Shown here piece after piece: positions 1 through 64,000 of a stretch of 64,000 bases of DNA (the stretch's first letter is position 1; every line of letters starts with the position of its first letter). The DNA comes from Parahoeflea alexandrii (lineage in GTDB: Bacteria > Pseudomonadota > Alphaproteobacteria > Rhizobiales > Rhizobiaceae). Below the pieces are notes generated by a model. That model did no database searches and had not been told where the DNA came from. It was given only the letters and a program-made list of their open reading frames with translations. Location of the stretch: positions 558,001 through 622,000 of the forward strand of contig NZ_JAAAML010000003.1 in NCBI RefSeq assembly GCF_024105735.1. Reading direction: 5' to 3'. The position numbers were made by a program, and so were the translations under genes.

Positions 1-76
1 AGGATTGCGACCCGACTTTGAGGTCGCGGTATCCCGCCCGGTCACCCCGGAAGCGGGCAGGCCGCTGTTCTCAGCC

Positions 77-463
77 TCAGGGGGCAAGAGGCAGCCAGAG
101 CGTTGCCAGCACATAGGCCGCCCAGATTCCGTTGGCGAGCAGCAGGCAAAACACCGCGAAGGAACCAAGATCCTTGGCGTGCTTGGCCATCTCGGAATAA
201 TTGGGAGACGCATGATCGGTGATTTCCTCGACCGCCGTGTTCAGCGCCTCGATCGAGACCGTCAGCAGAAACAGCAGGCTGGCGCCGACATAGCCCCAAA
301 GCGGTGCTCCGGCGTACAGGAACACGCCGGTGATCAGCACGATGGCGAGCACCTCGTGCCGGAATGCGGTTTCGCCCCAGAGCCGCCTGACGCCACCCAG
401 CGAGTAGCGCGCGGCAGCGAATACATGGGCAATCCCGGTTTCCTTGTCCGGCCGTGGTGTCAC
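77..463 (-). CDS. dgkA: Diacylglycerol kinase (DgkA family), membrane bound
   Basis: A 128-residue integral membrane kinase that phosphorylates diacylglycerol to phosphatidate, recycling lipid released when membrane-derived periplasmic glucans are modified. Three hydrophobic segments lie at about residues 38-50, 56-72 and 100-122. The family signature EALNTAVEE carries Glu72 and Glu79, which match the catalytic and metal-binding glutamates of E. coli DgkA. A longer reading frame exists upstream, but the GTG at 463 overlaps the TGA of the preceding gst gene (GTGA), gives the normal family length and implies translational coupling. The assignment is secure; the start is inferred. Confidence 0.9.
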   Translation of the reverse strand: MTPRPDKETGIAHVFAAARYSLGGVRRLWGETAFRHEVLAIVLITGVFLYAGAPLWGYVGASLLFLLTVSIEALNTAVEEITDHASPNYSEMAKHAKDLGSFAVFCLLLANGIWAAYVLATLWLPLAP

Positions 464-1056
464 GCTTTTGGCAACATGTCTGCGAGTTCGGGAAAGCTCG
501 ATGCGAACTTGGCATGCCAGCGCTTGAGCTTCGGCCGGCCACGTTCCCATTGTCCGGAAAACCGCAGCGTCAGATAGCCGATCATCGCGGCGGCAGCGAA
601 ATGCCCGCCATTGGGCGCCTTGGTGATCCGAGGCAGGTTGGCCTCGAGATGGTCAAGCGCCCGTGTGGCCTTGGTCCATTGCTTGTCGATCCATTCCTGG
701 TGGACGATTTCCTCGGGCCGGAAGCGTCGCTCGTACATGATCGCCAGCAAGCAGTCGCAGATCCCGTCACACAGGGCTTCCATCACCTCGGCATCCGTCC
801 GCTTGGCCGCGTTGCGCGGGTAGATCCGCTTGCCGCCTGCACGATCGATGAACTGCATGATGGCCCGGCTGTCAAAAACGGCCTGTCCCTCGTCGGTGAG
901 CAGCGTCGGGATCTTGCCGAGCGGATTGTTGCCAACCAGTTCGGCCGGCGCGGCATTGGTGTCGGTCAGCACAGCTTCGGCGTTGATGCCGGCATGTTTC
1001 GCGGCCATCCGCACCTTGGCCGAATAAGGGGATGCAGGCGAGTAGAGGATTTTCAT
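460..1056 (-). CDS. Glutathione S-transferase family protein
   Basis: A 198-residue cytosolic protein with a thioredoxin-fold N-terminal domain (MKILYSPASPYSAKVR start, cis-proline in GKIPTLL near residue 53, glutathione gamma-glutamyl contact region DSRAIMQF) followed by an all-helical C-terminal domain. It is expected to conjugate glutathione or reduce thiols; the substrate cannot be read from sequence. An upstream ATG would add nine residues rich in Glu and Lys, but those codons look like the purine-rich ribosome binding site of the ATG at 1056, so that start was chosen. Its stop overlaps the start of dgkA by four bases. Confidence 0.85.
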   Translation of the reverse strand: MKILYSPASPYSAKVRMAAKHAGINAEAVLTDTNAAPAELVGNNPLGKIPTLLTDEGQAVFDSRAIMQFIDRAGGKRIYPRNAAKRTDAEVMEALCDGICDCLLAIMYERRFRPEEIVHQEWIDKQWTKATRALDHLEANLPRITKAPNGGHFAAAAMIGYLTLRFSGQWERGRPKLKRWHAKFASSFPELADMLPKA

Positions 1057-1095
1057 GGTTTTCTTCTCTTCTTCTTGTGACACGACCCGCTTCGG

Positions 1096-1797
1096 TCAGT
1101 CCGGTTCGGGGACGGTGAGATTTTTGATTTTGCAGCCGGCCCGGTCAACCTCGGGGCATGCACGATAGTCAAGTGACGGGGTCATGCAGATGCGGATCTC
1201 TCGCAGATAGCCGCGCTCGCAACGTACGGCAATGGTGTCGCGCTTCATGCCGGGGTTGGCGGCGATGAAGGCGTCTTCGGCTTCGAGTGCGTCGATCTCG
1301 GCGGGAAGCGTCTCGAGCGCGAACGCCGCCGGTATGCTCACCCGCTCACGCGCTGCACGCAGCGTTTTGAGATAGTCGGCCTGGGAAAGCCCCGAACAGG
1401 ACCCGTGCTTGCGCCACTGGTGGCCGATCAACCCCATCGTCGGCACGATGTCGAGATAGTCCCGGCCCAGGCTTGAAGGCACCCGGTCAGGTTCGCGGCT
1501 CGGGCAGAACTCCGGGTAGCCCGTTTCATATTGCGGCCAGAGACCGTGCACCACAAAGCCCAGGTCGCGGTCTTCGGCGCATTGCTGGCGGTTGGCGCGG
1601 TCACCTTCGACCAGGCAATAGGCTGGCGACCAGGACAGCGCGAGCACGTAGAAATCAAATCCCGATCCGGCAGGCGCGGTCCGGTTCGCGCCGGTTGTTT
1701 CCGCCCGCGCCGGCGGTGCGCCATCATCCGTGCAGGCCACGGCCAGCATCAGCACCGGCAAGGCAAGCAGGATCCGGATCAGGGTGGCTCCCGTCAT
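1096..1797 (-). CDS. Ribonuclease T2 family protein, exported
   Basis: A 233-residue RNase T2 homologue, a family that cleaves RNA through 2',3'-cyclic phosphates in the periplasm or outside the cell. Both active-site blocks are present: FVVHGLWPQ with His84, and HQWRKHGSC with Lys130 and His131. The first 22 residues form a hydrophobic export signal ending in AVAC, a poor but possible lipobox, so the protein may be a lipoprotein. Cysteines that would form the family disulfides are visible (Cys61, Cys73, Cys98, Cys134). The ATG at 1797 was chosen because it sits directly before the signal peptide. The small exported protein at 1805-2227 lies seven bases upstream and is probably co-transcribed. 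Confidence 0.88.
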   Translation of the reverse strand: MTGATLIRILLALPVLMLAVACTDDGAPPARAETTGANRTAPAGSGFDFYVLALSWSPAYCLVEGDRANRQQCAEDRDLGFVVHGLWPQYETGYPEFCPSREPDRVPSSLGRDYLDIVPTMGLIGHQWRKHGSCSGLSQADYLKTLRAARERVSIPAAFALETLPAEIDALEAEDAFIAANPGMKRDTIAVRCERGYLREIRICMTPSLDYRACPEVDRAGCKIKNLTVPEPD

Positions 1798-1804
1798 GGC
1801 CCGG

Positions 1805-2227
1805 TCAGCGAACCGACCTGCACCAGGCTCCGTGAACCTTGAGCGGATCGAGCCCGGATATGCAGAACTCGAGATTGTCTCGCAAACCGGCAAAACCCTG
1901 GCCACCTTCGATCAGCCACCAGATCTGGCGTTTGTGGCCATCGTTCATATGGGCGGTGCCGTGGCAGTAGAGCCGGGGGATCGACCAGTATTCGTGCCCG
2001 TTGCTGCTGCGATTGCGATGCACCCGTTCGATACTTTCAATGGCAAGACCGCGCTGGAGCACATGGCGGTCGGTCCAGACGAACCTGTTCTGGATATAGG
2101 AAAGAACCTGAGGCGCATCGCAGGCCGGGAAGTTGCCGCCACTGAAAGCCATGGCAGGGCTGGCGAAACTTGAAAGCAGGAAACCGACTGTTGCGGCAAA
2201 TGCGATTATCAGGCTTTTCATGCTCAT
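1805..2227 (-). CDS. Small exported cysteine-containing protein of unknown function
   Basis: A 140-residue protein with a clear Sec signal peptide (hydrophobic stretch, then SFASPAMAFSG as likely cleavage region near residue 26). The mature part is about 110 residues with four cysteines that could form two disulfides, and a conserved-looking C-terminus (LEFCISGLDPLKVHGAWC). The ATG at 2227 follows a GGAGG seven bases upstream. It is expressed ahead of the RNase T2 gene with only seven bases between them. I do not recognise an enzymatic motif; similar short exported proteins occur in other Rhizobiales as far as I recall. Confidence 0.75.
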   Translation of the reverse strand: MSMKSLIIAFAATVGFLLSSFASPAMAFSGGNFPACDAPQVLSYIQNRFVWTDRHVLQRGLAIESIERVHRNRSSNGHEYWSIPRLYCHGTAHMNDGHKRQIWWLIEGGQGFAGLRDNLEFCISGLDPLKVHGAWCRSVR

Positions 2228-2357
2228 GACCGGTCCTCCAAACAGGATGCGAGTCACGATATAAGATGCACGGCCGCCGATGAGCAAGTGCAGAGCGCAA
2301 ACCAGTCCAACCATTTGGTCCGGTTTGCTGCTCTGTCCGGCAAAGACGGCCGGCGGG

Positions 2358-2942
2358 TCAATGACCCATCATCCCCCTGGCCATGGCCAGATGGTGCGGC
2401 TGGTGATGGCTGCCTTTCGCCATCAGCCCGAAGAAGCCGAGCGCTCTGGCTTTCTCCAGATCGTCTTCGGTTGCGCTTTTCACCAGAAGGATTGCGCCTT
2501 CGGGCGTTAACTCCGCCGACGTGCTCCACGGACCGGACTTGTCGAGCTCAGCAGCATGGGCGGGAACCATCGCCTGGATGGCCCGCAGCACTGCGCCTTC
2601 GCCCTCGACCCTGAACCGGATGGTGTTTCCCTCAACCGTTGTGGTTGCCTTGGCATTGAGCATCAGGCTGTTCATGTCGACCAGGTGCTCGCGCAGCGCG
2701 GTGATGTCGACTGTCGACCAGTCCGTGTCCGGATCCTCTTCAAGCAGGGCGACGATTTCGGCAATCGCGGCAAAAGTGGACTGCCCGCCTTCCTCGGGCC
2801 GGGGCGCGTCGCCGTGGAGTGCATGCGCCTCGTGGCTTCCTCCGGCCATGGTCGTGGCATCTGACGCGGCAATCCAGTGGTAGAGCGGAATTGCCCCGGC
2901 CAGGATGGCGAGAACCGCAATGAGAAGGGGAAGGCGTTTCAT
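2358..2942 (-). CDS. Membrane-anchored protein with His/Met-rich C-terminus, function unknown
   Basis: A 194-residue protein beginning with an uncleaved or cleavable hydrophobic segment (MKRLPLLIAVLAILAGAIP), then a His-rich linker (GGSHEAHALHG), a central domain of about 110 residues, and a tail rich in His and Met (HHQPHHLAMARGMMGH). The His/Met clusters suggest binding of copper or a similar metal in the periplasm, but this is inference. AGGAG lies eight bases before the ATG at 2942. It is transcribed away from a Crp/Fnr-type regulator, with a perfect palindrome between the two genes, so that regulator is the likely controller. Confidence 0.7.
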   Translation of the reverse strand: MKRLPLLIAVLAILAGAIPLYHWIAASDATTMAGGSHEAHALHGDAPRPEEGGQSTFAAIAEIVALLEEDPDTDWSTVDITALREHLVDMNSLMLNAKATTTVEGNTIRFRVEGEGAVLRAIQAMVPAHAAELDKSGPWSTSAELTPEGAILLVKSATEDDLEKARALGFFGLMAKGSHHQPHHLAMARGMMGH

Positions 2943-2993
2943 CAAGTCATCTCCTGTGTTGCGCGGAGACTACGATGACCGCCGGTTGCCGAA

Positions 2994-3011
2994 ATATGAT
3001 TTCAATCATAT
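2994..3011. promoter_or_regulatory. Crp/Fnr-type palindromic operator
   Basis: ATATGAT-TTCA-ATCATAT is a perfect 7+4+7 inverted repeat. Its core TGAT-N4-ATCA has the half-site sequence and spacing of FNR/CRP-family boxes (TTGAT-N4-ATCAA). It lies 10 bases upstream of the Crp/Fnr gene's ATG at 3022 and 51 bases from the divergent ATG at 2942, well placed for autoregulation plus control of the His-rich protein. Confidence 0.65.
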
Positions 3012-3021
3012 TCTCTCGGCC

Positions 3022-3621
3022 ATGTTGCCATACCCGTTTGATCTTCTGCCACCTTCCGCCTCGACCCCGCGATCGGTGAAGAAAGGCATTGCCCTGTTTC
3101 ACCGCGACGATCCCGCGACCGCGATGTATCAAGTCATCTCCGGGCAGGTGCATCTGCTCAGGCACACCAGGCAGGGCGACGAGGTGATCATTCACCGTGC
3201 CCATGGTGATGAAAGCTTTGCCGAGGCGGCGCTGTTTTCAGCCGGCTACCATTGCGACGCCGTGGCCGCCGCTGACAGCGAGTTGCTTCGTATCGACAAG
3301 ACCGCCGTGCTTGAGCGGATGAAACAGGATCCCGACTTCGCAATGGCGATTTCCGCCCGGTTCGCCGGACAGATCCAGAATTACCGCCGCCGGCTGGAAA
3401 TCATCGCCATCCGGGATGCCAAAGCCCGTGTCTTCGCCGCGGTGGCCGACGGCATGCTGACCGGAAGCATCAAGCCGGCTGCCGCACAGATCGGGCTGAC
3501 CCATGAGGCCATGTACCGGGCGTTGTCATCACTGGTGCGCGCCGGCAGGCTGGTCAAGACCGGTCGCGGCAGCTACAGGCTGAAAGGCTCAGCTCTCGCC
3601 GACCAGGAGCCGCACCTCTGA
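3022..3621 (+). CDS. Crp/Fnr family transcriptional regulator
   Basis: A 199-residue regulator with an N-terminal cyclic-nucleotide-binding-like beta-roll (about residues 10-115, with HRDDPATAMYQVISGQV and RAHGDESFAEAALFS), a dimerisation helix, and a C-terminal helix-turn-helix (AAAQIGLTHEAMYRALSSL). The FNR four-cysteine cluster is absent; only one cysteine is visible, so an oxygen-sensing Fe-S cluster is unlikely. The ATG at 3022 was chosen over a longer frame because the latter would overlap the divergent gene. A perfect Fnr-type palindrome lies just upstream. The last 33 bases overlap the 3' end of convergent rlmJ. Confidence 0.88.
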   Translation: MLPYPFDLLPPSASTPRSVKKGIALFHRDDPATAMYQVISGQVHLLRHTRQGDEVIIHRAHGDESFAEAALFSAGYHCDAVAAADSELLRIDKTAVLERMKQDPDFAMAISARFAGQIQNYRRRLEIIAIRDAKARVFAAVADGMLTGSIKPAAAQIGLTHEAMYRALSSLVRAGRLVKTGRGSYRLKGSALADQEPHL

Positions 3622-4440
3622 ACCGGCACCCGGGCCTTGCGACAGCAGGCCTGCCAGTTCAGGCAGCACCTGCCGCAGTTCGGCTTCCAGCGTGAACGGC
3701 GGATTGATGATCACCAGCCCGGTCCCGTTGAGCCCCGGCGCGGTCTGGTTGGCGCGCGTGAGCAGACGCACGGTCAACGTTCGCGGCCTTGCCAGCGCAA
3801 TGAGCTTATTGTCGAAGGCGCCAAGCGCGCTGTCGGCCTTGATCGGGTGCCACAGCATGTAGGTCCCGCCCGGAAACCGCCGCGTCGCCCGCGCCAGCCC
3901 GTCAATCATCCGGTCATACTCGCCGGCTTCCTCGAACGGCGGATCGATCAGCACCAGGCCACGCTTTTCCTTGGGCGGCAGGTGGGCGCCGAGCGACAGC
4001 CAGCCGTCGAGCTCGATGACTCGTACCTGGTAGTCGCCATCAAAGACCTGCTTGAGCTGTCTGGCGTCTTCCGGATGCAGTTCGATCGCCGTCAGCCGGT
4101 CCTGCTTGCGCAGAAGCGAGCGGGTGAGTTTCGGCGATCCAGGATAGTGCAGGACACCGCCCTGAGGGTTGAGCGTAGCGACCGCCTCGAGCCATGGCGC
4201 CAGGAAGGCCTTGAGCTCGGACGACTGTTCGGCCTCGATCAATCGTCCGATCCCGTCGCGCCACTCCCCGGTCTTCTGCGCCTCGACCGAGGACAGGTCG
4301 TAAAGCCCGATGCCCGCATGGGTGTCGATGACGCGGAACGCCTGGTCCTTGCGCTTGAGATAGGTGATGATCTGGGCCAGCACCGCGTGCTTGAGCACAT
4401 CGGCGAAATTGCCCGCATGATAGCTGTGACGGTAATTCAT
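3589..4440 (-). CDS. rlmJ: 23S rRNA (adenine(2030)-N6)-methyltransferase
   Basis: A 283-residue SAM-dependent methyltransferase that methylates N6 of A2030 in 23S rRNA. The start MNYRHSYHAGNFADVLKH is the hallmark of RlmJ, and the catalytic DPPF motif sits at residues 166-169 with the VIDTHAGIG SAM-binding loop near residue 38. Length matches the family (about 280). It is a stand-alone gene, convergent with and overlapping the Crp/Fnr gene, and divergent from the molybdopterin oxidoreductase. Confidence 0.95.
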   Translation of the reverse strand: MNYRHSYHAGNFADVLKHAVLAQIITYLKRKDQAFRVIDTHAGIGLYDLSSVEAQKTGEWRDGIGRLIEAEQSSELKAFLAPWLEAVATLNPQGGVLHYPGSPKLTRSLLRKQDRLTAIELHPEDARQLKQVFDGDYQVRVIELDGWLSLGAHLPPKEKRGLVLIDPPFEEAGEYDRMIDGLARATRRFPGGTYMLWHPIKADSALGAFDNKLIALARPRTLTVRLLTRANQTAPGLNGTGLVIINPPFTLEAELRQVLPELAGLLSQGPGAGSEVRLLVGES

Positions 4441-4464
4441 CGACTGGCGTGATGCGTCCCTGAT

Positions 4465-4477
4465 TTGATCTGATCAA
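4465..4477. promoter_or_regulatory. Palindrome TTGATCTGATCAA upstream of molybdopterin oxidoreductase
   Basis: A perfect 13-base inverted repeat with TTGAT and ATCAA arms, as in an FNR box, but with three rather than four bases between them. It lies in the 85-base divergent gap between rlmJ and the molybdopterin oxidoreductase. It could be a regulator site for the anaerobic-type enzyme downstream, but the off-by-one spacing makes an FNR-family assignment uncertain. Confidence 0.4.
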
Positions 4478-4525
4478 CGCCCGCGCGGCGTGGCGCGGCG
4501 GTGCGAATTCTCTTATAGAGAAAGC

Positions 4526-6664
4526 ATGAACGACGCGACCCCCATTGATTCCGCCGCCCGCGATTCCACTGCGGTCACCGCCATCGGCCATTCGGCCTGT
4601 CCGCATGATTGCCCGTCGACCTGTGCGCTGGAGGTCGATCTCTTGGCGCACAACCGCATCGGCCGGGTGCGTGGCGATGCTGCCAACAGCTACACCGCCG
4701 GTGTGATCTGCGCCAAGGTGGCCCGCTATGCCGAGCGCATCCACCACCCCGAGCGGCTGCTGAAGCCGCTGATCCGCTCCGGCGCGAAAGGCGAGGGCCA
4801 GTGGAAACAGGCAAGCTTCGAGGCCGCGCTCGATCTGATCGCCGAAAAATTCGAACAGGCGGAAGCGAAGTTCGGCTCCGAGACCGTCTGGCTCAACTAC
4901 TATGCCGGCACCATGGGGCTGGTGCAGCGCGACGGGATCCATCGTCTCCGCCACGCCAAGCGCTATTCCAACCAGTTCGACAGTTTCTGCACCAACATGG
5001 CCTGGACCGGCTTTGCCATGGGGGCAGGGGCCATGCGCGGCTCCGATCCGCGCGAGATGGCCAAGTCCGACTGCGTCGTGATCTGGGGCACCAATGCGGT
5101 TTCGACCCAGGTCAATGTCATGACCCACGCCATCCGCGCCCGCAAGGAGCGCGGCGCCAAGATCGTGGTCATCGACATCTACGACACCCCGACGATGAAA
5201 CAGGCCGACATCAAGGTGCTGCTCAAGCCCGGTACGGATGGCGCCTTTGCCTGCGCGGTGATGCACGTGCTGTTCCGCGAGGGGCTCGCTGACCGGGATT
5301 ATCTCAACAAATTCAGTGATGACCCGGCAGGTCTTGAATCACATTTGCACGACCGGACGCCCGAATGGGCGGAAGCGATCTGCGGCGTGCCGGTGGCCGA
5401 GATCGAGGCCTTTGCGCGGATGGTCGGCACGACGAAACGAACCTTCTTCCGGCTTGGCTACGGCTTCACCCGCCAGCGCAACGGTGCGGTCAACATGCAC
5501 GCGGCGCTGTCGCTCGCGGTCTGCACCGGCAGCTACCAGTATGAGGGCGGCGGCGCGTTTCATTCCAATTCGGACATCTTCCGCCTCGACAAGTCGCTGC
5601 TCGAAGGCCGCAAGCATTTTGATCCCGGCTTGCGCTGGCTCGACCAGTCCAAGATCGGCCGGGTGCTGACCGGCGATGCGGAAGCGCTGGATGGCGGCCC
5701 GCCGGTCACCGCCATGCTGGTGCAGAACACCAACCCGGCCAATGTCGCGCCCGAGCAGCGCAAGGTTATTGAGGGGCTCAGGCGCGAGGATCTGTTCCTC
5801 GCGGTCCACGAGCAGTTCATGACCGACACGGCAAAGCTTGCCGACGTGATCCTGCCCGCCACCATGTTCCTCGAACATGACGACATTTACCGCGGCGGCG
5901 GCCACCAGCACATCATGCTGGGCCCGAAACTGATCGACCCGCCCGAAGGCCCGAAACCCAATCACCATGTGATCGAGGAACTGGGCAGGCGTCTCGGCGT
6001 TGCAGACCGCGAAGGCTTTGGTCTCAGCGAGCGCGAGCACATCGACATCATGCTCGAAAAGCGGGGCCTGGGTGATTTCGACAGCTTCAGGTCCGGCAAA
6101 TGGGCCGATGTGCAGTCGGATTTCGAGACTGCGCATTTTCTGAACGGCTTTGCCCATAAGGACGGCAAGTACCGCTTCCGGCCCGACTGGACCGGAACGC
6201 CGGCCGCCAACAAGCCGCCCAAACGCATGGGTCCGCAAGGCCCGGTCGAGCGGCTGCCGGAGTTCCCGGACCATGTCGAGCTGATCGAAAGCGCCGATGC
6301 CGATCATCCCTTCCGGCTGGCGACCTCGCCCTCGCGCTCGTTCCTCAATTCCACCTTTGCCGAAACGTCATCGTCAAAATCGAAGGAAAAGCGCCCGGAA
6401 CTGCTGATCCACCCGGAAGATGCCGCAAGTCTCGGGATTGCCGATGGCGACAGGGTGCGTCTCGGCAATGTCCGCGGTGACCTCACTATGCCCGCAAGGC
6501 TCGACTCCGGCCAGCGCCGCGGCGTGGTCATCCATGAAGGGCTCTGGCCGAATTCGGCTTTCGAGAACGGCGAGGGCATCAACACCCTTACCGGCGCTGA
6601 TTCCTGCGCCCCCTATGGCGGCGCCGCGTTCCACGACACGCGGGTGTGGGTCAATAAGGCCTGA
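4526..6664 (+). CDS. Molybdopterin oxidoreductase family protein ([4Fe-4S], Mo-bisMGD type)
   Basis: A 712-residue enzyme of the DMSO-reductase superfamily. The N-terminal motif C25-x3-C29-x3-C33-x28-C62 fits a [4Fe-4S] cluster site; it is followed by the molybdopterin-binding domains and a C-terminal molydopterin dinucleotide-binding beta-barrel (about 600-712, with LLIHPEDAASLGIADGDRV). No Tat signal is seen, so it should act in the cytoplasm. Partner electron-transfer subunits are absent from the neighbourhood. The substrate is unknown; formate-dehydrogenase-like and biotin-sulfoxide-reductase-like relatives are both possible. The ATG at 4526 follows AGAGAAAG, which lies inside a small inverted repeat (TTCTCT-TAT-AGAGAA, 4508-4522) that might mask the ribosome binding site. 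Confidence 0.85.
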   Translation: MNDATPIDSAARDSTAVTAIGHSACPHDCPSTCALEVDLLAHNRIGRVRGDAANSYTAGVICAKVARYAERIHHPERLLKPLIRSGAKGEGQWKQASFEAALDLIAEKFEQAEAKFGSETVWLNYYAGTMGLVQRDGIHRLRHAKRYSNQFDSFCTNMAWTGFAMGAGAMRGSDPREMAKSDCVVIWGTNAVSTQVNVMTHAIRARKERGAKIVVIDIYDTPTMKQADIKVLLKPGTDGAFACAVMHVLFREGLADRDYLNKFSDDPAGLESHLHDRTPEWAEAICGVPVAEIEAFARMVGTTKRTFFRLGYGFTRQRNGAVNMHAALSLAVCTGSYQYEGGGAFHSNSDIFRLDKSLLEGRKHFDPGLRWLDQSKIGRVLTGDAEALDGGPPVTAMLVQNTNPANVAPEQRKVIEGLRREDLFLAVHEQFMTDTAKLADVILPATMFLEHDDIYRGGGHQHIMLGPKLIDPPEGPKPNHHVIEELGRRLGVADREGFGLSEREHIDIMLEKRGLGDFDSFRSGKWADVQSDFETAHFLNGFAHKDGKYRFRPDWTGTPAANKPPKRMGPQGPVERLPEFPDHVELIESADADHPFRLATSPSRSFLNSTFAETSSSKSKEKRPELLIHPEDAASLGIADGDRVRLGNVRGDLTMPARLDSGQRRGVVIHEGLWPNSAFENGEGINTLTGADSCAPYGGAAFHDTRVWVNKA

Positions 6665-6789
6665 CGGTTCCGCTGCGCATTCATTGTTCGGCATTTGTGA
6701 ACGAAGTTGCGCTGAAGCGTGGGCTTTAATGTCCGGTGCTCCGTTGCGATATTGGAACAAGATCAACGAAACAAAGTCGAGTTCCGACC

Positions 6790-7749
6790 ATGCCTTCCTC
6801 ATTCGACATGACCCGCCGTGCAGCCCTGAATTTTCTTGCCGCCGCGCCGGTTCTGGCCAACGCGTCAACGGCAAGCGCTGCACCGGTGGCGCCTTCCTTT
6901 GCGGTCACCACACCGATCCACATCCACTCCGTGTCGCTGCGGGTGCGCGACCTGGAAAAGATGACCTATTTCTACAATGCGATCATCGGCCTCGATGTCC
7001 TCGGTGCCGAGCCGGACCGGACCGCGCTGGGCAAGGATGGAAGAACGCTTGTCACCCTCATCCGCCATGTGGATGACGATGTCGACGATGTATCGACCGC
7101 CGGCCTCTACCATACGGCATTCCTGATGCCGACGCGCGAGGATCTGGGGCGCTGGCTGATCATGGCCTACATGAACGGCATCCCGTTTACAGGTTTTTCC
7201 GACCATCGCGTCTCCGAAGCGCTCTATCTCAACGATCCGGAAGGCAACGGCATCGAGGTCTATGCCGACCGCCCGCATCAGGGCTGGCAATGGGTCGACA
7301 ACCGGGTTGTCATGGGGAACCAGCAACTCGATCTCGACAATCTGGTCGCTGGCCTGCCCGATGATTCGGACTTGCCTTACAGCGCGCCCAGCGGCTTTCG
7401 CATCGGACATATCCATATGCGGGTTGGCGACACGCGGCTGGCGCAGGACTTCTATGTCAAGGCCACCGGCCTTGATCTGACCGCGCTGATACCCAACGAA
7501 AGCGCCGCCTTCTTCTCCAACGGCCGCTATCATCACCACGTTGGCGCCAATATCTGGCACAGCCGCAATGCCGGCCAGCGCCCGCAGAACATGTCGGGTC
7601 TCGAAGACGCCGCCTTTTCCATCGAGCCTGCGCTGATGGACGGCTTGCGCCGGCGGCTGAGAGCCCACGGCACCGACATCAAGGAAACCGGAAGCACGCT
7701 CGAAGCGCTCGACCCCTGGGGCACCAGGATCCGCTTCATCAGCGGCTGA
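6790..7749 (+). CDS. Tat-exported VOC (glyoxalase/extradiol dioxygenase-like) protein, two domains
   Basis: A 319-residue protein with two vicinal-oxygen-chelate domains, at about residues 40-160 (IHIHSVSLRVRDLEKMTYFY ... NGIEVYADRP) and 210-319 (IGHIHMRVGDTRLAQDFY ... DPWGTRIRFI). The pattern matches the catechol-2,3-dioxygenase (CatE-like) group, which places metal-ligating His and Glu residues at the domain starts and ends. Unusually, it begins with a twin-arginine leader (MTRRAALNFLAAAPVLANAS, residues 7-26) predicting export of a folded metalloprotein. The substrate is not deducible. It stands alone, 125 bases after the molybdopterin oxidoreductase. Confidence 0.82.
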   Translation: MPSSFDMTRRAALNFLAAAPVLANASTASAAPVAPSFAVTTPIHIHSVSLRVRDLEKMTYFYNAIIGLDVLGAEPDRTALGKDGRTLVTLIRHVDDDVDDVSTAGLYHTAFLMPTREDLGRWLIMAYMNGIPFTGFSDHRVSEALYLNDPEGNGIEVYADRPHQGWQWVDNRVVMGNQQLDLDNLVAGLPDDSDLPYSAPSGFRIGHIHMRVGDTRLAQDFYVKATGLDLTALIPNESAAFFSNGRYHHHVGANIWHSRNAGQRPQNMSGLEDAAFSIEPALMDGLRRRLRAHGTDIKETGSTLEALDPWGTRIRFISG

Positions 7750-7903
7750 GCGCTCTGGAAAAACCGGGCGTCCGGTGCAGAATGCGGCCTTGAGATTCGC
7801 AGATGTCGCAGCGGTTGGGTTTCCGGGCTGAATTGGCTCCGGTGCCTTCCGTGGCCGACCTGCACTCTCGCTGCGTGAACATCGGACAGGAAAGGTCTTG
7901 GGC

Positions 7904-8530
7904 ATGGCTGCCGCGATATCAACGACCACCGCATTGCAGGCCAAGGGCATGCTCTGCGATCCCGGCTCTCACTTTGACGGCCGCTACGAGGTTGAGCGCA
8001 AGCACCGCGTCCATTCGCTTGAGCCGTTTCGATCTAAAATCCTGTCCATGGGAGCGGTTCCTTTCACTCTCGGCAACGTCGAAACCGACATCTTTCTCGA
8101 TCAGCCCGATGGCCGGCTTGCGTCGAACGATCAGCAGCAGGTGGTGCGCCTGATGCAGCCCTCGGGCCGGGTCCTGTGGATCTGCAAGGGGCCTGGATCC
8201 GATCGTTGCGTGGCGATGGATCTCGATGGCTCGGAGAAAGCGCTGGAGATGCTCTCGGCGCTTGGCTTTGTCGAGACCGGGAGGCTGGTCAAGCAGCGCG
8301 ATATCTATTTTGCCGGAGACTTTCACATTACGCTTGACCGGCTCGAAGGGCTCGGCTGCTTTGTCGAGATTGCCGTGATGACCGATGCTGCCGACAGCCT
8401 GTCTTACTGGGCAACCCGTATCGGGGAGTTCGCGGACGGGCTTGGTCTGGATGCCGCACAGGCAGAGGAAAGATCTTACCGCGCCATGATGACGGGGAAG
8501 GACGGGGTTGGGGATTTGCCGCAGACTTAG
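7904..8530 (+). CDS. CYTH domain protein (class IV adenylate cyclase/triphosphatase-like)
   Basis: A 208-residue protein containing a CYTH domain: the signature EVERKHRV (ExExK-like) lies near residue 31 and further acidic and basic tunnel residues follow (VKQRDIYFAGDFHITLDRLE, GCFVEIAV). CYTH proteins hydrolyse triphosphorylated substrates such as thiamine triphosphate or inorganic triphosphate, or act as adenylate cyclases; the activity here is undetermined. The ATG at 7904 has AGGAAAGG upstream and was preferred to the in-frame TTG two codons earlier. The 3' end overlaps the convergent ohrR stop by four bases. Confidence 0.8.
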   Translation: MAAAISTTTALQAKGMLCDPGSHFDGRYEVERKHRVHSLEPFRSKILSMGAVPFTLGNVETDIFLDQPDGRLASNDQQQVVRLMQPSGRVLWICKGPGSDRCVAMDLDGSEKALEMLSALGFVETGRLVKQRDIYFAGDFHITLDRLEGLGCFVEIAVMTDAADSLSYWATRIGEFADGLGLDAAQAEERSYRAMMTGKDGVGDLPQT

Positions 8531-8997
8531 GCGGCTTCGCTGTCGCCCTGCGCCTTGAGCGCCCGTCGCAGCTGACCGAGCAGCGAATGCATCTGGGCGA
8601 ATTGCTCCACTGACAACCCGAAGGCTTCGGCCACGCAGCCGGGTACGTGGCTTGCCTCCTGTTCCAGCGCGATGCCGGCCGGAGTAAGAAGCACACGCAC
8701 CTTGCGTTCGTCGGCCGCATCGCGTTTGCGCGATACCAGCCCCTGGCTTTCCAGCCGCTTGATCAGCGGGGTGAGGGTGGAGGAGGCGAGGTCCAGCCGT
8801 TCGCCAAGCTGTCCGACGGTCTGTCTGTCCTGCTCCCACAGCACGATCATCACCAGGTATTGCGGATAGGTCAGCCCCAGCTTCGACAGAAGCGGCTGGT
8901 AGACCTGTCCGACCGCATGGTGGGTCGCGTAGATATCGAAACACAACATGGATTCCGGTCTCAGCCTGAATCCGTCCGGCAGTTTCACATCGACCAT
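8527..8997 (-). CDS. ohrR: Organic hydroperoxide-sensing MarR-family repressor
   Basis: A 156-residue winged-helix repressor. The peroxidatic cysteine is Cys19 in MLCFDIYATHHAVGQVY, the conserved OhrR N-terminal block, and a second cysteine at 121 suggests the two-Cys type that forms a reversible disulfide when oxidised by organic hydroperoxides. The DNA-binding wing motif is visible around residues 70-105 (LASSTLTPLIKRLE, DERKVRVLLT). It is divergent from ohr, and a perfect inverted repeat lies between them, as in known ohrR/ohr pairs. The start at 8997 removes 17 unsupported residues. Confidence 0.93.
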   Translation of the reverse strand: MVDVKLPDGFRLRPESMLCFDIYATHHAVGQVYQPLLSKLGLTYPQYLVMIVLWEQDRQTVGQLGERLDLASSTLTPLIKRLESQGLVSRKRDAADERKVRVLLTPAGIALEQEASHVPGCVAEAFGLSVEQFAQMHSLLGQLRRALKAQGDSEAA

Positions 8998-9086
8998 TCG
9001 GTTTCTCCCCTGTCCGGCAAACCTATTTCTCGCAGTCAGACGGCGCAATGACTTGCATCAAGCCCGATTCAATCATATATATCGTG

Positions 9087-9101
9087 TACGATTAAATCGT
9101 A
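9087..9101. promoter_or_regulatory. Probable OhrR operator
   Basis: TACGATT-A-AATCGTA is a perfect 15-base inverted repeat, close to the TACAATT-AATTGTA sites described for OhrR. It lies 17 bases before the ohr ATG and 89 bases before the ohrR ATG, placing it to repress ohr and possibly ohrR. Confidence 0.75.
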
Positions 9102-9118
9102 AACAAAGGAAATTGACC

Positions 9119-9541
9119 ATGGTTACGAAAGTTGTCTACAGCACATCGGCCACCGCAACCGGCGGCCGCGACGGACGCTCGAAAACCCACGACGGGGCAG
9201 TGGATGTCAATCTCGCCGTTCCCACTGAAATGGGCGGCCCTGGCGGCGGTGTGAACCCGGAACAGCTTTTTGCCACCGGCTACGCCGCCTGTTTCCTGGG
9301 CGCGCTGAAGTTCTACGCCGGCCAGCAAAAGGTGAAGGTGCCTGATGAGGCCACCGTGACGGTAACGGTTGGCATCGGCCCGCGCGAAGATCCCGGCTTC
9401 GGTCTCGACGTCAAGATCAAGGTCGATCTCCCGGGCATCGACAAGGACGTGGCCGAGGATCTGATCGCCGGCGGCCACAAGGTCTGCCCCTATTCGCACG
9501 CCACCTCCGGTACGCTCAGCATCACACCGGAACTTGCCTGA
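9119..9541 (+). CDS. ohr: Organic hydroperoxide resistance protein (Ohr peroxidase)
   Basis: A 140-residue thiol peroxidase that reduces organic and fatty-acid hydroperoxides to alcohols using lipoyl groups. The catalytic pair is Cys58 (GYAACFLGAL) and Cys123 (HKVCPYSHAT), with the family opening KVVYSTSATATGGRDG. AAAGGA lies eight bases before the ATG. It is divergent from its repressor ohrR. A strong hairpin follows the stop codon. Confidence 0.96.
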   Translation: MVTKVVYSTSATATGGRDGRSKTHDGAVDVNLAVPTEMGGPGGGVNPEQLFATGYAACFLGALKFYAGQQKVKVPDEATVTVTVGIGPREDPGFGLDVKIKVDLPGIDKDVAEDLIAGGHKVCPYSHATSGTLSITPELA

Positions 9542-9568
9542 GACCTCCAGGCCTTGACCTTCCAGCGA

Positions 9569-9594
9569 ACCACCGGGCCTTGCGGTCCGGTGGT
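9569..9594 (+). terminator. Hairpin downstream of ohr
   Basis: An 11-base-pair stem (ACCACCGGGCC with GGTCCGGTGGT, one G-T pair) closes a four-base loop. No long T-run follows immediately, so it may act on both strands between ohr and the convergent small gene at 9612, or simply protect the 3' end. Confidence 0.55.
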
Positions 9595-9611
9595 CAGGCG
9601 TTAAGCGCCTT

Positions 9612-9887
9612 TTAGGCGCTTGCCACCACGCGCTCGAGAAACTCTTTTTCGCGTTCCGCGATGCGCGCTTCCTCGGCTTCAATGTAGTTTCGGGTGATCG
9701 GAGCCGTGGCCGCATTGAGCTCCGGATTGATCAGGATCTTCAACGGAGCCGTGGACGACGTGAAGCGGATCGCGGCTTCGGGGCCGGGTTCCTTGCCTCC
9801 GAATTCCCGGGTGACGCCCTTGGCGTCCTCCACCGTCAGGCGACCTTTCCCGATGGCCTTGTCGATAAATCCGTACAGCGAAAGCAT
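9612..9887 (-). CDS. Small protein resembling the N-terminal domain of CFA synthase
   Basis: A 91-residue protein. Residues 1-60 (LYGFIDKAIGKGRLTVEDA, EFGGKEPGPEAAIRF, LKILINPEL) look like the N-terminal lipid-binding segment of cyclopropane-fatty-acyl-phospholipid synthase. Where that enzyme continues toward its methyltransferase domain, this one ends in a charged helix (EAEEARIAEREKEFLERVV). The SAM-binding domain is absent, so it cannot be a methyltransferase by itself. GGAG precedes the ATG at 9887. It may be a decayed remnant or a stand-alone membrane- or lipid-binding protein. The family call is from memory of conserved blocks. Confidence 0.6.
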   Translation of the reverse strand: MLSLYGFIDKAIGKGRLTVEDAKGVTREFGGKEPGPEAAIRFTSSTAPLKILINPELNAATAPITRNYIEAEEARIAEREKEFLERVVASA

Positions 9888-10049
9888 GGCTTCTCCGTTC
9901 TGGCAGGCCAGGTTTCCACATGAACACACATCTCTCGGACCGCATGCGGCTAGGGAAGCAGGTCCGGCCTTTCAGGTAAAGGTCCCGGGTACAGCCGGGC
10001 TCCGCAGCTGATCGGATTGAGGGGCACTGACCGACCAGCCGAGCCGGAG

Positions 10050-10673
10050 TCAGCCGGCGAACTGGGCCCTGTTGTCTCCGCTCATGCGGACTTCGCCGCG
10101 CGCCAGCATCGCCAGCGCCATCGGGTAGATCCGGTGCTCGGCCTCAAGCACGCGGGCTGCAAGTGTATCGGGCGTGTCGCCGCGCTCCACCCGCACCGCT
10201 TCCTGCTCGATGATCGGGCCTTCGTCCATGCCTTCGGTGACGAAATGGACCGTGCAGCCATGCACCCTGCAGCCGGCGGCCAGAGCCCGCTCATGGGTGG
10301 CAAGGCCGGGAAAGGCCGGCAGCAGCGACGGGTGAATGTTGATCATCCGTCCAGCGTAGCGTTTGACAAAATCCCCGGACAACAGCCGCATGTAGCCCGC
10401 GAGCGCGATGATCCGCGCGCCTGACGCATCCAGTGCGGCAATGACCGCGGCCTCGTGATCCGCCTTGCTGGGATAATCGCTGCGCGGGATAGCCAGCGCC
10501 TCGATGCCGAACTCGCGGGCGTGTTCCAGCCCCTTGGCTTCGGGCTTGTCCGAGATCACCGAGACGATCTTGGCCGGAAACCCAGCATCCAGCGCGGCGG
10601 CGATCAGGGCTCCCATGTTCGAGCCCCGGCCGGAGATCATCACCGCGACCGACACTTTCGGCTGATCGGTCAC
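10050..10673 (-). CDS. purN: Phosphoribosylglycinamide formyltransferase
   Basis: A 207-residue enzyme of de novo purine synthesis; it transfers the formyl group of 10-formyl-THF to GAR. The phosphate-binding loop [12 protein letters not shown] is near residue 12, and the catalytic block [13 protein letters not shown] and [15 protein letters not shown] are present. The GTG at 10673 overlaps the TGA of purM (GTGA), so translation is probably coupled; the longer open frame upstream is antisense-like sequence within purM. It forms the usual purM-purN operon. Confidence 0.96.
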
Positions 10674-11740
10674 AGCGACAGCGTTCCCTTGTAGACAACG
10701 CCGGGGCCGTTGTCGGCCCGCCGCGTCAGCCGTCCGAGCCGGATGACCGTCTCGCCCTCGGCTTCCAGCGCGGCAATAACGCGGTCCGCATCCGCTTCGG
10801 GCGTGACCGCGATCATGCCGACGCCGCAATTGAAGGTGCGCAGCATCTCCTCGGGCGCCACGCCGCCGGTCTTGGCAAGCCATGAAAACACGGCTGGAGA
10901 CTTGATGGCGTCGAGGTCGATTTCCGCCGCAATCCCTTCGGGCAGCACGCGCGGCAGGTTTTCCGGGAATCCGCCGCCGGTAATGTGCGCCAGCGCCTGG
11001 ATGGCGCCGGTCTGCCGGATCGCCGCAAGCAGTGGTTTGACATAGATCCGGGTCGGTTCGAGCAGCGCCGCACCAAGGCTGCGCGAGGCATCGAACGGGG
11101 CAGGGGCGTTGTAATCGAGCCCGCTGAGCTCGACGATCCGGCGCACCAGCGAGTAACCGTTGGAATGCACCCCGGAGGATGCAAGGCCCAGCACCACATC
11201 TCCTTCCGACAGCGTGCCCGAGGGCAGCAGCTGGCCGCGTTCGGCCGCTCCCACGGCAAACCCGGCGAGGTCATAGTCGCCATCGCGGTACATGCCGGGC
11301 ATTTCCGCCGTTTCGCCGCCGATCAGCGCGCATCCGGCCTGCAGGCAGCCCTGTGCGATGCCCGCGACGATTGCCGCGCCCTGTTCCGGATCGAGCTTGC
11401 CGGTGGCGAAGTAGTCGAGAAAGAACAGCGGTTCCGCGCCCTGGACGACGAGGTCGTTGACGCACATGGCGACGAGATCGATGCCGACGGTATCGTGGAT
11501 GCCGGCTTCGATCGCAACCTTCAGCTTGGTCCCTACGCCATCATTGGCGGCCACCAGCACGGGATCGGTAAAGCCTGCGGCCTTCAGGTCGAACAGGCCG
11601 CCAAAGCCGCCGATCTCGCCATCCGCACCCGGCCGCCGTGTTGCACGCACCAGCGGCTTGATGCGGTTGACCATCTCGTTGCCGGCATCGATATCAACGC
11701 CCGCCTGGGCGTAGGTGAGGCCGTTCTTAGGATCCGCCAT
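10670..11740 (-). CDS. purM: Phosphoribosylformylglycinamidine cyclo-ligase (AIR synthetase)
   Basis: A 356-residue ATP-dependent enzyme that closes the imidazole ring of AIR in purine synthesis. Conserved blocks are [17 protein letters not shown] at the N-terminus, [20 protein letters not shown] and [22 protein letters not shown] lies just before the ATG at 11740. A run of eight G (11783-11790) occurs in the leader. It is first gene of purM-purN and divergent from the CDP-alcohol transferase gene. Confidence 0.97.
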
Positions 11741-11945
11741 CTTGGCTTCCCCTCCCTGGGTTTCAAAGGAGCATCATATGCCGGGGGGGGATGGCATTTT
11801 GCGGGCCATTCTGCAAGCCGGAGCTTGGTTGCAAAGCGAACAAACGTCGGGAAAAAGCTTTGCCCGCGTGCTATTGCGGTCGTGAACCATTTAAAAACCG
11901 CCGGCCAGTCTCCATATCGCCATCGTTCAGGATCGTTCGCTGCCC

Positions 11946-12491
11946 ATGACGCTGCCCAATTTCATAACGATTGCCCGGTTCATAATGGTTCCGCTGATCA
12001 TCCTTGCCATGATCAATGGCGAGATGCTTGCGGCATTCCTGCTGTTCATGCTTGCAGGCATTTCCGACGGTCTCGACGGTTTGATTGCCCGGCATTTCAA
12101 CCAGCGCTCCGAACTGGGATCCTGGCTCGATCCGGTAGCCGACAAGTTCCTGCTGGTCAGCGTTTTTATCATGCTCGGCTGGCTCGGCGAGCTTCCAAGC
12201 TGGCTGGTGATCTTTGCCGTCTCGCGTGACGCTCTTATTGTCGGCGCGGTGGTGCTCTCGAGCCTTCTCGACAATCCGGTCGAAATGCGGCCGCTGCTGG
12301 TATCCAAAGCCAACACCATGGTTCAGATCGTTCTACTCATCCTGGTGCTGGCCGATCTCGCCGGCCTTGCTGAGCTCGACGGCATCGTCAGATGGATGAT
12401 CTATGCGGTCGCGGGCTTGACCATCGCTTCAGCCAGCGCCTATCTCGTTACATGGCTCCGGCACATGGCCGGTGTGAATCAGCCGGACTGA
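11946..12491 (+). CDS. CDP-alcohol phosphatidyltransferase family protein
   Basis: A 181-residue inner-membrane enzyme with the family motif DG-x2-DG-x2-AR-x8-G-x3-D-x3-D, read here as DGLDGLIAR then GSWLDPVADK. Such enzymes swap CMP in CDP-diacylglycerol for an alcohol; the class includes phosphatidylglycerophosphate and cardiolipin synthases, and the substrate here is not certain. About five to six membrane helices are visible. It leads a same-strand run (PerM-like protein, hdaA, ppk, ppx) conserved in rhizobia. Confidence 0.88.
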   Translation: MTLPNFITIARFIMVPLIILAMINGEMLAAFLLFMLAGISDGLDGLIARHFNQRSELGSWLDPVADKFLLVSVFIMLGWLGELPSWLVIFAVSRDALIVGAVVLSSLLDNPVEMRPLLVSKANTMVQIVLLILVLADLAGLAELDGIVRWMIYAVAGLTIASASAYLVTWLRHMAGVNQPD

Positions 12492-12539
12492 CCTTTGGCG
12501 GATTTTGGCGGCCGCGAACGGCCTGCAAGCGAGGTGATC

Positions 12540-13667
12540 ATGACCACTCACATAGACCGTGCGGCGCTTCGCCGGCAGTTCTTCTTCTGGTTGCTGGCCT
12601 TTGCGGTCGTCGTCGCCTTCCTGATGGTGTTTCGTTCCATCCTGCTGCCCTTTATCGCCGGTATGGCGCTGGCCTATTTTCTCGATCCGGTGGCCGACTG
12701 GTTCGAACGCCGCGGGTTTTCCAGGCTGATGGCGACCTTCGCCATCCTGATCGCCTTCATAGCCCTGTTTGCCATCGCGCTGATCGTGCTGATTCCGATC
12801 CTGGTAACCCAGGCGGCCGATCTCGGCGGCAAGATTCCGGGCTACATCACCCAGTTGCAATCCCTGTTGACGTCGGAAACCACCCTGCTGCCGGGCTGGA
12901 TCAGCAGTCAGCTCGATCAGATCAAGGACAGTTTTGCCGCGCTGCTGAAGGAAGGTGCCGGCCTGGTCGGCACAATCTTCCAGCAGATCTGGAACTCCGG
13001 CATGGCGCTGCTCGACATCGCAGCGCTGTTCGTGGTCACCCCGGTGGTCGCTTTCTACCTGCTGCTCGACTGGGACAACATGGTGGAGAAGGTTGATGGC
13101 TGGATCCCGCGCGATCATGTCGACACCGTTCGCGAACTAGCAAAGCAGGTTGATGCGACCATTGCCGGCTTTGTCCGCGGGCAGGGCAGCGTCTGTATCA
13201 TCCTTGGTCTCATATATGCGGTCGGCCTGTCGCTGGTCGGGCTGAATTTCGGGCTTCTGATCGGGCTCTTTGCAGGTCTGATCAGCTTTATCCCCTATGT
13301 CGGCTCGATGGTCGGCCTGGTGCTGGCAGTCGTCGTGGCCATTGTCCAGTTCTGGCCCGATTTCATCATGATCGGTGCGGTGATCGCGGTTTTTGCGCTT
13401 GGCCAGTTTTTCGAGGGCAACATCCTGCAGCCGCGGCTGGTCGGCAAATCGGTGGGCCTGCATCCGGTCTGGCTGATGTTTGCGCTGTTTGCCTTTGGCG
13501 CCCTGTTCGGTTTCGTCGGCATGTTGATCGCGGTGCCCGCGGCAGCCTCTGTCGGCGTTCTGGTGCGCTTCGCCATTTCCCGTTACCTCGACAGCGATCT
13601 CTACCACGGAACCAGGCGACCGGCGCCGCTGACGGCCGGATCCGCCGACGACACCACGGGTGACTGA
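12540..13667 (+). CDS. AI-2E/PerM family transporter
   Basis: A 375-residue membrane protein with the AI-2E family layout: paired N-terminal helices (about 12-58), an amphipathic central region (about 110-170) and a cluster of C-terminal helices (about 215-350) with the family-typical SFIPYVGSMVG and GNILQPRLVGKSVGLHP. Members have been linked to autoinducer export or sodium/proton antiport; the real substrate is unknown. GAGGTG precedes the ATG at 12540. Its TGA overlaps the ATG of hdaA by one base, so the two are coupled. Confidence 0.88.
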   Translation: MTTHIDRAALRRQFFFWLLAFAVVVAFLMVFRSILLPFIAGMALAYFLDPVADWFERRGFSRLMATFAILIAFIALFAIALIVLIPILVTQAADLGGKIPGYITQLQSLLTSETTLLPGWISSQLDQIKDSFAALLKEGAGLVGTIFQQIWNSGMALLDIAALFVVTPVVAFYLLLDWDNMVEKVDGWIPRDHVDTVRELAKQVDATIAGFVRGQGSVCIILGLIYAVGLSLVGLNFGLLIGLFAGLISFIPYVGSMVGLVLAVVVAIVQFWPDFIMIGAVIAVFALGQFFEGNILQPRLVGKSVGLHPVWLMFALFAFGALFGFVGMLIAVPAAASVGVLVRFAISRYLDSDLYHGTRRPAPLTAGSADDTTGD

Positions 13668-14371
13668 TGGGCAAACCACCCGCAACCCGTCAGCTGCCGC
13701 TCGCTTTCGACCATGGCTCCGCTTCCGGGCGTGACGACCTGATCGTCTCCGACCGTTTGAACGCGGCGGTTGCGATTGTCGACCGCTGGCCCGACTGGCC
13801 GGCGCCGGTCGTCATCCTGGCTGGCCCTACCGGGTCGGGAAAATCTCATCTCGCGGGCATTTGGGCGGGCCTTGCCGGCGCAAGCCGGGTCAGCATCGAC
13901 AAGCCCGATCCGATGGTTCTGGAGATCGCCACGCGCGCGCCGGTGCTCATTGAGGACATTGATCACACCCGGTTTGACGAAACCGCGCTGTTCCATCTGA
14001 TCAATGCTGTCCGCGAAAATGGCAGCGCGCTGCTGATCACCAGTCGTGTCTGGCCCGCGGCCTGGCCGGTGTCATTGCCTGACCTCGCCTCCCGCCTGAA
14101 AGCGGCGACGGTGGTCGAAATTGCCGAGCCCGATGAAGAGCTGCTGGCCCAGGTCATGGTCAAGCTGTTCGCCGACCGGCAGGTCGTCGTCGATGACCGC
14201 ATCATCCACTGGCTGGTGGCCCGCATGGAGCGCTCGCTCGCCGCGGCCCGCACCATCGTCGCCCGTCTTGATCAACTGGCGCTGGCCAGGGGGTCGAAGA
14301 TCACCCGCGCGATGGCCGCGGAGGTTTTGGCGCAAATGGAGGCCGGAACGGACGACACGGAAGTGTCATAG
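13667..14371 (+). CDS. hdaA: DnaA-regulatory protein HdaA (Hda homologue)
   Basis: A 234-residue AAA+ protein related to the DnaA ATPase domain, lacking DnaA's DNA-binding domain. The N-terminal RQLPLAF (residues 8-14) is the beta-clamp-binding motif that tethers Hda to replicating DNA, where it triggers ATP hydrolysis by DnaA and prevents re-initiation. The Walker A GPTGSGKS is near residue 53 and the Walker B VLIEDID near residue 93. The ATG overlaps the stop of the PerM-like gene. The position before ppk is conserved in alphaproteobacteria. Confidence 0.92.
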   Translation: MGKPPATRQLPLAFDHGSASGRDDLIVSDRLNAAVAIVDRWPDWPAPVVILAGPTGSGKSHLAGIWAGLAGASRVSIDKPDPMVLEIATRAPVLIEDIDHTRFDETALFHLINAVRENGSALLITSRVWPAAWPVSLPDLASRLKAATVVEIAEPDEELLAQVMVKLFADRQVVVDDRIIHWLVARMERSLAAARTIVARLDQLALARGSKITRAMAAEVLAQMEAGTDDTEVS

Positions 14372-14426
14372 TTCCTTCGTTCTTGTGCTATAGACGGTGA
14401 CTTCCATAACCGGGGCGTTGGAGTGA

Positions 14427-16643
14427 ATGATGGACGATTTCGAGGGGACAGTCGGGAGTGAACTGCGGATCGATCCGATCACGGCAGATATTTCTCCGGA
14501 AGATCTGAAGACCAGCCCGAAGCGCTTCATCAACCGCGAATTTTCCTGGTTGCAGTTCAACCGCCGGGTGCTTGAGGAGACGCTCAACGCCGCCCATCCG
14601 CTGCTTGAACGGGTCCGGTTCCTGTCGATTTCGGCGGCCAACCTCGACGAGTTCTTCATGGTGCGCGTCGCCGGCCTTGAAGGCCAGGTGCGCGAAGGCA
14701 TTACCAACCGCTCTCCTGACGGGCTTTCGCCGAACGAGCAACTTGACCAGATCCTCGAGGAAATCGACGGCCTGCAGCTCGAACAGCAGGCGTCTCTCGC
14801 CATTCTGCAGCAGAACCTGGCGGCCGAGAACATCTACATCGTCCGTCCCTCCGTGCTGGTCGAAGGCGACTTGGCCTGGCTTGAGGACGAGTTCTTGCAG
14901 TCGATCTTCCCGGTGCTGACCCCGCTGTCGATCGATCCGGCCCATCCGTTTCCGTTTATTCCCAATCTTGGATTCTCGATCTGCCTGCAACTCGCCTCAA
15001 AGGCGGCAAACGAGCCAATGACGGCGTTGATCCGTCTGCCGATGGCGCTTGACCGCTTCCTGCGTCTGCCCGATCTTGACGGCGCCATCCGCTACATCAC
15101 GCTCGAGGACGTTGTCTCTCTCTTCATCGGCTCGCTCTATCCGGGCTACGAGGTCCGCGGTTCGGGCACCTTCCGGATCATCCGCGATTCCGACATCGAG
15201 GTCGAGGAAGAGGCCGAGGATCTGGTTCGCCTGTTCGAGAGCGCGCTCAAGCGCCGCCGCCGCGGTTCGGTGATCCGTATCGAGTTCGATTCGGAACTGC
15301 CGCAGAGCCTGCGCGAATTCGTGGTTCACGAAACCAATGTGCCCGACAACCGCGTCGCGGTGCTGCCGGGCCTGCTGGCGCTCAACACCCTGTCTGAAGT
15401 CACCAAGGCACCGCGCGACGATCTCAAGTTCGAGCCTTACAATGCCCGCTTTCCCGAGCGCATTCGCGAACATGCCGGCGATACCTTCGCCGCTATCCGG
15501 GAAAAGGATCTGGTGGTTCACCACCCTTATGAATCCTTTGACGCGGTGGTCCAGTTCCTGTTCCAGGCCGCGCGCGACCCGGACGTTCTGGCCATCAAGC
15601 AGACGCTGTACCGGACGTCCAACGACAGCCCGATCGTCCGGGCGCTTGTGGATGCCGCAGAGGCCGGAAAGTCTGTCACGGCGCTCGTCGAGCTCAAGGC
15701 CCGCTTCGACGAGGAAGCCAATATCCGCTGGGCCCGCGACCTTGAACGCGCCGGTGTTCAGGTGGTCTTCGGTTTCATCGAACTGAAGACCCACGCCAAG
15801 ATGTCGCTGATCGTCCGCCGCGAAGAGGGAAAGCTGGTGTCCTACTGCCATCTCGGCACCGGCAACTATCATCCGATCACCGCCAAGATTTACACCGACC
15901 TGTCCTATTTCACCTGCGATCCGGTGATCGCGCGCGACACCGCGCACGTGTTCAACTTCATCACCGGCTACGGCGAACCGGAAGGGCTCAGCCGGCTTGC
16001 AGTGTCGCCGCTCAACCTGCGCACCCGGATCCTCGAGAACATCGAGGCCGAGGTCAACCATGCCCGCGCCGGCCGGCCGGCGGCGGTCTGGATGAAGATG
16101 AACTCGCTGGTCGACCCGGAAATCATCGATGCGCTCTACGGCGCCAGTGCCGCCGGCGTCGAGATCGACCTGGTGGTGCGCGGTATCTGTTGCCTCAGGC
16201 CGCAGGTTCCCGGCCTATCCGAGCATATCCACGTCAAGTCAATCGTCGGCCGCTTTCTCGAACACAGCCGTATCTATTGTTTCGGCAACGGCCACGGTCT
16301 GCCCTCCGCCGAAGCGCTGGTCTATATCGGCTCGGCCGACCTGATGCCGCGCAATCTCGACCGCCGCGTTGAGACGCTTGTGCCGCTGGCCAACAAGACC
16401 GTGCATGAACAGGTGCTTTCGCAGATCATGCTGGGCAACATGATCGACAATCAGCAGAGTTACGAGATCTTGCCTGATGGCACCTCCCGCCGGATCGAGC
16501 CAGGCGTGGATGAGGAGCCGTTCAACGCACAGGTCTATTTCATGACCAATCCCAGCCTGTCGGGCAGGGGCGAGGCGCTGAAATCCAACGCGCCGAAACT
16601 GATCGCCGACCGTTTGGCCCGGGCTTCCCGCAGCAAGCGCTGA
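14427..16643 (+). CDS. ppk: Polyphosphate kinase 1
   Basis: A 738-residue enzyme that reversibly polymerises the gamma phosphate of ATP into polyphosphate. Conserved features include the N-terminal [16 protein letters not shown], the phospholipase-D-like fold of the C-terminal half, and the autophosphorylated histidine block [10 protein letters not shown] (about residues 473-482). Length fits the family (about 700). It ends about 260 bases before ppx, so synthesis and breakdown genes are adjacent. A second ATG immediately follows the first; either could be used. Confidence 0.97.
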
Positions 16644-16903
16644 CCGTCCATCGATTTGACCATGCCTGGCCGCGCGCACCGTCTTCTGTGCGTCCCGGCT
16701 CTCGCGAGGTCGGCTTCGGCCACGCGTTCCGCCGTCTCCTGGCGCGTCAAAAGTCGTATGAATTGTTGCTGGACAAGCCTGTGAGAAGTGGTGCTGCCGG
16801 GTTTCAGTTCCGGCTAATGCCATATATAAGGGCGCTGAATTGTTGACCTTGGTCTCGCTCCACTCAGCCGGAGCGCGTCGCCCTAACCGAAGAGCCCTTG
16901 GAC

Positions 16904-18430
16904 ATGGTGGAATCGGAAGCGCAAGGCCGGCTGCCGGGCATACATCCAGTTTCTGTCATTGATATAGGATCGAATTCGGTCCGCTTGGTGATCTACGAAG
17001 GTCTCAACCGGGCGCCATCCGTGCTGTTCAACGAGAAGGTTCTGTGCGGGCTAGGCAAGGGGCTCGTCGCCACCGGCAGGATGGACGAAAGCGGCATCGA
17101 GCGGGCTTTGGCCGCGCTCAGACGATTCCGCGCGCTCTCCGACCAGGCCCGCGCGTCGGAAATGCACGTGCTCGCCACCGCGGCGGCACGGGAAGCGGAA
17201 AACGGTGCTGCCTTCATCGATTCGGCGGAATCCATTCTTGGATGCCGGATCCGCGTCCTGACCGGTGAGGAGGAAGCCCGTTTCTCGGCTCTTGGCGTGA
17301 TCGCCGGCTACTACAAGCCCGATGGCATCGCCGGCGACCTGGGCGGCGGCTCGCTCGAACTCGTTGATGTTAAAGGCAATGTTCACTCTGGCGGGCAGAC
17401 CCTGCCACTGGGTGGCCTCCGGCTCGCCGAAATGTCCGGCAACTCGATTTCAAAGGCGCGGGCCATCGCCAAGCGGTCGCTGAAGCAATCGACTGTGCTG
17501 CCGGGCGGGGCGGGGCGGACCTTCTATGCCGTGGGTGGAACCTGGCGAAACATCGCCAAGCTGCACATGGAAATCACGGGTTACCCGCTGCACATGATGC
17601 AGGCCTATGAGATCGAGGCCAAGCCTGCGATCGAGTTTCTCGGCGAGGTGGCGGCGATGAAGCAGTCGCGGATCAGCGCCATCAAGGCGATTTCGAGAAA
17701 TCGCCGAGGCCTTTTGCCCTATGGCGCCGTGGCGCTGCAGGAGACGCTGATCGCCATGAAGGCGTCACGGGTCAGTTTCTCCGCACTCGGTGTGCGCGAG
17801 GGTTATCTCTACTCCCTTCTCGGCGCTGCGGAGGCGGCACGAGATCCGCTGCTGACGGCAGCAGGCGAACTGGCAATTCTGCGCGCCCGTTCACCCGAGC
17901 ACGCCCGCGAGCTTGCTGTCTGGACCGGCCGCATGTTCCCTGTCTTCGGTGTCGAGGAGAGCGAGGAGGATGCTCGCTACCGCCAGTCGGCCTGCCTGCT
18001 CGCCGACATTTCCTGGCGCGCGCATCCCGATTACCGCGGCCCGCAGGCGCTCAACATCATCGCCCACGGGACCTTCACCGGCATCAGCCATGCCGGCCGG
18101 GCCTATATCGCGCTGGCCAACTACTTCCGTTTCGAAGGTCTCAATGACGACGGCATGTCCTCGGAGCTTGCGGCGATCGCCGGGCCGAAATACCTCGAAT
18201 ACGCCAAGCTGCTGGGTGGCATGCTTCGGGTAGTCTATCTTTTTTCGGCTTCCATGCCGGGCATGGTGCCGCGCCTGGAATTCGTTGCCGCCGCGCCATC
18301 TGATGGTGACGTCGATATCGTGCTGAAGGTTCCGCGTGAAAGCGAGGCTCTCGTTGGTGAACGCCTGGATGGCCGTTTGCAGCAGCTTGCCAAGCTCACC
18401 GGCAAGCGTCTCGGTTTCCGGATCGGCTGA
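16904..18430 (+). CDS. ppx: Exopolyphosphatase / Ppx-GppA phosphatase
   Basis: A 508-residue member of the Ppx/GppA family, which hydrolyses polyphosphate ends and/or pppGpp. The two actin-fold phosphate-binding motifs are visible: DIGSNSVRLVIYEG near residue 22 and GDLGGGSLELVDV near residue 147; a C-terminal HD-type helical region follows (about residues 310-508). The ATG at 16904 was preferred to an in-frame TTG two codons upstream. It follows ppk and would balance polyphosphate levels. Confidence 0.95.
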   Translation: MVESEAQGRLPGIHPVSVIDIGSNSVRLVIYEGLNRAPSVLFNEKVLCGLGKGLVATGRMDESGIERALAALRRFRALSDQARASEMHVLATAAAREAENGAAFIDSAESILGCRIRVLTGEEEARFSALGVIAGYYKPDGIAGDLGGGSLELVDVKGNVHSGGQTLPLGGLRLAEMSGNSISKARAIAKRSLKQSTVLPGGAGRTFYAVGGTWRNIAKLHMEITGYPLHMMQAYEIEAKPAIEFLGEVAAMKQSRISAIKAISRNRRGLLPYGAVALQETLIAMKASRVSFSALGVREGYLYSLLGAAEAARDPLLTAAGELAILRARSPEHARELAVWTGRMFPVFGVEESEEDARYRQSACLLADISWRAHPDYRGPQALNIIAHGTFTGISHAGRAYIALANYFRFEGLNDDGMSSELAAIAGPKYLEYAKLLGGMLRVVYLFSASMPGMVPRLEFVAAAPSDGDVDIVLKVPRESEALVGERLDGRLQQLAKLTGKRLGFRIG

Positions 18431-18656
18431 CGGGCCCACAAGGTCTTGCAAGGTAAACCCCAGAACAGCAGACAAAGAAAAAGGCCGGGCGAAATTCGCA
18501 CCGACCTTCCTGACTTGCCTCAACAAACCTGCCAGTACATCCGTGGTCAGGCTGGAGGCAAATTTCCTTGTTGATCAATATATGGGGTGGATCAGATCGA
18601 TTGCAAGAGGGCACAGTGATTTTCCCGCCTGAACCGGAATAACTTTGCCATTCCGG

Positions 18657-18959
18657 TCAATCGTCGGGCTTGAAGTCCGAACTCACCGTGATCGCACTTG
18701 GACCGGTGGTAAAGGATATGTCCATCGGCGTATCGGTTTTCGAGGTCCAGCTATCGGTCTTGTAGGAATAGGTTGCTTTCAGATACACCGTGTAATCAAC
18801 GCCGAACTGGATCATGACGTCTCCGCTGAGCATCAGCGTGAAGGTCTTGCGGACGTCACCGATCTTGAATTCCTCGTTGATCACATCCTCGCTGAAGATG
18901 GTCCAGTCCTGCTGCTTCCCGGACGTGTTGTAGACAAACAGTGTGTATTTTCGTGCCAT
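18657..18959 (-). CDS. Small beta-rich protein of unknown function (island 1, distal gene)
   Basis: A 100-residue protein starting MARKYTLFVYNTSGKQQDW, with alternating hydrophobic and polar residues suggesting a beta-sandwich. It has no signal peptide, no transmembrane segment and no cysteine. GGAGG lies eight bases before the ATG at 18959. It is the second gene of a two-gene minus-strand unit after the 119-residue protein at 19046, separated by two GC-rich hairpins. I do not recognise a family with certainty; the opening is reminiscent of short proteins found near inclusion-body-type genes. An 8-base-pair inverted repeat (18633-18657) overlaps the stop codon. Confidence 0.7.
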   Translation of the reverse strand: MARKYTLFVYNTSGKQQDWTIFSEDVINEEFKIGDVRKTFTLMLSGDVMIQFGVDYTVYLKATYSYKTDSWTSKTDTPMDISFTTGPSAITVSSDFKPDD

Positions 18960-18977
18960 TGTCGGGTCCTCCGAGGC

Positions 18978-19003
18978 GCCGGCCCGCGTGGCGACGGGCC
19001 GGC
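18978..19003. repeat. Intercistronic GC-rich hairpin A
   Basis: GCCGGCCCG pairs perfectly with CGGGCCGGC across an eight-base loop. It lies between the two small genes of island 1, just upstream of the ribosome binding site of the 100-residue protein. Read on the plus strand it is followed by TTTT and could also stop transcription arriving from ppx. Confidence 0.6.
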
Positions 19004-19007
19004 TTTT

Positions 19008-19030
19008 GCCGGAGCGGGGCTGGCTCCGGC
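19008..19030. repeat. Intercistronic GC-rich hairpin B
   Basis: GCCGGAGC pairs with GCTCCGGC around a seven-base loop, 15 bases after the stop codon of the 119-residue gene on the minus strand. Together with hairpin A it may stabilise the upstream message or attenuate the downstream gene. Confidence 0.6.
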
Positions 19031-19045
19031 GGGCGATTCACGGGG

Positions 19046-19405
19046 TCAGCACTTGCCGAACGACTTGGTGATGATCACCTTGCCAAGCACGCTGATGGTG
19101 ACCGTGACGCCGGTCGGAAACGGGCCGGTGAAGCAGATGCTCAGGCAGGCTTCGGCGGCCGTGCCATTCGGGATGAAAGACGGGATCGGCAGGCAGACCG
19201 TGTTGCCGAGCACCGGCAGCTTCAGGCAGACCTTGCCGTTGTCGACAGTCACCTGGATGCATTCCGCGGCAATGTTCATGTGACCGTCATCGTTCGGATC
19301 GATCCTGCCGCCTTCCTGGTAGGTGCCGATCTCCGCATAGTAGCTGCGCGCAGCCTCGATCGCGGCGGCAACCCTGTCTTCGCTGAATTCGTGATACTTG
19401 GCCAT
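19046..19405 (-). CDS. Small cysteine-rich protein of unknown function (island 1, first gene)
   Basis: A 119-residue protein: an N-terminal helical part (EDRVAAAIEAARSYYAEIG, residues 9-27), an acidic DPNDDGHMN turn, and a hydrophobic C-terminal half with six cysteines (in ECIQV, KVCLKLP, TVCLPIP, EACLSICF and the final KC). No signal peptide is visible, which is odd for a cysteine-rich protein. The leader has an AGGGAGAAG ribosome binding site. It is transcribed away from cfa, with a 317-base gap between. I recognise no enzymatic motif; the repeated hydrophobic cysteine segments suggest a self-assembling or lipid-contacting role, as inference only. Confidence 0.72.
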   Translation of the reverse strand: MAKYHEFSEDRVAAAIEAARSYYAEIGTYQEGGRIDPNDDGHMNIAAECIQVTVDNGKVCLKLPVLGNTVCLPIPSFIPNGTAAEACLSICFTGPFPTGVTVTISVLGKVIITKSFGKC

Positions 19406-19722
19406 TTTCTTCTCCCTGGATGGTGTGATTGAAGAACCCGGCCGTCCCTCGCAGATGCTGGGCAGGCCGGTATTTTGCCTAACGAGTGCAATTCATGGCA
19501 GCAGTTTGAAGGTAATGCAACTAATAATTGATTTACCAAGTTGCAAAACGTAATGGTTGTGTTTTCTAAGGGGGCTGTAATCTTGTAACTGCCAGGTGTC
19601 GCACAGCCGGGTTGACCTGGGCATCATGCCGCGCTGTGGTGTTGCGTAGGTCGGGCGGCCGTGCGACGCCTTTGCTGACCACCAGTTGAGTTGGAACCGA
19701 TGCGGTTGATCAGACGGGAGAC
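19406..19722. other. Divergent intergenic region between island 1 and cfa
   Basis: 317 bases without a gene. The part nearest island 1 holds its ribosome binding site. An AT-rich stretch at about 19505-19580 carries the inverted repeat TGCAACT (19516-19522) and AGTTGCA (19539-19545), 23 bases centre to centre. The part nearest cfa is GC-rich and must hold its promoter; TTGACC occurs at about 19612, but no convincing -10 element was found. Confidence 0.6.
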
Positions 19723-21033
19723 GTGAGTTTGAGCGCAAACAGTCGATTGAAGAGCCTTCGAAAACTTCTTGCCCATGCCCGAGAGATTCTCCAACTGGAT
19801 ATCGGGTTCAGGCTCTGGGATGGCTCCACGGTGCCCGATGACCTCGATCCGGCCGCCTTCGCCATCCGTTTTGCCGACGAGGGCGTGATGGCGTCGCTGC
19901 TGCGTTCACCCAATCCCGAAACCCTGCTCAATCTCTGGGTATCCAGCCGGGTCGACCTGGAGAACGGCGACATGTTCGACCTGGTGGCGCGACGGCCGAA
20001 GGTTCGCACCCGCGAGATCCGCAAGCAGCTCAGCAAGTTCCAGGTGTTCAACACGGCGCGCAAATTCCTGTTCGTCGACAGGGGCGGACCATGGCCGCTC
20101 AGCGATCAACCCGACGAAAAGCCATCAGATGGCAATGCCGAAGAGAACCAGAAGAACATCGCCTATCACTACGATGTCTCCAACGCGTTCTATGAACTCT
20201 TCCTCGATGACCAGATGGTTTACACCTGCGGCTATTTCACCGATTGGAACAATGACATCCACCAGATGCAGACAGACAAGCTGGAGATGATCTGCCGCAA
20301 GCTGCGCCTCAAGGCCGGTGAGAAAATGCTCGACATCGGCTTCGGCTGGGGCTCGCTGGCGCTTTATGCGGCGAAGAATTACGGTGTGCATGTGACCGGT
20401 GTGACCCTGTCCGAACGCCAGTTGGAGTATGCCACTCAAAAGGCTGAAAAGCTCGGACTGTCCGACCGTGTGAACTTCATTCTGCTTGATTATGCCAAGG
20501 TCGAAGGAGAATTCGACAAGATATCCTCGATCGGCATGCATGAAGCCATCGGCATCGACAATTACCCGACCTATTACTCAACCATACACCGGGTGCTCAA
20601 ACCCGGCGGCATCTACCTGCACCACGCCATCACCCGGCCCGCCAAGAAGGACGCCAGAACCTTCCGGAAGAAGAACAAGGAATTCAAGCTTCTCACCAAG
20701 TACATCTTCCCCGGTGGTGAACTCGACCATATCGGCAACACCGTCACCATGCTCGAGCAGCATGGCCTCGAGGTTCATGATGTCGAGAACTGGCGGGAGC
20801 ACTATCAGCGCACCTGCCGGCTGTGGCATGACCGGTTGCTGGCCAACTACCAGGCAGCCGTCGCCGAAGTGGGCGAAGTCAAGACCAGGCTGTGGCTTGT
20901 TTATCTCGGCGGCTGTTCGATCGCATTCGAGCGCAACACCGTCAGGATCTACCAGACCGTGACCACCAGGTCCGCGCGGGGATCCGCCGGCCTGCCGCCA
21001 ACCCGGGCAGACCTCTATCGCCAAACCGACTGA
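19723..21033 (+). CDS. cfa: Cyclopropane-fatty-acyl-phospholipid synthase
   Basis: A 436-residue SAM-dependent enzyme that adds a methylene bridge to unsaturated phospholipid acyl chains. It has an N-terminal domain (residues 1-110), then the bicarbonate- and substrate-binding region (YHYDVSNAFYELFLDDQMVYTC begins near residue 147), and the Rossmann methyltransferase motif MLDIGFGWGSLALYAA near residue 202. The start is either GTG at 19723 or TTG at 19729; GGGAG is better spaced for the TTG. It converges on rnd across a palindromic repeat. Confidence 0.93.
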   Translation: MSLSANSRLKSLRKLLAHAREILQLDIGFRLWDGSTVPDDLDPAAFAIRFADEGVMASLLRSPNPETLLNLWVSSRVDLENGDMFDLVARRPKVRTREIRKQLSKFQVFNTARKFLFVDRGGPWPLSDQPDEKPSDGNAEENQKNIAYHYDVSNAFYELFLDDQMVYTCGYFTDWNNDIHQMQTDKLEMICRKLRLKAGEKMLDIGFGWGSLALYAAKNYGVHVTGVTLSERQLEYATQKAEKLGLSDRVNFILLDYAKVEGEFDKISSIGMHEAIGIDNYPTYYSTIHRVLKPGGIYLHHAITRPAKKDARTFRKKNKEFKLLTKYIFPGGELDHIGNTVTMLEQHGLEVHDVENWREHYQRTCRLWHDRLLANYQAAVAEVGEVKTRLWLVYLGGCSIAFERNTVRIYQTVTTRSARGSAGLPPTRADLYRQTD

Positions 21034-21082
21034 CGCGCCGTGGTCTTGATCAAACGCACGAAGCACGCTTTAGCACTTAAAG

Positions 21083-21137
21083 CTGCTGCATGATCTTCCA
21101 CCTTGGATAGTTTCCGATTTAGGGAATTACGCAGCAG
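21083..21137. repeat. Palindromic rhizobial intergenic repeat between cfa and rnd
   Basis: CTGCTGC (21083-21089) pairs with GCAGCAG (21131-21137), enclosing a degenerate inner inverted repeat (CCTTGGAT with GATTTAGGG). It resembles a palindrome I remember as common in rhizobial intergenic regions (CTGCTGCATG ... CTTAAATCGG / CCGATTTAAG ... GCAG). Lying between two converging genes, it could work as a bidirectional terminator. Confidence 0.6.
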
Positions 21138-21146
21138 GACGAGCAG

Positions 21147-22307
21147 CTAGAGCTCGACAGCCTCGACCTTCTTGTTGGCAAACCGCAAGGCCAGCTCGCC
21201 GCGGATCAGCTTGAGCGCCCGCTCGCCGAACAGTTCGCGGCGCCAGCCCTGGAGCGCGGGAACGTCGGCGGCATCGCCATCGACGGCGATGGCTTCCAGA
21301 TCATCCGAATTGGCGATGATCTTGGCGGCGACGTTTTCCTTTTCCACGGTCAGCTTCAACAAGACCCGTAACAGCTCGATCGAGGCCTGCGCGCCTTCTG
21401 GCGCCTGTTTCTGGCGGGGCAGGCGCGGCATCGCGTCCTTCGGCGTCTCGAGCGCCTCGTTGACGATCTCGACCAGCGTGGCGCCCTGTTGCGAGCGTTC
21501 CCAGCCGCGCGGGATGGTCCTGAGCCGCGACAGCGCTTCCGCATCCTTCGGCTGCTGCTGGGCGATCTCGTACAGCGCATCGTCCTTGATCACCCGGCCG
21601 CGCGGCACGTTGCGGGATTTCGCCTCGCGTTCGCGCCAGGCCGCCACATGCTGCAGCACGCAGAGTTCGACCGGTTTCTTGACCCGCATCTTCAGGCGCT
21701 TCCAGGCGTCTTCGGGTTCAATCTCGTAGGTCGAGCGCGATTCGAGCACGGCCATTTCGTCGGCAACCCAGTCACCGCGGTCTGCTGCTTCGAGGCGCGA
21801 GACCAGTTCGAGATAGACGTCGCGCAGATGTGTGACATCGGCCAGCGCATAATCGAGCTGCTTGTCGCTCAGCGGCCGGCGGCTCCAGTCGGTGAACCGC
21901 GAGGACTTGTCGATAGGCGCGCCGGTGATCCGCGAGACAAGCTGGTCATAGGAGATCGATTCGCCAAATCCGCACACCATCGCCGCCACCTGCGTGTCGA
22001 AGAGAGGGTGTGGAACCAGATCACCGAGCTTGACCACGATTTCGATGTCCTGGCGGGCGGCGTGGAACACCTTGATCACCGAGGCGTCCGCCATCAGCTC
22101 AAAAAACGGTTTGAGATCAATGCCTTTGGCCAGCGGGTCGACAATCCCTTCATCCTCGGGACCGGCCATCTGGATCAGGCACAGTTCGGGCCAGTAAGTG
22201 GTCTCTCGCAGGAACTCGGTGTCGACGGTGACAAAGTCGTGTTTGGCGAGGCGGGTGCAAAAGGCGGCAAGCGCCTCGGTCGTTGTAATCATGTCCATGT
22301 CTGGCAT
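21147..22307 (-). CDS. rnd: Ribonuclease D
   Basis: A 386-residue 3'-5' exoribonuclease that trims tRNA and other stable RNA precursors. The DEDD exonuclease motifs are present: VDTEFLRE near residue 28, HAARQDIEI near residue 83 and YALADVTHL near residue 152; an HRDC domain follows (about residues 205-285) and a C-terminal helical domain. The first ATG (22307) immediately follows the stop of the upstream MFS gene; ATG codons three and five residues later are alternatives. It is probably co-transcribed with that transporter. Confidence 0.93.
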   Translation of the reverse strand: MPDMDMITTTEALAAFCTRLAKHDFVTVDTEFLRETTYWPELCLIQMAGPEDEGIVDPLAKGIDLKPFFELMADASVIKVFHAARQDIEIVVKLGDLVPHPLFDTQVAAMVCGFGESISYDQLVSRITGAPIDKSSRFTDWSRRPLSDKQLDYALADVTHLRDVYLELVSRLEAADRGDWVADEMAVLESRSTYEIEPEDAWKRLKMRVKKPVELCVLQHVAAWREREAKSRNVPRGRVIKDDALYEIAQQQPKDAEALSRLRTIPRGWERSQQGATLVEIVNEALETPKDAMPRLPRQKQAPEGAQASIELLRVLLKLTVEKENVAAKIIANSDDLEAIAVDGDAADVPALQGWRRELFGERALKLIRGELALRFANKKVEAVEL

Positions 22308-23597
22308 TTAGCGGGAATTTTCCGGTTTGTCTTGTGCCGGATCGCCATTTTGGATGGCATCCTTGTCACCTGGCTCGCTGTTGGCCGACTGGGTCGCCAT
22401 CCGCGCGAACACCGGTGAGGTGCGCAACAGCGAGGCGAAGCGTCCGCGGTCCGGCTCGTCGGGCTCACCACGGACGATCCGGACGATTGTGTAGGCCACG
22501 AATGCGCCATGCATGGCACAGACATAGGTGAAGAAGGCGACCGCGCCGAACCAGTCGACCAGAACCGCCGAAAGCAGCGGACCGATGGAGGCGCCAATCG
22601 CCCAGAAGAACATCAGGCCCGAGGCAATCTGCACATACTCGCCGGCCTCGGCCTTGTCGTTGGCATGCGCCGCCGACAATGAGTAAAGCGGCAGCGTGAA
22701 GGCACCCCACAGGAAGATGCCGACGAGATTGAGCGCCAGGTTGCTGCCTGCGAACCAGACCATCGCCAGTCCGGTAAGGGTGGAGCCGGCCGTGGCCATC
22801 AGCAGCACCGACCGCCGGCTGATATTGTCGGAGAGATAGCCCAGCGGATATTGCAGCACGACACCGCCGATGATGCCCGCACTCATGAACGAGGCGATGT
22901 CGGAGACACCAAACCCTAGGCCTTCGGCGTAGAGCGGGCCGACGGAGCGGAACGAGGCGGTCGTCAGGCCCACGGTGATGGCGCCGGCGCAAGCCAGCGG
23001 CGAGACCGCGAACAGACGCTTCGGGTTGAACGAGAACGGCGCCGGCGGGGCAGGGTTGGATCGGTCGGCGAGCGAGACCGGCACGATCGACAGGATGATC
23101 AGCATGGTCATCACCGCGAAGATCTCAAAACCGCCAATGCCGAAAACCGGCAACATGTACTGCGACAGTGTCACCGCGCCGAGATCGACAAAACGGTAGA
23201 TTGCAAGTGTCCTCGCCCGGTTGTTGTTGGTCACCTGCGCGTTGATCCAACTTTCGACATTGGCAAACAGCGAGGCAAAGCAGATCCCGGTGACAAGCCG
23301 CATCAGGAACCAGAAGAAGGGATCGATGACCATGACCATGGCGAGCGAGGCACAGGCAGCGACCGCGGACATGGCTGCAAAGGCCCGGATGTGCCCGGTG
23401 CTTCTGAGCAGCCACGGTGTCACCCAGCAGCCGACGATGAAGCCGAAATAGTATCCTGCGCCGGATAGCCCGATGACCGTGGCGGAAAATCCTTCCGCCG
23501 AACCGCGCAGGGTGACCAGCGTGCCCTGCAGACCATTGCCTGCCAGCAGCACACCGGCTGTAAAAAGAAGCGGGAAAAGCGGGCGAAGCGAATGCAT
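22308..23597 (-). CDS. MFS transporter
   Basis: A 429-residue major facilitator with 12 predicted membrane helices and a hydrophilic C-terminal tail (residues 385-429). Loop motifs typical of the superfamily include GYLSDNISRRSVLL between helices 8 and 9. The two-half layout and lack of a long central loop fit the YcaD-like branch; the substrate is unknown. The ATG at 23597 was chosen because it precedes the first helix; a longer frame adds 37 hydrophilic residues lacking support. It abuts rnd with no gap and is divergent from aspS. Confidence 0.85.
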   Translation of the reverse strand: MHSLRPLFPLLFTAGVLLAGNGLQGTLVTLRGSAEGFSATVIGLSGAGYYFGFIVGCWVTPWLLRSTGHIRAFAAMSAVAACASLAMVMVIDPFFWFLMRLVTGICFASLFANVESWINAQVTNNNRARTLAIYRFVDLGAVTLSQYMLPVFGIGGFEIFAVMTMLIILSIVPVSLADRSNPAPPAPFSFNPKRLFAVSPLACAGAITVGLTTASFRSVGPLYAEGLGFGVSDIASFMSAGIIGGVVLQYPLGYLSDNISRRSVLLMATAGSTLTGLAMVWFAGSNLALNLVGIFLWGAFTLPLYSLSAAHANDKAEAGEYVQIASGLMFFWAIGASIGPLLSAVLVDWFGAVAFFTYVCAMHGAFVAYTIVRIVRGEPDEPDRGRFASLLRTSPVFARMATQSANSEPGDKDAIQNGDPAQDKPENSR

Positions 23598-23831
23598 TGC
23601 GGTCCGGACGAGAGATTGGCCTTCGCGAATCCTTACATGGAATTGTCCGGGCCGTCGCCCTGAAATCCCGCCACTCACAGCGCCGTTCACGCCCTTTCGG
23701 CTTGACAAACCGGATGCGCCATGCGCTTTTCCGCGCGATTTCGACCGCGCGCCGAAACGGGGATGGATCGCGTCTTCACTCCCGCCGATCCGCCGTTGTC
23801 AGCGCGACGCCCCAGCCTTGAGGATATCACA

Positions 23832-25619
23832 ATGCATCGCTACCGTTCCCACACCTGCGCCGCGCTTCGCAAGAGCGACACCGGGGCCAATGTCCGGCTT
23901 TCGGGCTGGGTGCACCGCGTGCGCGACCATGGCGGCGTACTGTTCATCGACCTGCGCGACCATTATGGCCTGACCCAGGTCGTTGCCGACCCGGATTCGC
24001 CCGCTTTCAAGATCGCCGAGACTGTTCGCGGCGAATGGGTGATCCGCGTTGACGGTGTTGTCAAGGAACGCATGGCCGACACCATCAACCCCAATCTCGG
24101 CACCGGCGAGATCGAGGTCTTCGCCCAGGAGATCGAGGTCCTGTCCTCGGCCAAGGAACTGCCGCTGCCGGTCTTCGGCGAGCCGGACTATCCGGAAGAC
24201 GTCCGCCTCAAGTACCGCTTCCTCGATCTGCGCCGCGAGACGCTGCACAAGAACATCGTCACCCGCACCAAGGTGATCGCCGACATGCGCAAGCGCATGA
24301 CCGAGATCGGCTTCGCAGAATACGCGACCCCGATCCTGACCGCCTCGTCGCCTGAAGGCGCGCGTGACTTCCTGGTGCCGAGCCGCATCCATCCCGGCCA
24401 GTTCTACGCCCTGCCGCAGGCGCCGCAGCAGTACAAGCAGCTGCTGATGGTCGCGGGCTTCGACCGCTATTTCCAGATCGCGCCCTGCTTCCGCGATGAA
24501 GACCCGCGCGCCGACCGTCTGCCGGGCGAATTCTACCAGCTCGACCTTGAAATGAGCTTCGTCACCCAGGAGGATGTCTGGGACACGATGGAGCCGGTGA
24601 TGCGCGGCGTGTTCGAGGAATTCGCCGAAGGCAAGCCCGTCACCCAGGAGTTCCGCCGCATTCCCTATGACGAGGCGATGCGCACCTACGGCACCGACAA
24701 GCCCGACCTGAGAAACCCGATCGAGATGCAGGCCGTCACCGAGCATTTCGCAGGCTCCGGCTTCAAGGTCTTTGCCGGCATGATCGCCAACAACCCGAAG
24801 GTCGAGGTCTGGGCAATTCCGGCCAAGACCGGTGGCTCCCGCGCCTTCTGCGACCGGATGAACTCCTGGGCGCAGGGCCAGGGGCAACCGGGTCTCGGAT
24901 ACATCTTCTGGCGCAAGGAAGGCGACAACCTTGAAGGCGCGGGTCCGATCGCCAAGAACATCGGACCGGAGCGCACCGAGGCGATCCGTGTGCAGATGGG
25001 GCTCGAGGATGGCGATGCCTGCTTTTTCGCTGCCGGTGACCCCGCCAAGTTCGCCAAGTTTGCCGGCGACGCCCGCACACGCGCCGGCGAGGAACTGAAC
25101 CTTGTCGACCAGGACCGCTTCGATCTCTGCTGGATCGTCGATTTCCCGTTCTACGAATGGGACGAGGACAACAAGAAGGTCGAGTTCGCCCACAACCCGT
25201 TCTCGATGCCGCAGGGCGGCATGGAAGCGCTCGAGACCCAGGATCCGCTGACGCTGAAGGCCTACCAGTACGATCTGGTCTGCAACGGCTTCGAGATCGC
25301 GTCGGGCTCGATCCGGAACCAGTCGCCCGAACTCATGGTCAAGGCCTTCGAGAAGGTGGGGCTCACCAAGGCCGACGTCGAGGAGCGCTTCGGCGGTCTC
25401 TACCGCGCCTTCCAGTACGGCGCACCGCCGCATGGCGGCATGGCAGCCGGTGTCGACCGGGTGATCATGCTGATCGTCGGCGCCAAGAACCTGCGCGAAG
25501 TGGCCCTGTTCCCGATGAACCAGCAGGCCCAGGATCTGTTGATGGGCGCACCGAGCCCGGCTTCGCCAGCCCAGATGCGCGAACTGTCGCTGCGCGCGCT
25601 GCCGCCGAAGGCCGACTAG
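23832..25619 (+). CDS. aspS: Aspartyl-tRNA synthetase (probably non-discriminating type)
   Basis: A 595-residue class II synthetase. It has the N-terminal OB-fold anticodon-binding domain ([15 protein letters not shown] near residue 20), motif 2 ([11 protein letters not shown] near residue 220), a bacterial GAD insert (about residues 290-420) and motif 3 ([13 protein letters not shown] near residue 537). Length matches bacterial AspRS. Alphaproteobacteria often carry a form that also charges tRNA-Asn for GatCAB; that is general knowledge, not shown here. A strong terminator follows. Confidence 0.97.
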
Positions 25620-25645
25620 GCCGCAAGCAGACTCAAATCATAAAG

Positions 25646-25683
25646 AAGCCCGGGCAAACATCTGTTTCCCGGGCTTTTTCTTT
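25646..25683 (+). terminator. Rho-independent terminator after aspS
   Basis: GCCCGGG (25648-25654) pairs with CCCGGGC (25668-25674) and is followed by TTTTTCTTT. It sits 27 bases after the aspS stop codon. Confidence 0.9.
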
Positions 25684-25711
25684 GCGGCAATGTCTTGCCG
25701 GCATGTGGTGA

Positions 25712-25867
25712 TCAGTCCTTGTCGTCTTGGGATTCCGCGGCCAGATCGAGCAGGTCTTCCTTGGCTGCGGATTTCGCAGTCTTGGTCTTTGTTGCAGGTT
25801 TTTGCGGTTTGGCTGTGGCGTTTTCCGCTGGCTTTTCAGCCGGCGGCTCTGCCCTGAAACGGATCAT
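25712..25867 (-). CDS. Small Lys/Ala/Pro-rich protein, hypothetical
   Basis: A 51-residue highly charged protein (MIRFRAEPPAEKPAENA, then alternating Lys, Ala and Thr, and an acidic end). It looks disordered and soluble. Short proteins with the MIRFR start and a Lys/Ala-rich body occur in rhizobia as far as I recall. The longer open frame upstream looks non-coding, so the ATG at 25867 was preferred; its ribosome binding site is weak. It could be spurious. Confidence 0.45.
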   Translation of the reverse strand: MIRFRAEPPAEKPAENATAKPQKPATKTKTAKSAAKEDLLDLAAESQDDKD

Positions 25868-25991
25868 CTGTTGGTCCAGTGCTGGTGTGAGGCGGGCGAA
25901 TCCGCACGCAAGGCCCGGAGCCAAATCGCTCCCGGTCCGGCGCGACACTGCGCCCGCCGAAGCTAACAAGCAACCTGATAATCCGCCGATG

Positions 25992-27215
25992 CTACTGCTT
26001 ACAGCAGACTTCCACCGGCTTGTTGGCGATGATCTGCACATTGAGCAGATCAACCAGCGACTTCGGATCGCCCATGCCCGCACCCATGATCACCGGGACC
26101 GCCACCGGCGATGCCGGCATCGCCGTGATGGTGATGTCCTGCGGGTTGTCGAGATAGACGCTCGCGGCGGCGGCAATCTGTTTCTGCAGTTCGGGAATAC
26201 CGATACGGCCGAGCATAAGCGGCAGCATACCCTTGAGCGCCATCCGCATCTGGTCGCCGGAAACACCTTGCTGCTTGCCTGCAAAGGCCAGCGCCCGTTC
26301 GGTCACCGAGGCATCCTCGAAGCGCACCGAGGCGGAATTGAAGTTCAACTGCTGCAGCATGCCGAGCATGGCAAACCCCAGCGCCTGCTGGGCTGCCTGC
26401 GGATCCGGATTGGCCGCTGCGGCCGCCTGCGCCTGCTGCATCGCGTTGATGAACTCGACAGTGTAGCCTGAGATCTCCATCGACATGCTCAGGCGTCCCA
26501 CATCGTCGAGGTTCAGGGAGTATTCCTGCATGTTGACCGTGCCGGCGGTCGCATCCCACGCGGCGGAGAGATTGATATCACCGGTCAGGGTCTCGTAGCC
26601 CAGCTGTTGAATGGCATCCCTGGCCTTGGGATCATCGATGGAACTGAGGTCGATCTTCAGATCGGATCCGTTCATCCGCATGTCGACCTTCGAGCCATCA
26701 TCCTGACGCTCGACCTGCATGTCGACTCCGGCCATCGAAAACACACGGACATCGTCTGTCTCGACGCTGATCTCGCCGGTTGAAAACCCTTCATAAAAAA
26801 GCATTCCTGCAAGCGAACCCGTCTCGCCGTTGCCCGGCACGCTCAGCCCGGTCATCTCGATACCTTCCACCGTGACCGTGGTCGGTCCCTCGTTGACCTC
26901 GACATCTTCGAACAGGGCTTCGCTGACGAAATAGCCGCCGTCGTCCTCTTCCTCGACACCCTTGAAGGTAATGTCGCCGGCTGCGATGGGGGCTTGTCCG
27001 GGCACCTCAATGCGAACTGATCTAAGCACAACCGTGCTGCCGTCGGGCTCGACCGCGGAAAAGCTCAACCGGTTGCCGCTCTGGCTGGAGAGGGCTGCAA
27101 GCTTGGTGGCGAAGTCATCGGCATCCAGGGCCAGTGCGGGCAGGGCAGGCAACGACAGGCCGGCCGCGAGCAGGGAGGCGGAAAACAGACGCTTGGGTGA
27201 GTATTGGACAGTCAT
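25992..27215 (-). CDS. Exported protein of unknown function, AsmA/DUF-like beta-rich
   Basis: A 407-residue protein with a Sec signal peptide (KRLFSASLLAAGLSLPALPA, cleavage near ALA|LD about residue 30). The mature part alternates short beta-strand-like segments and contains an Ala/Gln-rich stretch (residues 261-282) and a C-terminal CC pair (VEVCCKQ). It is likely periplasmic or outer-membrane associated. AAGGAAA lies before the ATG at 27215. No enzymatic motif is visible, and neighbours do not suggest a role. Confidence 0.72.
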   Translation of the reverse strand: MTVQYSPKRLFSASLLAAGLSLPALPALALDADDFATKLAALSSQSGNRLSFSAVEPDGSTVVLRSVRIEVPGQAPIAAGDITFKGVEEEDDGGYFVSEALFEDVEVNEGPTTVTVEGIEMTGLSVPGNGETGSLAGMLFYEGFSTGEISVETDDVRVFSMAGVDMQVERQDDGSKVDMRMNGSDLKIDLSSIDDPKARDAIQQLGYETLTGDINLSAAWDATAGTVNMQEYSLNLDDVGRLSMSMEISGYTVEFINAMQQAQAAAAANPDPQAAQQALGFAMLGMLQQLNFNSASVRFEDASVTERALAFAGKQQGVSGDQMRMALKGMLPLMLGRIGIPELQKQIAAAASVYLDNPQDITITAMPASPVAVPVIMGAGMGDPKSLVDLLNVQIIANKPVEVCCKQ

Positions 27216-27344
27216 CGGAGTTTCCTTCTGCTTTCGATGCGGCCTGGCCGGCCGTTGGGTCAGTGGTGCCGTGTTTTAATAAACTAGGTACCTGTCGCTG
27301 CATCGTCCACAGCTTTGTGGTGCGGATGAGGCCGCAAGGCGGTC

Positions 27345-28610
27345 CTATGTGCTCTGCTCCATCGCCGCCATCCGGCTTGCCAGGAACTGGCGTTCGCTTT
27401 CGTTGCCGCTGAGCTCGATGGCGCGCCGGTAGCTTTGCCGGGCGGCCTCGAACTGACCCGTCCGGCGCAGCAGATCCGCCCTGGCGGCATGAAACGGCTG
27501 ATAACCGCCGAGCGCGGCTTCGACGGCGCCAAGAGCCTCCAGCGCCTGGTCCGCGCCATGCGCATAGGACAGTGCCGCGGCGCGGTTGAGCAGGTAGACC
27601 GGATTGTCCGAACGTGCGTGCATGGCCTCGTACAGAAGCACGATCTGGTGCCAGTCCGTGTCCGCGTGGCTCGTTGCCTCGGCATGCAGGGCACTGATGG
27701 CCGCTTGCAGCTGAAACAGGCCTGCGCGTCGGCGGGCGAGCGCCCGCTCAAGTGTCCGGCTGCCCTCGTCGATTTCGCTACTGCTCCAAAGGCTCCGATC
27801 CTGTTGATCGAGCGGGATCATCCTGCCGTGATCGTCAATCCGAGCCTGGGCACGTGAGTGGTTGAGCAGCATCAGCGCCAGCAATCCCTCGCATTCCGCG
27901 TCGCCGGGGGCCAGTTCCAGCATCAGCCGTCCCAGCCGGATCGCCTCGAGGCACAGGTCATGACGCAGCAGGTCCGGGCCTGCGGTCGCCGAATAGCCTT
28001 CGTTGAAGATCAGGTAGATCACCGAGAGCACCGAGTTGAGCCGTTCCGCCCAGTGATCCGGCTCGGGAATTGCAAAGGGAATGCCGGCCTTGGTGATCTT
28101 GTGACGCGCCCGCACCAGCCGCTGCGCCATCGCCTCCGTCGCATACAGAAAGGCCCGGGCGATCTCCCGGGTTGTCAGCCCGCACAGCGTTCTCAGGGTC
28201 AAGGCGACACGGGTCTTGCTGTCCAGCGCCGGATGGCAGCAGGTGAAGATCAGGCGCAGGCGTTCATCGGGTATCTCCGGCGGTTCCTCGCGGCTCAAGG
28301 CTTGCTGGTCAAGCTCGATCAGCAGACCGTACTCCTCCGCCTTGCGGTCGAAATTGCGTGCCCGCCGGAACCGGTCGATGGCTTTTCGGCGCGCCGCTTG
28401 CAGCACCCACCCTGCGCGAGAGTCCGGCAGCCCGTTGCGGGACCAGTGCAACAACGCCGATTCCAGCGCCTCCTGCAGACAGTCTTCCGCCATCTGGAAA
28501 TCGCGGACATCGCGCAACAGTGCGCCCAGCAGACGGCCTGTCTCTGCGCGCGCAAGTGCCTCTATGGCCTTGCGCGCGCGGTCCTCCAGCTCGGGGACGT
28601 CGGATGCCAT
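27345..28610 (-). CDS. ECF42-type RNA polymerase sigma factor
   Basis: A 421-residue sigma factor: sigma2 (about residues 12-80, with DFQMAEDCLQEALESALLHW), sigma4 (about 110-165, with CGLTTREIARAFLYATEAMAQR) and a long C-terminal extension of TPR-like helices (about 180-421). That extension and the upstream DGPF-domain gene define the ECF42 group, which has no anti-sigma factor; the extension is required for activity in studied members. The gap to the DGPF gene is five bases, so they form an operon. Target promoters are unknown. Confidence 0.92.
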   Translation of the reverse strand: MASDVPELEDRARKAIEALARAETGRLLGALLRDVRDFQMAEDCLQEALESALLHWSRNGLPDSRAGWVLQAARRKAIDRFRRARNFDRKAEEYGLLIELDQQALSREEPPEIPDERLRLIFTCCHPALDSKTRVALTLRTLCGLTTREIARAFLYATEAMAQRLVRARHKITKAGIPFAIPEPDHWAERLNSVLSVIYLIFNEGYSATAGPDLLRHDLCLEAIRLGRLMLELAPGDAECEGLLALMLLNHSRAQARIDDHGRMIPLDQQDRSLWSSSEIDEGSRTLERALARRRAGLFQLQAAISALHAEATSHADTDWHQIVLLYEAMHARSDNPVYLLNRAAALSYAHGADQALEALGAVEAALGGYQPFHAARADLLRRTGQFEAARQSYRRAIELSGNESERQFLASRMAAMEQST

Positions 28611-28615
28611 CCGGG

Positions 28616-28966
28616 CTATTCGATTTCCATGATCGGCCGGACTTCCACCGATCCGTGCTCGGCTGTCGGGATCATCGCGGCATAGCGGATCGCCTCGTCA
28701 AGATTGGCGCAGTCCAGCAGGTAGAACCCGCCAAGCTGTTCCTTGGTTTCGGCAAATGGTCCGTCCATTGTATCCGTCTTGCCGTTGCGAATCCGCACAG
28801 TCGTTGCAGTCGACGTGTCCTGCAGGGCTTCGCCCGCCAGCATGACGCCGTCACGCTGGTAGGTTTCGGTAGCCGCGCGGTATCCGTCCATGTAGGGGCC
28901 GAATTCCGGTGTGCCGTAATCCGGTCCGGCTCCGGGTGCCGCGTAGATCAGTGCAAGATATTTCAT
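28616..28966 (-). CDS. YCII/DGPF-domain protein paired with ECF42 sigma factor
   Basis: A 116-residue cytosolic protein of the YCII-related family; the namesake motif appears as DGPFAETKEQLGGFYLLD near residue 68. DGPF proteins regularly precede ECF42 sigma genes and are also found among their targets; their biochemical role is unclear. GGAAG lies before the ATG at 28966. It is the first gene of the two-gene unit. Confidence 0.92.
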   Translation of the reverse strand: MKYLALIYAAPGAGPDYGTPEFGPYMDGYRAATETYQRDGVMLAGEALQDTSTATTVRIRNGKTDTMDGPFAETKEQLGGFYLLDCANLDEAIRYAAMIPTAEHGSVEVRPIMEIE

Positions 28967-29078
28967 GGTCTGCTTCCTTTTCCTCGGTGGTTGAGGCCAC
29001 AGCGGTATCCGCCGGGGCCGGAGTTTACGTCAAGGGGACGAACGGGCGGAGCCCGTTTCGACATCGGGCGTGAAAAAA

Positions 29079-29468
29079 TTATGTGTCCCACTGGGCGAGG
29101 ACGATGTTCACCATCGAAATCAGCATGGAGAGCCATGTCAGGGAACCACCGGCGATGCGGGCGGCGGTCACCGGCCTGTCGTCGAACAGGCCAAGCGGGT
29201 GAAGGATCCGGCCGGCAAGAAGCGCAAGGCCAGCCGCATGGGTCCACAAGGGCGCCGATGCCGAGGCTTCGGCAAGAGCCATCAACAGAAGTGCGATTGG
29301 AACGTTCTCGGCAAAATTGCCATGCCGCCGTATCCGCTCGGCAAGGGCCATGTTGCCCCCATCGAGAATGGAGATGGCGGTCTTTCCCCGCAGAACGCTG
29401 ACATGGGCGGAAAGTCCCATCATCATCAGCGCCAGCGGCACGGAGTACAGTCCGGTCAGGTGCATCAT
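29079..29468 (-). CDS. MAPEG family membrane protein
   Basis: A 129-residue protein with four membrane helices and the MAPEG pattern (GLYSVPLALMMMGLSAHVSV, RRHGNFAENVPIALLLMAL, LAGRILHPLGL). Family members in eukaryotes are glutathione transferases or leukotriene synthases; bacterial ones are mostly uncharacterised. AAAGGA lies eight bases before the first of two ATG codons. A much longer open frame continuing upstream lies antisense to parC and is a shadow. Confidence 0.88.
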   Translation of the reverse strand: MMHLTGLYSVPLALMMMGLSAHVSVLRGKTAISILDGGNMALAERIRRHGNFAENVPIALLLMALAEASASAPLWTHAAGLALLAGRILHPLGLFDDRPVTAARIAGGSLTWLSMLISMVNIVLAQWDT

Positions 29469-29636
29469 CGGTGTTTTCCTTTGTCTCGGGTCGATAGTGA
29501 TGTGCTTTCGATCGATCGCACTGTCATGTCGACGAACGGGCTTTCTCGAAATCGACAGACTGGCGGAAGTTTCCTCTTGATGCCGCCGATGCCGGCGCCT
29601 CTTGCCCCGAATCAGGGCTTCCTCTAATCCAGCCCC

Positions 29637-31883
29637 ATGGGAAAAAGCTTGATACCGCCCGGCGGCGGCGATGACATTCAGGGCATCGACCTGAAAAAGG
29701 CGCTCGAGGAGCGCTATCTGGCCTATGCGCTGTCGACGATCATGCACCGTGCGCTGCCCGATGTGCGCGATGGCATGAAGCCGGTGCACCGGCGCATCGT
29801 CTACGCGATGAGCGAGATGGGCCTGCGCTCGGCCGGGTCGTTCAAGAAATGCGCCAAGATCGTCGGTGAGGTGATGGGTAACTTCCATCCCCATGGCGAC
29901 CAGTCGATCTATGACGCGCTGGTGCGGCTGGCCCAGGATTTTGCCGTTCGCTACCCGCTCGCCAACGGCCAGGGCAATTTCGGCAACATCGACGGCGATA
30001 GTGCCGCCGCGATGCGCTACACCGAATCGAAGATGACCGCGGTCGCTGAACTGCTGATCGAGGGCATCGGCGAGGACGCGGTGGATTTCCGCACCACCTA
30101 TGACGAGGAAAACAGCGAGCCGGTTGTTCTCCCCGGCGCGTTCCCCAACCTGCTCGCCAATGGCGCCACCGGTATCGCCGTCGGCATGGCGACCTCGATT
30201 CCGCCGCACAATGCCGCCGAACTCTGCGATGCGGCACTCGCCCTGATCCGCAAGCCCGAGGCCACGGTCGAGGACCTGCTGCAATATGTCGAAGGTCCGG
30301 ACTTCCCCACCGGCGGCGTCGTTATCGACAGCCGCGAATCCATCCTCGAATCCTACCGCACTGGCCGAGGCGGCTTCCGGGTTCGCGCCAAGTGGGAAGT
30401 CGAGGAGACCGGTCGGGGCGGCTACCAGATCGTTGTCACCGAGATGCCCTACCAGGTGCAGAAGTCGCGGCTGATCGAGAAGATCGCCGAACTGCTGATC
30501 GCCCGCCGCCTGCCGCTGCTCGATGACGTCCGCGATGAATCCGCCGAAGACGTGCGCCTGGTGCTGGTCCCAAAGAGCCGTGCGGTCGATCCCAACCTGC
30601 TGATGGAATCGCTGTTCCGCCTCTCGGATCTCGAAAACCGCATCCCGCTCAACCTCAATGTCCTGTCGATGGGCAAGGTGCCCAAGGTGATGAACCTGGC
30701 CGAGGTGCTGTCCGAATGGCTGGCGCACCGCCGTGAGGTGCTGCAGCGCCGCTCCCGCCATCGCCTGGCGGCCATCGAACGGCGTCTGGAGCTCCTGTCG
30801 GGCTTCCTGATCGCCTATCTCAATCTCGATGAGGTGATCCGCATCATCCGTGAAGAGGATGAGCCCAAGCTCGAACTGATGAAGACCTTCGAGCTGACCG
30901 ATGTTCAGGCCGAAGCCATCCTCAACATGCGGCTGCGGTCGTTGCGCAAGCTCGAAGAGCTTGAAATCCGCAAGGAATTTGATGGCCTGACCAACGAGAA
31001 GGCCGAGATCGAGGCCTTGCTCGCCTCCGACGCCAAGCAGTGGCAGACGGTGGCGTGGGAAATCGGCAATGTCCGCAAGACCTTCTCCAAGGAAACCGAA
31101 CTCGGTGCGCGCCGCACCAAATTCGCCGAGGCGCCGGTGGCCGATCTCGCGGCCATCGAGCAGGCGATGATCGAGAAAGAACCGATCACCGTTGTGATCT
31201 CCGAGAAGGGCTGGATCCGGGCGATGAAGGGCCACATGGCCGATTATGCCGGCTTGCAGTTCAAGGACGGCGATCAACTGAAACTCGCCTTCCACGCCAA
31301 CACCACCGACAAGCTGGTCATAGTCACCACCGGCGGCAAGGCCTACACGCTCGGCGCCGACAAGCTGCCGGGTGGACGCGGGCATGGCGAGCCGCTCAGG
31401 ATCATCGTCGACATGGACAATGACCAGGCGGTGCTGACCGCCTTTGTGCATGATCCGGCGCGCAAGCTGCTTATTGCCTCGACCGTCGGCAACGGCTTCA
31501 TCGTGGCTGAAAGCGACATGGTCGCCAACACCCGCAAGGGCAAGCAGATCATGAATGTCAGCCTGCCGGTGGAAACCCGGCTGTGCGTGCCTGTTACCGG
31601 CGATCACGTCGCCATCATCGGCGAGAACCGCAAGATGCTGATCTTCCCGCTCGAGCAATTGCCCGAAATGAGCCGTGGCAAGGGCGTTCGACTGCAGCGC
31701 TACAAGGATGGCGGCGTGTCCGATATCCGCTGCTTCGTCATGGAGGACGGGCTCACCTGGGAAGACAGCGCCGGACGGATGCACAACCGCAAGAAGGAAG
31801 AACTCACCGAGTGGATTGCCGACCGCGCACAGGCAGGCCGCCTGGTGCCCAAGGGCTTCCCGCGGTCCGGCAAGTTCAGCTGA
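29637..31883 (+). CDS. parC: DNA topoisomerase IV subunit A
   Basis: A 748-residue subunit that breaks and rejoins DNA to unlink daughter chromosomes, with ParE as partner (not in the window). The winged-helix region ([20 protein letters not shown]) and the catalytic Tyr128 in AMRYTESKM are present. The coiled-coil region lies at about residues 350-470. The C-terminal beta-pinwheel has only a few blades and lacks the GyrA box, which argues for ParC rather than GyrA; length also fits ParC. Its 3' end overlaps the convergent DUF3750 gene by eight bases. Confidence 0.95.
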
Positions 31884-32637
31884 CCAGCCCGGTATCCCGT
31901 TCCATCCCGATCCGTCCAAAGCCCGGCAACTTGAGCGCCGGGCGCATCACGTCCAGGCCGAAGACCAGTCCGGCAAGTCTCAGTTCGAGGCCGTAGAGCG
32001 TGCCTATGGCAAACCCGGCATATCCACCGAGAGAGACTTCGAGATTGCGCCAGTCCGGCGTCAGCGTGACGAAATCACCGAAAGGGCGGAAGTCGCGGCC
32101 GACCGCTTCCGGCGGCAGTGCAAGCTCAAGCTCGGGAACCTGCCTGAGCACATGGGCGACAAAGGAATTGGAATTCGGCCCCGGCCAGATCCGGTAATCG
32201 CCAAAACCGGCAAACGGATAGGCCTCGACCGCAGCCTCGATCTGCGGGATCAGCCGGGCGGCTTGCCCGCCGTGAAGCGCCAGCAGCACGTCCGGAGTGT
32301 TGGAGTACCAGCGGCCGTCGGCGGGATAGGAATTGGTGCGGATCGGGCTGCCCCAGCCGACCTTGTCATAGCGGGTGTAGCGCACCGCATCCCTGTCCTT
32401 GGTCACGATCCAGCTGTGAACGGCGAGCGCGCCTTTTAATCCGCCGGTCCGCGCCGCCATCACATAGACCGCCGCTTCCCGGTCCGTGGAGGCCTCGGGC
32501 AGCAGCCCGGAAGACGACCAGTCCGCGGTTCGCCAGGAGCCCGGTTGCGAGCCCGCGGCACGAACGCCGAGCGAGGCCAGCGCCGGGGCGACGAAGCACA
32601 GCACGACAACAAGGATGATTTTCTTGATCTTCGACAC
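31876..32637 (-). CDS. DUF3750 domain-containing protein
   Basis: A 253-residue protein with an N-terminal hydrophobic segment ([20 protein letters not shown]) anchoring or exporting it. The rest matches the DUF3750 pattern as I remember it: an AVHSWIV block, a YDKVGWGSP block, and [20 protein letters not shown], with a His and a Cys-free possible catalytic site. Function unknown. Two GTG starts (32637 and 32676) are possible; 32637 places the hydrophobic segment near the N-terminus. It overlaps the 3' end of parC. Confidence 0.8.
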
Positions 32638-32749
32638 GGGCCGATCCAGACGGTTTGAATGCGCGCAGTTGATCACTGCCTTAAGACCAGATTAGGGCGC
32701 TTTCAAAACTTTGACAGGGTCAGAGGCCCGCGTGGTGTTGGCATCCGCT

Positions 32750-33661
32750 TCAGAGCGGATGCCGCGGCGCCAGGCTGCGAACCGCGCGACGGTGCGCGGA
32801 AAGTTGCCACAGGGAATGCGCAACAAGCGCCGTGACGATGATAGCCCCGCCGATCAGGCCGAGCCGGGTAGGGGCCTCCGAAAAGATCAGCCACATCCAG
32901 ACCGGCGCCAGGATGGTTTCGAGCAGGTAGAACATCGCCACTTCCGGCCCGGAGATGTATTTCGGTCCCGTCGCCAGGCACCAGAAGGCGATCGGGATGA
33001 CGATAAGCCCGTTGAGCGCCAGCCATCCCGGATGCGGCAGGACAATGCCGCCGGGGCCGCCAATGATCACAAGACCGACCAGGCAGGGCACGATCGCCGC
33101 GATCAGCGGGGCAAAGCCCATGCCGGTGCGGGCCTTCCGGCTGATCGTGATGATCAGCGACAACAACAGCGAGGTGAACAGCGCCAGCCCGTTGCCGATC
33201 ATGTTGCCGGCCTGCAACCCGTCGGAGACGATCAGGGCGACGCCGACGATCATCGCGGCCATTGCCACGAAGGTCTGTGGCTTGGGCCTTTCGCCGATCA
33301 GCAGCCAGCCCATGAGGGCGGCAAACATCGGGTTGAAGGCAAGGATGAACACCAGGTTGGCCGTTGTCGTGTGAAACACGGCCAGCATGAAGCTGATGGC
33401 TGCAATGCCATAAAGCCCGGTCACGAGAAGCCCGGTACGCCCCGGAATGATCGGGTCACGGTTGGAGGTAAACAGCCGCAATCCGGCCCACATCACCAGC
33501 GCCGCGAAAAAGGTCATCCCGCCGCGTGTGGCCACAACCGACCAGGCTTCGCCCTCCGACAGCTTGATCAGCGGGATGTCGATGGTCAGCGCCAGCCCCC
33601 CGAATGCCGTGATCAGCAATCCCTTGCGATGCTCGGCCGCCTGCTGGATGTGGTCGGACAT
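32750..33661 (-). CDS. EamA/DMT-family transporter
   Basis: A 303-residue inner-membrane protein with ten predicted helices arranged as two EamA repeats (about residues 15-145 and 160-290). The family exports amino acids, metabolites or drugs; the substrate is not evident. It lies downstream of bpt on the same strand with a gap of about 105 bases, so co-transcription is possible. Confidence 0.88.
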   Translation of the reverse strand: MSDHIQQAAEHRKGLLITAFGGLALTIDIPLIKLSEGEAWSVVATRGGMTFFAALVMWAGLRLFTSNRDPIIPGRTGLLVTGLYGIAAISFMLAVFHTTTANLVFILAFNPMFAALMGWLLIGERPKPQTFVAMAAMIVGVALIVSDGLQAGNMIGNGLALFTSLLLSLIITISRKARTGMGFAPLIAAIVPCLVGLVIIGGPGGIVLPHPGWLALNGLIVIPIAFWCLATGPKYISGPEVAMFYLLETILAPVWMWLIFSEAPTRLGLIGGAIIVTALVAHSLWQLSAHRRAVRSLAPRHPL

Positions 33662-33767
33662 GGTTGGCGGCCTTGCTGGAGGAACCGGACGGCAGTCTGG
33701 TTCTGGCTTCGGTTCGGATCGGGTTTGTGTGGGACTGGTTCAGGCGGGAAACAGGAGGACGAAGAGG

Positions 33768-34514
33768 TCAGGGTGCATAGCGCTGCCAACCCTGAGCCAT
33801 CAGGTGTTCCTGCGGCTGAAAACGGGTCTTGTATTCCATTTTGCGCGAACCCTTGACCCAGTAGCCCATGTAGACATGCGGAAGGCCGAGCATCCGGGCG
33901 CGCTCGATGTGATCGAGGATCATGTAGGTGCCGAGCGAGCGTGCCGTCACGTCCGGATTGTAGAACGAATAGACCATCGACAGACCGTCGCTCATCCGGT
34001 CCGTCAGCGCCACTGCCAGCAATTCGCCCGCCGGATGCTCCTGCAGTCCGTCGCCCTCGGTGCGCACCCGGTATTCGATGATGCGGCTGTCGACGTGAGA
34101 ATCCTCGACCATCATCGCGTAGTCGCCGATGCTCATGTCGGCCATGCCGCCGCTCTGGTGACGGCTGTCGAGATAACGGCGAAACAGCTTGAACTGCTCG
34201 CTCGAGGGTTCCGCGTGATACTCGGCGGCAATCAGATCCGCATTGACGGAGATGTTGCGGCGCATCGAGCGGGTCGGCTTGAACTCGCTGGCGAGAATGC
34301 GCACCGAGACGCAGGCCCTGCAGGTCTCGCAGGCCGGCCTGTAGGCAATGTTCTGCGACCGGCGGAAGCCGCCCTGGGTCAGAAGATCATTCAATTCCGA
34401 GGCCTTTTCGCCCACCAGATGGGTAAAAACCTTCCGTTCGCTCTGGCCCTCGAGATAGGGGCAGTCCGACGGAGCGGTCAGAAAGAACTGCGGGGAATTG
34501 ATGGGTTGGTTCAT
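33768..34514 (-). CDS. bpt: Aspartate/glutamate leucyltransferase (Leu/Phe-tRNA-protein transferase type, Bpt)
   Basis: A 248-residue enzyme of the bacterial N-end rule; it adds leucine from Leu-tRNA to proteins with N-terminal Asp or Glu so ClpAP can degrade them. It has the ATE/Bpt cysteine pair [11 protein letters not shown] (near residue 67) and the C-terminal GNAT-like domain with [19 protein letters not shown]. Length fits Bpt (about 250). Two adjacent ATG codons (34517, 34514) could start it. It follows the SLC13 gene by about 20 bases, so it is probably in that operon. Confidence 0.93.
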
Positions 34515-34536
34515 CATGTTTGGGATTCGGAACTGT

Positions 34537-36357
34537 TCAAAGTCCATAATACCATGGCGCAAGTATCGAAAACGTCAACCATATGATGATCACAAGCGGT
34601 GTGCCGGCGCGAAGAAAATCGCTGAACCGGTAATGCCCGGGCCCCATCACCAGCAGGTTTGTCTGATAGCCGATCGGCGTGGCGAACGAGGCGTTTGACG
34701 CAAAGATCACCGCCGCGATGAACGGCTCGGGCGGAGCGCCCATGCCCTTGGCGATCCCCAGCGCGATCGGTGTGAACAGCACCGCGGTGGCATTGTTCGA
34801 CAGGATGTTGGTTAGCACAGCCATCACCAGGAAGAGCCCTGAAAGGACGACGCCGGGCGACGCGCCATCCATAAGGCTGAGCGACGCAGAGGCGATCAGC
34901 GCGGCCCCGCCGGTGATTTCAAGAGCGGTGGCGAGCGCCACCGACGAGCCCACCAGCAGAAAGATCTGCCGGTCGAAGGCTCGGCCCGCCTGCAGGATCG
35001 AAAGACATCCGGTCAAGAGCATCAGCACCGCGCCGCAAATCGCTGCCACCACGATGGGCACGACGGAGAACGCCGAAAGCAGCACGATGGCGGCAAAGAT
35101 CGCCACCGCGATCCGTGCCTTGCGGGATTGCGGCACGGCCTCGGCGGAATGCTCGAGCAGAAGCAAGTCGTGATTTCCCCGCAAGAGCTTGATCGCCTCC
35201 ATCGGGCCGCCGATCAGCAGCGTGTCGCCCGGTTCCAGCCTGATGTCGGACATGGCCGAGCGCGCCATGCGGCTCTTGCGCTGCACGCCAAGCACCGAAA
35301 TGCCGAATTGCGGTCTGAGGCCGGACAGCTGGATGGTTCGCCCGGCATAGCGCGAACCCGGAGAGATCACCGCTTCGGCAAGATGGTAATCGGGGCCCGG
35401 CGGAAGCTCCTTGCCGGTATCCTCCTGCGGGCCGTCCTCGCTTTCCAGCCCCGTGCCCCCGCGCGACAGTGCCTTGGAGAAGGCGCGCCGGGTTCCGGTT
35501 ACCACAAGCGTGTCGCCGACCGACAGGGTGAGATCCTCAAATGGCGGCAGAACCGGCACATCCCGGCGCTGCAGCAGCCTGAGCGTCAGTTCGCCGAGCC
35601 CCGGGAACATCCCCGCCTTGGCGGATATGCCGACAAAGGGATGATCCCGCGTCAGCGTGATCTCGCCGATGAACTGCGCCCCGGACTTTGCTCCGGCGGA
35701 CAGCTCGGCGACCCGTTCTGGCAACAGTCGCGGCAACACGCCAAGCACATAGGCGCCACCGACCAGCGCCAGGATGACGCCCATCCCGGTGACGTCGAAG
35801 AAGCCGATCTCGTAGCCGTAGTCGCGCACCACGCCCGCCACCAGAAGGTTGGTCGAGGAGCCGATCAGCGTGGTCATCCCGCCCAGGATGGTGATGAAGG
35901 ACAGCGGTATGAACACCCGGCTCGGCGAAATCGACCGTTGCGCGGAGATCACCACCAGGATCGGGATGAAGATCACCACCACAGGTGTGTTGTTGAGAAA
36001 GGCCGAGAAGATCGCGGCACCGACCAGGATGAACAGGATTGGCCGGAATGTCGCTGCTCCGCCCATCCGGCCGAGCTTGCGGGCAGGCGCTTCCATGGCG
36101 TCCGTCGCAAACAGCCCCTGGCCGACGATCAGCAGCGCGATGACGGTCGCTAGTGCCGGGTTTGCAAAGCCGGCCAGTAACTCTTCCGCACCCAGGGTCG
36201 CGCCGTCGAGGCCGGAATAGGGAAACAGCCCGAACAGCAGCAGCACGGCCGCAAGCGAGACCAGCGAAACCGTCTCCATCGGCCAGCGCTCGGAGGCATA
36301 GGCAATGATGGTGGCCGCGATGATCACGAACGTGGCGATGAGATGAAAGTCTGGCAT
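34537..36357 (-). CDS. SLC13/DASS-type anion transporter with TrkA-C (RCK) domains
   Basis: A 606-residue membrane protein: an N-terminal membrane half (about residues 1-190), a soluble insert with two TrkA-C-like domains (about 210-400, including [19 protein letters not shown] and [19 protein letters not shown]), and a second membrane half (about 420-606). The layout is that of bacterial DASS members of the sulfate/divalent-anion group; substrate unknown, with the RCK domains probably sensing a cytosolic ligand. The family signature region [19 protein letters not shown] is present near residue 520. Confidence 0.9.
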
Positions 36358-36551
36358 GGAAACGGGGCGACTCCGGTGGCGCTGTCTGCTGCCACTTTAC
36401 CGCGCCACCGGCTCACGCGCCTAGGGCGAATATTTCAGGCCGCTCAATTCCGGCGCAACGGCTGAGGCGATGGTTGACCGAACATGAAACGAATCTTCCG
36501 GCCTGTCCATGCCGCCGGTGCTCTTGGCTCAGCGGCGTCCTCTGCAAGCCG

Positions 36552-39500
36552 TCAGCGCGGCAGCAGCGCTTCAACCCTTGCTTTCACCGTGTCGACCGCC
36601 GCGTGCTTGACCGGGCCGTAGCCGCGTATGTCCATTGGCGCGGACAGCACCTGGCGCCAGATTTCGGCTGTCTCCGGCGTGATTTCCCGCTCGCAGCGCG
36701 CCATCAGCGTTTCGAACCACGCGATCAGCCCGCGCTCCATCTTGCGCTCGGCGGTATAACCGAAGGGATCGAGCGCCGTACCGCGCAGGCCCTTGAGCCG
36801 AGCGAGCATTGAGAGCGCTGGCCGGATGGCGGGCCCGAAGGCGCGCTTCAGCGGCCGTCCGCGCGCATCCTTGCCGCCGGCGAGCAGCGGCGGCGCGAAA
36901 TGATGAACGACCCTGAATTCGCCCTCGAAGCGGTCCTCAAGGCTCCTGCGGAACGCTGAATCCTGGTGGAGCCGTGCGACTTCGTATTCGTCCTTGTAGG
37001 ACATCAGCTTGAACAGCGATTTTGCCGCCGCGCTGGTCAATCCGGCCCCGAGTTCGGCAGGCATCCTCGCCTCGAACCCGGTCATCCGGCTGCGATAACG
37101 ATCCGCCCAGGCCCGGTTCTGGTAGCCTTCCAGAAACACGGCCCGCCGCGCGATGATGTTCTCGGGCGAGGTTGCGAAGTCTGGTTTCGGGTTGAGATGA
37201 GCAGCCAATGCCGAGGGGTCGGAAGCCATCAGCCGGCCGCAGGCAAGCGCCCGCTTGTTGGCGTCGATTGCGACATTGTTGAGTTCGATCGCCCGCATCA
37301 GTGCATCGAGCGTCACCGGAACCAGCCCGCGCTGCCAGGCAAAGCCGAGCATCATCACATTGGCATAGACGGCATCGCCGAACAGCGCCTCGGAGGCCAA
37401 ATTGGCGTCAAACGCAGCCAGATTGTCAGCGCCGACGACTGCGGCGATGGCGGAGGCGCGGCTGTCGATGTTGAGATCGGCATCGCGCCTGAGCACCAGA
37501 TCGCCGGTCGGCATCGACGCGAGATTGAGCGCGACCGATGTTCCGGCGCGGTAGGTTCCCGATGCCTTGGGTGACGAGGAGACGACCACATCGCAGCCTA
37601 TCACAGCGTCCGCCATGCCGGTGTCGATGCGGACCTGGTTGATGGCATCCGGGTCGCGGCCGATCCGCACGAAGCTCAACACCGCGCCGAATTTCTGCGC
37701 AAAACCGGTAAAATCGAGAATGCTCGCACCCTTGCCCTCCAGATGCGCCGCCATCGAGATCAATTGCCCGACGGTGACCACGCCGGTGCCGCCAACGCCG
37801 GTAACCAGCAGGTTGAACGGCGCGTCAAGGCCTGGAAGCGCGGGCAGGGGGACGCCCTGCATCAGCTGCTCGATGTCGAGATCCGCCGGTTTCGGCTTGC
37901 GCCGCTCTGCGCCTTCGATGGTGACGAAGCTCGGGCAGAAGCCATTGAGGCAGGACATGTCCTTGTTGCAGTTGGACTGGTTGATCTGCCGTTTGCGGCC
38001 GAATTCGGTTTCCTTCGGCTCGATGCTGAGACAATTGGATTCGGTCGAGCAATCGCCGCAGCCCTCGCAGACCAGCTCGTTGATAACCGCGAATGTCTTC
38101 GGATCCGGCAACTCGCCGCGCTTGCGTCGGCGGCGCTTCTCGGTGGCGCAGGTCTGCTCGTAGATCAGCACCGAGACGCCCGGAACCTCGCGCAATTCGC
38201 GCTGGACGGCGTCCATTTCGGCCCGGGCATGGATGCTGATCCCGCCCGGGAAATCCGCAGCCGAGAACTTGTCCGGATCATCTGACACCAGCGCGATCCG
38301 CTCGACACCCTCGGCGCGGCAGATATGGGCGATCGCCTGAACGCTGACCGGTCCGTCCACCGGCTGCCCGCCGGTCATGGCCACGGCATCATTGTAGAGG
38401 ATCTTGTAGGTGATGTTGGCCTTGGCCGCGATCGCCTGGCGGATCGCCATCGAGCCCGAATGATACCAGGTGCCTTCACCGAGATTCTGGAAGATGTGGT
38501 TCTTGCCGGTAAAGCGCGAGGAGGCCGCCCAGTTGACGCCTTCGCCGCCCATCTGGATCAGCGACGAGGTCTCGCGGTCCATCCAGCTGGCCATGAAATG
38601 ACAGCCGATGCCGGCCAGCGCCTTCGAGCCCTCGGGCACCTTGGTCGAGGTGTTGTGCGGACAGCCGGAGCAGAAATAGGGCGTGCGCGTTGCGCCGGGG
38701 TCGGACAGCGAGACCAGCGGTAGGCCGGTGATTTCCGCAGACCGCGCGGCAAAATCCTCGCCCCGGAACACGCCGTCGAGCCGCTTGGCGATCAGCGGGA
38801 CCAGTTGTCTCGGCGACAATTCGCCGGTCCAGGGGATCAGCCGCCGCCCGGTTTCGTCATGCTTGCCGACCATGCGCTGCGGCTTGTCGCCGGGCCAGTC
38901 GTAGAAATACTCCTTGAACTGGCTTTCGATGATGCCGCGCTTCTCCTCGATCACCACCACTTCGCGTTTCTCCCGGACGAAATCGAGCGCCGCGCGCCGC
39001 GCCAGCGGCCAGACCATGCCGACCTTGTAGATGTCGATGCCGAGCGCCCGGCAGCGCGCCTCGTCGAGCCCGAGCAGCCTGAGCGCCTCCATCAGGTCGA
39101 GATGCGCCTTGCCGGTGGTCACGAAGCCGAACCGCGCGTCAGTCACCCCATAGATCGCCCGGTCGATCGGGTTGGCATCGGCGAAGGCGAAGACCGCGTG
39201 TTTCTTGGCCTCCATCCGCTCCTCGATCTGCGGGCCGGGCAGATCCGGCCAGCGGTAGTGCAGGCCGGTCGCCGGGATCTGGAAGTCCGGCTCGGCAAAC
39301 ACGCGGTCAGGCTTGAGCAGGAAGGAACTGGCGCCCTCGACCGTTTCCGAAATAGCCTTGAAGCCGACCCACATGCCCGAATAGCGTGACAGCGCGTAGC
39401 CATATTCGGCGAACTCGAGATATTCGGCCACACTGGCCGGATTCAGCGTCGGCATGAACCAGGCCATGAACGCCACGTCCGACTGGTGCGGCATCGACGA

Positions 39501-39971
39501 GGAAACGCAGCCATGGTCGTCGCCGGCCACCACCAGCACCCCGCCATGCGGCGAGGAGCCATAGGCGTTGCCGTGCTTGAGTGCGTCGCCCGCCCGGTCG
39601 ACGCCCGGACCCTTGCCGTACCAGAGCCCGAACACGCCTTCGACCTGCCGGTTCGGATTGGTCTCAACCTGTTGCGAGCCGAGCACCGCGGTCGCCGCCA
39701 GATCTTCGTTGACCGCGGGCAGGAACTCGATCGCGCCTTCCTTGAGACGCGCCTTCTGCCGCCACAGTTCCATGTCGAGGCCGCCGAGCGGCGAGCCGCG
39801 ATAGCCCGAGACAAACCCGCCGGTCTTGAGCCCCGCCTCGCGGTCGCGCCGGGCCTGATCGAACAGCGCCCGGACCAGCGCCTGCGTGCCGGTCATGAAC
39901 ACCCGGCCGGATGCGAGCGCGTAGCGGTCGTTGAGCGTGTAATTGGATGGGGCGGGTGTGTGGAATGTCAT
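36552..39971 (-). CDS. Indolepyruvate ferredoxin oxidoreductase, fused alpha-beta type
   Basis: An 1139-residue thiamine-diphosphate enzyme that decarboxylates aryl or branched 2-oxo acids to acyl-CoA, passing electrons to ferredoxin. Domains in order: pyrimidine-binding (about 20-250), TPP-binding with GIGCHFMASWMD (about 470-640), a ferredoxin-like segment with CEGCGDC and further cysteines (about 640-710), and the gamma-type domain (about 730-920, VTGVGGTGVVTVGQLIS). Fusion of IorA and IorB in one chain is standard in proteobacteria. A divergent Lrp-type gene is its likely regulator. Confidence 0.95.
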   Translation of the reverse strand: MTFHTPAPSNYTLNDRYALASGRVFMTGTQALVRALFDQARRDREAGLKTGGFVSGYRGSPLGGLDMELWRQKARLKEGAIEFLPAVNEDLAATAVLGSQQVETNPNRQVEGVFGLWYGKGPGVDRAGDALKHGNAYGSSPHGGVLVVAGDDHGCVSSSMPHQSDVAFMAWFMPTLNPASVAEYLEFAEYGYALSRYSGMWVGFKAISETVEGASSFLLKPDRVFAEPDFQIPATGLHYRWPDLPGPQIEERMEAKKHAVFAFADANPIDRAIYGVTDARFGFVTTGKAHLDLMEALRLLGLDEARCRALGIDIYKVGMVWPLARRAALDFVREKREVVVIEEKRGIIESQFKEYFYDWPGDKPQRMVGKHDETGRRLIPWTGELSPRQLVPLIAKRLDGVFRGEDFAARSAEITGLPLVSLSDPGATRTPYFCSGCPHNTSTKVPEGSKALAGIGCHFMASWMDRETSSLIQMGGEGVNWAASSRFTGKNHIFQNLGEGTWYHSGSMAIRQAIAAKANITYKILYNDAVAMTGGQPVDGPVSVQAIAHICRAEGVERIALVSDDPDKFSAADFPGGISIHARAEMDAVQRELREVPGVSVLIYEQTCATEKRRRRKRGELPDPKTFAVINELVCEGCGDCSTESNCLSIEPKETEFGRKRQINQSNCNKDMSCLNGFCPSFVTIEGAERRKPKPADLDIEQLMQGVPLPALPGLDAPFNLLVTGVGGTGVVTVGQLISMAAHLEGKGASILDFTGFAQKFGAVLSFVRIGRDPDAINQVRIDTGMADAVIGCDVVVSSSPKASGTYRAGTSVALNLASMPTGDLVLRRDADLNIDSRASAIAAVVGADNLAAFDANLASEALFGDAVYANVMMLGFAWQRGLVPVTLDALMRAIELNNVAIDANKRALACGRLMASDPSALAAHLNPKPDFATSPENIIARRAVFLEGYQNRAWADRYRSRMTGFEARMPAELGAGLTSAAAKSLFKLMSYKDEYEVARLHQDSAFRRSLEDRFEGEFRVVHHFAPPLLAGGKDARGRPLKRAFGPAIRPALSMLARLKGLRGTALDPFGYTAERKMERGLIAWFETLMARCEREITPETAEIWRQVLSAPMDIRGYGPVKHAAVDTVKARVEALLPR

Positions 39972-40008
39972 GGGCAGCTCCTCTGTCCGTCACCATACCA
40001 CTCCCACG

Positions 40009-40025
40009 CTGGCAGATCTTGCCAG
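40009..40025. promoter_or_regulatory. Palindrome CTGGCA-N5-TGCCAG in the ior-lrp gap
   Basis: A perfect 6+5+6 inverted repeat about 37 bases before the ior start, in the divergent gap to the Lrp/AsnC gene. It is a candidate Lrp-type binding site. Confidence 0.5.
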
Positions 40026-40039
40026 ATTGGCCGATTGCG

Positions 40040-40053
40040 GCCATAAATATGGC
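40040..40053. promoter_or_regulatory. Palindrome GCCATA-AA-TATGGC in the ior-lrp gap
   Basis: A perfect 6+2+6 inverted repeat 44 bases before the lrp ATG. With the palindrome at 40009 it is about three helical turns centre to centre, compatible with a multimeric Lrp complex. Confidence 0.5.
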
Positions 40054-40097
40054 AGGAGTCTCCAACCTTATATCTTGCAGAGAAAAAATTATCCGGA

Positions 40098-40568
40098 ATG
40101 ACCAGAGAATCTGAAATGCCGCCCGCAGACCGGCAGATCCTCAAGGCGCTGCAGCAGGATGGCCGTATCTCCAACCAGGACCTGGCCGAGCGCGCGGGCA
40201 TGTCGGCATCCGCCTGCTGGCGGCGGGTCAAGGCGCTGGAGGAGGACGGCGTCATCGAGCGCTACACCGCGCTCGTCAATCCCGAAGCGGTCGGCCTGGA
40301 CTTCCATGCAATGATGCACGTGGTGCTCTCGCGTCACCAGGCCGGTCATGTCGAGAATTTCATTCAGGCGGTGATGGGACGCCCGGAAGTGCTCGACTGC
40401 TTCGCCACCACCGGCGACGCCGACTACCACCTGCGCATCCGCTGCCGCGATCTTGCGGCCTACAACGCGTTCCTGGAGGACTTCATGTTCGCGCTCGAAG
40501 GCGTCTCGACGGTGAAGACCAATTTGATCCTGAGGCAGCTAAAGCACGAGACGCGGGTAGAGGTGTGA
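40098..40568 (+). CDS. Lrp/AsnC family transcriptional regulator
   Basis: A 156-residue regulator with an N-terminal helix-turn-helix (DRQILKALQQDGRISNQDLA, SASACWRRVKALEEDGVIE) and a C-terminal RAM ligand-binding domain (about residues 70-150, GDADYHLRIRCRD). It probably senses an aromatic or branched amino acid and controls the divergent indolepyruvate oxidoreductase; the pairing is common in proteobacteria. The stop is one base from the stop of the convergent RDD gene. An ATG six codons later is an alternative start. Confidence 0.92.
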   Translation: MTRESEMPPADRQILKALQQDGRISNQDLAERAGMSASACWRRVKALEEDGVIERYTALVNPEAVGLDFHAMMHVVLSRHQAGHVENFIQAVMGRPEVLDCFATTGDADYHLRIRCRDLAAYNAFLEDFMFALEGVSTVKTNLILRQLKHETRVEV

Positions 40569-40569
40569 C

Positions 40570-41040
40570 TTACCCCCGCACCACCACGGTGCCGAGCAGC
40601 CAGTCGTGCACGGTCTGCTTGCGGTCGAGCACCAGCGTGGCGAGCAGGATGAACGGGGTCAGCACAGCGTTGAGCGCCCAGAACAGCACGCCGTGGACGA
40701 CGGCCAGCATGAAATCGACCGGGCGGCCGTCGAGGCGCGCAAGTCGGATGCCCATCACCCGCATGCCGGGCGTGGCCTGGTTCGGCCCGCCCATCGACAT
40801 GCCGATATAGGGAATGGCGACCAGCAGGAACAGCAGCGGGTAGAGGAAGAAGCCCAAGCCAAGCGTAAAGATGCCGATGAAGAAGATCAGCACCGCCACC
40901 GGTACACACAGCGCCAGAACGATGGCGTAGTCGATGAAAAACGCCAGCACACGCTTGGTGCGCACACCGTCATAAAGCGCGATATCATCGTAAGCGCCCA
41001 TGGCGGGATTGTCTGCACTTTCGCGGATCGGCTGGCTCAT
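40570..41040 (-). CDS. RDD family membrane protein
   Basis: A 156-residue protein with the RDD domain: Arg and Asp residues in the first helix (RVLAFFIDYAIVLAL, about residue 30) and three to four membrane segments, ending VHDWLLGTVVVRG. Some RDD proteins act as Na+(Li+,K+)/H+ antiporters, but most are uncharacterised. AGGAG lies before the ATG at 41040. It is convergent with the Lrp gene and precedes nothing obvious downstream. Confidence 0.88.
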   Translation of the reverse strand: MSQPIRESADNPAMGAYDDIALYDGVRTKRVLAFFIDYAIVLALCVPVAVLIFFIGIFTLGLGFFLYPLLFLLVAIPYIGMSMGGPNQATPGMRVMGIRLARLDGRPVDFMLAVVHGVLFWALNAVLTPFILLATLVLDRKQTVHDWLLGTVVVRG

Positions 41041-41139
41041 CGGTTTCTCCTGTCATCGGCGCGGACAGGTCGCCCACGCTCAATCTGATGTAGGAACTCG
41101 AGCCCCGGACTTAAAGGGTTTCGGACGAGCCGCAGCGGA

Positions 41140-42195
41140 TCACCAGCCGCCCTTGGCAAGCTGCCGGGCCGCTTCCGGGGCGAAATAGGTCAGCACGCCG
41201 TCGCAGCCTGCGCGCTTGAAGGCCAGCAGTTTTTCCATCATCACCCGTTCGCCGTCGATATAGCCGGCGGCGGCTCCGGCCTTGACCATCGAATACTCGC
41301 CCGACACCTGGTAGGCGAAGACCGGCAGGCCGTAGGTGTCCTTCAGCGCGCGGCAGATGTCGAGATAGGTGAGCCCCGGCTTGACCATCAGCATGTCCGC
41401 ACCTTCCTCGACATCGAGGCCCGCGTCCCGGATCGCCTCGGTGGCGTTGGCGGGATCGAGGTAGTAGGTGCGCTTGTCGCCCTTGAGCAGTCCCGAGGTG
41501 CCGATCGCCTCGCGGTAGGGGCCGTAAAGCGCCGAGGCGAACTTGGTGGCATAGGACATGATGCCGACCGACTGGTGGCCGGCGGCATCGAGTGCCTGGC
41601 GGATCGCGCCGATGCGCCCGTCCATCATGTCCGACGGTGCGATGATGTCGGCGCCCGCATCGGCCTGGTGAACGGCGGCCGCGGCGATGATGCGCACGGT
41701 CTCGTCATTGACGATCTCGCCGTTGCGCAACACCCCGTCATGGCCGTGATCGGTGAAGGGGTCGAGGGCCACATCGGTGATGATCCCGATTTGGGGCACT
41801 TCCTTCTTGATGGCGCGTGTGGCCCGGTTGATCAGGTTGTCGGCTTCAAGCGCATAGGATCCGGTTTGGTCGCGGTGTTCCATTTCGACATTGGGGAAGG
41901 TGGCGAGCGCAGGAATTCCAAGATCGGCCGCCATTTTGGCCGCTTCCACCGCCTTGTCGACCGACATGCGGCTGACGCCGGGCATGGCGTCGATCGGCTC
42001 AAGCACATTTGTTCCGGGAATGATGAAGATCGGCCAGATCAGGTCATCGACGGTCAGCCGGGTCTCGCGGGTCAGTCGCCGCGACCACTCGGCGATCCGG
42101 GTCCGGCGCATCCGGCGGTGGCCGGTGATCTGATCCACATCGCTCGCCGCCGCAGCCTTCAGTCCGGCAGCCGTGTTCTTCTTGTCCTCGCCCAT
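41140..42195 (-). CDS. hemB: Porphobilinogen synthase (delta-aminolevulinate dehydratase)
   Basis: A 351-residue enzyme of heme synthesis that condenses two 5-aminolevulinates. Schiff-base lysines are in YATKFASALYGPYR (near residue 218) and MLMVKPGL (near residue 272). The N-terminal arm RRMRRTRIAEWSRRLTRET is typical. The alphaproteobacterial metal site, lacking the zinc cysteines (APSDMMDGRI with DVALDPFTDHGHDG), suggests the Mg-dependent type. It is divergent from the DUF6163 gene. Confidence 0.97.
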   Translation of the reverse strand: MGEDKKNTAAGLKAAAASDVDQITGHRRMRRTRIAEWSRRLTRETRLTVDDLIWPIFIIPGTNVLEPIDAMPGVSRMSVDKAVEAAKMAADLGIPALATFPNVEMEHRDQTGSYALEADNLINRATRAIKKEVPQIGIITDVALDPFTDHGHDGVLRNGEIVNDETVRIIAAAAVHQADAGADIIAPSDMMDGRIGAIRQALDAAGHQSVGIMSYATKFASALYGPYREAIGTSGLLKGDKRTYYLDPANATEAIRDAGLDVEEGADMLMVKPGLTYLDICRALKDTYGLPVFAYQVSGEYSMVKAGAAAGYIDGERVMMEKLLAFKRAGCDGVLTYFAPEAARQLAKGGW

Positions 42196-42420
42196 GTCTT
42201 TCCATCCCTTGGCTTCCGCTGCCCCGGCGTCCTCGCCAGGCCCGGTGCGTTCGTATCAGTCGCTTTAGACCGCACCGGGGGGCAAACGGTCAAGCCGGAC
42301 AAATCATCCGGTCTCATCCGTGTTTGCCCACGGGCTTGCACCGCACGCGGCGGATTGGCTATGACAGGAGCCCGTCGGGGGCTGTTGTCACCCGCGCCCC
42401 CCGGACAAGGAGTTTCCTGA

Positions 42421-42867
42421 ATGGCGATACTGCAGATCGGCACCGCCCCGGAAGTCGGCACCGGCGCGATCGAAGCCAGCTTCCGGCTGTTCGTCCGGCT
42501 GGTGGCGTTGAGTTCGCTGCTTGCAGGGCTGCACTATTGGGGGCGTCTGATCGGTTACTCCGATGGCGGCGTCTACCGGTTCGATCTTATCCCGTCCTAC
42601 TGGCAACTGGCATCGGCCTCGCTTGCGGTTTTGCTGCCGGTGGCGGCGGTCGGCCTGTGGATGCAGGTCTCCTGGGGACCAGTGCTCTGGGTGGTGGCGG
42701 CCGGTTCTGAAATCATCATGCACCAGGGCTTGCCACAATGGTTCGGAGAGCGTCCGCTGCTGATTGCAGCCCACGCGGTGGTCATCTGCGTCTATGTCGG
42801 GTTTCGCATGGCACTCTTCGTCAAGCGACGCTTTGACGCCAGGCAGGTAACAACTGATTCACTTTGA
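42421..42867 (+). CDS. DUF6163 family membrane protein
   Basis: A 148-residue protein with four hydrophobic segments (about residues 22-42, 55-80, 83-100, 112-132). It matches the small DUF6163 proteins that sit beside ldtR in rhizobia. Function unknown; position suggests a link to cell-envelope regulation. AAGGAG is eight bases before the ATG. Confidence 0.82.
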   Translation: MAILQIGTAPEVGTGAIEASFRLFVRLVALSSLLAGLHYWGRLIGYSDGGVYRFDLIPSYWQLASASLAVLLPVAAVGLWMQVSWGPVLWVVAAGSEIIMHQGLPQWFGERPLLIAAHAVVICVYVGFRMALFVKRRFDARQVTTDSL

Positions 42868-42992
42868 TTGACGGTCGGTGACGGGTAACCCGCTGTTAAG
42901 CTTGCAGTTTAAGTAGAATTTTAGGCGTATTCGATAGGGTCTGTCTCAAGGCGGGAACAAAAGCCGCCACAACAAACAGTGAGGCAGTCATC

Positions 42993-43517
42993 ATGTCATA
43001 TACCAATTCAGCTCTTGCGGCGGGACCCAAATCCGCAGTTGCAAACGACGAATCCGAGGCCCTGCGTGATCTCTATCTGGAATCACTGCAGCTGGTCGAG
43101 CGGCTCCACCGCCGTCTTCTCGATGTCATCAAGGACGAGTTCGACCGCGCCAATCGCACCGACATCAATGCCATCCAGGCCTTGCTGCTGTTCAACATCG
43201 GCAATTCCGAACTGACGGCGGGCGAGTTGCGCAGCCGCGGCTACTATCTCGGCTCCAACGTCTCCTACAATCTCAAGAAGCTCGTTGATCTCGGCTACAT
43301 CAATCACCAGCGTTCGCGGGTCGATCGCCGCGCAGTGCGCATCAGCCTGACCGAGCACGGTGCCGAAATCGCCGAGACGGTAGGCGCGCTTTATGACCGT
43401 CACATCAATTCGATCGCCAAGGTCGGCGGTATCGGCGCCAGCGAGTTCGAGGAGCTCAACAAGCTGATGCAGCGCCTCGACCGGTTCTGGAACGACCAGA
43501 TCCTCTATCGCCTCTGA
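42993..43517 (+). CDS. ldtR: MarR-family regulator LdtR (L,D-transpeptidase regulator)
   Basis: A 174-residue winged-helix protein. The recognition region GELRSRGYYLGSNVSYNLKK and wing SRVDRRAVRISLTEHG are near-identical in style to LdtR of Liberibacter and rhizobia, which activates the L,D-transpeptidase gene ldtP and is linked to osmotic tolerance. In those genomes ldtR and ldtP are neighbours; here about 1.58 kb with two inclusion-body-type genes separates them. GAGG lies eight bases before the ATG. A strong terminator follows. Confidence 0.9.
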   Translation: MSYTNSALAAGPKSAVANDESEALRDLYLESLQLVERLHRRLLDVIKDEFDRANRTDINAIQALLLFNIGNSELTAGELRSRGYYLGSNVSYNLKKLVDLGYINHQRSRVDRRAVRISLTEHGAEIAETVGALYDRHINSIAKVGGIGASEFEELNKLMQRLDRFWNDQILYRL

Positions 43518-43546
43518 ACCGGCGGTCCATACCAATCCAGTAAAAC

Positions 43547-43573
43547 GCGGCGGGCTCCAAACCCGCCGCTTTT
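43547..43573 (+). terminator. Rho-independent terminator after ldtR
   Basis: GCGGCGGG pairs perfectly with CCCGCCGC around a seven-base loop and is followed by TTTT. It isolates ldtR from the inserted genes. Confidence 0.92.
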
Positions 43574-43699
43574 CGTTTGCGCTCCCGGTCCGGGCGGCAG
43601 ACGCCTCCGCCGGTGTGGAACAGTCGTGTCTCTAAATACAACTTAAAATATTTATGATTATTGATTGCAACCTATAGAATATAAGCCTAGCCTGATAAG

Positions 43700-43723
43700 C
43701 GGCATTCCGGCTCGGGAATGCCG
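43700..43723 (+). promoter_or_regulatory. Leader stem-loop upstream of the first PixA-like gene
   Basis: CGGCATTCC pairs perfectly with GGAATGCCG across a six-base loop, ending 37 bases before the ATG at 43760. The stretch before it (about 43630-43690) is strongly AT-rich and probably contains the promoter. No T-run follows, so a role in message stability or regulation is more likely than termination. Confidence 0.55.
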
Positions 43724-43759
43724 ATCCGGCACTTCAACCCAAATACGAGGAGACATCTC

Positions 43760-44173
43760 ATGAGCCAGCCAAGTCCGGGCAATTGCCCCGTCCAGATCCA
43801 GGTCTATGTCGACACCAACGCGGCCAAGCAGAATTCCACCGCCGGCGTCTACATGGTCGACAATCGTGTCAACAGCGGCAGCACAGGCGAGGGGTCGCTC
43901 GATCTGGACACCAATGTATCGAAGGCCTCGAACGTCTGTTTTCAGGTCATCAACATCGATGCGACATCCGATGTGACGGTGGAGTTTACATCCTTCGGCA
44001 ACTCCAATGCCTGGGGAACCCAGATACCCGCCATGTGGGACAACAATGCCAAGGTCTGGACCGCGCAGGCGGCCAACCAGGGCGGCAATCAGCCCTACAG
44101 CTTCGTTCTGCGGGTCGGAAATGCCACCCCGTTCCAGGTCAGCGTGACCACGCCGACGCTGACCGTCAGCTGA
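43760..44173 (+). CDS. AidA/PixA-family inclusion-body-type protein, paralogue 1
   Basis: A 137-residue cytosolic protein with no signal peptide. VQIQVYVDTNAAKQ followed by GVYMVDNRVNSGSTGEGSL aligns with the opening of the second paralogue and of PixA/AidA proteins, where a beta-sandwich domain forms. It is shorter than the second copy and lacks its C-terminal WDPYI. PixA makes methionine-rich crystalline inclusions in Xenorhabdus; AidA is a quorum-regulated host-interaction protein in Burkholderia and Ralstonia. Here methionines are few. GAGGAG is seven bases before the ATG. The next gene starts 48 bases on. Confidence 0.72.
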   Translation: MSQPSPGNCPVQIQVYVDTNAAKQNSTAGVYMVDNRVNSGSTGEGSLDLDTNVSKASNVCFQVINIDATSDVTVEFTSFGNSNAWGTQIPAMWDNNAKVWTAQAANQGGNQPYSFVLRVGNATPFQVSVTTPTLTVS

Positions 44174-44221
44174 TTTTCCAGACACCGGACAATCATCAGC
44201 CAAACCGAGGAAGGAATAGAA

Positions 44222-44722
44222 ATGTCCAACGCCATGGTATTGATCAGTCAGAACAGAAAGCCGAACCTGAGAGCTCCCATCGTCCAGACCGCCGTCACGA
44301 TCGCGCTCGACACCAAGTACCTCATCTCGCAGCCGCCGGGAACCAATTCGCGCGGCATCTACATGTTCGACAACCGCGTCAACAACGGCAGCAGCAACGA
44401 GGGGGGACTGGAACTGTCGACCGTGTGCAATGCCGGAGACATCATGAGTTTCGAGGTCATTGCCATCAATGAACTCATGGGTGGTTCCGCCGACACGGTG
44501 AAGATCACCGGCTTCAACGTCTCCCAGGGCAATGTCTTCGGCGGCAGCGAAGGCGCACCCATCCCCTATCATCTGCCGGGCACGTCGCCCGGTGCCTACT
44601 GGCTGGCCCAGGCGGTCAACGCCGGCCAGCAGGTCTACCAGATCTTCGTCGAGATCACGAGTTCGGGTCTGCACCCGATCGTCCGCGACATCACCTGGGA
44701 TCCCTACATTACCGCGAAGTAG
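44222..44722 (+). CDS. AidA/PixA-family inclusion-body-type protein, paralogue 2
   Basis: A 166-residue cytosolic protein. It has the full PixA-like pattern: a beta-strand opening (VTIALDTKYLI), IYMFDNRVNNGSSNEGGLEL, a central DIMSFEVIAI strand, YWLAQAVNAGQQVYQIFVEI, and the closing WDPYI that matches PixA's WDPFI. No signal peptide or membrane helix is present. GAGGAAGGA precedes the ATG, predicting strong translation, as expected for an abundant inclusion protein. A terminator follows. The family assignment is by recall of conserved blocks, not a search. Confidence 0.8.
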   Translation: MSNAMVLISQNRKPNLRAPIVQTAVTIALDTKYLISQPPGTNSRGIYMFDNRVNNGSSNEGGLELSTVCNAGDIMSFEVIAINELMGGSADTVKITGFNVSQGNVFGGSEGAPIPYHLPGTSPGAYWLAQAVNAGQQVYQIFVEITSSGLHPIVRDITWDPYITAK

Positions 44723-44745
44723 GATCCCGTAGGCCTTTGGCAATC

Positions 44746-44773
44746 AGCCGGCGCAACGGGCGCCGGCTTTTCT
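44746..44773 (+). terminator. Rho-independent terminator after PixA-like pair
   Basis: AGCCGGCGC pairs perfectly with GCGCCGGCT over a five-base loop, followed by TTTCT. It closes the two-gene transcription unit. Confidence 0.9.
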
Positions 44774-45096
44774 CATGCGGCGGCGTCAGCGCCCCCTGGT
44801 TTGGCACGATGGCATGAAGCAAGTTCGCTGCAAACAGCCGGGCAGGGTGCGCGCTGGGCAGGTCTCTTGCCGTCACCTTGCGGCATTGCCGAATCCGGAA
44901 CATCAATTAGCCATATTGCCGTGAGACCGGATGTGCTAAGAATGGGGCTGTGGAAATGCGGTTTTCTCCGGTCGCGGGCTCACGCAAAAGTGTTGCGGCT
45001 TGCTTGAAGGAGCAGTTTTGGTCCCCATTTCTTAACGTTAACAATGGTACGAAAAACCGGACCTGACGCTAGAACCGATTGCATGGTGGATGACGC
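44774..45096. other. Intergenic region upstream of ldtP
   Basis: 323 bases without a supported gene. It must hold the ldtP promoter. The clearest signal is the near-palindrome TTCTTAACGTTAACAA (45029-45044), with a perfect TTAACGTTAA core, 52 bases before the ldtP ATG. The rest shows no clear structure. Confidence 0.55.
45029..45044. promoter_or_regulatory. Candidate LdtR operator upstream of ldtP
   Basis: A 16-base inverted repeat with one symmetric mismatch and a perfect ten-base core TTAACGTTAA. LdtR is a MarR dimer known to bind the ldtP promoter in related bacteria; I cannot recall its exact site, so the match is by position and symmetry only. Confidence 0.5.
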
Positions 45097-46368
45097 ATGA
45101 ACAAGCCAACCCGACCTGATACACTCTCCCGTCGCCGTTTTATCGGTCGCGCCGCAGCGCTGGCCGCTACGACCGTCGTGGCAGGTCCTGCTCTGGCTCA
45201 GTCCGCGATTGAAGATATCATCAATTCGCCGCGCCGCGGCACCTGGGACGACCAGTTCGACGCCAAGAGTTCGCGCTCTGTGGCAGCGACCGCCACACGT
45301 CACCCGATTGCGAGCGCCGACACCATCGCCTTCGTCGAGCGCGCAATCTTCGACTACCAGAACCTTGTCGCCCGCGGCGGCTGGCCGATCGTGCCCGCCA
45401 CCAAGAAGCTGCGCATGGGTGTCTCCGAACCCGAAGTCCGCCTCCTGCGTCAGCGGCTGATGGCATCGGGCGATCTTGACCGCAACGCCGGTCTCTCCAA
45501 TGCATTCGATTCCTATGTCGACGGCGCGGTCAAGAAGTTCCAGGCCCGCCATGGCCTTCCGCCGGACGGTGTGCTCGGCAGCTACTCCTACCAGGCGCTC
45601 AATGTCTCCGCCGATGTCCGCCTCGGTCAGTTGGAGACGAACCTCGTGCGGCTGCGCTCGATGTCGGGCTTCCTTGGCGACCGTTATGTCATGGTCAACA
45701 TTCCGGCTGCCCAGATCGAGGCCGTGGAGAACGGCTCGGTGGCGCTGCGCCATACAGCCATTGTCGGCAAGATTGACCGTCAGACGCCGATCCTCAATTC
45801 GAAGATCCACGAGATCATTCTCAACCCCTATTGGACCTCGCCGCGCTCGATCATCGAGAAGGACATCGTTCCCCTGATGCGCAAGGATCCAACCTATCTG
45901 GCGCGCAACAACATCCGCCTGTTCGACGGCAAGGGCGAGGAAGTCGCGCCGGAAATGGTCGACTGGCATGCTGAAAAGGCGCCGGAACTGATGTTCCGTC
46001 AGGATCCGGGCAAGGGCAACGCCATGTCCTCGACCAAGATCAATTTTCACAATCCGCACGCGGTCTACATGCACGACACCCCGCAGCAGGGCGTCTTCAA
46101 CCAGCTCATGCGGTTTGAATCCTCGGGCTGCGTGCGTGTGCAGAACGTGCGCGATCTCAACACCTGGCTGCTGCGCGACACGCCCGGCTGGAACCGCCAG
46201 GCTATCGAGGCGACGATCGCTTCGGGGGAAAACACCGAGATTGCGCTGTCGACTCCGGTGCCGGTCTATTTCACTTACTTCACCGCCTGGGCCTCTGGGG
46301 ACGGAATTGTCCAGTTCCGTGACGATGTCTACCAGCGCGACGGCGTCGACGAACTGGCGCTGCGCTGA
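45097..46368 (+). CDS. ldtP: L,D-transpeptidase, Tat-exported (LdtP)
   Basis: A 423-residue periplasmic enzyme that makes 3-3 peptidoglycan cross-links or attaches proteins to the wall. It starts with a Tat leader (SRRRFIGRAAALAATTVVA, residues 11-29), then a peptidoglycan-binding domain (about 100-175, FDSYVDGAVKKFQARHGLP) and a YkuD catalytic domain with FESSGCVRV, catalytic Cys345. It is the expected target of LdtR encoded 1.6 kb upstream. A strong terminator follows. Confidence 0.94.
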   Translation: MNKPTRPDTLSRRRFIGRAAALAATTVVAGPALAQSAIEDIINSPRRGTWDDQFDAKSSRSVAATATRHPIASADTIAFVERAIFDYQNLVARGGWPIVPATKKLRMGVSEPEVRLLRQRLMASGDLDRNAGLSNAFDSYVDGAVKKFQARHGLPPDGVLGSYSYQALNVSADVRLGQLETNLVRLRSMSGFLGDRYVMVNIPAAQIEAVENGSVALRHTAIVGKIDRQTPILNSKIHEIILNPYWTSPRSIIEKDIVPLMRKDPTYLARNNIRLFDGKGEEVAPEMVDWHAEKAPELMFRQDPGKGNAMSSTKINFHNPHAVYMHDTPQQGVFNQLMRFESSGCVRVQNVRDLNTWLLRDTPGWNRQAIEATIASGENTEIALSTPVPVYFTYFTAWASGDGIVQFRDDVYQRDGVDELALR

Positions 46369-46377
46369 ACCGGCACC

Positions 46378-46405
46378 ATTGCTGAGAGATGATTGCTGAG
46401 AGATG
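46378..46405. repeat. Tandem 14-base direct repeat after ldtP
   Basis: ATTGCTGAGAGATG occurs twice in succession (46378-46391, 46392-46405), between the ldtP stop and its terminator. It looks like a local duplication by replication slippage. Confidence 0.8.
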
Positions 46406-46411
46406 ATCCTG

Positions 46412-46439
46412 AAAACCGCCCCTTGCCGGGCGGTTTTTT
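46412..46439 (+). terminator. Rho-independent terminator after ldtP
   Basis: AAAACCGCCC pairs with GGGCGGTTTT over a six-base loop and runs into TTTTTT. Confidence 0.95.
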
Positions 46440-46628
46440 GTTCTGCGCTGCACAATGACGCAATCAGGACGGCGGATATTGCCCTCGTCATGCGACGGGG
46501 GTAAACAGCCGCATCCGGACCGGAACACATTGCTCCGGATTCGAGCTAATCTTTGGACGTCGCCAGACCACAGGCGGACGTTACGTCAGACCCGAGCCAT
46601 ACCCCGAGTCACACAAGGAACCCGGAAC

Positions 46629-47942
46629 ATGTCCAACGCGACCGCCGCCGCCCGTTTTTCAGATGCATCGTTCAACCGCACCCTGGCTGATGCCGATCCC
46701 GCACTGTTCGGTTCCATTCAGAGCGAGCTCGGCCGCCAGCGCCACGAGATCGAGTTGATCGCTTCAGAGAACATCGTCTCTCGCGCGGTTCTGGAAGCGC
46801 AGGGCTCGGTGATGACCAACAAGTATGCCGAGGGCTATCCGGGCCGTCGCTATTATGGCGGTTGCCACTTTGTCGATATCGCCGAGGAACTGGCCATTGA
46901 CCGGGTCAAGCAGCTGTTTGACTGCGGCTTCGCCAACGTCCAGCCCAATTCAGGTTCGCAGGCCAACCAGGCCGTGCTTCTGGCTCTCGCCAAGCCCGGC
47001 GACACGCTTCTGGGCATGAGCCTCGATGCCGGCGGTCACCTGACCCATGGCGCCCGGCCCAACCTGTCGGGAAAATGGTTCAACGCGGTCCAGTATGGCC
47101 TCGACCTCGCCACCGGCACCATCGACTATGACCAGGTCGAGGCGCTCGCTCACGAGCACAAGCCGCGCATCATCATCGCTGGCGGCTCGGCCTATTCGCG
47201 CCGCATCGATTTCGCCCGGTTCCGCGCCATTGCCGACGCGGTTGATGCCATCCTGTGGGTCGACATGGCGCATTTTGCCGGTCTCGTCGCCGGCGGCGCC
47301 CATCCAAGTCCGTTCCCGCATGCCCACGTGGCGACTTCGACCACCCACAAGACCTTGCGCGGGCCGCGCGGCGGCATCGTTCTGACCAATGACGAGGATA
47401 TCGCCAAGAAGATCAATTCGGCAGTCTTCCCCGGCCTGCAGGGTGGTCCGCTGATGCATGTCATCGCAGCCAAGGCTGTGGCCTTCGGTGAGGCACTGAC
47501 CCCGGACTTCAAGCACTACATCGGCAACGTTGTCCGCAACGCCGAGGTGTTGGCCGAAACTCTCGTGGCCGGTGGCCTCGAGATCGTCTCCGGTGGCACC
47601 GACACCCACCTGATGCTGGTTGACCTCAGGCCGAAGAACCTGACCGGCAAGGCGTCGGAATCCGCGCTCGGTCGCGCCTTCATCACCTGCAACAAGAACG
47701 GTGTCCCCAACGACCCGGAAAAGCCGACGATTACCTCGGGTGTGCGTCTCGGCACGCCGGCCGGCACCACCCGTGGCTTTGGCGAGGCCGAATTCCGCGA
47801 AATCGGCGCATTGATCCTCGAGGTTCTCGACGGCCTCAAGGCCGCCAACTCGGAGGAGGGTAACGCCCAGGTGGAAGCCGCGGTGAAGGAAAAAGTGGTG
47901 GCGCTGACGAACCGTTTCCCGCTTTATCCGCATCTCGGGTAA
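46629..47942 (+). CDS. glyA: Serine hydroxymethyltransferase
   Basis: A 437-residue PLP enzyme that interconverts serine and glycine with tetrahydrofolate. The PLP lysine is in [13 protein letters not shown] (near residue 242), and [11 protein letters not shown] and [15 protein letters not shown] are conserved. AAGGA precedes the ATG at 46629. No glycine riboswitch was recognised in the 190-base leader. It heads a tightly packed run (nrdR six bases downstream, then ribD, ribE), linking one-carbon, nucleotide and flavin metabolism. Confidence 0.97.
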
Positions 47943-47948
47943 GCCGGT

Positions 47949-48431
47949 ATGCGCTGTCCCTATTGCGGTTCCGAAGACAGCCAGGTGAAGGATTCGCGGC
48001 CAGCCGAAGATGGCGCCGCGATCCGTCGCCGGCGGGTCTGTCCCGATTGTGGCGGACGTTTCACCACCTTCGAGCGCGTTCAGTTGCGCGACTTGCAGGT
48101 TCTGAAGAAAACCGGCCGCAGGGTTCCCTTCGATCGCGACAAGCTGGCGAAATCCTTCCAGATCGCGCTGCGCAAGCGCCCGGTTGATCCCGAGCGCATC
48201 GATCGCGCGGTTTCGGGCATCGTGCGCCGGCTGGAAAGCTCGGGAGAAACCGAGATTGCCACCGACGAGATCGGCCTGCTGGTGCTCGAGGCGCTCAAGG
48301 CTTTGGATGATGTGGGGTTTGTTCGGTATGCTTCGGTCTACCGGGATTTCTCCGGGCCGGAGGATTTCGAGCGCACCATCGCCGAGCTGACTGCCCGGAT
48401 CGCCAATGACAGTTCCGTCGGGGATATCTGA
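47949..48431 (+). CDS. nrdR: Transcriptional repressor NrdR
   Basis: A 160-residue repressor of ribonucleotide reductase genes. A zinc ribbon (Cys3, Cys6, Cys31, Cys34) binds DNA and an ATP-cone domain (about residues 48-138, [17 protein letters not shown]) senses ATP/dATP. It is encoded between glyA and ribD, as usual in alphaproteobacteria. Confidence 0.97.
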
Positions 48432-48435
48432 CACG

Positions 48436-49539
48436 ATGGCCGTGAGCGCGCGCGACCGCCGTTTCATGGCGGCGGCAATCCGGCTGGCGCGCTGGCACGA
48501 GGGCCGCACAGGTTCCAATCCGTCTGTTGCAACACTGATCGTGCGCGAGATCGACGGCGCGCCGGTGATCGTCGGACGCGGCGTCACCGCCATTGGCGGC
48601 CGTCCGCACGCTGAGCCCCAAGCCCTTGCCGAAGCCGGAGAGCTGGCGCGCGGCGCAACCGCCTATGTCACGCTTGAACCTTGCGCCCATCATGGCCGCA
48701 CGCCGCCTTGCGCGGAGGCCCTGGTCGCCTCTGGTGTCACCCGTGTGGTGGCGGCTGCGACCGATCCCGACGAACGCGTCTCCGGCCGCGGTTACGCCAT
48801 ATTGCGCGCCGCGGGCATCGAGGTCGAGGAGGGCGTGCTGGCGCGCGAGGCGGAACGCGATCTGGCGGGCTACCTCAAGCGGCGCACCAGCAACCGCGCG
48901 CATGTGACCCTCAAGCTCGCAGTCTCTGCCAATGGCATGATCGGACGGCGCGACGGCCGGCAGGTGGCCATTACCGGCGAGATCGCCCGTCACCAGGTCC
49001 ATGCGCTACGCGCCCGCTCGGATGTGATCCTGATCGGGGTCGGCACCGCCATCAATGATGATCCCGAGCTGACCTGCCGGCTTCCGGGGCTGGAAGACCG
49101 GTCTCCGGTCCGCCTTGTCCTTGATACCCAACTCAGACTGCCGGCCGGGTCCCGGCTTGTGGCAACGGCGCGGGATGTTCCCCTGTGGATTGCCACTGCC
49201 GCCGCTCCGGATGATCCGCGCCGGGCCGAGCTCGCTGAACTGGGCGTGGAATTCCTCGCCTGCGACGCCCATGACGGGCGCATCGCGCTGCCGGAACTGC
49301 TCGAGGATATCGCGGCCCGCGGCCTCTCGACGGTATTCGTCGAAGGCGGCGCCGATGTCGCCCGCACCTTTCTGGCCGAGGATCTTGTCGACCGCCTGAT
49401 CCTGTTGACGGGTGAGGGGAGTGTTGACGGCGATGCGGTGAACGCACCGGTCACCAGGACCACCATCCCCGAGGCTTTCCGGCTGGTCGCTTCCATGACA
49501 TACGGGACCGACCAGATGGATGAATACGAAAGGGCCTGA
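48436..49539 (+). CDS. ribD: Bifunctional diaminohydroxyphosphoribosylaminopyrimidine deaminase / reductase
   Basis: A 367-residue riboflavin-pathway enzyme. The N-terminal deaminase domain (about 5-125) has the zinc-binding HAEPQAL and PCAHHGRTPPC motifs; the C-terminal reductase domain (about 147-365) binds NADPH (THVTLK-type start HVTLKLAVSANGMIGRRDG). It starts four bases after nrdR and ends four bases before ribE. Confidence 0.96.
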   Translation: MAVSARDRRFMAAAIRLARWHEGRTGSNPSVATLIVREIDGAPVIVGRGVTAIGGRPHAEPQALAEAGELARGATAYVTLEPCAHHGRTPPCAEALVASGVTRVVAAATDPDERVSGRGYAILRAAGIEVEEGVLAREAERDLAGYLKRRTSNRAHVTLKLAVSANGMIGRRDGRQVAITGEIARHQVHALRARSDVILIGVGTAINDDPELTCRLPGLEDRSPVRLVLDTQLRLPAGSRLVATARDVPLWIATAAAPDDPRRAELAELGVEFLACDAHDGRIALPELLEDIAARGLSTVFVEGGADVARTFLAEDLVDRLILLTGEGSVDGDAVNAPVTRTTIPEAFRLVASMTYGTDQMDEYERA

Positions 49540-49543
49540 CACC

Positions 49544-50158
49544 ATGTTTACCGGCATCATCACCGATATCGGCCGTGTGGCCGCAGTGACCGAGCGCGAT
49601 CAGGGCGTGAGCCTGCGCATCGAAACCGCCTGGGATCCGGCCGGCATCGATATCGGCGCCTCGATTGCCTGTTCGGGGGTTTGCCTCACGGTGACCGCAC
49701 TGCCGGCCGACGGTGAGAATTCCCGCTGGTTCGAGGTCGAGGCCTGGGAGGAGGCGCTGCGGCTGACCTCCATCGGGACATGGGCAGCCGGCACCAGGAT
49801 CAATCTCGAGCGCTCGCTGAAAATCGGCGACGAACTCGGCGGCCACATGGTCTCCGGCCATATCGACGGTCAGGCCGAAATCATTGCCATCAGGGACGAG
49901 GGCGAAGCCCGCCGTTTCACCCTGCGTGCGCCGGGTGAATTGTCCCGGTTCATCGCGCCCAAGGGGTCTGTGGCGCTTGACGGAACGTCGCTGACGGTCA
50001 ATGCCGTCGATCAGACCGATTTCGACGTTCTCCTGATCCGGCATTCGCTGATGGTCACCACCTGGGGTGAACGCGAAGTTGGCGATCGCGTCAATCTCGA
50101 GGTGGACCAGATGGCGCGCTATGCCGCGCGTCTCGCCGAAACCGCCAAGCCCGTCTGA
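49544..50158 (+). CDS. ribE: Riboflavin synthase subunit alpha
   Basis: A 204-residue enzyme that dismutates lumazine to riboflavin. Two lumazine-binding repeats are visible: residues 1-97 (MFTGIITDIGRVAAV, SIACSGVCLTVT) and 98-195 (GGHMVSGHIDGQAEI, VALDGTSLTVNAV). The ATG at 49544 gives the conserved MFTGI start. Lumazine synthase ribH lies 2.5 kb downstream, beyond two reverse-strand genes. Confidence 0.96.
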   Translation: MFTGIITDIGRVAAVTERDQGVSLRIETAWDPAGIDIGASIACSGVCLTVTALPADGENSRWFEVEAWEEALRLTSIGTWAAGTRINLERSLKIGDELGGHMVSGHIDGQAEIIAIRDEGEARRFTLRAPGELSRFIAPKGSVALDGTSLTVNAVDQTDFDVLLIRHSLMVTTWGEREVGDRVNLEVDQMARYAARLAETAKPV

Positions 50159-50182
50159 TTTCGGTTTTCACCACTGACCGGG

Positions 50183-51559
50183 TCAGCGCGGGAACGGGTC
50201 TTCGCCGAGGCGGAACCGGGCGGCCAGATGTAGGCCGAACACCGCAAAGACATGCATCAGCCACAATGAATCGTTGCGCGCCAGGAAAAATGTCTCCAGG
50301 AAAGACAGCAGCGCCGCGAAGACGATGATCATGAAGAACATGTCGGCGATCTTCCTGTTACCCGGTATTTTTCGTGCTTTGGCGTAGTTGAACATTGGCC
50401 CGATGAACAGCACCCAGAGCAGCACCGCGCCGCCGATGATCCCGAGATTGAGCACGATATCGAGATAGTTGTTGTGACCGTGAACGATGAAACGGTAGTC
50501 CCAGGCCGATTCAAAGGGCTTGTCGAGCAGGAAGACGTTGTCGGTGCTCCAGAAATTGTAAAGGCCGAAACCCGTCCAAGGCTGTTCGGGTATCTTTGAC
50601 AGGCTGAACTCCCAAAGGGTCGTGCGCCCGGTATAGGTGCGGTCACCGAGCAGATCCTCGATCAGATAGGAAATGCGCCCGCTGTAGAGCGAGCCCAACG
50701 TCGCCGCCGCCACACCGGCGAGAGTGACCAGAAAGGCCAGGATGGCCGCCCCGCTGCGCCCGAACAGGCCGGCCATCATCACGATCATGATCGACAGCGG
50801 AAAAAAGCCGCTGGTGGTTTTCGATCCGGTCTTGAGCACGAACAGCGCGCCGGCGAGGAAGATGATCAGGCCACCGAGGCGATGACCCGTTCGCATCAGA
50901 TAAATGCCGAAAATGGCAATCACGCACATCACCGGGCCGGCAACGTTCTTGTGGCTGAAATGACCGCGCCACAACCCGGCATGCTGGGGCTCATAGGCGT
51001 CGTAACCGTGGGTGGCCAGATCCGGCACCACCACCAGTCCGCCATAGGACATGGCGAGCGCAGCCGCCGCTCCGGCAAGCAGGGCGATCTGGAAATCCCG
51101 CTCGCTGCGCGGCAGCGCAATCGTAGAGAACGCGATGAACATGCCGATAACGGTGAGCACCACGGCACGGATCATCGAGTCCGGATCCGGTGCCTTTGCC
51201 ACCGAATAGGCAAGGATGACGGCCAGCATCAGGTAGCTTGGCGTGAGCAGGCTTGCGAGCACTTTTCGGCTTGCCAGGCACATCATTGCCACGGCAAACA
51301 CCAGGCCCGCTGCCAGAAAGCCGATCTGGTTGACGATGCTGCCGCCGTCCCCGCCGGTTTCGCTGACCAGGCTGGAACTGACAAAGGGTCGAAGCGAGAT
51401 CAGCATCAGCGCCATGCCGGCCGCCGACAGCACGATTGCCGACAGCCGCAGAAGCCCGGGCGTGATGATACCGGGCCGGGAAAAATCGAGACCGTGCTGC
51501 AGCGGAGAAAGGGCCGCACGCCGCAATGGGCCGGAAGTGAAGGAAGGTGCGTGGCGCAT
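50183..51559 (-). CDS. O-antigen ligase/polymerase family membrane protein (Wzy/WaaL-like)
   Basis: A 458-residue protein with about 10-12 membrane helices and one long periplasmic loop (about residues 290-395) that contains the family block TTLWEFSLSKIPEQPWTGFG and HGHNNYLDIVLNLGI. Such proteins polymerise or ligate surface polysaccharide. No other polysaccharide genes lie nearby, so its substrate is unknown. ATG at 51559 chosen; a longer frame upstream looks non-coding. With the next gene it interrupts the riboflavin run. Confidence 0.87.
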   Translation of the reverse strand: MRHAPSFTSGPLRRAALSPLQHGLDFSRPGIITPGLLRLSAIVLSAAGMALMLISLRPFVSSSLVSETGGDGGSIVNQIGFLAAGLVFAVAMMCLASRKVLASLLTPSYLMLAVILAYSVAKAPDPDSMIRAVVLTVIGMFIAFSTIALPRSERDFQIALLAGAAAALAMSYGGLVVVPDLATHGYDAYEPQHAGLWRGHFSHKNVAGPVMCVIAIFGIYLMRTGHRLGGLIIFLAGALFVLKTGSKTTSGFFPLSIMIVMMAGLFGRSGAAILAFLVTLAGVAAATLGSLYSGRISYLIEDLLGDRTYTGRTTLWEFSLSKIPEQPWTGFGLYNFWSTDNVFLLDKPFESAWDYRFIVHGHNNYLDIVLNLGIIGGAVLLWVLFIGPMFNYAKARKIPGNRKIADMFFMIIVFAALLSFLETFFLARNDSLWLMHVFAVFGLHLAARFRLGEDPFPR

Positions 51560-51686
51560 GCCGTTGCCCGGGCGAGAGGTGTCAGGCTCCGAGCATCCGC
51601 ATTTATGGTTAACCGACGGTAAATTTCTCCTCGAAGGCGCATGAGGTGGCAGGTCTTGAGGAGAGGCGAATGCACCCCCGGTCTCC

Positions 51687-52403
51687 TCAGTTCTTTGCGT
51701 CTGCCCCAACCTCCGTCTTGGCGCCGCTGTCCGGATCGCCAAGCAGCGCCAGCGCCTCCGATCCCTTCGGGCAGAGGCCGTAAATCCCGGTCGCCAACCG
51801 CTCGAACCAGCCGTAGTGATTGTCGGCCATCAGCGTTCTCGCCCGGTCCACACCGGAGGCCTTGGCAACAAGCGCGGCCTTGGTCGGGCCGAGCTCGGAG
51901 AGCACCCGTGCGCAGCGCAGCGCATCCTGCCGGTAGGCGGTCATCAGGCCCTGGCGTGTCGCGCCGCCGGAATTGGGATCGCCTGTGCGCTTGGCGAACT
52001 CCTTCAGCAGCCGTGCCTTCTTGATGTTGGATTTCCTTGGCTTGTAGGGCGCCGGATCGGCATGCACCTCCACCAGCCCATCTTTCAGCCGCACCGTCAT
52101 CAGCCCGAGCCCAAGCCGGCGGCAGAGCGATGTATTGGCGGCGATCGCCTTCTGGAACGCCCGCCCTGTCCCGCGCGGCACAGCGATATAGACCACATCG
52201 GTGATCGCTTGCCTTTCGATGCCCTGGTGAAACAACGACAGCGAGAACCCGGTTTTCAGTTCCACGACAAGCGGATCCTCATCGGCGCGGACGGCGACGA
52301 TATCCGCCGCCCCGATCTCGCCCTTGACCGCATAGCCCTGGCTTTCGAGCAGGGCCTTGACCGGCGGATAAAGGTCGGTTTCTCGGGGTTTGGCTGCGCT
52401 CAT
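51687..52403 (-). CDS. DUF2161 family protein (PD-(D/E)XK nuclease-like)
   Basis: A 238-residue protein. Residues 8-60 carry a restriction-fold signature: LYPPVKALLESQGYAVKGEI, then ADIVAVR and LVVELKTG, giving the D-x(n)-E-x-K catalytic triplet typical of PD-(D/E)XK nucleases. The C-terminal part resembles a winged-helix region. The biological role of DUF2161 is unknown; a DNA-repair or defence nuclease is possible. AGGCAATC precedes the ATG at 52403; an ATG four codons upstream is an alternative. Confidence 0.83.
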   Translation of the reverse strand: MSAAKPRETDLYPPVKALLESQGYAVKGEIGAADIVAVRADEDPLVVELKTGFSLSLFHQGIERQAITDVVYIAVPRGTGRAFQKAIAANTSLCRRLGLGLMTVRLKDGLVEVHADPAPYKPRKSNIKKARLLKEFAKRTGDPNSGGATRQGLMTAYRQDALRCARVLSELGPTKAALVAKASGVDRARTLMADNHYGWFERLATGIYGLCPKGSEALALLGDPDSGAKTEVGADAKN

Positions 52404-52672
52404 GATTGCCTGCATAGCGGAGTCGTTTCGTTCCGCAAAGGTGCCGACGCGATCCAGCGTGCGGGACGAACATGGAAAGGCATTCGGCAGCAACTGCCGT
52501 ACGCACGGGCCGCGGAAGCGGACAAAAGGCCGCTGGAACCAGCCAAACAGCCATTTCCGCTTGCCAAGCTGCGGACAAAGTGATTTGACCGCGCTCTGAT
52601 CCGACCCAATTCTCAGGTTCCAGTGAGGAACCCAGACGCGTGGCAATTCTGTCCGCAAAAAGGAAAGCCGTC

Positions 52673-53128
52673 ATGGCCAAGCCCAAGATTCCGCATCTTC
52701 TCATCGTTGAAGCGCGTTTTTACGATGACATGTCCGATGCCCTGCTGGATGGCGCTAAATCCGCTCTCGATGCCGGCGGCGCCACCTATGACGTCGTCAC
52801 CGTTCCGGGTGCCCTGGAAATTCCGCCAGCCATTGCCATGGCGCTCGACGCAATGGACGAGGGCGGCGCGGAGTATGACGGGTTCGTGGCGCTTGGCGTG
52901 GTCATTCGCGGCGAAACCCACCATTTCGATATTGTCGCCAATGAATCGGCGCGCGGCCTGATGACATTGTCGATTTCCGAATCGCTCGCGCTCGGCAACG
53001 GCATCATGACCACAGAGAACGCCGAGCAGGCATGGGAGCGGGTCCGCAAGGACCGGCTCGACAAGGGCGGCTTTGCAGCGCGCGCGGCGCTGACGATGAT
53101 CGCGCTGAAAGACAATCTGGCGGGCTGA
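52673..53128 (+). CDS. ribH: 6,7-dimethyl-8-ribityllumazine synthase
   Basis: A 151-residue enzyme that makes lumazine, the substrate of riboflavin synthase. Conserved blocks are [11 protein letters not shown] (near residue 39) and [18 protein letters not shown] (near residue 80). AAAGGAAAG precedes the ATG at 52673. It is followed by nusB after two bases. Confidence 0.96.
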
Positions 53129-53130
53129 AC

Positions 53131-53640
53131 GTGGCGACAGAAGACACTTCCTCACCATCGGCGCCTGAGCCGGAAATCAAATCCGCCAACCAGCGCGGCG
53201 CAGCACGGCTGGCCGCGGTCCAGGCTCTCTATCAAATGGATATTGGCGGTGCGGGCGTGCTCGAGATCGTCGCCGAATATGAAGCGCATCGTCTCGGCAG
53301 CGAAATCGACGGCGAGCAGTACCGTCCGGCCGATCCGGCCTGGTTTCGCGCCGTCGTATCTGGCGTGGTCGACAACCAGCGTGCACTTGACCCGGTGATT
53401 CGCTCCGGTCTGACCGAGGACTGGCCATTGTCACGGCTTGATGCCACGCTGCGCGCGATCCTCAGGGCAGGGGCCTGGGAACTCTCCGCCAAGAAGGACG
53501 TGCCGGTGGCTGTCGTCGTCAATGAATATGTCGATGTGGCGCGCGCCTTCTTCGACGGCGAGGAGCCCAAGATCGTCAATGCGGTGCTTGATCGCCTGGC
53601 ACGCAAATATCGCGGCGACCAGAACCCCGGCAAGGACTGA
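53131..53640 (+). CDS. nusB: Transcription antitermination factor NusB
   Basis: A 169-residue all-helical RNA-binding protein that joins NusE (S10) in antitermination of rRNA transcription. Typical blocks are [20 protein letters not shown] near residue 17 and the C-terminal [18 protein letters not shown] and [14 protein letters not shown] at 53131 lies two bases after the ribH stop; the ribH-nusB order is ancestral. Confidence 0.95.
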
Positions 53641-53645
53641 CCAGC

Positions 53646-54884
53646 ATGGCGTTTCTCGACAGGGTGGGGCTCGCCGGGACAACCGACGCCGAAAATCTTG
53701 CTCGCCGCAACGCGCTGTTGCTCTCGGGCGCGCAGGCCTTCGGTGGAGCAGCCGCTCCCATCGCCATTTCCATGGGTGGACTGGCTGGCTTCTACCTGCT
53801 CGGCGCCGACAAGTCCCTGGCAACGGCGCCGGTCACCGGTTTCAATCTCGGCGTTGCGATCGGCGCGCTGCCCGCCGCCTGGCTGATGCGTCAGATCGGA
53901 CGCCGTTACGGCTTCCTCTCGGGCATGGTGATGACCGCGCTTGGCGGGATCATTTCGGCTATAGCGCTGTTCCGGCATGACTTCTGGCTGTTCGCCATCG
54001 GCATGATCTTTATCGGCCTGGGCGGCTCTTTCGTCCAGCAGTACCGGTTTGCGGCCGCCGACGGCTCCCCCACCAATTTCAAGGCTCAGGCCATCTCATG
54101 GGTGCTTGCTGGCGGTGTCTTCGCCGCCATCATCGGGCCGCAGACCGTGATTTTCACACGTGAACTGTTCGATCCGGTGATGTTTGCGGGCTCGTTCGTG
54201 GCCCTCGTGCCGCTGGCCCTGATCACCATGTCGATCCTGTGGTTTCTGCGCATCCCCAACGACACCAAGCCCGGTGACGCCGGCCACGATGAAACACCGG
54301 CCAGGCCGCTTCTCGAGATCATCAGCCAGTCCCGCTTCATCACCGCGATGATCTGCGGTGTCGGCTCCTATGCCCTGATGACCTTCATGATGACCGGTGC
54401 GCCGCTCGCCATGGTCGGCTGCGGCTTCTCGCCGGAACTGGCGACGCTCGGCATCCAGTGGCATGTCATGGCCATGTTCGCGCCGAGCTTCTTCACCGGC
54501 AAACTGATCGCCCGCTTCGGCCGCGACACCATCACCGCCGCCGGCCTTGTGATTTTGCTTGGCTGCGCGATCGTCGCCCATATGGGCATCGAGTTGTGGA
54601 ACTTCTGGCTGGCCCTGGTGCTTCTCGGCGTCGGCTGGAACTTCGGCTTCATCGGTGCCACCACCATGGTCACCATGACCTACAGGCCGTCAGAGAAGAA
54701 CAAGGTGCAGGGCTTTCACGATGTCACCCTGTTCGGCATTGTTGCCTTTTCCTCGCTGATGTCGGGCAAGGTGCTCAATGCGTGGGGCTGGGACGCCCTC
54801 AACAGCCTGTTCTGGCCGGTTGCGCTGTTCTGTCTGCTGGCGCTGGGCACGCAGGTCCTGCTGGAGCGCCGCCGCTCGATCTGA
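53646..54884 (+). CDS. MFS transporter
   Basis: A 412-residue major facilitator with 12 predicted helices. Loop 2-3 has the superfamily motif AAWLMRQIGRRYGFLSG. A soluble loop lies between halves (about residues 205-222). Substrate unknown. It starts five bases after nusB and is likely co-transcribed with ribH-nusB; this position downstream of nusB is common in rhizobia as I recall. Confidence 0.87.
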   Translation: MAFLDRVGLAGTTDAENLARRNALLLSGAQAFGGAAAPIAISMGGLAGFYLLGADKSLATAPVTGFNLGVAIGALPAAWLMRQIGRRYGFLSGMVMTALGGIISAIALFRHDFWLFAIGMIFIGLGGSFVQQYRFAAADGSPTNFKAQAISWVLAGGVFAAIIGPQTVIFTRELFDPVMFAGSFVALVPLALITMSILWFLRIPNDTKPGDAGHDETPARPLLEIISQSRFITAMICGVGSYALMTFMMTGAPLAMVGCGFSPELATLGIQWHVMAMFAPSFFTGKLIARFGRDTITAAGLVILLGCAIVAHMGIELWNFWLALVLLGVGWNFGFIGATTMVTMTYRPSEKNKVQGFHDVTLFGIVAFSSLMSGKVLNAWGWDALNSLFWPVALFCLLALGTQVLLERRRSI

Positions 54885-55142
54885 ACGGTCTCGCCGGTGT
54901 GATGCTGCTGGGCCGCGGTGTTTTTGCGGACGCGGACCATCAGCGGCCATTCCGGCAGCGTTTCCCAATGCTTATTGGCTGTGCCCTGGCAATAACACCA
55001 TATGCGCCCTTGACGGCACCCCACCTGTGTCGCAATCATCCGCCGCGATGCGGCAGGGTGCCCGGACGTGTGGTCCGTGCAGCTTTCGCCGCGCAATACC
55101 TGGCCGGGGGGAGGATTCCGGCCAAATTGGAGGGATATCAGC

Positions 55143-57296
55143 ATGACAATTCTTTTTGCTGTGATCGCCTGCGGATTGCTTTCCGTTGTCTACGCCATCT
55201 GGGCGACCAAGTCGGTGATGGCCGCCGACCAGGGCAACGCACGCATGCAGGAAATCGCAGGCTACATTCGTGAAGGCGCTCAGGCCTACCTGAACCGCCA
55301 GTACACCACCATTGCCATCGTCGGTGCGGTGGTTTTCGTCATTACCTGGTTGTTGCTCGGCGCGACCGCCGCCATCGGCTTCCTGATCGGCGCGGTGCTG
55401 TCGGGTGCCGCGGGCTATGTCGGCATGCATGTGTCCGTGCGCGCCAACGTGCGCACCGCGCAGGCTTCGGCGGTCAATCTTGCCGGCGGCCTCGACATCG
55501 CCTTCAAGGCGGGCGCCATCACCGGCATGCTGGTGGCGGGCCTCGCGCTTTTGGGCGTTGCGGTCTACTACTACATCCTCACCGGCCCGATGGCGCTTGC
55601 CTCTGATAGCCGTCAGGTGATTGACGCGCTGGTGGCATTGGGGTTTGGCGCCTCGCTGATTTCCATCTTCGCCCGTCTCGGCGGCGGCATCTTTACCAAG
55701 GGTGCCGACGTTGGCGGCGACCTTGTTGGCAAGGTTGAAGCCGGCATTCCCGAAGACGATCCGCGCAACCCCGCAACCATCGCCGACAATGTGGGCGACA
55801 ACGTCGGCGACTGCGCAGGCATGGCTGCCGACCTGTTCGAAACCTATGCGGTGACCGTTGTCGCCACCATGGTTCTGGGCGCCATCTTCTTTGGCGGCAT
55901 GGATGTGCTTGGCTCGGCCATGCTCTATCCGCTGGCGATCTGCGGTGCATCGATCATCACCTCGATAGTGGGCACTTTCTTCGTCAAGCTCGGTACCAAC
56001 GGCTCGATCATGGGCGCGCTCTACAAGGGCCTGATCGTAACGGGCGTGCTCTCCATCATCGGCCTGGGCGGCGCCACCTCGCTGACCATCGGCTGGGGTG
56101 AGATCGCCGTTATCGACGGCAAGTCGATAACCGGCACGGCACTGTTTGCCTGCGGCGTCGTCGGTCTGATCGTCACCGCGCTGATCGTGGTCATCACCGA
56201 GTACTACACCGGCACCAACAAGCGTCCGGTCAACTCGATCAGCCAGGCATCGGTCACCGGTCACGGGACCAACGTCATTCAGGGTCTCGCCATTTCGCTG
56301 GAATCGACGGCTCTGCCGGCGATCGTCATCGTTGGCGGCATCATCTCGACCTATCAGCTTGCCGGCCTGTTCGGCACCGGTATTGCCGTGACCGCCATGC
56401 TCGGCATCGCCGGCATGATCGTGGCACTGGACGCTTTCGGCCCGGTTACCGACAATGCCGGAGGCATCGCCGAAATGTCGGGTCTTCCGCCGGAAGTCCG
56501 CCAGGCCACCGATGCCCTCGACGCCGTCGGCAACACCACCAAGGCCGTGACCAAGGGTTACGCCATCGGTTCGGCCGGTCTCGGTGCACTGGTGCTGTTC
56601 GCGGCTTACTCGAACGACCTTCAGTTCTTTGCCGCCAAGGCGAACGCGGAAGGCTCGACGCTGTATCCCTACTTCAAGGATATGGGCGAGATCTCGTTCG
56701 ATCTGTCCAACCCCTACGTGGTTGCCGGCCTGATCTTCGGTGGTCTGATCCCCTACCTGTTCGGCGGCATCGCCATGACGGCCGTGGGACGTGCGGCCGG
56801 CTCGATCGTGGAAGAGGTTCGCAGCCAGTTCAAGGCAAAGCCCGGCATCATGGCAGGCACCGAAAAGCCTGACTACGGCCGTGCGGTGGACATCCTGACC
56901 AAGGCTGCAATCCGTGAAATGATCGTGCCGTCGCTGCTGCCGGTTCTGGCGCCGCTGTTTGTCTATTTCGGCGTGCTGTTGATCTCCGGTTCGAAGGCAT
57001 CAGCCTTTGCGGCCCTTGGTGCATCCCTGCTCGGCGTGATTGTCAACGGCCTCTTCGTCGCCATCTCGATGACCTCGGGCGGTGGTGCATGGGACAATGC
57101 CAAGAAGTCCTTCGAAGACGGCTTTGTCGACAAGGATGGCGTCAAGCACGAAAAGGGATCGGATGCCCACAAGGCTTCCGTGACCGGTGACACCGTCGGC
57201 GATCCCTACAAGGACACCGCCGGCCCGGCCGTCAACCCGGCCATCAAGATCACCAACATCGTTGCACTTCTGTTGCTGGCAGTGCTTGCGCACTGA
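55143..57296 (+). CDS. hppA: H+-translocating inorganic pyrophosphatase, K+-independent type
   Basis: A 717-residue membrane pump with about 16 helices that couples pyrophosphate hydrolysis to proton export, often into acidocalcisomes or the periplasm. The catalytic block [20 protein letters not shown] (near residue 190) and [19 protein letters not shown] are present. Lys467 in [17 protein letters not shown] marks the K+-independent class (K+-dependent enzymes have Ala there). GGAGGG precedes the ATG at 55143. The ppk/ppx genes elsewhere in the window also handle high-energy phosphate. A terminator follows. Confidence 0.97.
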
Positions 57297-57324
57297 TCAA
57301 GAGACAGGATTGTCACAGTAAGGA

Positions 57325-57356
57325 CCCCGCGGACAGCCATGTTCGCGGGGTTTTTT
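57325..57356 (+). terminator. Rho-independent terminator after hppA
   Basis: CCCCGCGGAC pairs with GTTCGCGGGG (one G-T pair) over a six-base loop, then TTTTTT. Confidence 0.93.
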
Positions 57357-57403
57357 GATGCTATGTTCGCAGCAGCGCATAGCCGCGCAGAACGGGAGGG
57401 GCA

Positions 57404-58165
57404 ATGACCGTCGCTGTCTTGGAAGGAAGCGGTTTCATTCTGGGAACCGCAGCACTGACACTGCTTTGCTATCTGCTCATGCGCTATCTGACCGGCGGTG
57501 ATCCGGAGCAGCACACAAAGGATCTCGCCGGTTCGGTGATCTTCCGGGTCTCCGCCTTGCACGGGCTTATCCTGGCGCTGGTGTTTGCCCAGGAAATGGT
57601 GGATTACCAGCAACTGAAATTCGAAAGCACCGTCGAGGCCAATGCGATCGCCGACGTCTATTTCGATGCCCGGCGTTATGATCCGGATCTGGCGCCGACT
57701 GTGCAGGAGCCGATAGAGGCCTATCTCGAACTCGTCGTTTCACGGGAATGGGATCATCTGGCCGAAGGCAAGGGCCTGTTTGGCCCTGCCTGGGGGCAAT
57801 GGGACGCGGCGTATGAGGCGGTGCTTGATCTTGAGCCGGCCGACCAGCGCCAGGAGAGCCTGCGCAGCCATATGCTTGACCGTATCCATGTCATCTCGGA
57901 GACGCGGGTCAAGCGTGAAAACCATGCGGCCGGCTCGATCAGCGCCATGTTCTGGTTCGCGGCAATGGCCGGCGTCGTCCTCATCGCGCTGGCCTACTAC
58001 CCCTATCCGGTGCAGCGGCACAATGTCATGCTGATTGTCATGTTCGGCGCCTTCACGGGCCTGGTCCTGTTCTTTATCTCCGCCTTCTCGAATCCGTTCG
58101 ACCCGCCCGGAGCGATCGGAACCGGCCCCTATCTGCGGCTTATCGAGCAGATTGCACGCTCATGA
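57404..58165 (+). CDS. DUF4239 (bestrophin-like) membrane protein
   Basis: A 253-residue protein with the DUF4239 layout: N-terminal helix (GFILGTAALTLLCYLLMRYL), a reentrant hydrophobic segment near residues 47-65 (FRVSALHGLILALVFAQEM), a soluble helical middle, and two C-terminal helices (about 182-230). DUF4239 proteins are distant relatives of bestrophin anion channels; activity here is unproven. It follows the hppA terminator and may have its own promoter. Confidence 0.85.
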   Translation: MTVAVLEGSGFILGTAALTLLCYLLMRYLTGGDPEQHTKDLAGSVIFRVSALHGLILALVFAQEMVDYQQLKFESTVEANAIADVYFDARRYDPDLAPTVQEPIEAYLELVVSREWDHLAEGKGLFGPAWGQWDAAYEAVLDLEPADQRQESLRSHMLDRIHVISETRVKRENHAAGSISAMFWFAAMAGVVLIALAYYPYPVQRHNVMLIVMFGAFTGLVLFFISAFSNPFDPPGAIGTGPYLRLIEQIARS

Positions 58166-58220
58166 AATATGGAGATGAGGCCGCGGCGCAGCCCGAAAGG
58201 CTGCGCCTGGCTGGTTGGGA

Positions 58221-58730
58221 TCAGTTGCCGCCGCCAAGGATGTTGCGGGCCGAGTTCGCCGCCGATTCAGCGCTTGATGCGCCGGCCAGGACCTGGGCAA
58301 GGAACGACTTGTCGACGCCGCCGGTCGGCGTCGTACGGGAGATCATGTCGAACACCCGGCCGTCCTGAAGTGTGTAGTTGGCGATCTGCTTGACTGTGCC
58401 TTCGTCATCGAAATAGACCGCCAGCACCGACTGGTCGACCAGCTTCGGCTTCATGAACATCGCTGCGCGTGTACGTTTCTGCGAGACGTAGTAGAAGACT
58501 TCATTGTCGAAGGTCGCCGTGGTCGAAGGCGTACCGAGCGATAACAGCACCTGTTCCCGGCTTGACCCGACAGGTGTCAGTTCAAGTGCGGTCTGATCGA
58601 CGACGTAACCCTGATGGAAGACTTCCCCGGTTGTGCAGCCGCTCAGCGCGATCGTCGAGACCAGCGCGATTGCTGCGCCGAGACGCAAATTCCGTCCGGT
58701 TGCCTTGAAAACTCTTATCGTCAACGACAT
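58221..58730 (-). CDS. bamE: Outer membrane assembly lipoprotein BamE
   Basis: A 169-residue lipoprotein of the BAM complex, which inserts beta-barrel proteins. The lipobox LSGC ends a signal peptide at about residue 32; the BamE fold motif TPVGSSREQVLLSLGTPS and TFDNEVFYYVSQKR follow, with a C-terminal tail beyond the fold (about 130-169). ATG at 58730 has AAAGGGAG directly upstream. Its divergence from the cbp3-like gene is conserved in rhizobia. Confidence 0.92.
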   Translation of the reverse strand: MSLTIRVFKATGRNLRLGAAIALVSTIALSGCTTGEVFHQGYVVDQTALELTPVGSSREQVLLSLGTPSTTATFDNEVFYYVSQKRTRAAMFMKPKLVDQSVLAVYFDDEGTVKQIANYTLQDGRVFDMISRTTPTGGVDKSFLAQVLAGASSAESAANSARNILGGGN

Positions 58731-58866
58731 CTCCCTTTGGCACGCAGGCTTGAAAGCCGCAGCCATTGCGTTTTGCGTCCCATTCGGTAAACCAGCTTCC
58801 GCACGGATGCAACACGCCAGTCTCTTGCAGTTGCGATGATATCCATCGGCCATTGAAGGCATTTTC

Positions 58867-59415
58867 ATGATCTGGAACCTGTTCAAGCGAAAAAAATCCA
58901 ATCAGGCTCTGGTTGAAAGGCAATATGCCGAAATCACCAGGGCGGCGCGGGTGCCGGCCTTCTACGAATCGATGGGCGTTCCCGACACTGTTCTGGGTCG
59001 TTTCGAGATGATTTCCATCCATCTCATCCTGTATCTGCGCCGAACCGGCAAAGCCGGAGAGCCCTCGAGGGCGCTGGCCCAGGACATCGTCGACGCCTTC
59101 TTCGAGGACGTCGATCACTCGATCCGCGAACTTGGCATCGGCGATATGGGTGTGCCCAAGCGCATGAAAAAGCTCGCCCGCATGTTCTATGGCCGGGTCC
59201 AATCCTACGGCCAGGCGGTGGACGCCGGCGACCGGCAGGCCCTGATTGATGCGCTCAAGCGCAATCTTCACCCCGAAAGCGGTGATGCCGCACCGCCGAT
59301 GCAGGCGCTCGCCGACTGGATGATCGCAACCGCCAGCACCGTGGAAGAGGTGCCGGATGAAACCCTTGCGGCCGGCCGGTTGACGTTCAATGCTTCCGAC
59401 CGGGAGGTTGCATGA
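58867..59415 (+). CDS. Ubiquinol-cytochrome c chaperone (CBP3-like)
   Basis: A 182-residue alpha-helical protein of the ubiquinol-cytochrome c chaperone family, related to mitochondrial CBP3, which helps assemble cytochrome bc1. Characteristic blocks are FYESMGVPDTVLGRFEMISI and FFEDVDHSIRELGIGDMGVP. The stop codon overlaps the ATG of the DUF177 gene (ATGA), so the two are coupled. It opens the run to plsX and fabH. Confidence 0.92.
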   Translation: MIWNLFKRKKSNQALVERQYAEITRAARVPAFYESMGVPDTVLGRFEMISIHLILYLRRTGKAGEPSRALAQDIVDAFFEDVDHSIRELGIGDMGVPKRMKKLARMFYGRVQSYGQAVDAGDRQALIDALKRNLHPESGDAAPPMQALADWMIATASTVEEVPDETLAAGRLTFNASDREVA

Positions 59416-59978
59416 TGACCGAGGCAGAAAAGGACCTGTTCGCCTACGAGGTCAAGGTCAGCCATGTGTCGGCCAATCCGATCACGGTCAGCATTGCCGC
59501 GGACACTGCTGATCTGCAGCGATTGGCCAGGCAGTGGGGCGTGCCTGAGGTATTGAAGTTCGAGGCCGAACTCTCCCTTGGCCGCTGGAAGCGCGACGGT
59601 GTGCGGGTGAAGGGCCATGTCAGCTCCGAAATCGTTCAGGACTGTGTCGTCACCCTCGATCCGGTGCAGCAGCAGATCGAGGAGGATGTCGAAGCTGTCT
59701 TCCTTCCCGAGAATTCGCGCCTGGCACAACGGGCCGTCGACGGCAATGGCGAGATGTTTCTTGATCCGGACGGGCCGGACCTGCCCGAACTGTTCAGCGG
59801 CGATTCGATCGATGTCGGTGCGGTCGCTGCCGAGTTCGCGGCGCTCTCGATTGACGAGTATCCGCGAAAGCCGGGCCTGGACTATGCGGACCGGATCGAG
59901 AGTGATCCGTCGGTGGACAAAAAACCGTCACCTTTTGCGGTTTTGCAAGGTCTCAAGCGCGACGATTCCGCTTCTTGA
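59412..59978 (+). CDS. YceD/DUF177 family protein
   Basis: A 188-residue protein of the YceD family, linked to large-ribosome-subunit assembly and usually encoded before rpmF and plsX. The acidic C-terminal FSGDSIDVGAVAAEFAALSI and DEYPRKPG are typical. Notably, rpmF (ribosomal protein L32) is absent between it and plsX. A second ATG directly follows the first. Function in this organism is inferred from relatives. Confidence 0.85.
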   Translation: MMTEAEKDLFAYEVKVSHVSANPITVSIAADTADLQRLARQWGVPEVLKFEAELSLGRWKRDGVRVKGHVSSEIVQDCVVTLDPVQQQIEEDVEAVFLPENSRLAQRAVDGNGEMFLDPDGPDLPELFSGDSIDVGAVAAEFAALSIDEYPRKPGLDYADRIESDPSVDKKPSPFAVLQGLKRDDSAS

Positions 59979-60074
59979 CGCCATGTGCGACGACAAAGCG
60001 GTTGTACGCAGAGCGAAAACGGGTATTTTCTGCCGACAAATCCGGCCTGAAGAGCCGGGGACAAAGGACGGGGC

Positions 60075-61133
60075 GTGATCAGGATTGCGGTTGATTTGAT
60101 GGGGGGCGACCACGGCCCCAAGGTTGTCGTGCCCGGCGTCGCCAAAGCGCTGGAGCGTCATCCCGACATCCGCTTTTCCCTGTTCGGCCTCGAGAGTGAT
60201 TGCAGCCCTGTGCTCGACAAGTACCCTGCGCTCCGCGAAGCCTCGACATTCGTGCCTTGCGAGGTCGCCGTCAGCATGGACGACAAGCCCAGCCAGGCTC
60301 TGCGCCACGGCAGGTATCGCTCGTCGATGTGGCGCGCCATCGAGGCGGTGAAGACCGGCGATGCCGATGTCTGTGTCTCCGCGGGCAACACCGGCGCGCT
60401 GATGGCGATGTCGCGCTTCTGCCTGCGCACAATGGCCAACATCGACCGGCCGGCCATCGCCGCCATCTGGCCCACGATGAAGGGTGAGAGCATCGTTCTT
60501 GATGTGGGCGCCACCGTTGGCGCCGATGCCCAGCAGCTCATCGACTTCACCATGATGGGTGCGGCGATGGCGCGCGCCCTGTTCGAGATCGAAAAGCCGA
60601 CCGTCGGTCTGCTCAACATCGGCGTCGAGGAGATCAAGGGGCAGGAGGAAGTCAAGGAAGCCGGTCGGTTGATCCGCGAGGCCGCGATGCCGAGCTTTGA
60701 CTATTATGGCTTCGTCGAGGGAGACGACATCGGCAAGGGAACCGTCGACGTGGTGGTGACCGAGGGGTTTTCCGGCAACATCGCGCTCAAGACCGCCGAA
60801 GGCACCGCCCGCCAGATCGCAAGTTATCTTCGCGCGGCGATGTCGCGCACCCTGATGGCGCGCATCGGCTACGTTTTCGCCAAGGGCGCGTTCGACCTGC
60901 TGCGTGAGAAGATGGATCCCGGCAAGGTCAATGGCGGGGTCTTTCTCGGCCTGAACGGCATCGTCATCAAGAGCCATGGCGGGGCCGACATTGAAGGTTT
61001 TGCGGCAGCCGTCGATGTCGGCTATGACATGGCCCGCAACGGTCTGAAGGCCAAAATCGAACATGATCTCAAACTTTTTCACACGCGCCGCTCGGCACTT
61101 GCTGTTTCGGTCGGTGACACTTCTTCCAGCTAG
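60075..61133 (+). CDS. plsX: Phosphate acyltransferase PlsX
   Basis: A 352-residue peripheral membrane enzyme that makes acyl-phosphate from acyl-ACP, the first step toward phosphatidic acid. Blocks [20 protein letters not shown] at the N-terminus and [15 protein letters not shown] near residue 230 are diagnostic. It begins with GTG at 60075 after AAAGGACGGGG. fabH follows nine bases later. Confidence 0.97.
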
Positions 61134-61142
61134 GATGCCAGC

Positions 61143-62114
61143 ATGATCCGTTCCGTCGTTCGTGGTTTCGGGGCTCACCTCCCTGAGCGCATCATGAAAA
61201 ACAGTGATATGGAAGGCGTTGTCGAGACCAGCGACGAATGGATCGTGCAGCGCACCGGTATCCGCCAGCGCCACATTGCCGGCGAAGGCGAGACAACGGC
61301 GTCGCTGGGCGAGATGGCAGCACGTCAGGCGCTCGAGCGGGCCAACATGACCCCGGACGATATCGATCTTATCGTCTGCGCCACGTCCACGCCGGACAAC
61401 ACGTTTCCTGCCACCGCGGTCAATATCCAGAACCGGCTTGGCATGCATCACGGCGCAGCCTTTGACCTTCAGGCCGTCTGCTCGGGCTTTGTTTTCGCCG
61501 TCACCACGGCCGACAGCTACATCAAGTCCGGACTGGCCAAGCGCGTCCTTGTTATCGGAGCGGAGACGTTCTCGCGCATTCTTGACTGGAACGACCGCAC
61601 AACCTGCGTTCTGTTCGGCGATGGCGCCGGCGCCATCGTGCTCGAAGCCGTCGAAGGAGAGGGCACCAATGCCGACCGGGGTGTTCTCACCGCGCATCTG
61701 CGTTCCGACGGGGCGCATCGCGAGAAGCTCTATGTCGATGGCGGCCCGTCGACGACCGGCACTGTCGGTCACTTGCGCATGCAGGGGCGGGAAGTGTTCA
61801 AGCACGCCGTCGGCATGATCACCGATGTCATCGAAGCTGCCTATGAAGCGACCGGCCTCGGTTCCAGCGACATCGACTGGTTCGTGCCCCACCAGGCAAA
61901 TCGCCGGATCATCGACGCTTCGGCGCGCAAGCTTGGGATCGACGATGGCAAGGTGGTCATAACCGTTGACCACCACGGCAATACCTCCGCCGCGTCCATT
62001 CCGCTGGCGCTAAACGAGGCGGCTTCGGATGGCAGGATAAAGCAAGGTGATCTTGTTCTGCTGGAAGCGATGGGCGGCGGTTTCACCTGGGGATCGGTGC
62101 TGTTGCGCTGGTAA
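61143..62114 (+). CDS. fabH: Beta-ketoacyl-ACP synthase III
   Basis: A 323-residue enzyme that condenses acetyl-CoA with malonyl-ACP to start fatty-acid synthesis. The triad is Cys113 (AVCSGFVF), a His in [13 protein letters not shown] and an Asn in [11 protein letters not shown]. It follows plsX in the plsX-fabH-ihfA order common to alphaproteobacteria. Confidence 0.97.
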
Positions 62115-62203
62115 CCGTCAGGTTTTTCTCAACGGAAAATTAACCCTTCCGGGGTCGCTGTTTAGGTGCAGCGCAGTAATGCGGGCGCATTTATGGGAGT
62201 TGC

Positions 62204-62232
62204 TTGACCTTGAGGAACATGATCCATAAAGT
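62204..62232 (+). promoter_or_regulatory. Possible ihfA promoter
   Basis: TTGACC (62204-62209) and TAAAGT (62227-62232) are spaced 17 bases, 54 bases before the ihfA ATG. The -35 is good; the -10 matches four of six consensus bases. Confidence 0.4.
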
Positions 62233-62285
62233 TATCGGACTGCATCTACGGGCGGCGGGGAAGCTCACCAGTTTGGTTGGAAAAA

Positions 62286-62609
62286 ATGAGTGGTAAAACA
62301 ATTACCAGGGCTGATCTTGCGGAGGCGGTTTTCCGCAAGGTCGGGCTCTCTCGAACCGAGTCAGCAGAGCTCGTCGAGATGGTCATAGACGAAGTCTGCA
62401 GCGCCATCGTGCGTGGCGACAGCGTCAAGCTCTCGTCCTTTGCGACCTTCCAGGTGCGCGACAAGAAGGAACGCATCGGCCGCAATCCCAAGACCGGCGA
62501 GGAAGTGCCGATCAGCCCGCGCCGGGTCATGACCTTCAAGGCCTCCAACGTGCTCAAGAACCGTGTTCTGAAGGGGCATCTGGCCCGAAAAGGCAAAGCC
62601 AAGTCCTGA
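62286..62609 (+). CDS. ihfA: Integration host factor subunit alpha
   Basis: A 107-residue DNA-bending protein that pairs with IhfB. The HU/IHF fold is clear: [20 protein letters not shown] at the N-terminus and the DNA-inserting arm [17 protein letters not shown] with the intercalating proline near residue 72. ATG at 62286 was preferred to a TTG three codons upstream. Confidence 0.96.
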
Positions 62610-62878
62610 GCGGCCCTGGCACGAGACCAAGCGGTCCCGGGCAATGCCGAGACAGGGCGGTGCAGGTCCTGCTTCAGATCGCACTTGATATTTTTCACGC
62701 AAACCTTTGAAATGACGGTTCCCTGATGCGCTGTTGCCGCGATTCGGGGCGCCTTTGCACAGATTGCTGGCGGCGCTCGACATGCCGTTGGTGCCCACTG
62801 TGGTGCGCATCAGATTGGAATTTGGCAGGTTTTCCGTCCGGTTCATCCGGCGGGGCTGCCTGAGATCGGAGTGGTCCA

Positions 62879-63421
62879 ATGGACAAGAGCCCTGACGCGT
62901 TCCGGACAATATCGGAAGTGGCCGAAGACCTGGATCTTCCGCAGCACGTTTTGAGGTTCTGGGAAACCAGGTTCACCCAGATCAAGCCGATGAAACGCGG
63001 CGGCGGCCGTCGTTATTACAGGCCCGATGACATCGAACTGCTCAAGGGCATCCGCATCCTGCTCTATGATCAGGGATACACGATCAAGGGCGTGCAGAAA
63101 CTGCTCAAGCAGAACGGCAACAAGTTCGTCATTGCGATTGGCAGCGGGGACATGGCCGCGGTGGAGGCTCTATCGGCCACAATCGCGGAAGAAAAGCCCG
63201 CTCCGCGGGCAGCCGCGCCGGCGGAGGAAGATCAACTGGTCGGCAAGCCGCGGCTGCCGTCGACGCGCCGGTTTTTCGGTCTCGGCGGCGATGCCGGCAA
63301 GTCCGAGGCCGAGGCGCCGGAGCCGGGAGCAGGCGGTCTCAAACGGGATGATCGCGCGCTGCTTCAGGAGGCTCTTTACGACCTGCTCGAATGCAAGCGG
63401 CTGCTTGACCAGGTGCGCTGA
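62879..63421 (+). CDS. MerR family transcriptional regulator
   Basis: A 180-residue regulator with an N-terminal MerR winged helix ([40 protein letters not shown]) and a low-complexity Ala/Pro/Glu linker (about residues 100-150), then a short C-terminal helix. It has no effector cysteines. This MerR gene follows ihfA in many rhizobia; its target is unknown. Confidence 0.93.
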
Positions 63422-63511
63422 GCTTCTACCGCGTGAATTCTGCCCTCCATCGGAAACGATCCAGGGCGGTATTCAGCAGCATGAAATTCTACAGCCTGAA
63501 CATGAAATCCG

Positions 63512-63715
63512 TTAGTTGAGCAGCTTGCATTGCAGGCTGCGCGCCTCGGCGATCGCGGCTTCAAGATGGGCCTCCAGATGCCCGAGTTTCTTTGCCTTGG
63601 CCAGGGCCAGGGCCATCTCCAGCTGCATGAGGACCATGACGATGCGGTCATGTTCATCCTGTGTCGCAAGGGTGACGATTTCCGGAGCAGGGCGGGGAAG
63701 ACGGGGCAAGCTCAT
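63512..63715 (-). CDS. Small protein of unknown function coupled to a LysR gene
   Basis: A 67-residue protein (MSLPRLPRPAPEIVTLATQD, then a predicted helix rich in Ala, Leu and Lys). Its ATG overlaps the TGA of the upstream LysR gene (ATGA), which supports real translation by coupling. No domain is recognised. The alternating Leu/Ala pattern suggests a coiled coil. Confidence 0.55.
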   Translation of the reverse strand: MSLPRLPRPAPEIVTLATQDEHDRIVMVLMQLEMALALAKAKKLGHLEAHLEAAIAEARSLQCKLLN

Positions 63716-64000
63716 GAGCGGGCTGTAAACCCTTCGAAATAGGATCTGAGATCCTCGCGCGAAAACTGCTTCTCGATTTCCTGCGGCGTCATGGTGTCGG
63801 CTCCGAACCAGGGAAACTTTCGTTCGTCAAAGCTGTCCGTAAGGAAATCGATGAAGTTCCTGTGCCGTGCGCTCTTGGCGATCTCGGGATGGGTTGCGAG
63901 CCAGATCTCGACACGGAAGTCGAACCCGAGATCGACATGTTCCACATCGCCGCCGATTGCCCGGGCATAATTCGGCATCAGGCCGATGCCTGCACCCTTC
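63712..64000 (-). CDS. LysR-family transcriptional regulator, 3' part (runs off window)
   Basis: The visible 95 or so residues are the end of a LysR substrate-binding domain: GAGIGLMPNYARA, the strand HVDLGFDFRVEIWLATHPEI and the terminal SFDERKFPWF, a pattern seen in rhizobial LysR proteins. The N-terminal helix-turn-helix lies beyond base 64000, so regulated genes cannot be judged. Confidence 0.85.
   Translation of the reverse strand, partial: KGAGIGLMPNYARAIGGDVEHVDLGFDFRVEIWLATHPEIAKSARHRNFIDFLTDSFDERKFPWFGADTMTPQEIEKQFSREDLRSYFEGFTARS

Follow-up and report, generated by a model that had tools for sequence, protein, structure and literature searches.

The window, a 64-kb stretch of the 4.9-Mb genome, harbors two small genes on the same strand, here called p1 and p2, which are separated by 48 nt and lie between the gene of the regulator LdtR and a gene in the position of ldtP (Table 1). 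This tandem pair had been pointed out by a first, sequence-only reading of the DNA, and we found it at that place and in that order. The paralogy of the two genes was confirmed by pairwise comparison of their products (36% identity over 102 aa, E 3e-12), and purine-rich ribosome binding sites were present before both p1 and p2 (GAGGAG and GAGGAAGGA, respectively). No signal sequence was apparent by eye in either protein.

Table 1. Features of the region between ldtR and ldtP, with positions counted from the first letter of the window
Feature	Position	Strand	Description	Basis
ldtR	42993-43517	+	MarR-family regulator, upstream neighbor outside the cassette	NCBIfam NF047395, 284.5 bits (cut-off 250)
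ldtR terminator-like stem-loop	43543-43573	+	Homology to pair-free sites ends here on the left	Scan and folding
Putative inserted segment	43578-44895		Outer limits	Homology edges against relatives lacking the pair
p1 leader	43630-43700	+	Presumed promoter region	AT-rich, 28% GC
Inverted repeat	43700-43723		Perfect, CGGCATTCC-N6-GGAATGCCG, 9-bp arms, 36 nt before p1 start	
p1	43760-44173	+	137 aa, AidA/PixA/MakCD-superfamily protein	NF049870 match (below cut-off), no PF12306 match
p2	44222-44722	+	166 aa, AidA/PixA/MakCD-superfamily protein, p1 paralogue	NF049870 match (below cut-off), PF12306 below cut-off
Terminator-like hairpin	44746-44768	+	Intrinsic type with T tail, 3' of p2	Terminator scan, folding
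Conserved element	44906-44923	+	ATTAGCCATATTGCCGTG, ldtP leader, retained	Found in 68 of 74 loci with 13 or more of its 18 positions
ldtP	45097-46368	+	L,D-transpeptidase, judged from its domains and position; downstream neighbor outside the cassette	PF03734 and PF01471 above cut-off

The upstream neighbor is indeed LdtR, as had been proposed: it scored above the cut-off of the curated model, and its closest named relatives among the matches listed were from Hoeflea (91-95% for five of them), the genus to which we assign the window. For the downstream neighbor, the proposed identity as LdtP stood with regard to its YkuD and PG_binding_1 domains and its position, but not with regard to curated LdtP models, of which none was matched at its cut-off (best NCBIfam score of 237 versus 425 bits). 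In Liberibacter, the adjacency of ldtR and ldtP and the binding of LdtR to both promoters have been published (PMC3999280). The same adjacency was found in 74 of the 80 related loci listed (out of 543 encoding LdtR relatives, three being short stretches), and the other six gave no ldtP match in the stretch taken.

The ldtR-ldtP interval spans 1579 bases in this genome. We compared it with those of the 17 other genomes of the genus, two of which are 75-77% complete and one 9% contaminated. The ldtR gene was present in all 18 genomes, and none of the other 17 had a p1 or p2 match at the ldtR stretch, nor a p2 match anywhere. Sixteen of their intervals were complete and measured 337-1047 bases, and one stopped at a contig end past the ldtP element. 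The two nearest genomes by ldtR (98% and 96%) thus also lacked the pair, one of them being covered just to the contig end. Similarly, p1/p2 homologues were found in none of the 80 listed loci, a sample that overlaps the genus set by six Hoeflea loci. The pair is therefore not universal between ldtR and ldtP.

Alignment with five relatives lacking the pair placed the left homology edge at 43573 in three and at 43578 in two of them, and the right edge at 44895-44898 in four; in the fifth (L131), homology resumed weakly from 44828. By inspection, a stem similar to that following ldtR lies in the same position in the relatives displayed. With the pair absent from sampled relatives and the signals of the neighboring genes intact, the region looks, from these comparisons, like a lineage-specific insertion, flanked by the terminator of ldtR on one side and the element before ldtP on the other. 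This supports the simple insertion that the sequence-only reading had considered as an alternative. Neither a duplicated target site nor a mobile gene was recognized at the insertion. An alternative history, in which the remaining sampled Hoeflea all lost the pair, is possible but takes more events than a gain in this lineage. In GC3 and codon usage, p1 and p2 resemble 50 mechanically chosen other ORFs of the window, a composition that fits a settled, working pair and would also fit old residence combined with loss in the sampled relatives. A 73-base blastn match between the insert and the locus L055 (E 2e-4), which appeared alongside many short pieces, was taken as chance because the p1 and p2 proteins had no match in L055.

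Long gaps between ldtR and ldtP also occur elsewhere. The gap exceeded 900 bases in 15 of the 74 listed loci (L004, L011, L012, L013, L022, L031, L037, L046, L049, L059, L060, L061, L070, L071, and L079). Ten gap ORFs from nine of these loci were scanned: four could be named by Pfam (DUF1295, YrbL-PhoP_reg, DUF4062, and DUF4238), and six remained unnamed. An ORF on the minus strand that reads as DUF1295 was seen in 5 of the 16 complete intervals of the genus and was checked against Pfam in L004. Because such gaps recur with differing ORFs, the ldtR-ldtP gap appears to be tolerant of cargo.

The pair has its own AT-rich leader, as described before, with a GC content well below that of the window as a whole (62%). 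A promoter scan found no match to the sigma-70 consensus in this leader. The inverted repeat at its end is a candidate operator or mRNA hairpin. It is the sole perfect copy in the genome, where two further copies with 2 mismatches were found, and its folding is unremarkable (z of -1.5, with 15 of 200 shuffled versions of the stretch folding as well). The terminator previously assigned to the pair was recovered as a hairpin with a fold z of -2.2, equaled by 3 of 200 shuffles. However, a scan of 43400-45200 gave four terminator-like sites versus a mean of 2.0 in shuffles, so that such hairpins alone represent modest evidence. The hairpin after ldtR was placed at 43547-43569. One of the hits of the scan, a weak stem of 5 pairs at the end of p1 (44158-44170), is a mild argument against a single p1-p2 transcript. 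No known RNA from Rfam was matched in 42800-46600. Overall, the pair appears to be insulated by terminator-like hairpins on both sides, and the conserved element before ldtP is retained.

This 18-base element (ATTRGCCATATTGnnRTG) starts 121-281 bases before ldtP and falls below 13 matching positions in only 6 of the 74 listed loci. It gave one match in the window versus 0.05 expected, and as a background, the region before ldtR gave at best 9 to 13 matching positions across the 80 listed loci. Its conservation and place make it a candidate control site of ldtP. It is not matched by the published Liberibacter LdtR box and provides a separate small lead on ldtP control.

The assignment of the pair to the AidA/PixA proteins held in the broad sense of a superfamily, while the strict relation to PixA proved distant and the nearest sequence relatives detected were of the MakC/MakD type. 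With the PixA profile PF12306, p2 scored 17.8 bits (E 0.004), below the cut-off of 21, and p1 gave no match; the profile-based part of the claim therefore stood for p2 only as a sub-threshold match. A search of the whole genome with PF12306 gave no match, as did a search of 14 control genomes. The NCBIfam model NF049870 (MakCD) matched both proteins with much better values (47.8 bits and E 1.3e-12 for p1, 58.2 bits and E 8.1e-16 for p2), but its cut-off of 110 was not reached. By these scores, p1 and p2 are similar to MakCD but outside the NF049870 subfamily.

Searches against the PDB were in line with this. Used as single sequences, p2 and p1 matched 8rqy, an 'Inclusion body protein', with E values of 0.00045 and 0.0017, and MakD (6tct) only with 0.61. 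A profile made of p1 and p2 only improved these values to 2.3e-7 for 8rqy and 0.0028 for MakD, and a five-row profile (A1) reached 2.4e-17 and 1e-13. Profile A1 contains p1, p2, two rows from the genome G071, and one from the genome G578, the three added rows having been found via the MakCD model. The entry 8rqy is probably MakC, because it resembles the product of the second of two adjacent genes in G884, a genome of the same phylum; the code does not appear in the text of the MakC paper. In hhalign, p1 and p2 aligned with this G884 pair with an E of 5.8e-10. The two proteins of the G884 pair likewise stay below the cut-off of PF12306, and failure to reach it is thus compatible with superfamily membership. 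On the PixA side, G974 encodes a genuine member of 184 aa (PF12306 with E 5.8e-60; matches to 4q52, 4pib, and 4lzk), and p1 and p2 compared with this protein aligned with that of G578 gave an E of 7.9e-6. A seven-row mixed profile found MakCD-type and PixA-type structures alike, which proves little because it was built from members of both types. The single-sequence structure model of p2 had a pLDDT of 38, and a nine-member tree contained no supported fork and lacked the resolution for placing p1 and p2. Judged by these profile comparisons, p1 and p2 are members of the broad AidA/PixA/MakCD superfamily, closer to MakCD and inside neither curated family.

The family had been called scarcely described in Rhizobiales, and it was rare in all samples searched. 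These samples overlap, and the queries differ in reach. The MakCD model, which had our genome as positive control and matched none of the 14 control genomes, was found in 2 of 394 genomes from the same taxonomic family (our genome and G071) and in 2 of 385 from the same class (our genome and G578). With profile A1, our genome was the only match among 397 from the order, and 3 of 398 from the phylum matched (our genome, G884, and G974). Searching with p2 itself gave only our own genome among 297 genomes of the family and among 18 of the genus; this query reaches near relatives only, since it missed members of the G071 type. Plasmids gave no match to p1 or p2, and phages gave no match to p2. Viral contigs gave no p2 match in a search that detects close relatives only, and none of four pattern-matching stretches was a relative. 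A phage or plasmid origin was discarded on these results. A single PHROGs match was obtained with p1 (E 0.0025); the family concerned has no known function. PADLOC gave no defense match. The literature searches, which left out most subscription journals, listed no paper describing genes of this kind from Hoeflea. The presence of the family in Alphaproteobacteria is not new, since AidA-like PixB proteins from this class are mentioned in the paper on Bnr1 (PMC9060813).

Based on this, we consider it reasonably probable that p1 and p2 represent an AidA/PixA/MakCD two-gene cassette that this lineage gained by insertion downstream of the ldtR terminator and ahead of the ldtP leader, and that works as an independent unit. 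According to this model, the cassette would have been acquired by this Hoeflea lineage at a place where both neighbors kept their signals, and p1-p2 would be transcribed as one unit from the leader of p1. By analogy to MakC and MakD, the products would be two small acidic cytosolic beta-sandwich proteins forming homo- or heterodimers. The recurring adjacency of members of the superfamily (makDC, aidA/bnr1, and the G884 and G071 genes) suggests either hetero-oligomers or two tuned copies. Expression of AidA, PixA, and the mak genes has been reported at high cell density or in stationary phase, and p1-p2 may follow this pattern. The genome encodes 2 LuxI-type and 8 autoinducer-binding matches, so that density control of p1-p2 is possible; no lux-type box was established in the p1 leader, and the two luxI loci yielded no reference box. 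We propose that the proteins could act inside the cell as binding or assembly proteins, be it as a partner, a regulator, or a store, outside the LdtR cell-wall response.

A different view would place the pair within that response: p1-p2 would belong to the LdtR regulon together with ldtP, and the proteins would assist the cell under osmotic or envelope stress. In its favor, the pair lies directly 3' of ldtR, and the p1 leader is AT-rich like the published Liberibacter LdtR box (PMC5481520). However, the leader matches this box at 11 of 18 positions, as do 27% of shuffled sequences. The test is weak because the box is equally unremarkable before ldtP (10/18) and ldtR (11/18) of this genome. The leader likewise matches the conserved ldtP element at 10 of 18 positions, as unrelated leaders do. 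What argues against LdtR control is instead the terminator-like hairpin after ldtR, the retention of the ldtP element, and the changing cargo, with unrelated ORFs occupying the gap in other lineages and no such genes there in the listed loci. We therefore regard a place in the LdtR regulon as improbable. The link between protein inclusions and envelope stress suggested by the sequence-only reading is likewise unsupported, since no LdtR-type site was recognized in the p1 leader (by the same weak test) and the gap holds unrelated ORFs elsewhere.

The resemblance to MakC and MakD raises the alternative that p1-p2 correspond to the first genes of a mak-type operon (makDCBAE) whose pore-forming toxin genes have been lost or were never present, and that they retain a helper or regulatory role for other proteins. 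In agreement with this, the closest relatives detected are of the MakC/MakD type, and the pair in G884 is followed by three ORFs, one of which matches the HBL family (PF05791). Moreover, in V. cholerae, the simultaneous deletion of makC and makD impaired MakB, lowered MakE, and impaired the secretion of MakA, while deletion of either gene alone had no significant effect on MakA (PMC11484084). Nevertheless, the pair is flanked here by ldtR and ldtP, with no toxin family among the four proteins scanned, and the members in G071 and G578 have no recognized toxin neighbor in the ORFs displayed or scanned, most of these ORFs being unscanned. The nine-member tree does not help to place p1 and p2 on a mak branch either, and we find such an origin unlikely. 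Even less probable, and on a par with LdtR control, is a function as a DNA mimic or global regulator that binds DNA-binding proteins, as in Burkholderia Bnr1, an acidic dimeric PixA-family protein encoded together with aidA and proposed to mimic DNA (PMC9060813). The first protein is acidic (pI 4.3, net charge -4) and the second mildly so (pI 5.2, net charge -3), but these net charges are modest, and Bnr1 is described in that paper as reported from Burkholderia only. Furthermore, acidity fails to distinguish p1 and p2, since it was found in 8 of 9 proteins of the family that were examined.

We thus favor the gained, independent cassette. As a broader and doubtful extension of it, the ldtR-ldtP gap might be a cargo site of Rhizobiaceae chromosomes, where this lineage might have taken up a free-standing, toxin-less MakC/MakD-AidA pair that would function by itself as a density-controlled heteromeric assembly. 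If true, the pair, rather than the toxin operon, would be the exchanged functional unit of the family. In any case, a pair situated between unrelated genes, with nearest relatives that lack it, offers a clean with/without comparison for studying the function of the family away from toxin genes.

Among the known systems, the AidA proteins of Burkholderia, Ralstonia, and Photorhabdus belong to the same superfamily as p1 and p2. In Burkholderia, aidA and bnr1 also form a two-gene operon, which is among the most quorum-regulated genes (PMC9060813); SdiA controls the aidA gene of Photorhabdus, and SolR governs the two aidA genes present in Ralstonia (PMC10143992). Unlike p1-p2, and as far as they can be compared by description, these systems are under quorum or LuxR-type regulation and linked to a host (PMC9060813, PMC10143992). 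The likeness to the PixA proteins of PF12306 (4lzk, 4pib, and 4q52) is weak but consistent, with the sub-threshold p2 match, a profile E of about 8e-6, and a C-terminal W-D-P-x-I-T common to p2 and the proteins of G974 and G578. The differences lie in the score below the gathering threshold, the lack of a match for p1, and a length of 137 and 166 aa compared to 184 aa in G974.

In the genomes searched, G578 and G974 have one superfamily member each. The gene of G578, an alphaproteobacterium, is a single PixA-family gene (L090, 9401-9784; PF12306, 34.3 bits) with a palindrome in its AT-rich leader (TAGTCATATGACTA), and about 4 kb away lies an ORF whose product looks, on inspection, like a protein with LuxR-type DNA-binding domains. 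The array of G071, a genome of the same family (L089), resembles the pair in that it is tandem and of the same superfamily, with three clear members and one weak one. Unlike p1-p2, it adjoins a gene for a pyridoxal-dependent decarboxylase (PF00282) as well as an ORF with a below-cut-off similarity to PaaK-type ligases. A Tn3 transposase and a resolvase lie about 2.5-3 kb from this array (8748-13809), and the locus is possibly a mobile small-molecule cluster.

The closest parallel is provided by MakC and MakD of Vibrio. They are cytosolic beta-sandwich proteins that form dimers in crystals, are encoded by adjacent genes, and are non-toxic alone, and their 'functions remain unknown' (PMC11484084); the mak genes are under the control of the quorum-sensing regulator HapR (PMC6123715). 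Unlike MakC and MakD, p1 and p2 reach about half of the NCBIfam cut-off, and the N terminus of p2 is longer. In addition, whereas the mak genes form an operon with genes of pore-forming toxins, it is ldtR and ldtP that flank p1-p2. Nevertheless, p1 and p2 share with MakC and MakD (6tct for MakD; 8rqy) a similarity over most of the domain, the small size, and the arrangement as an adjacent paralogous pair.
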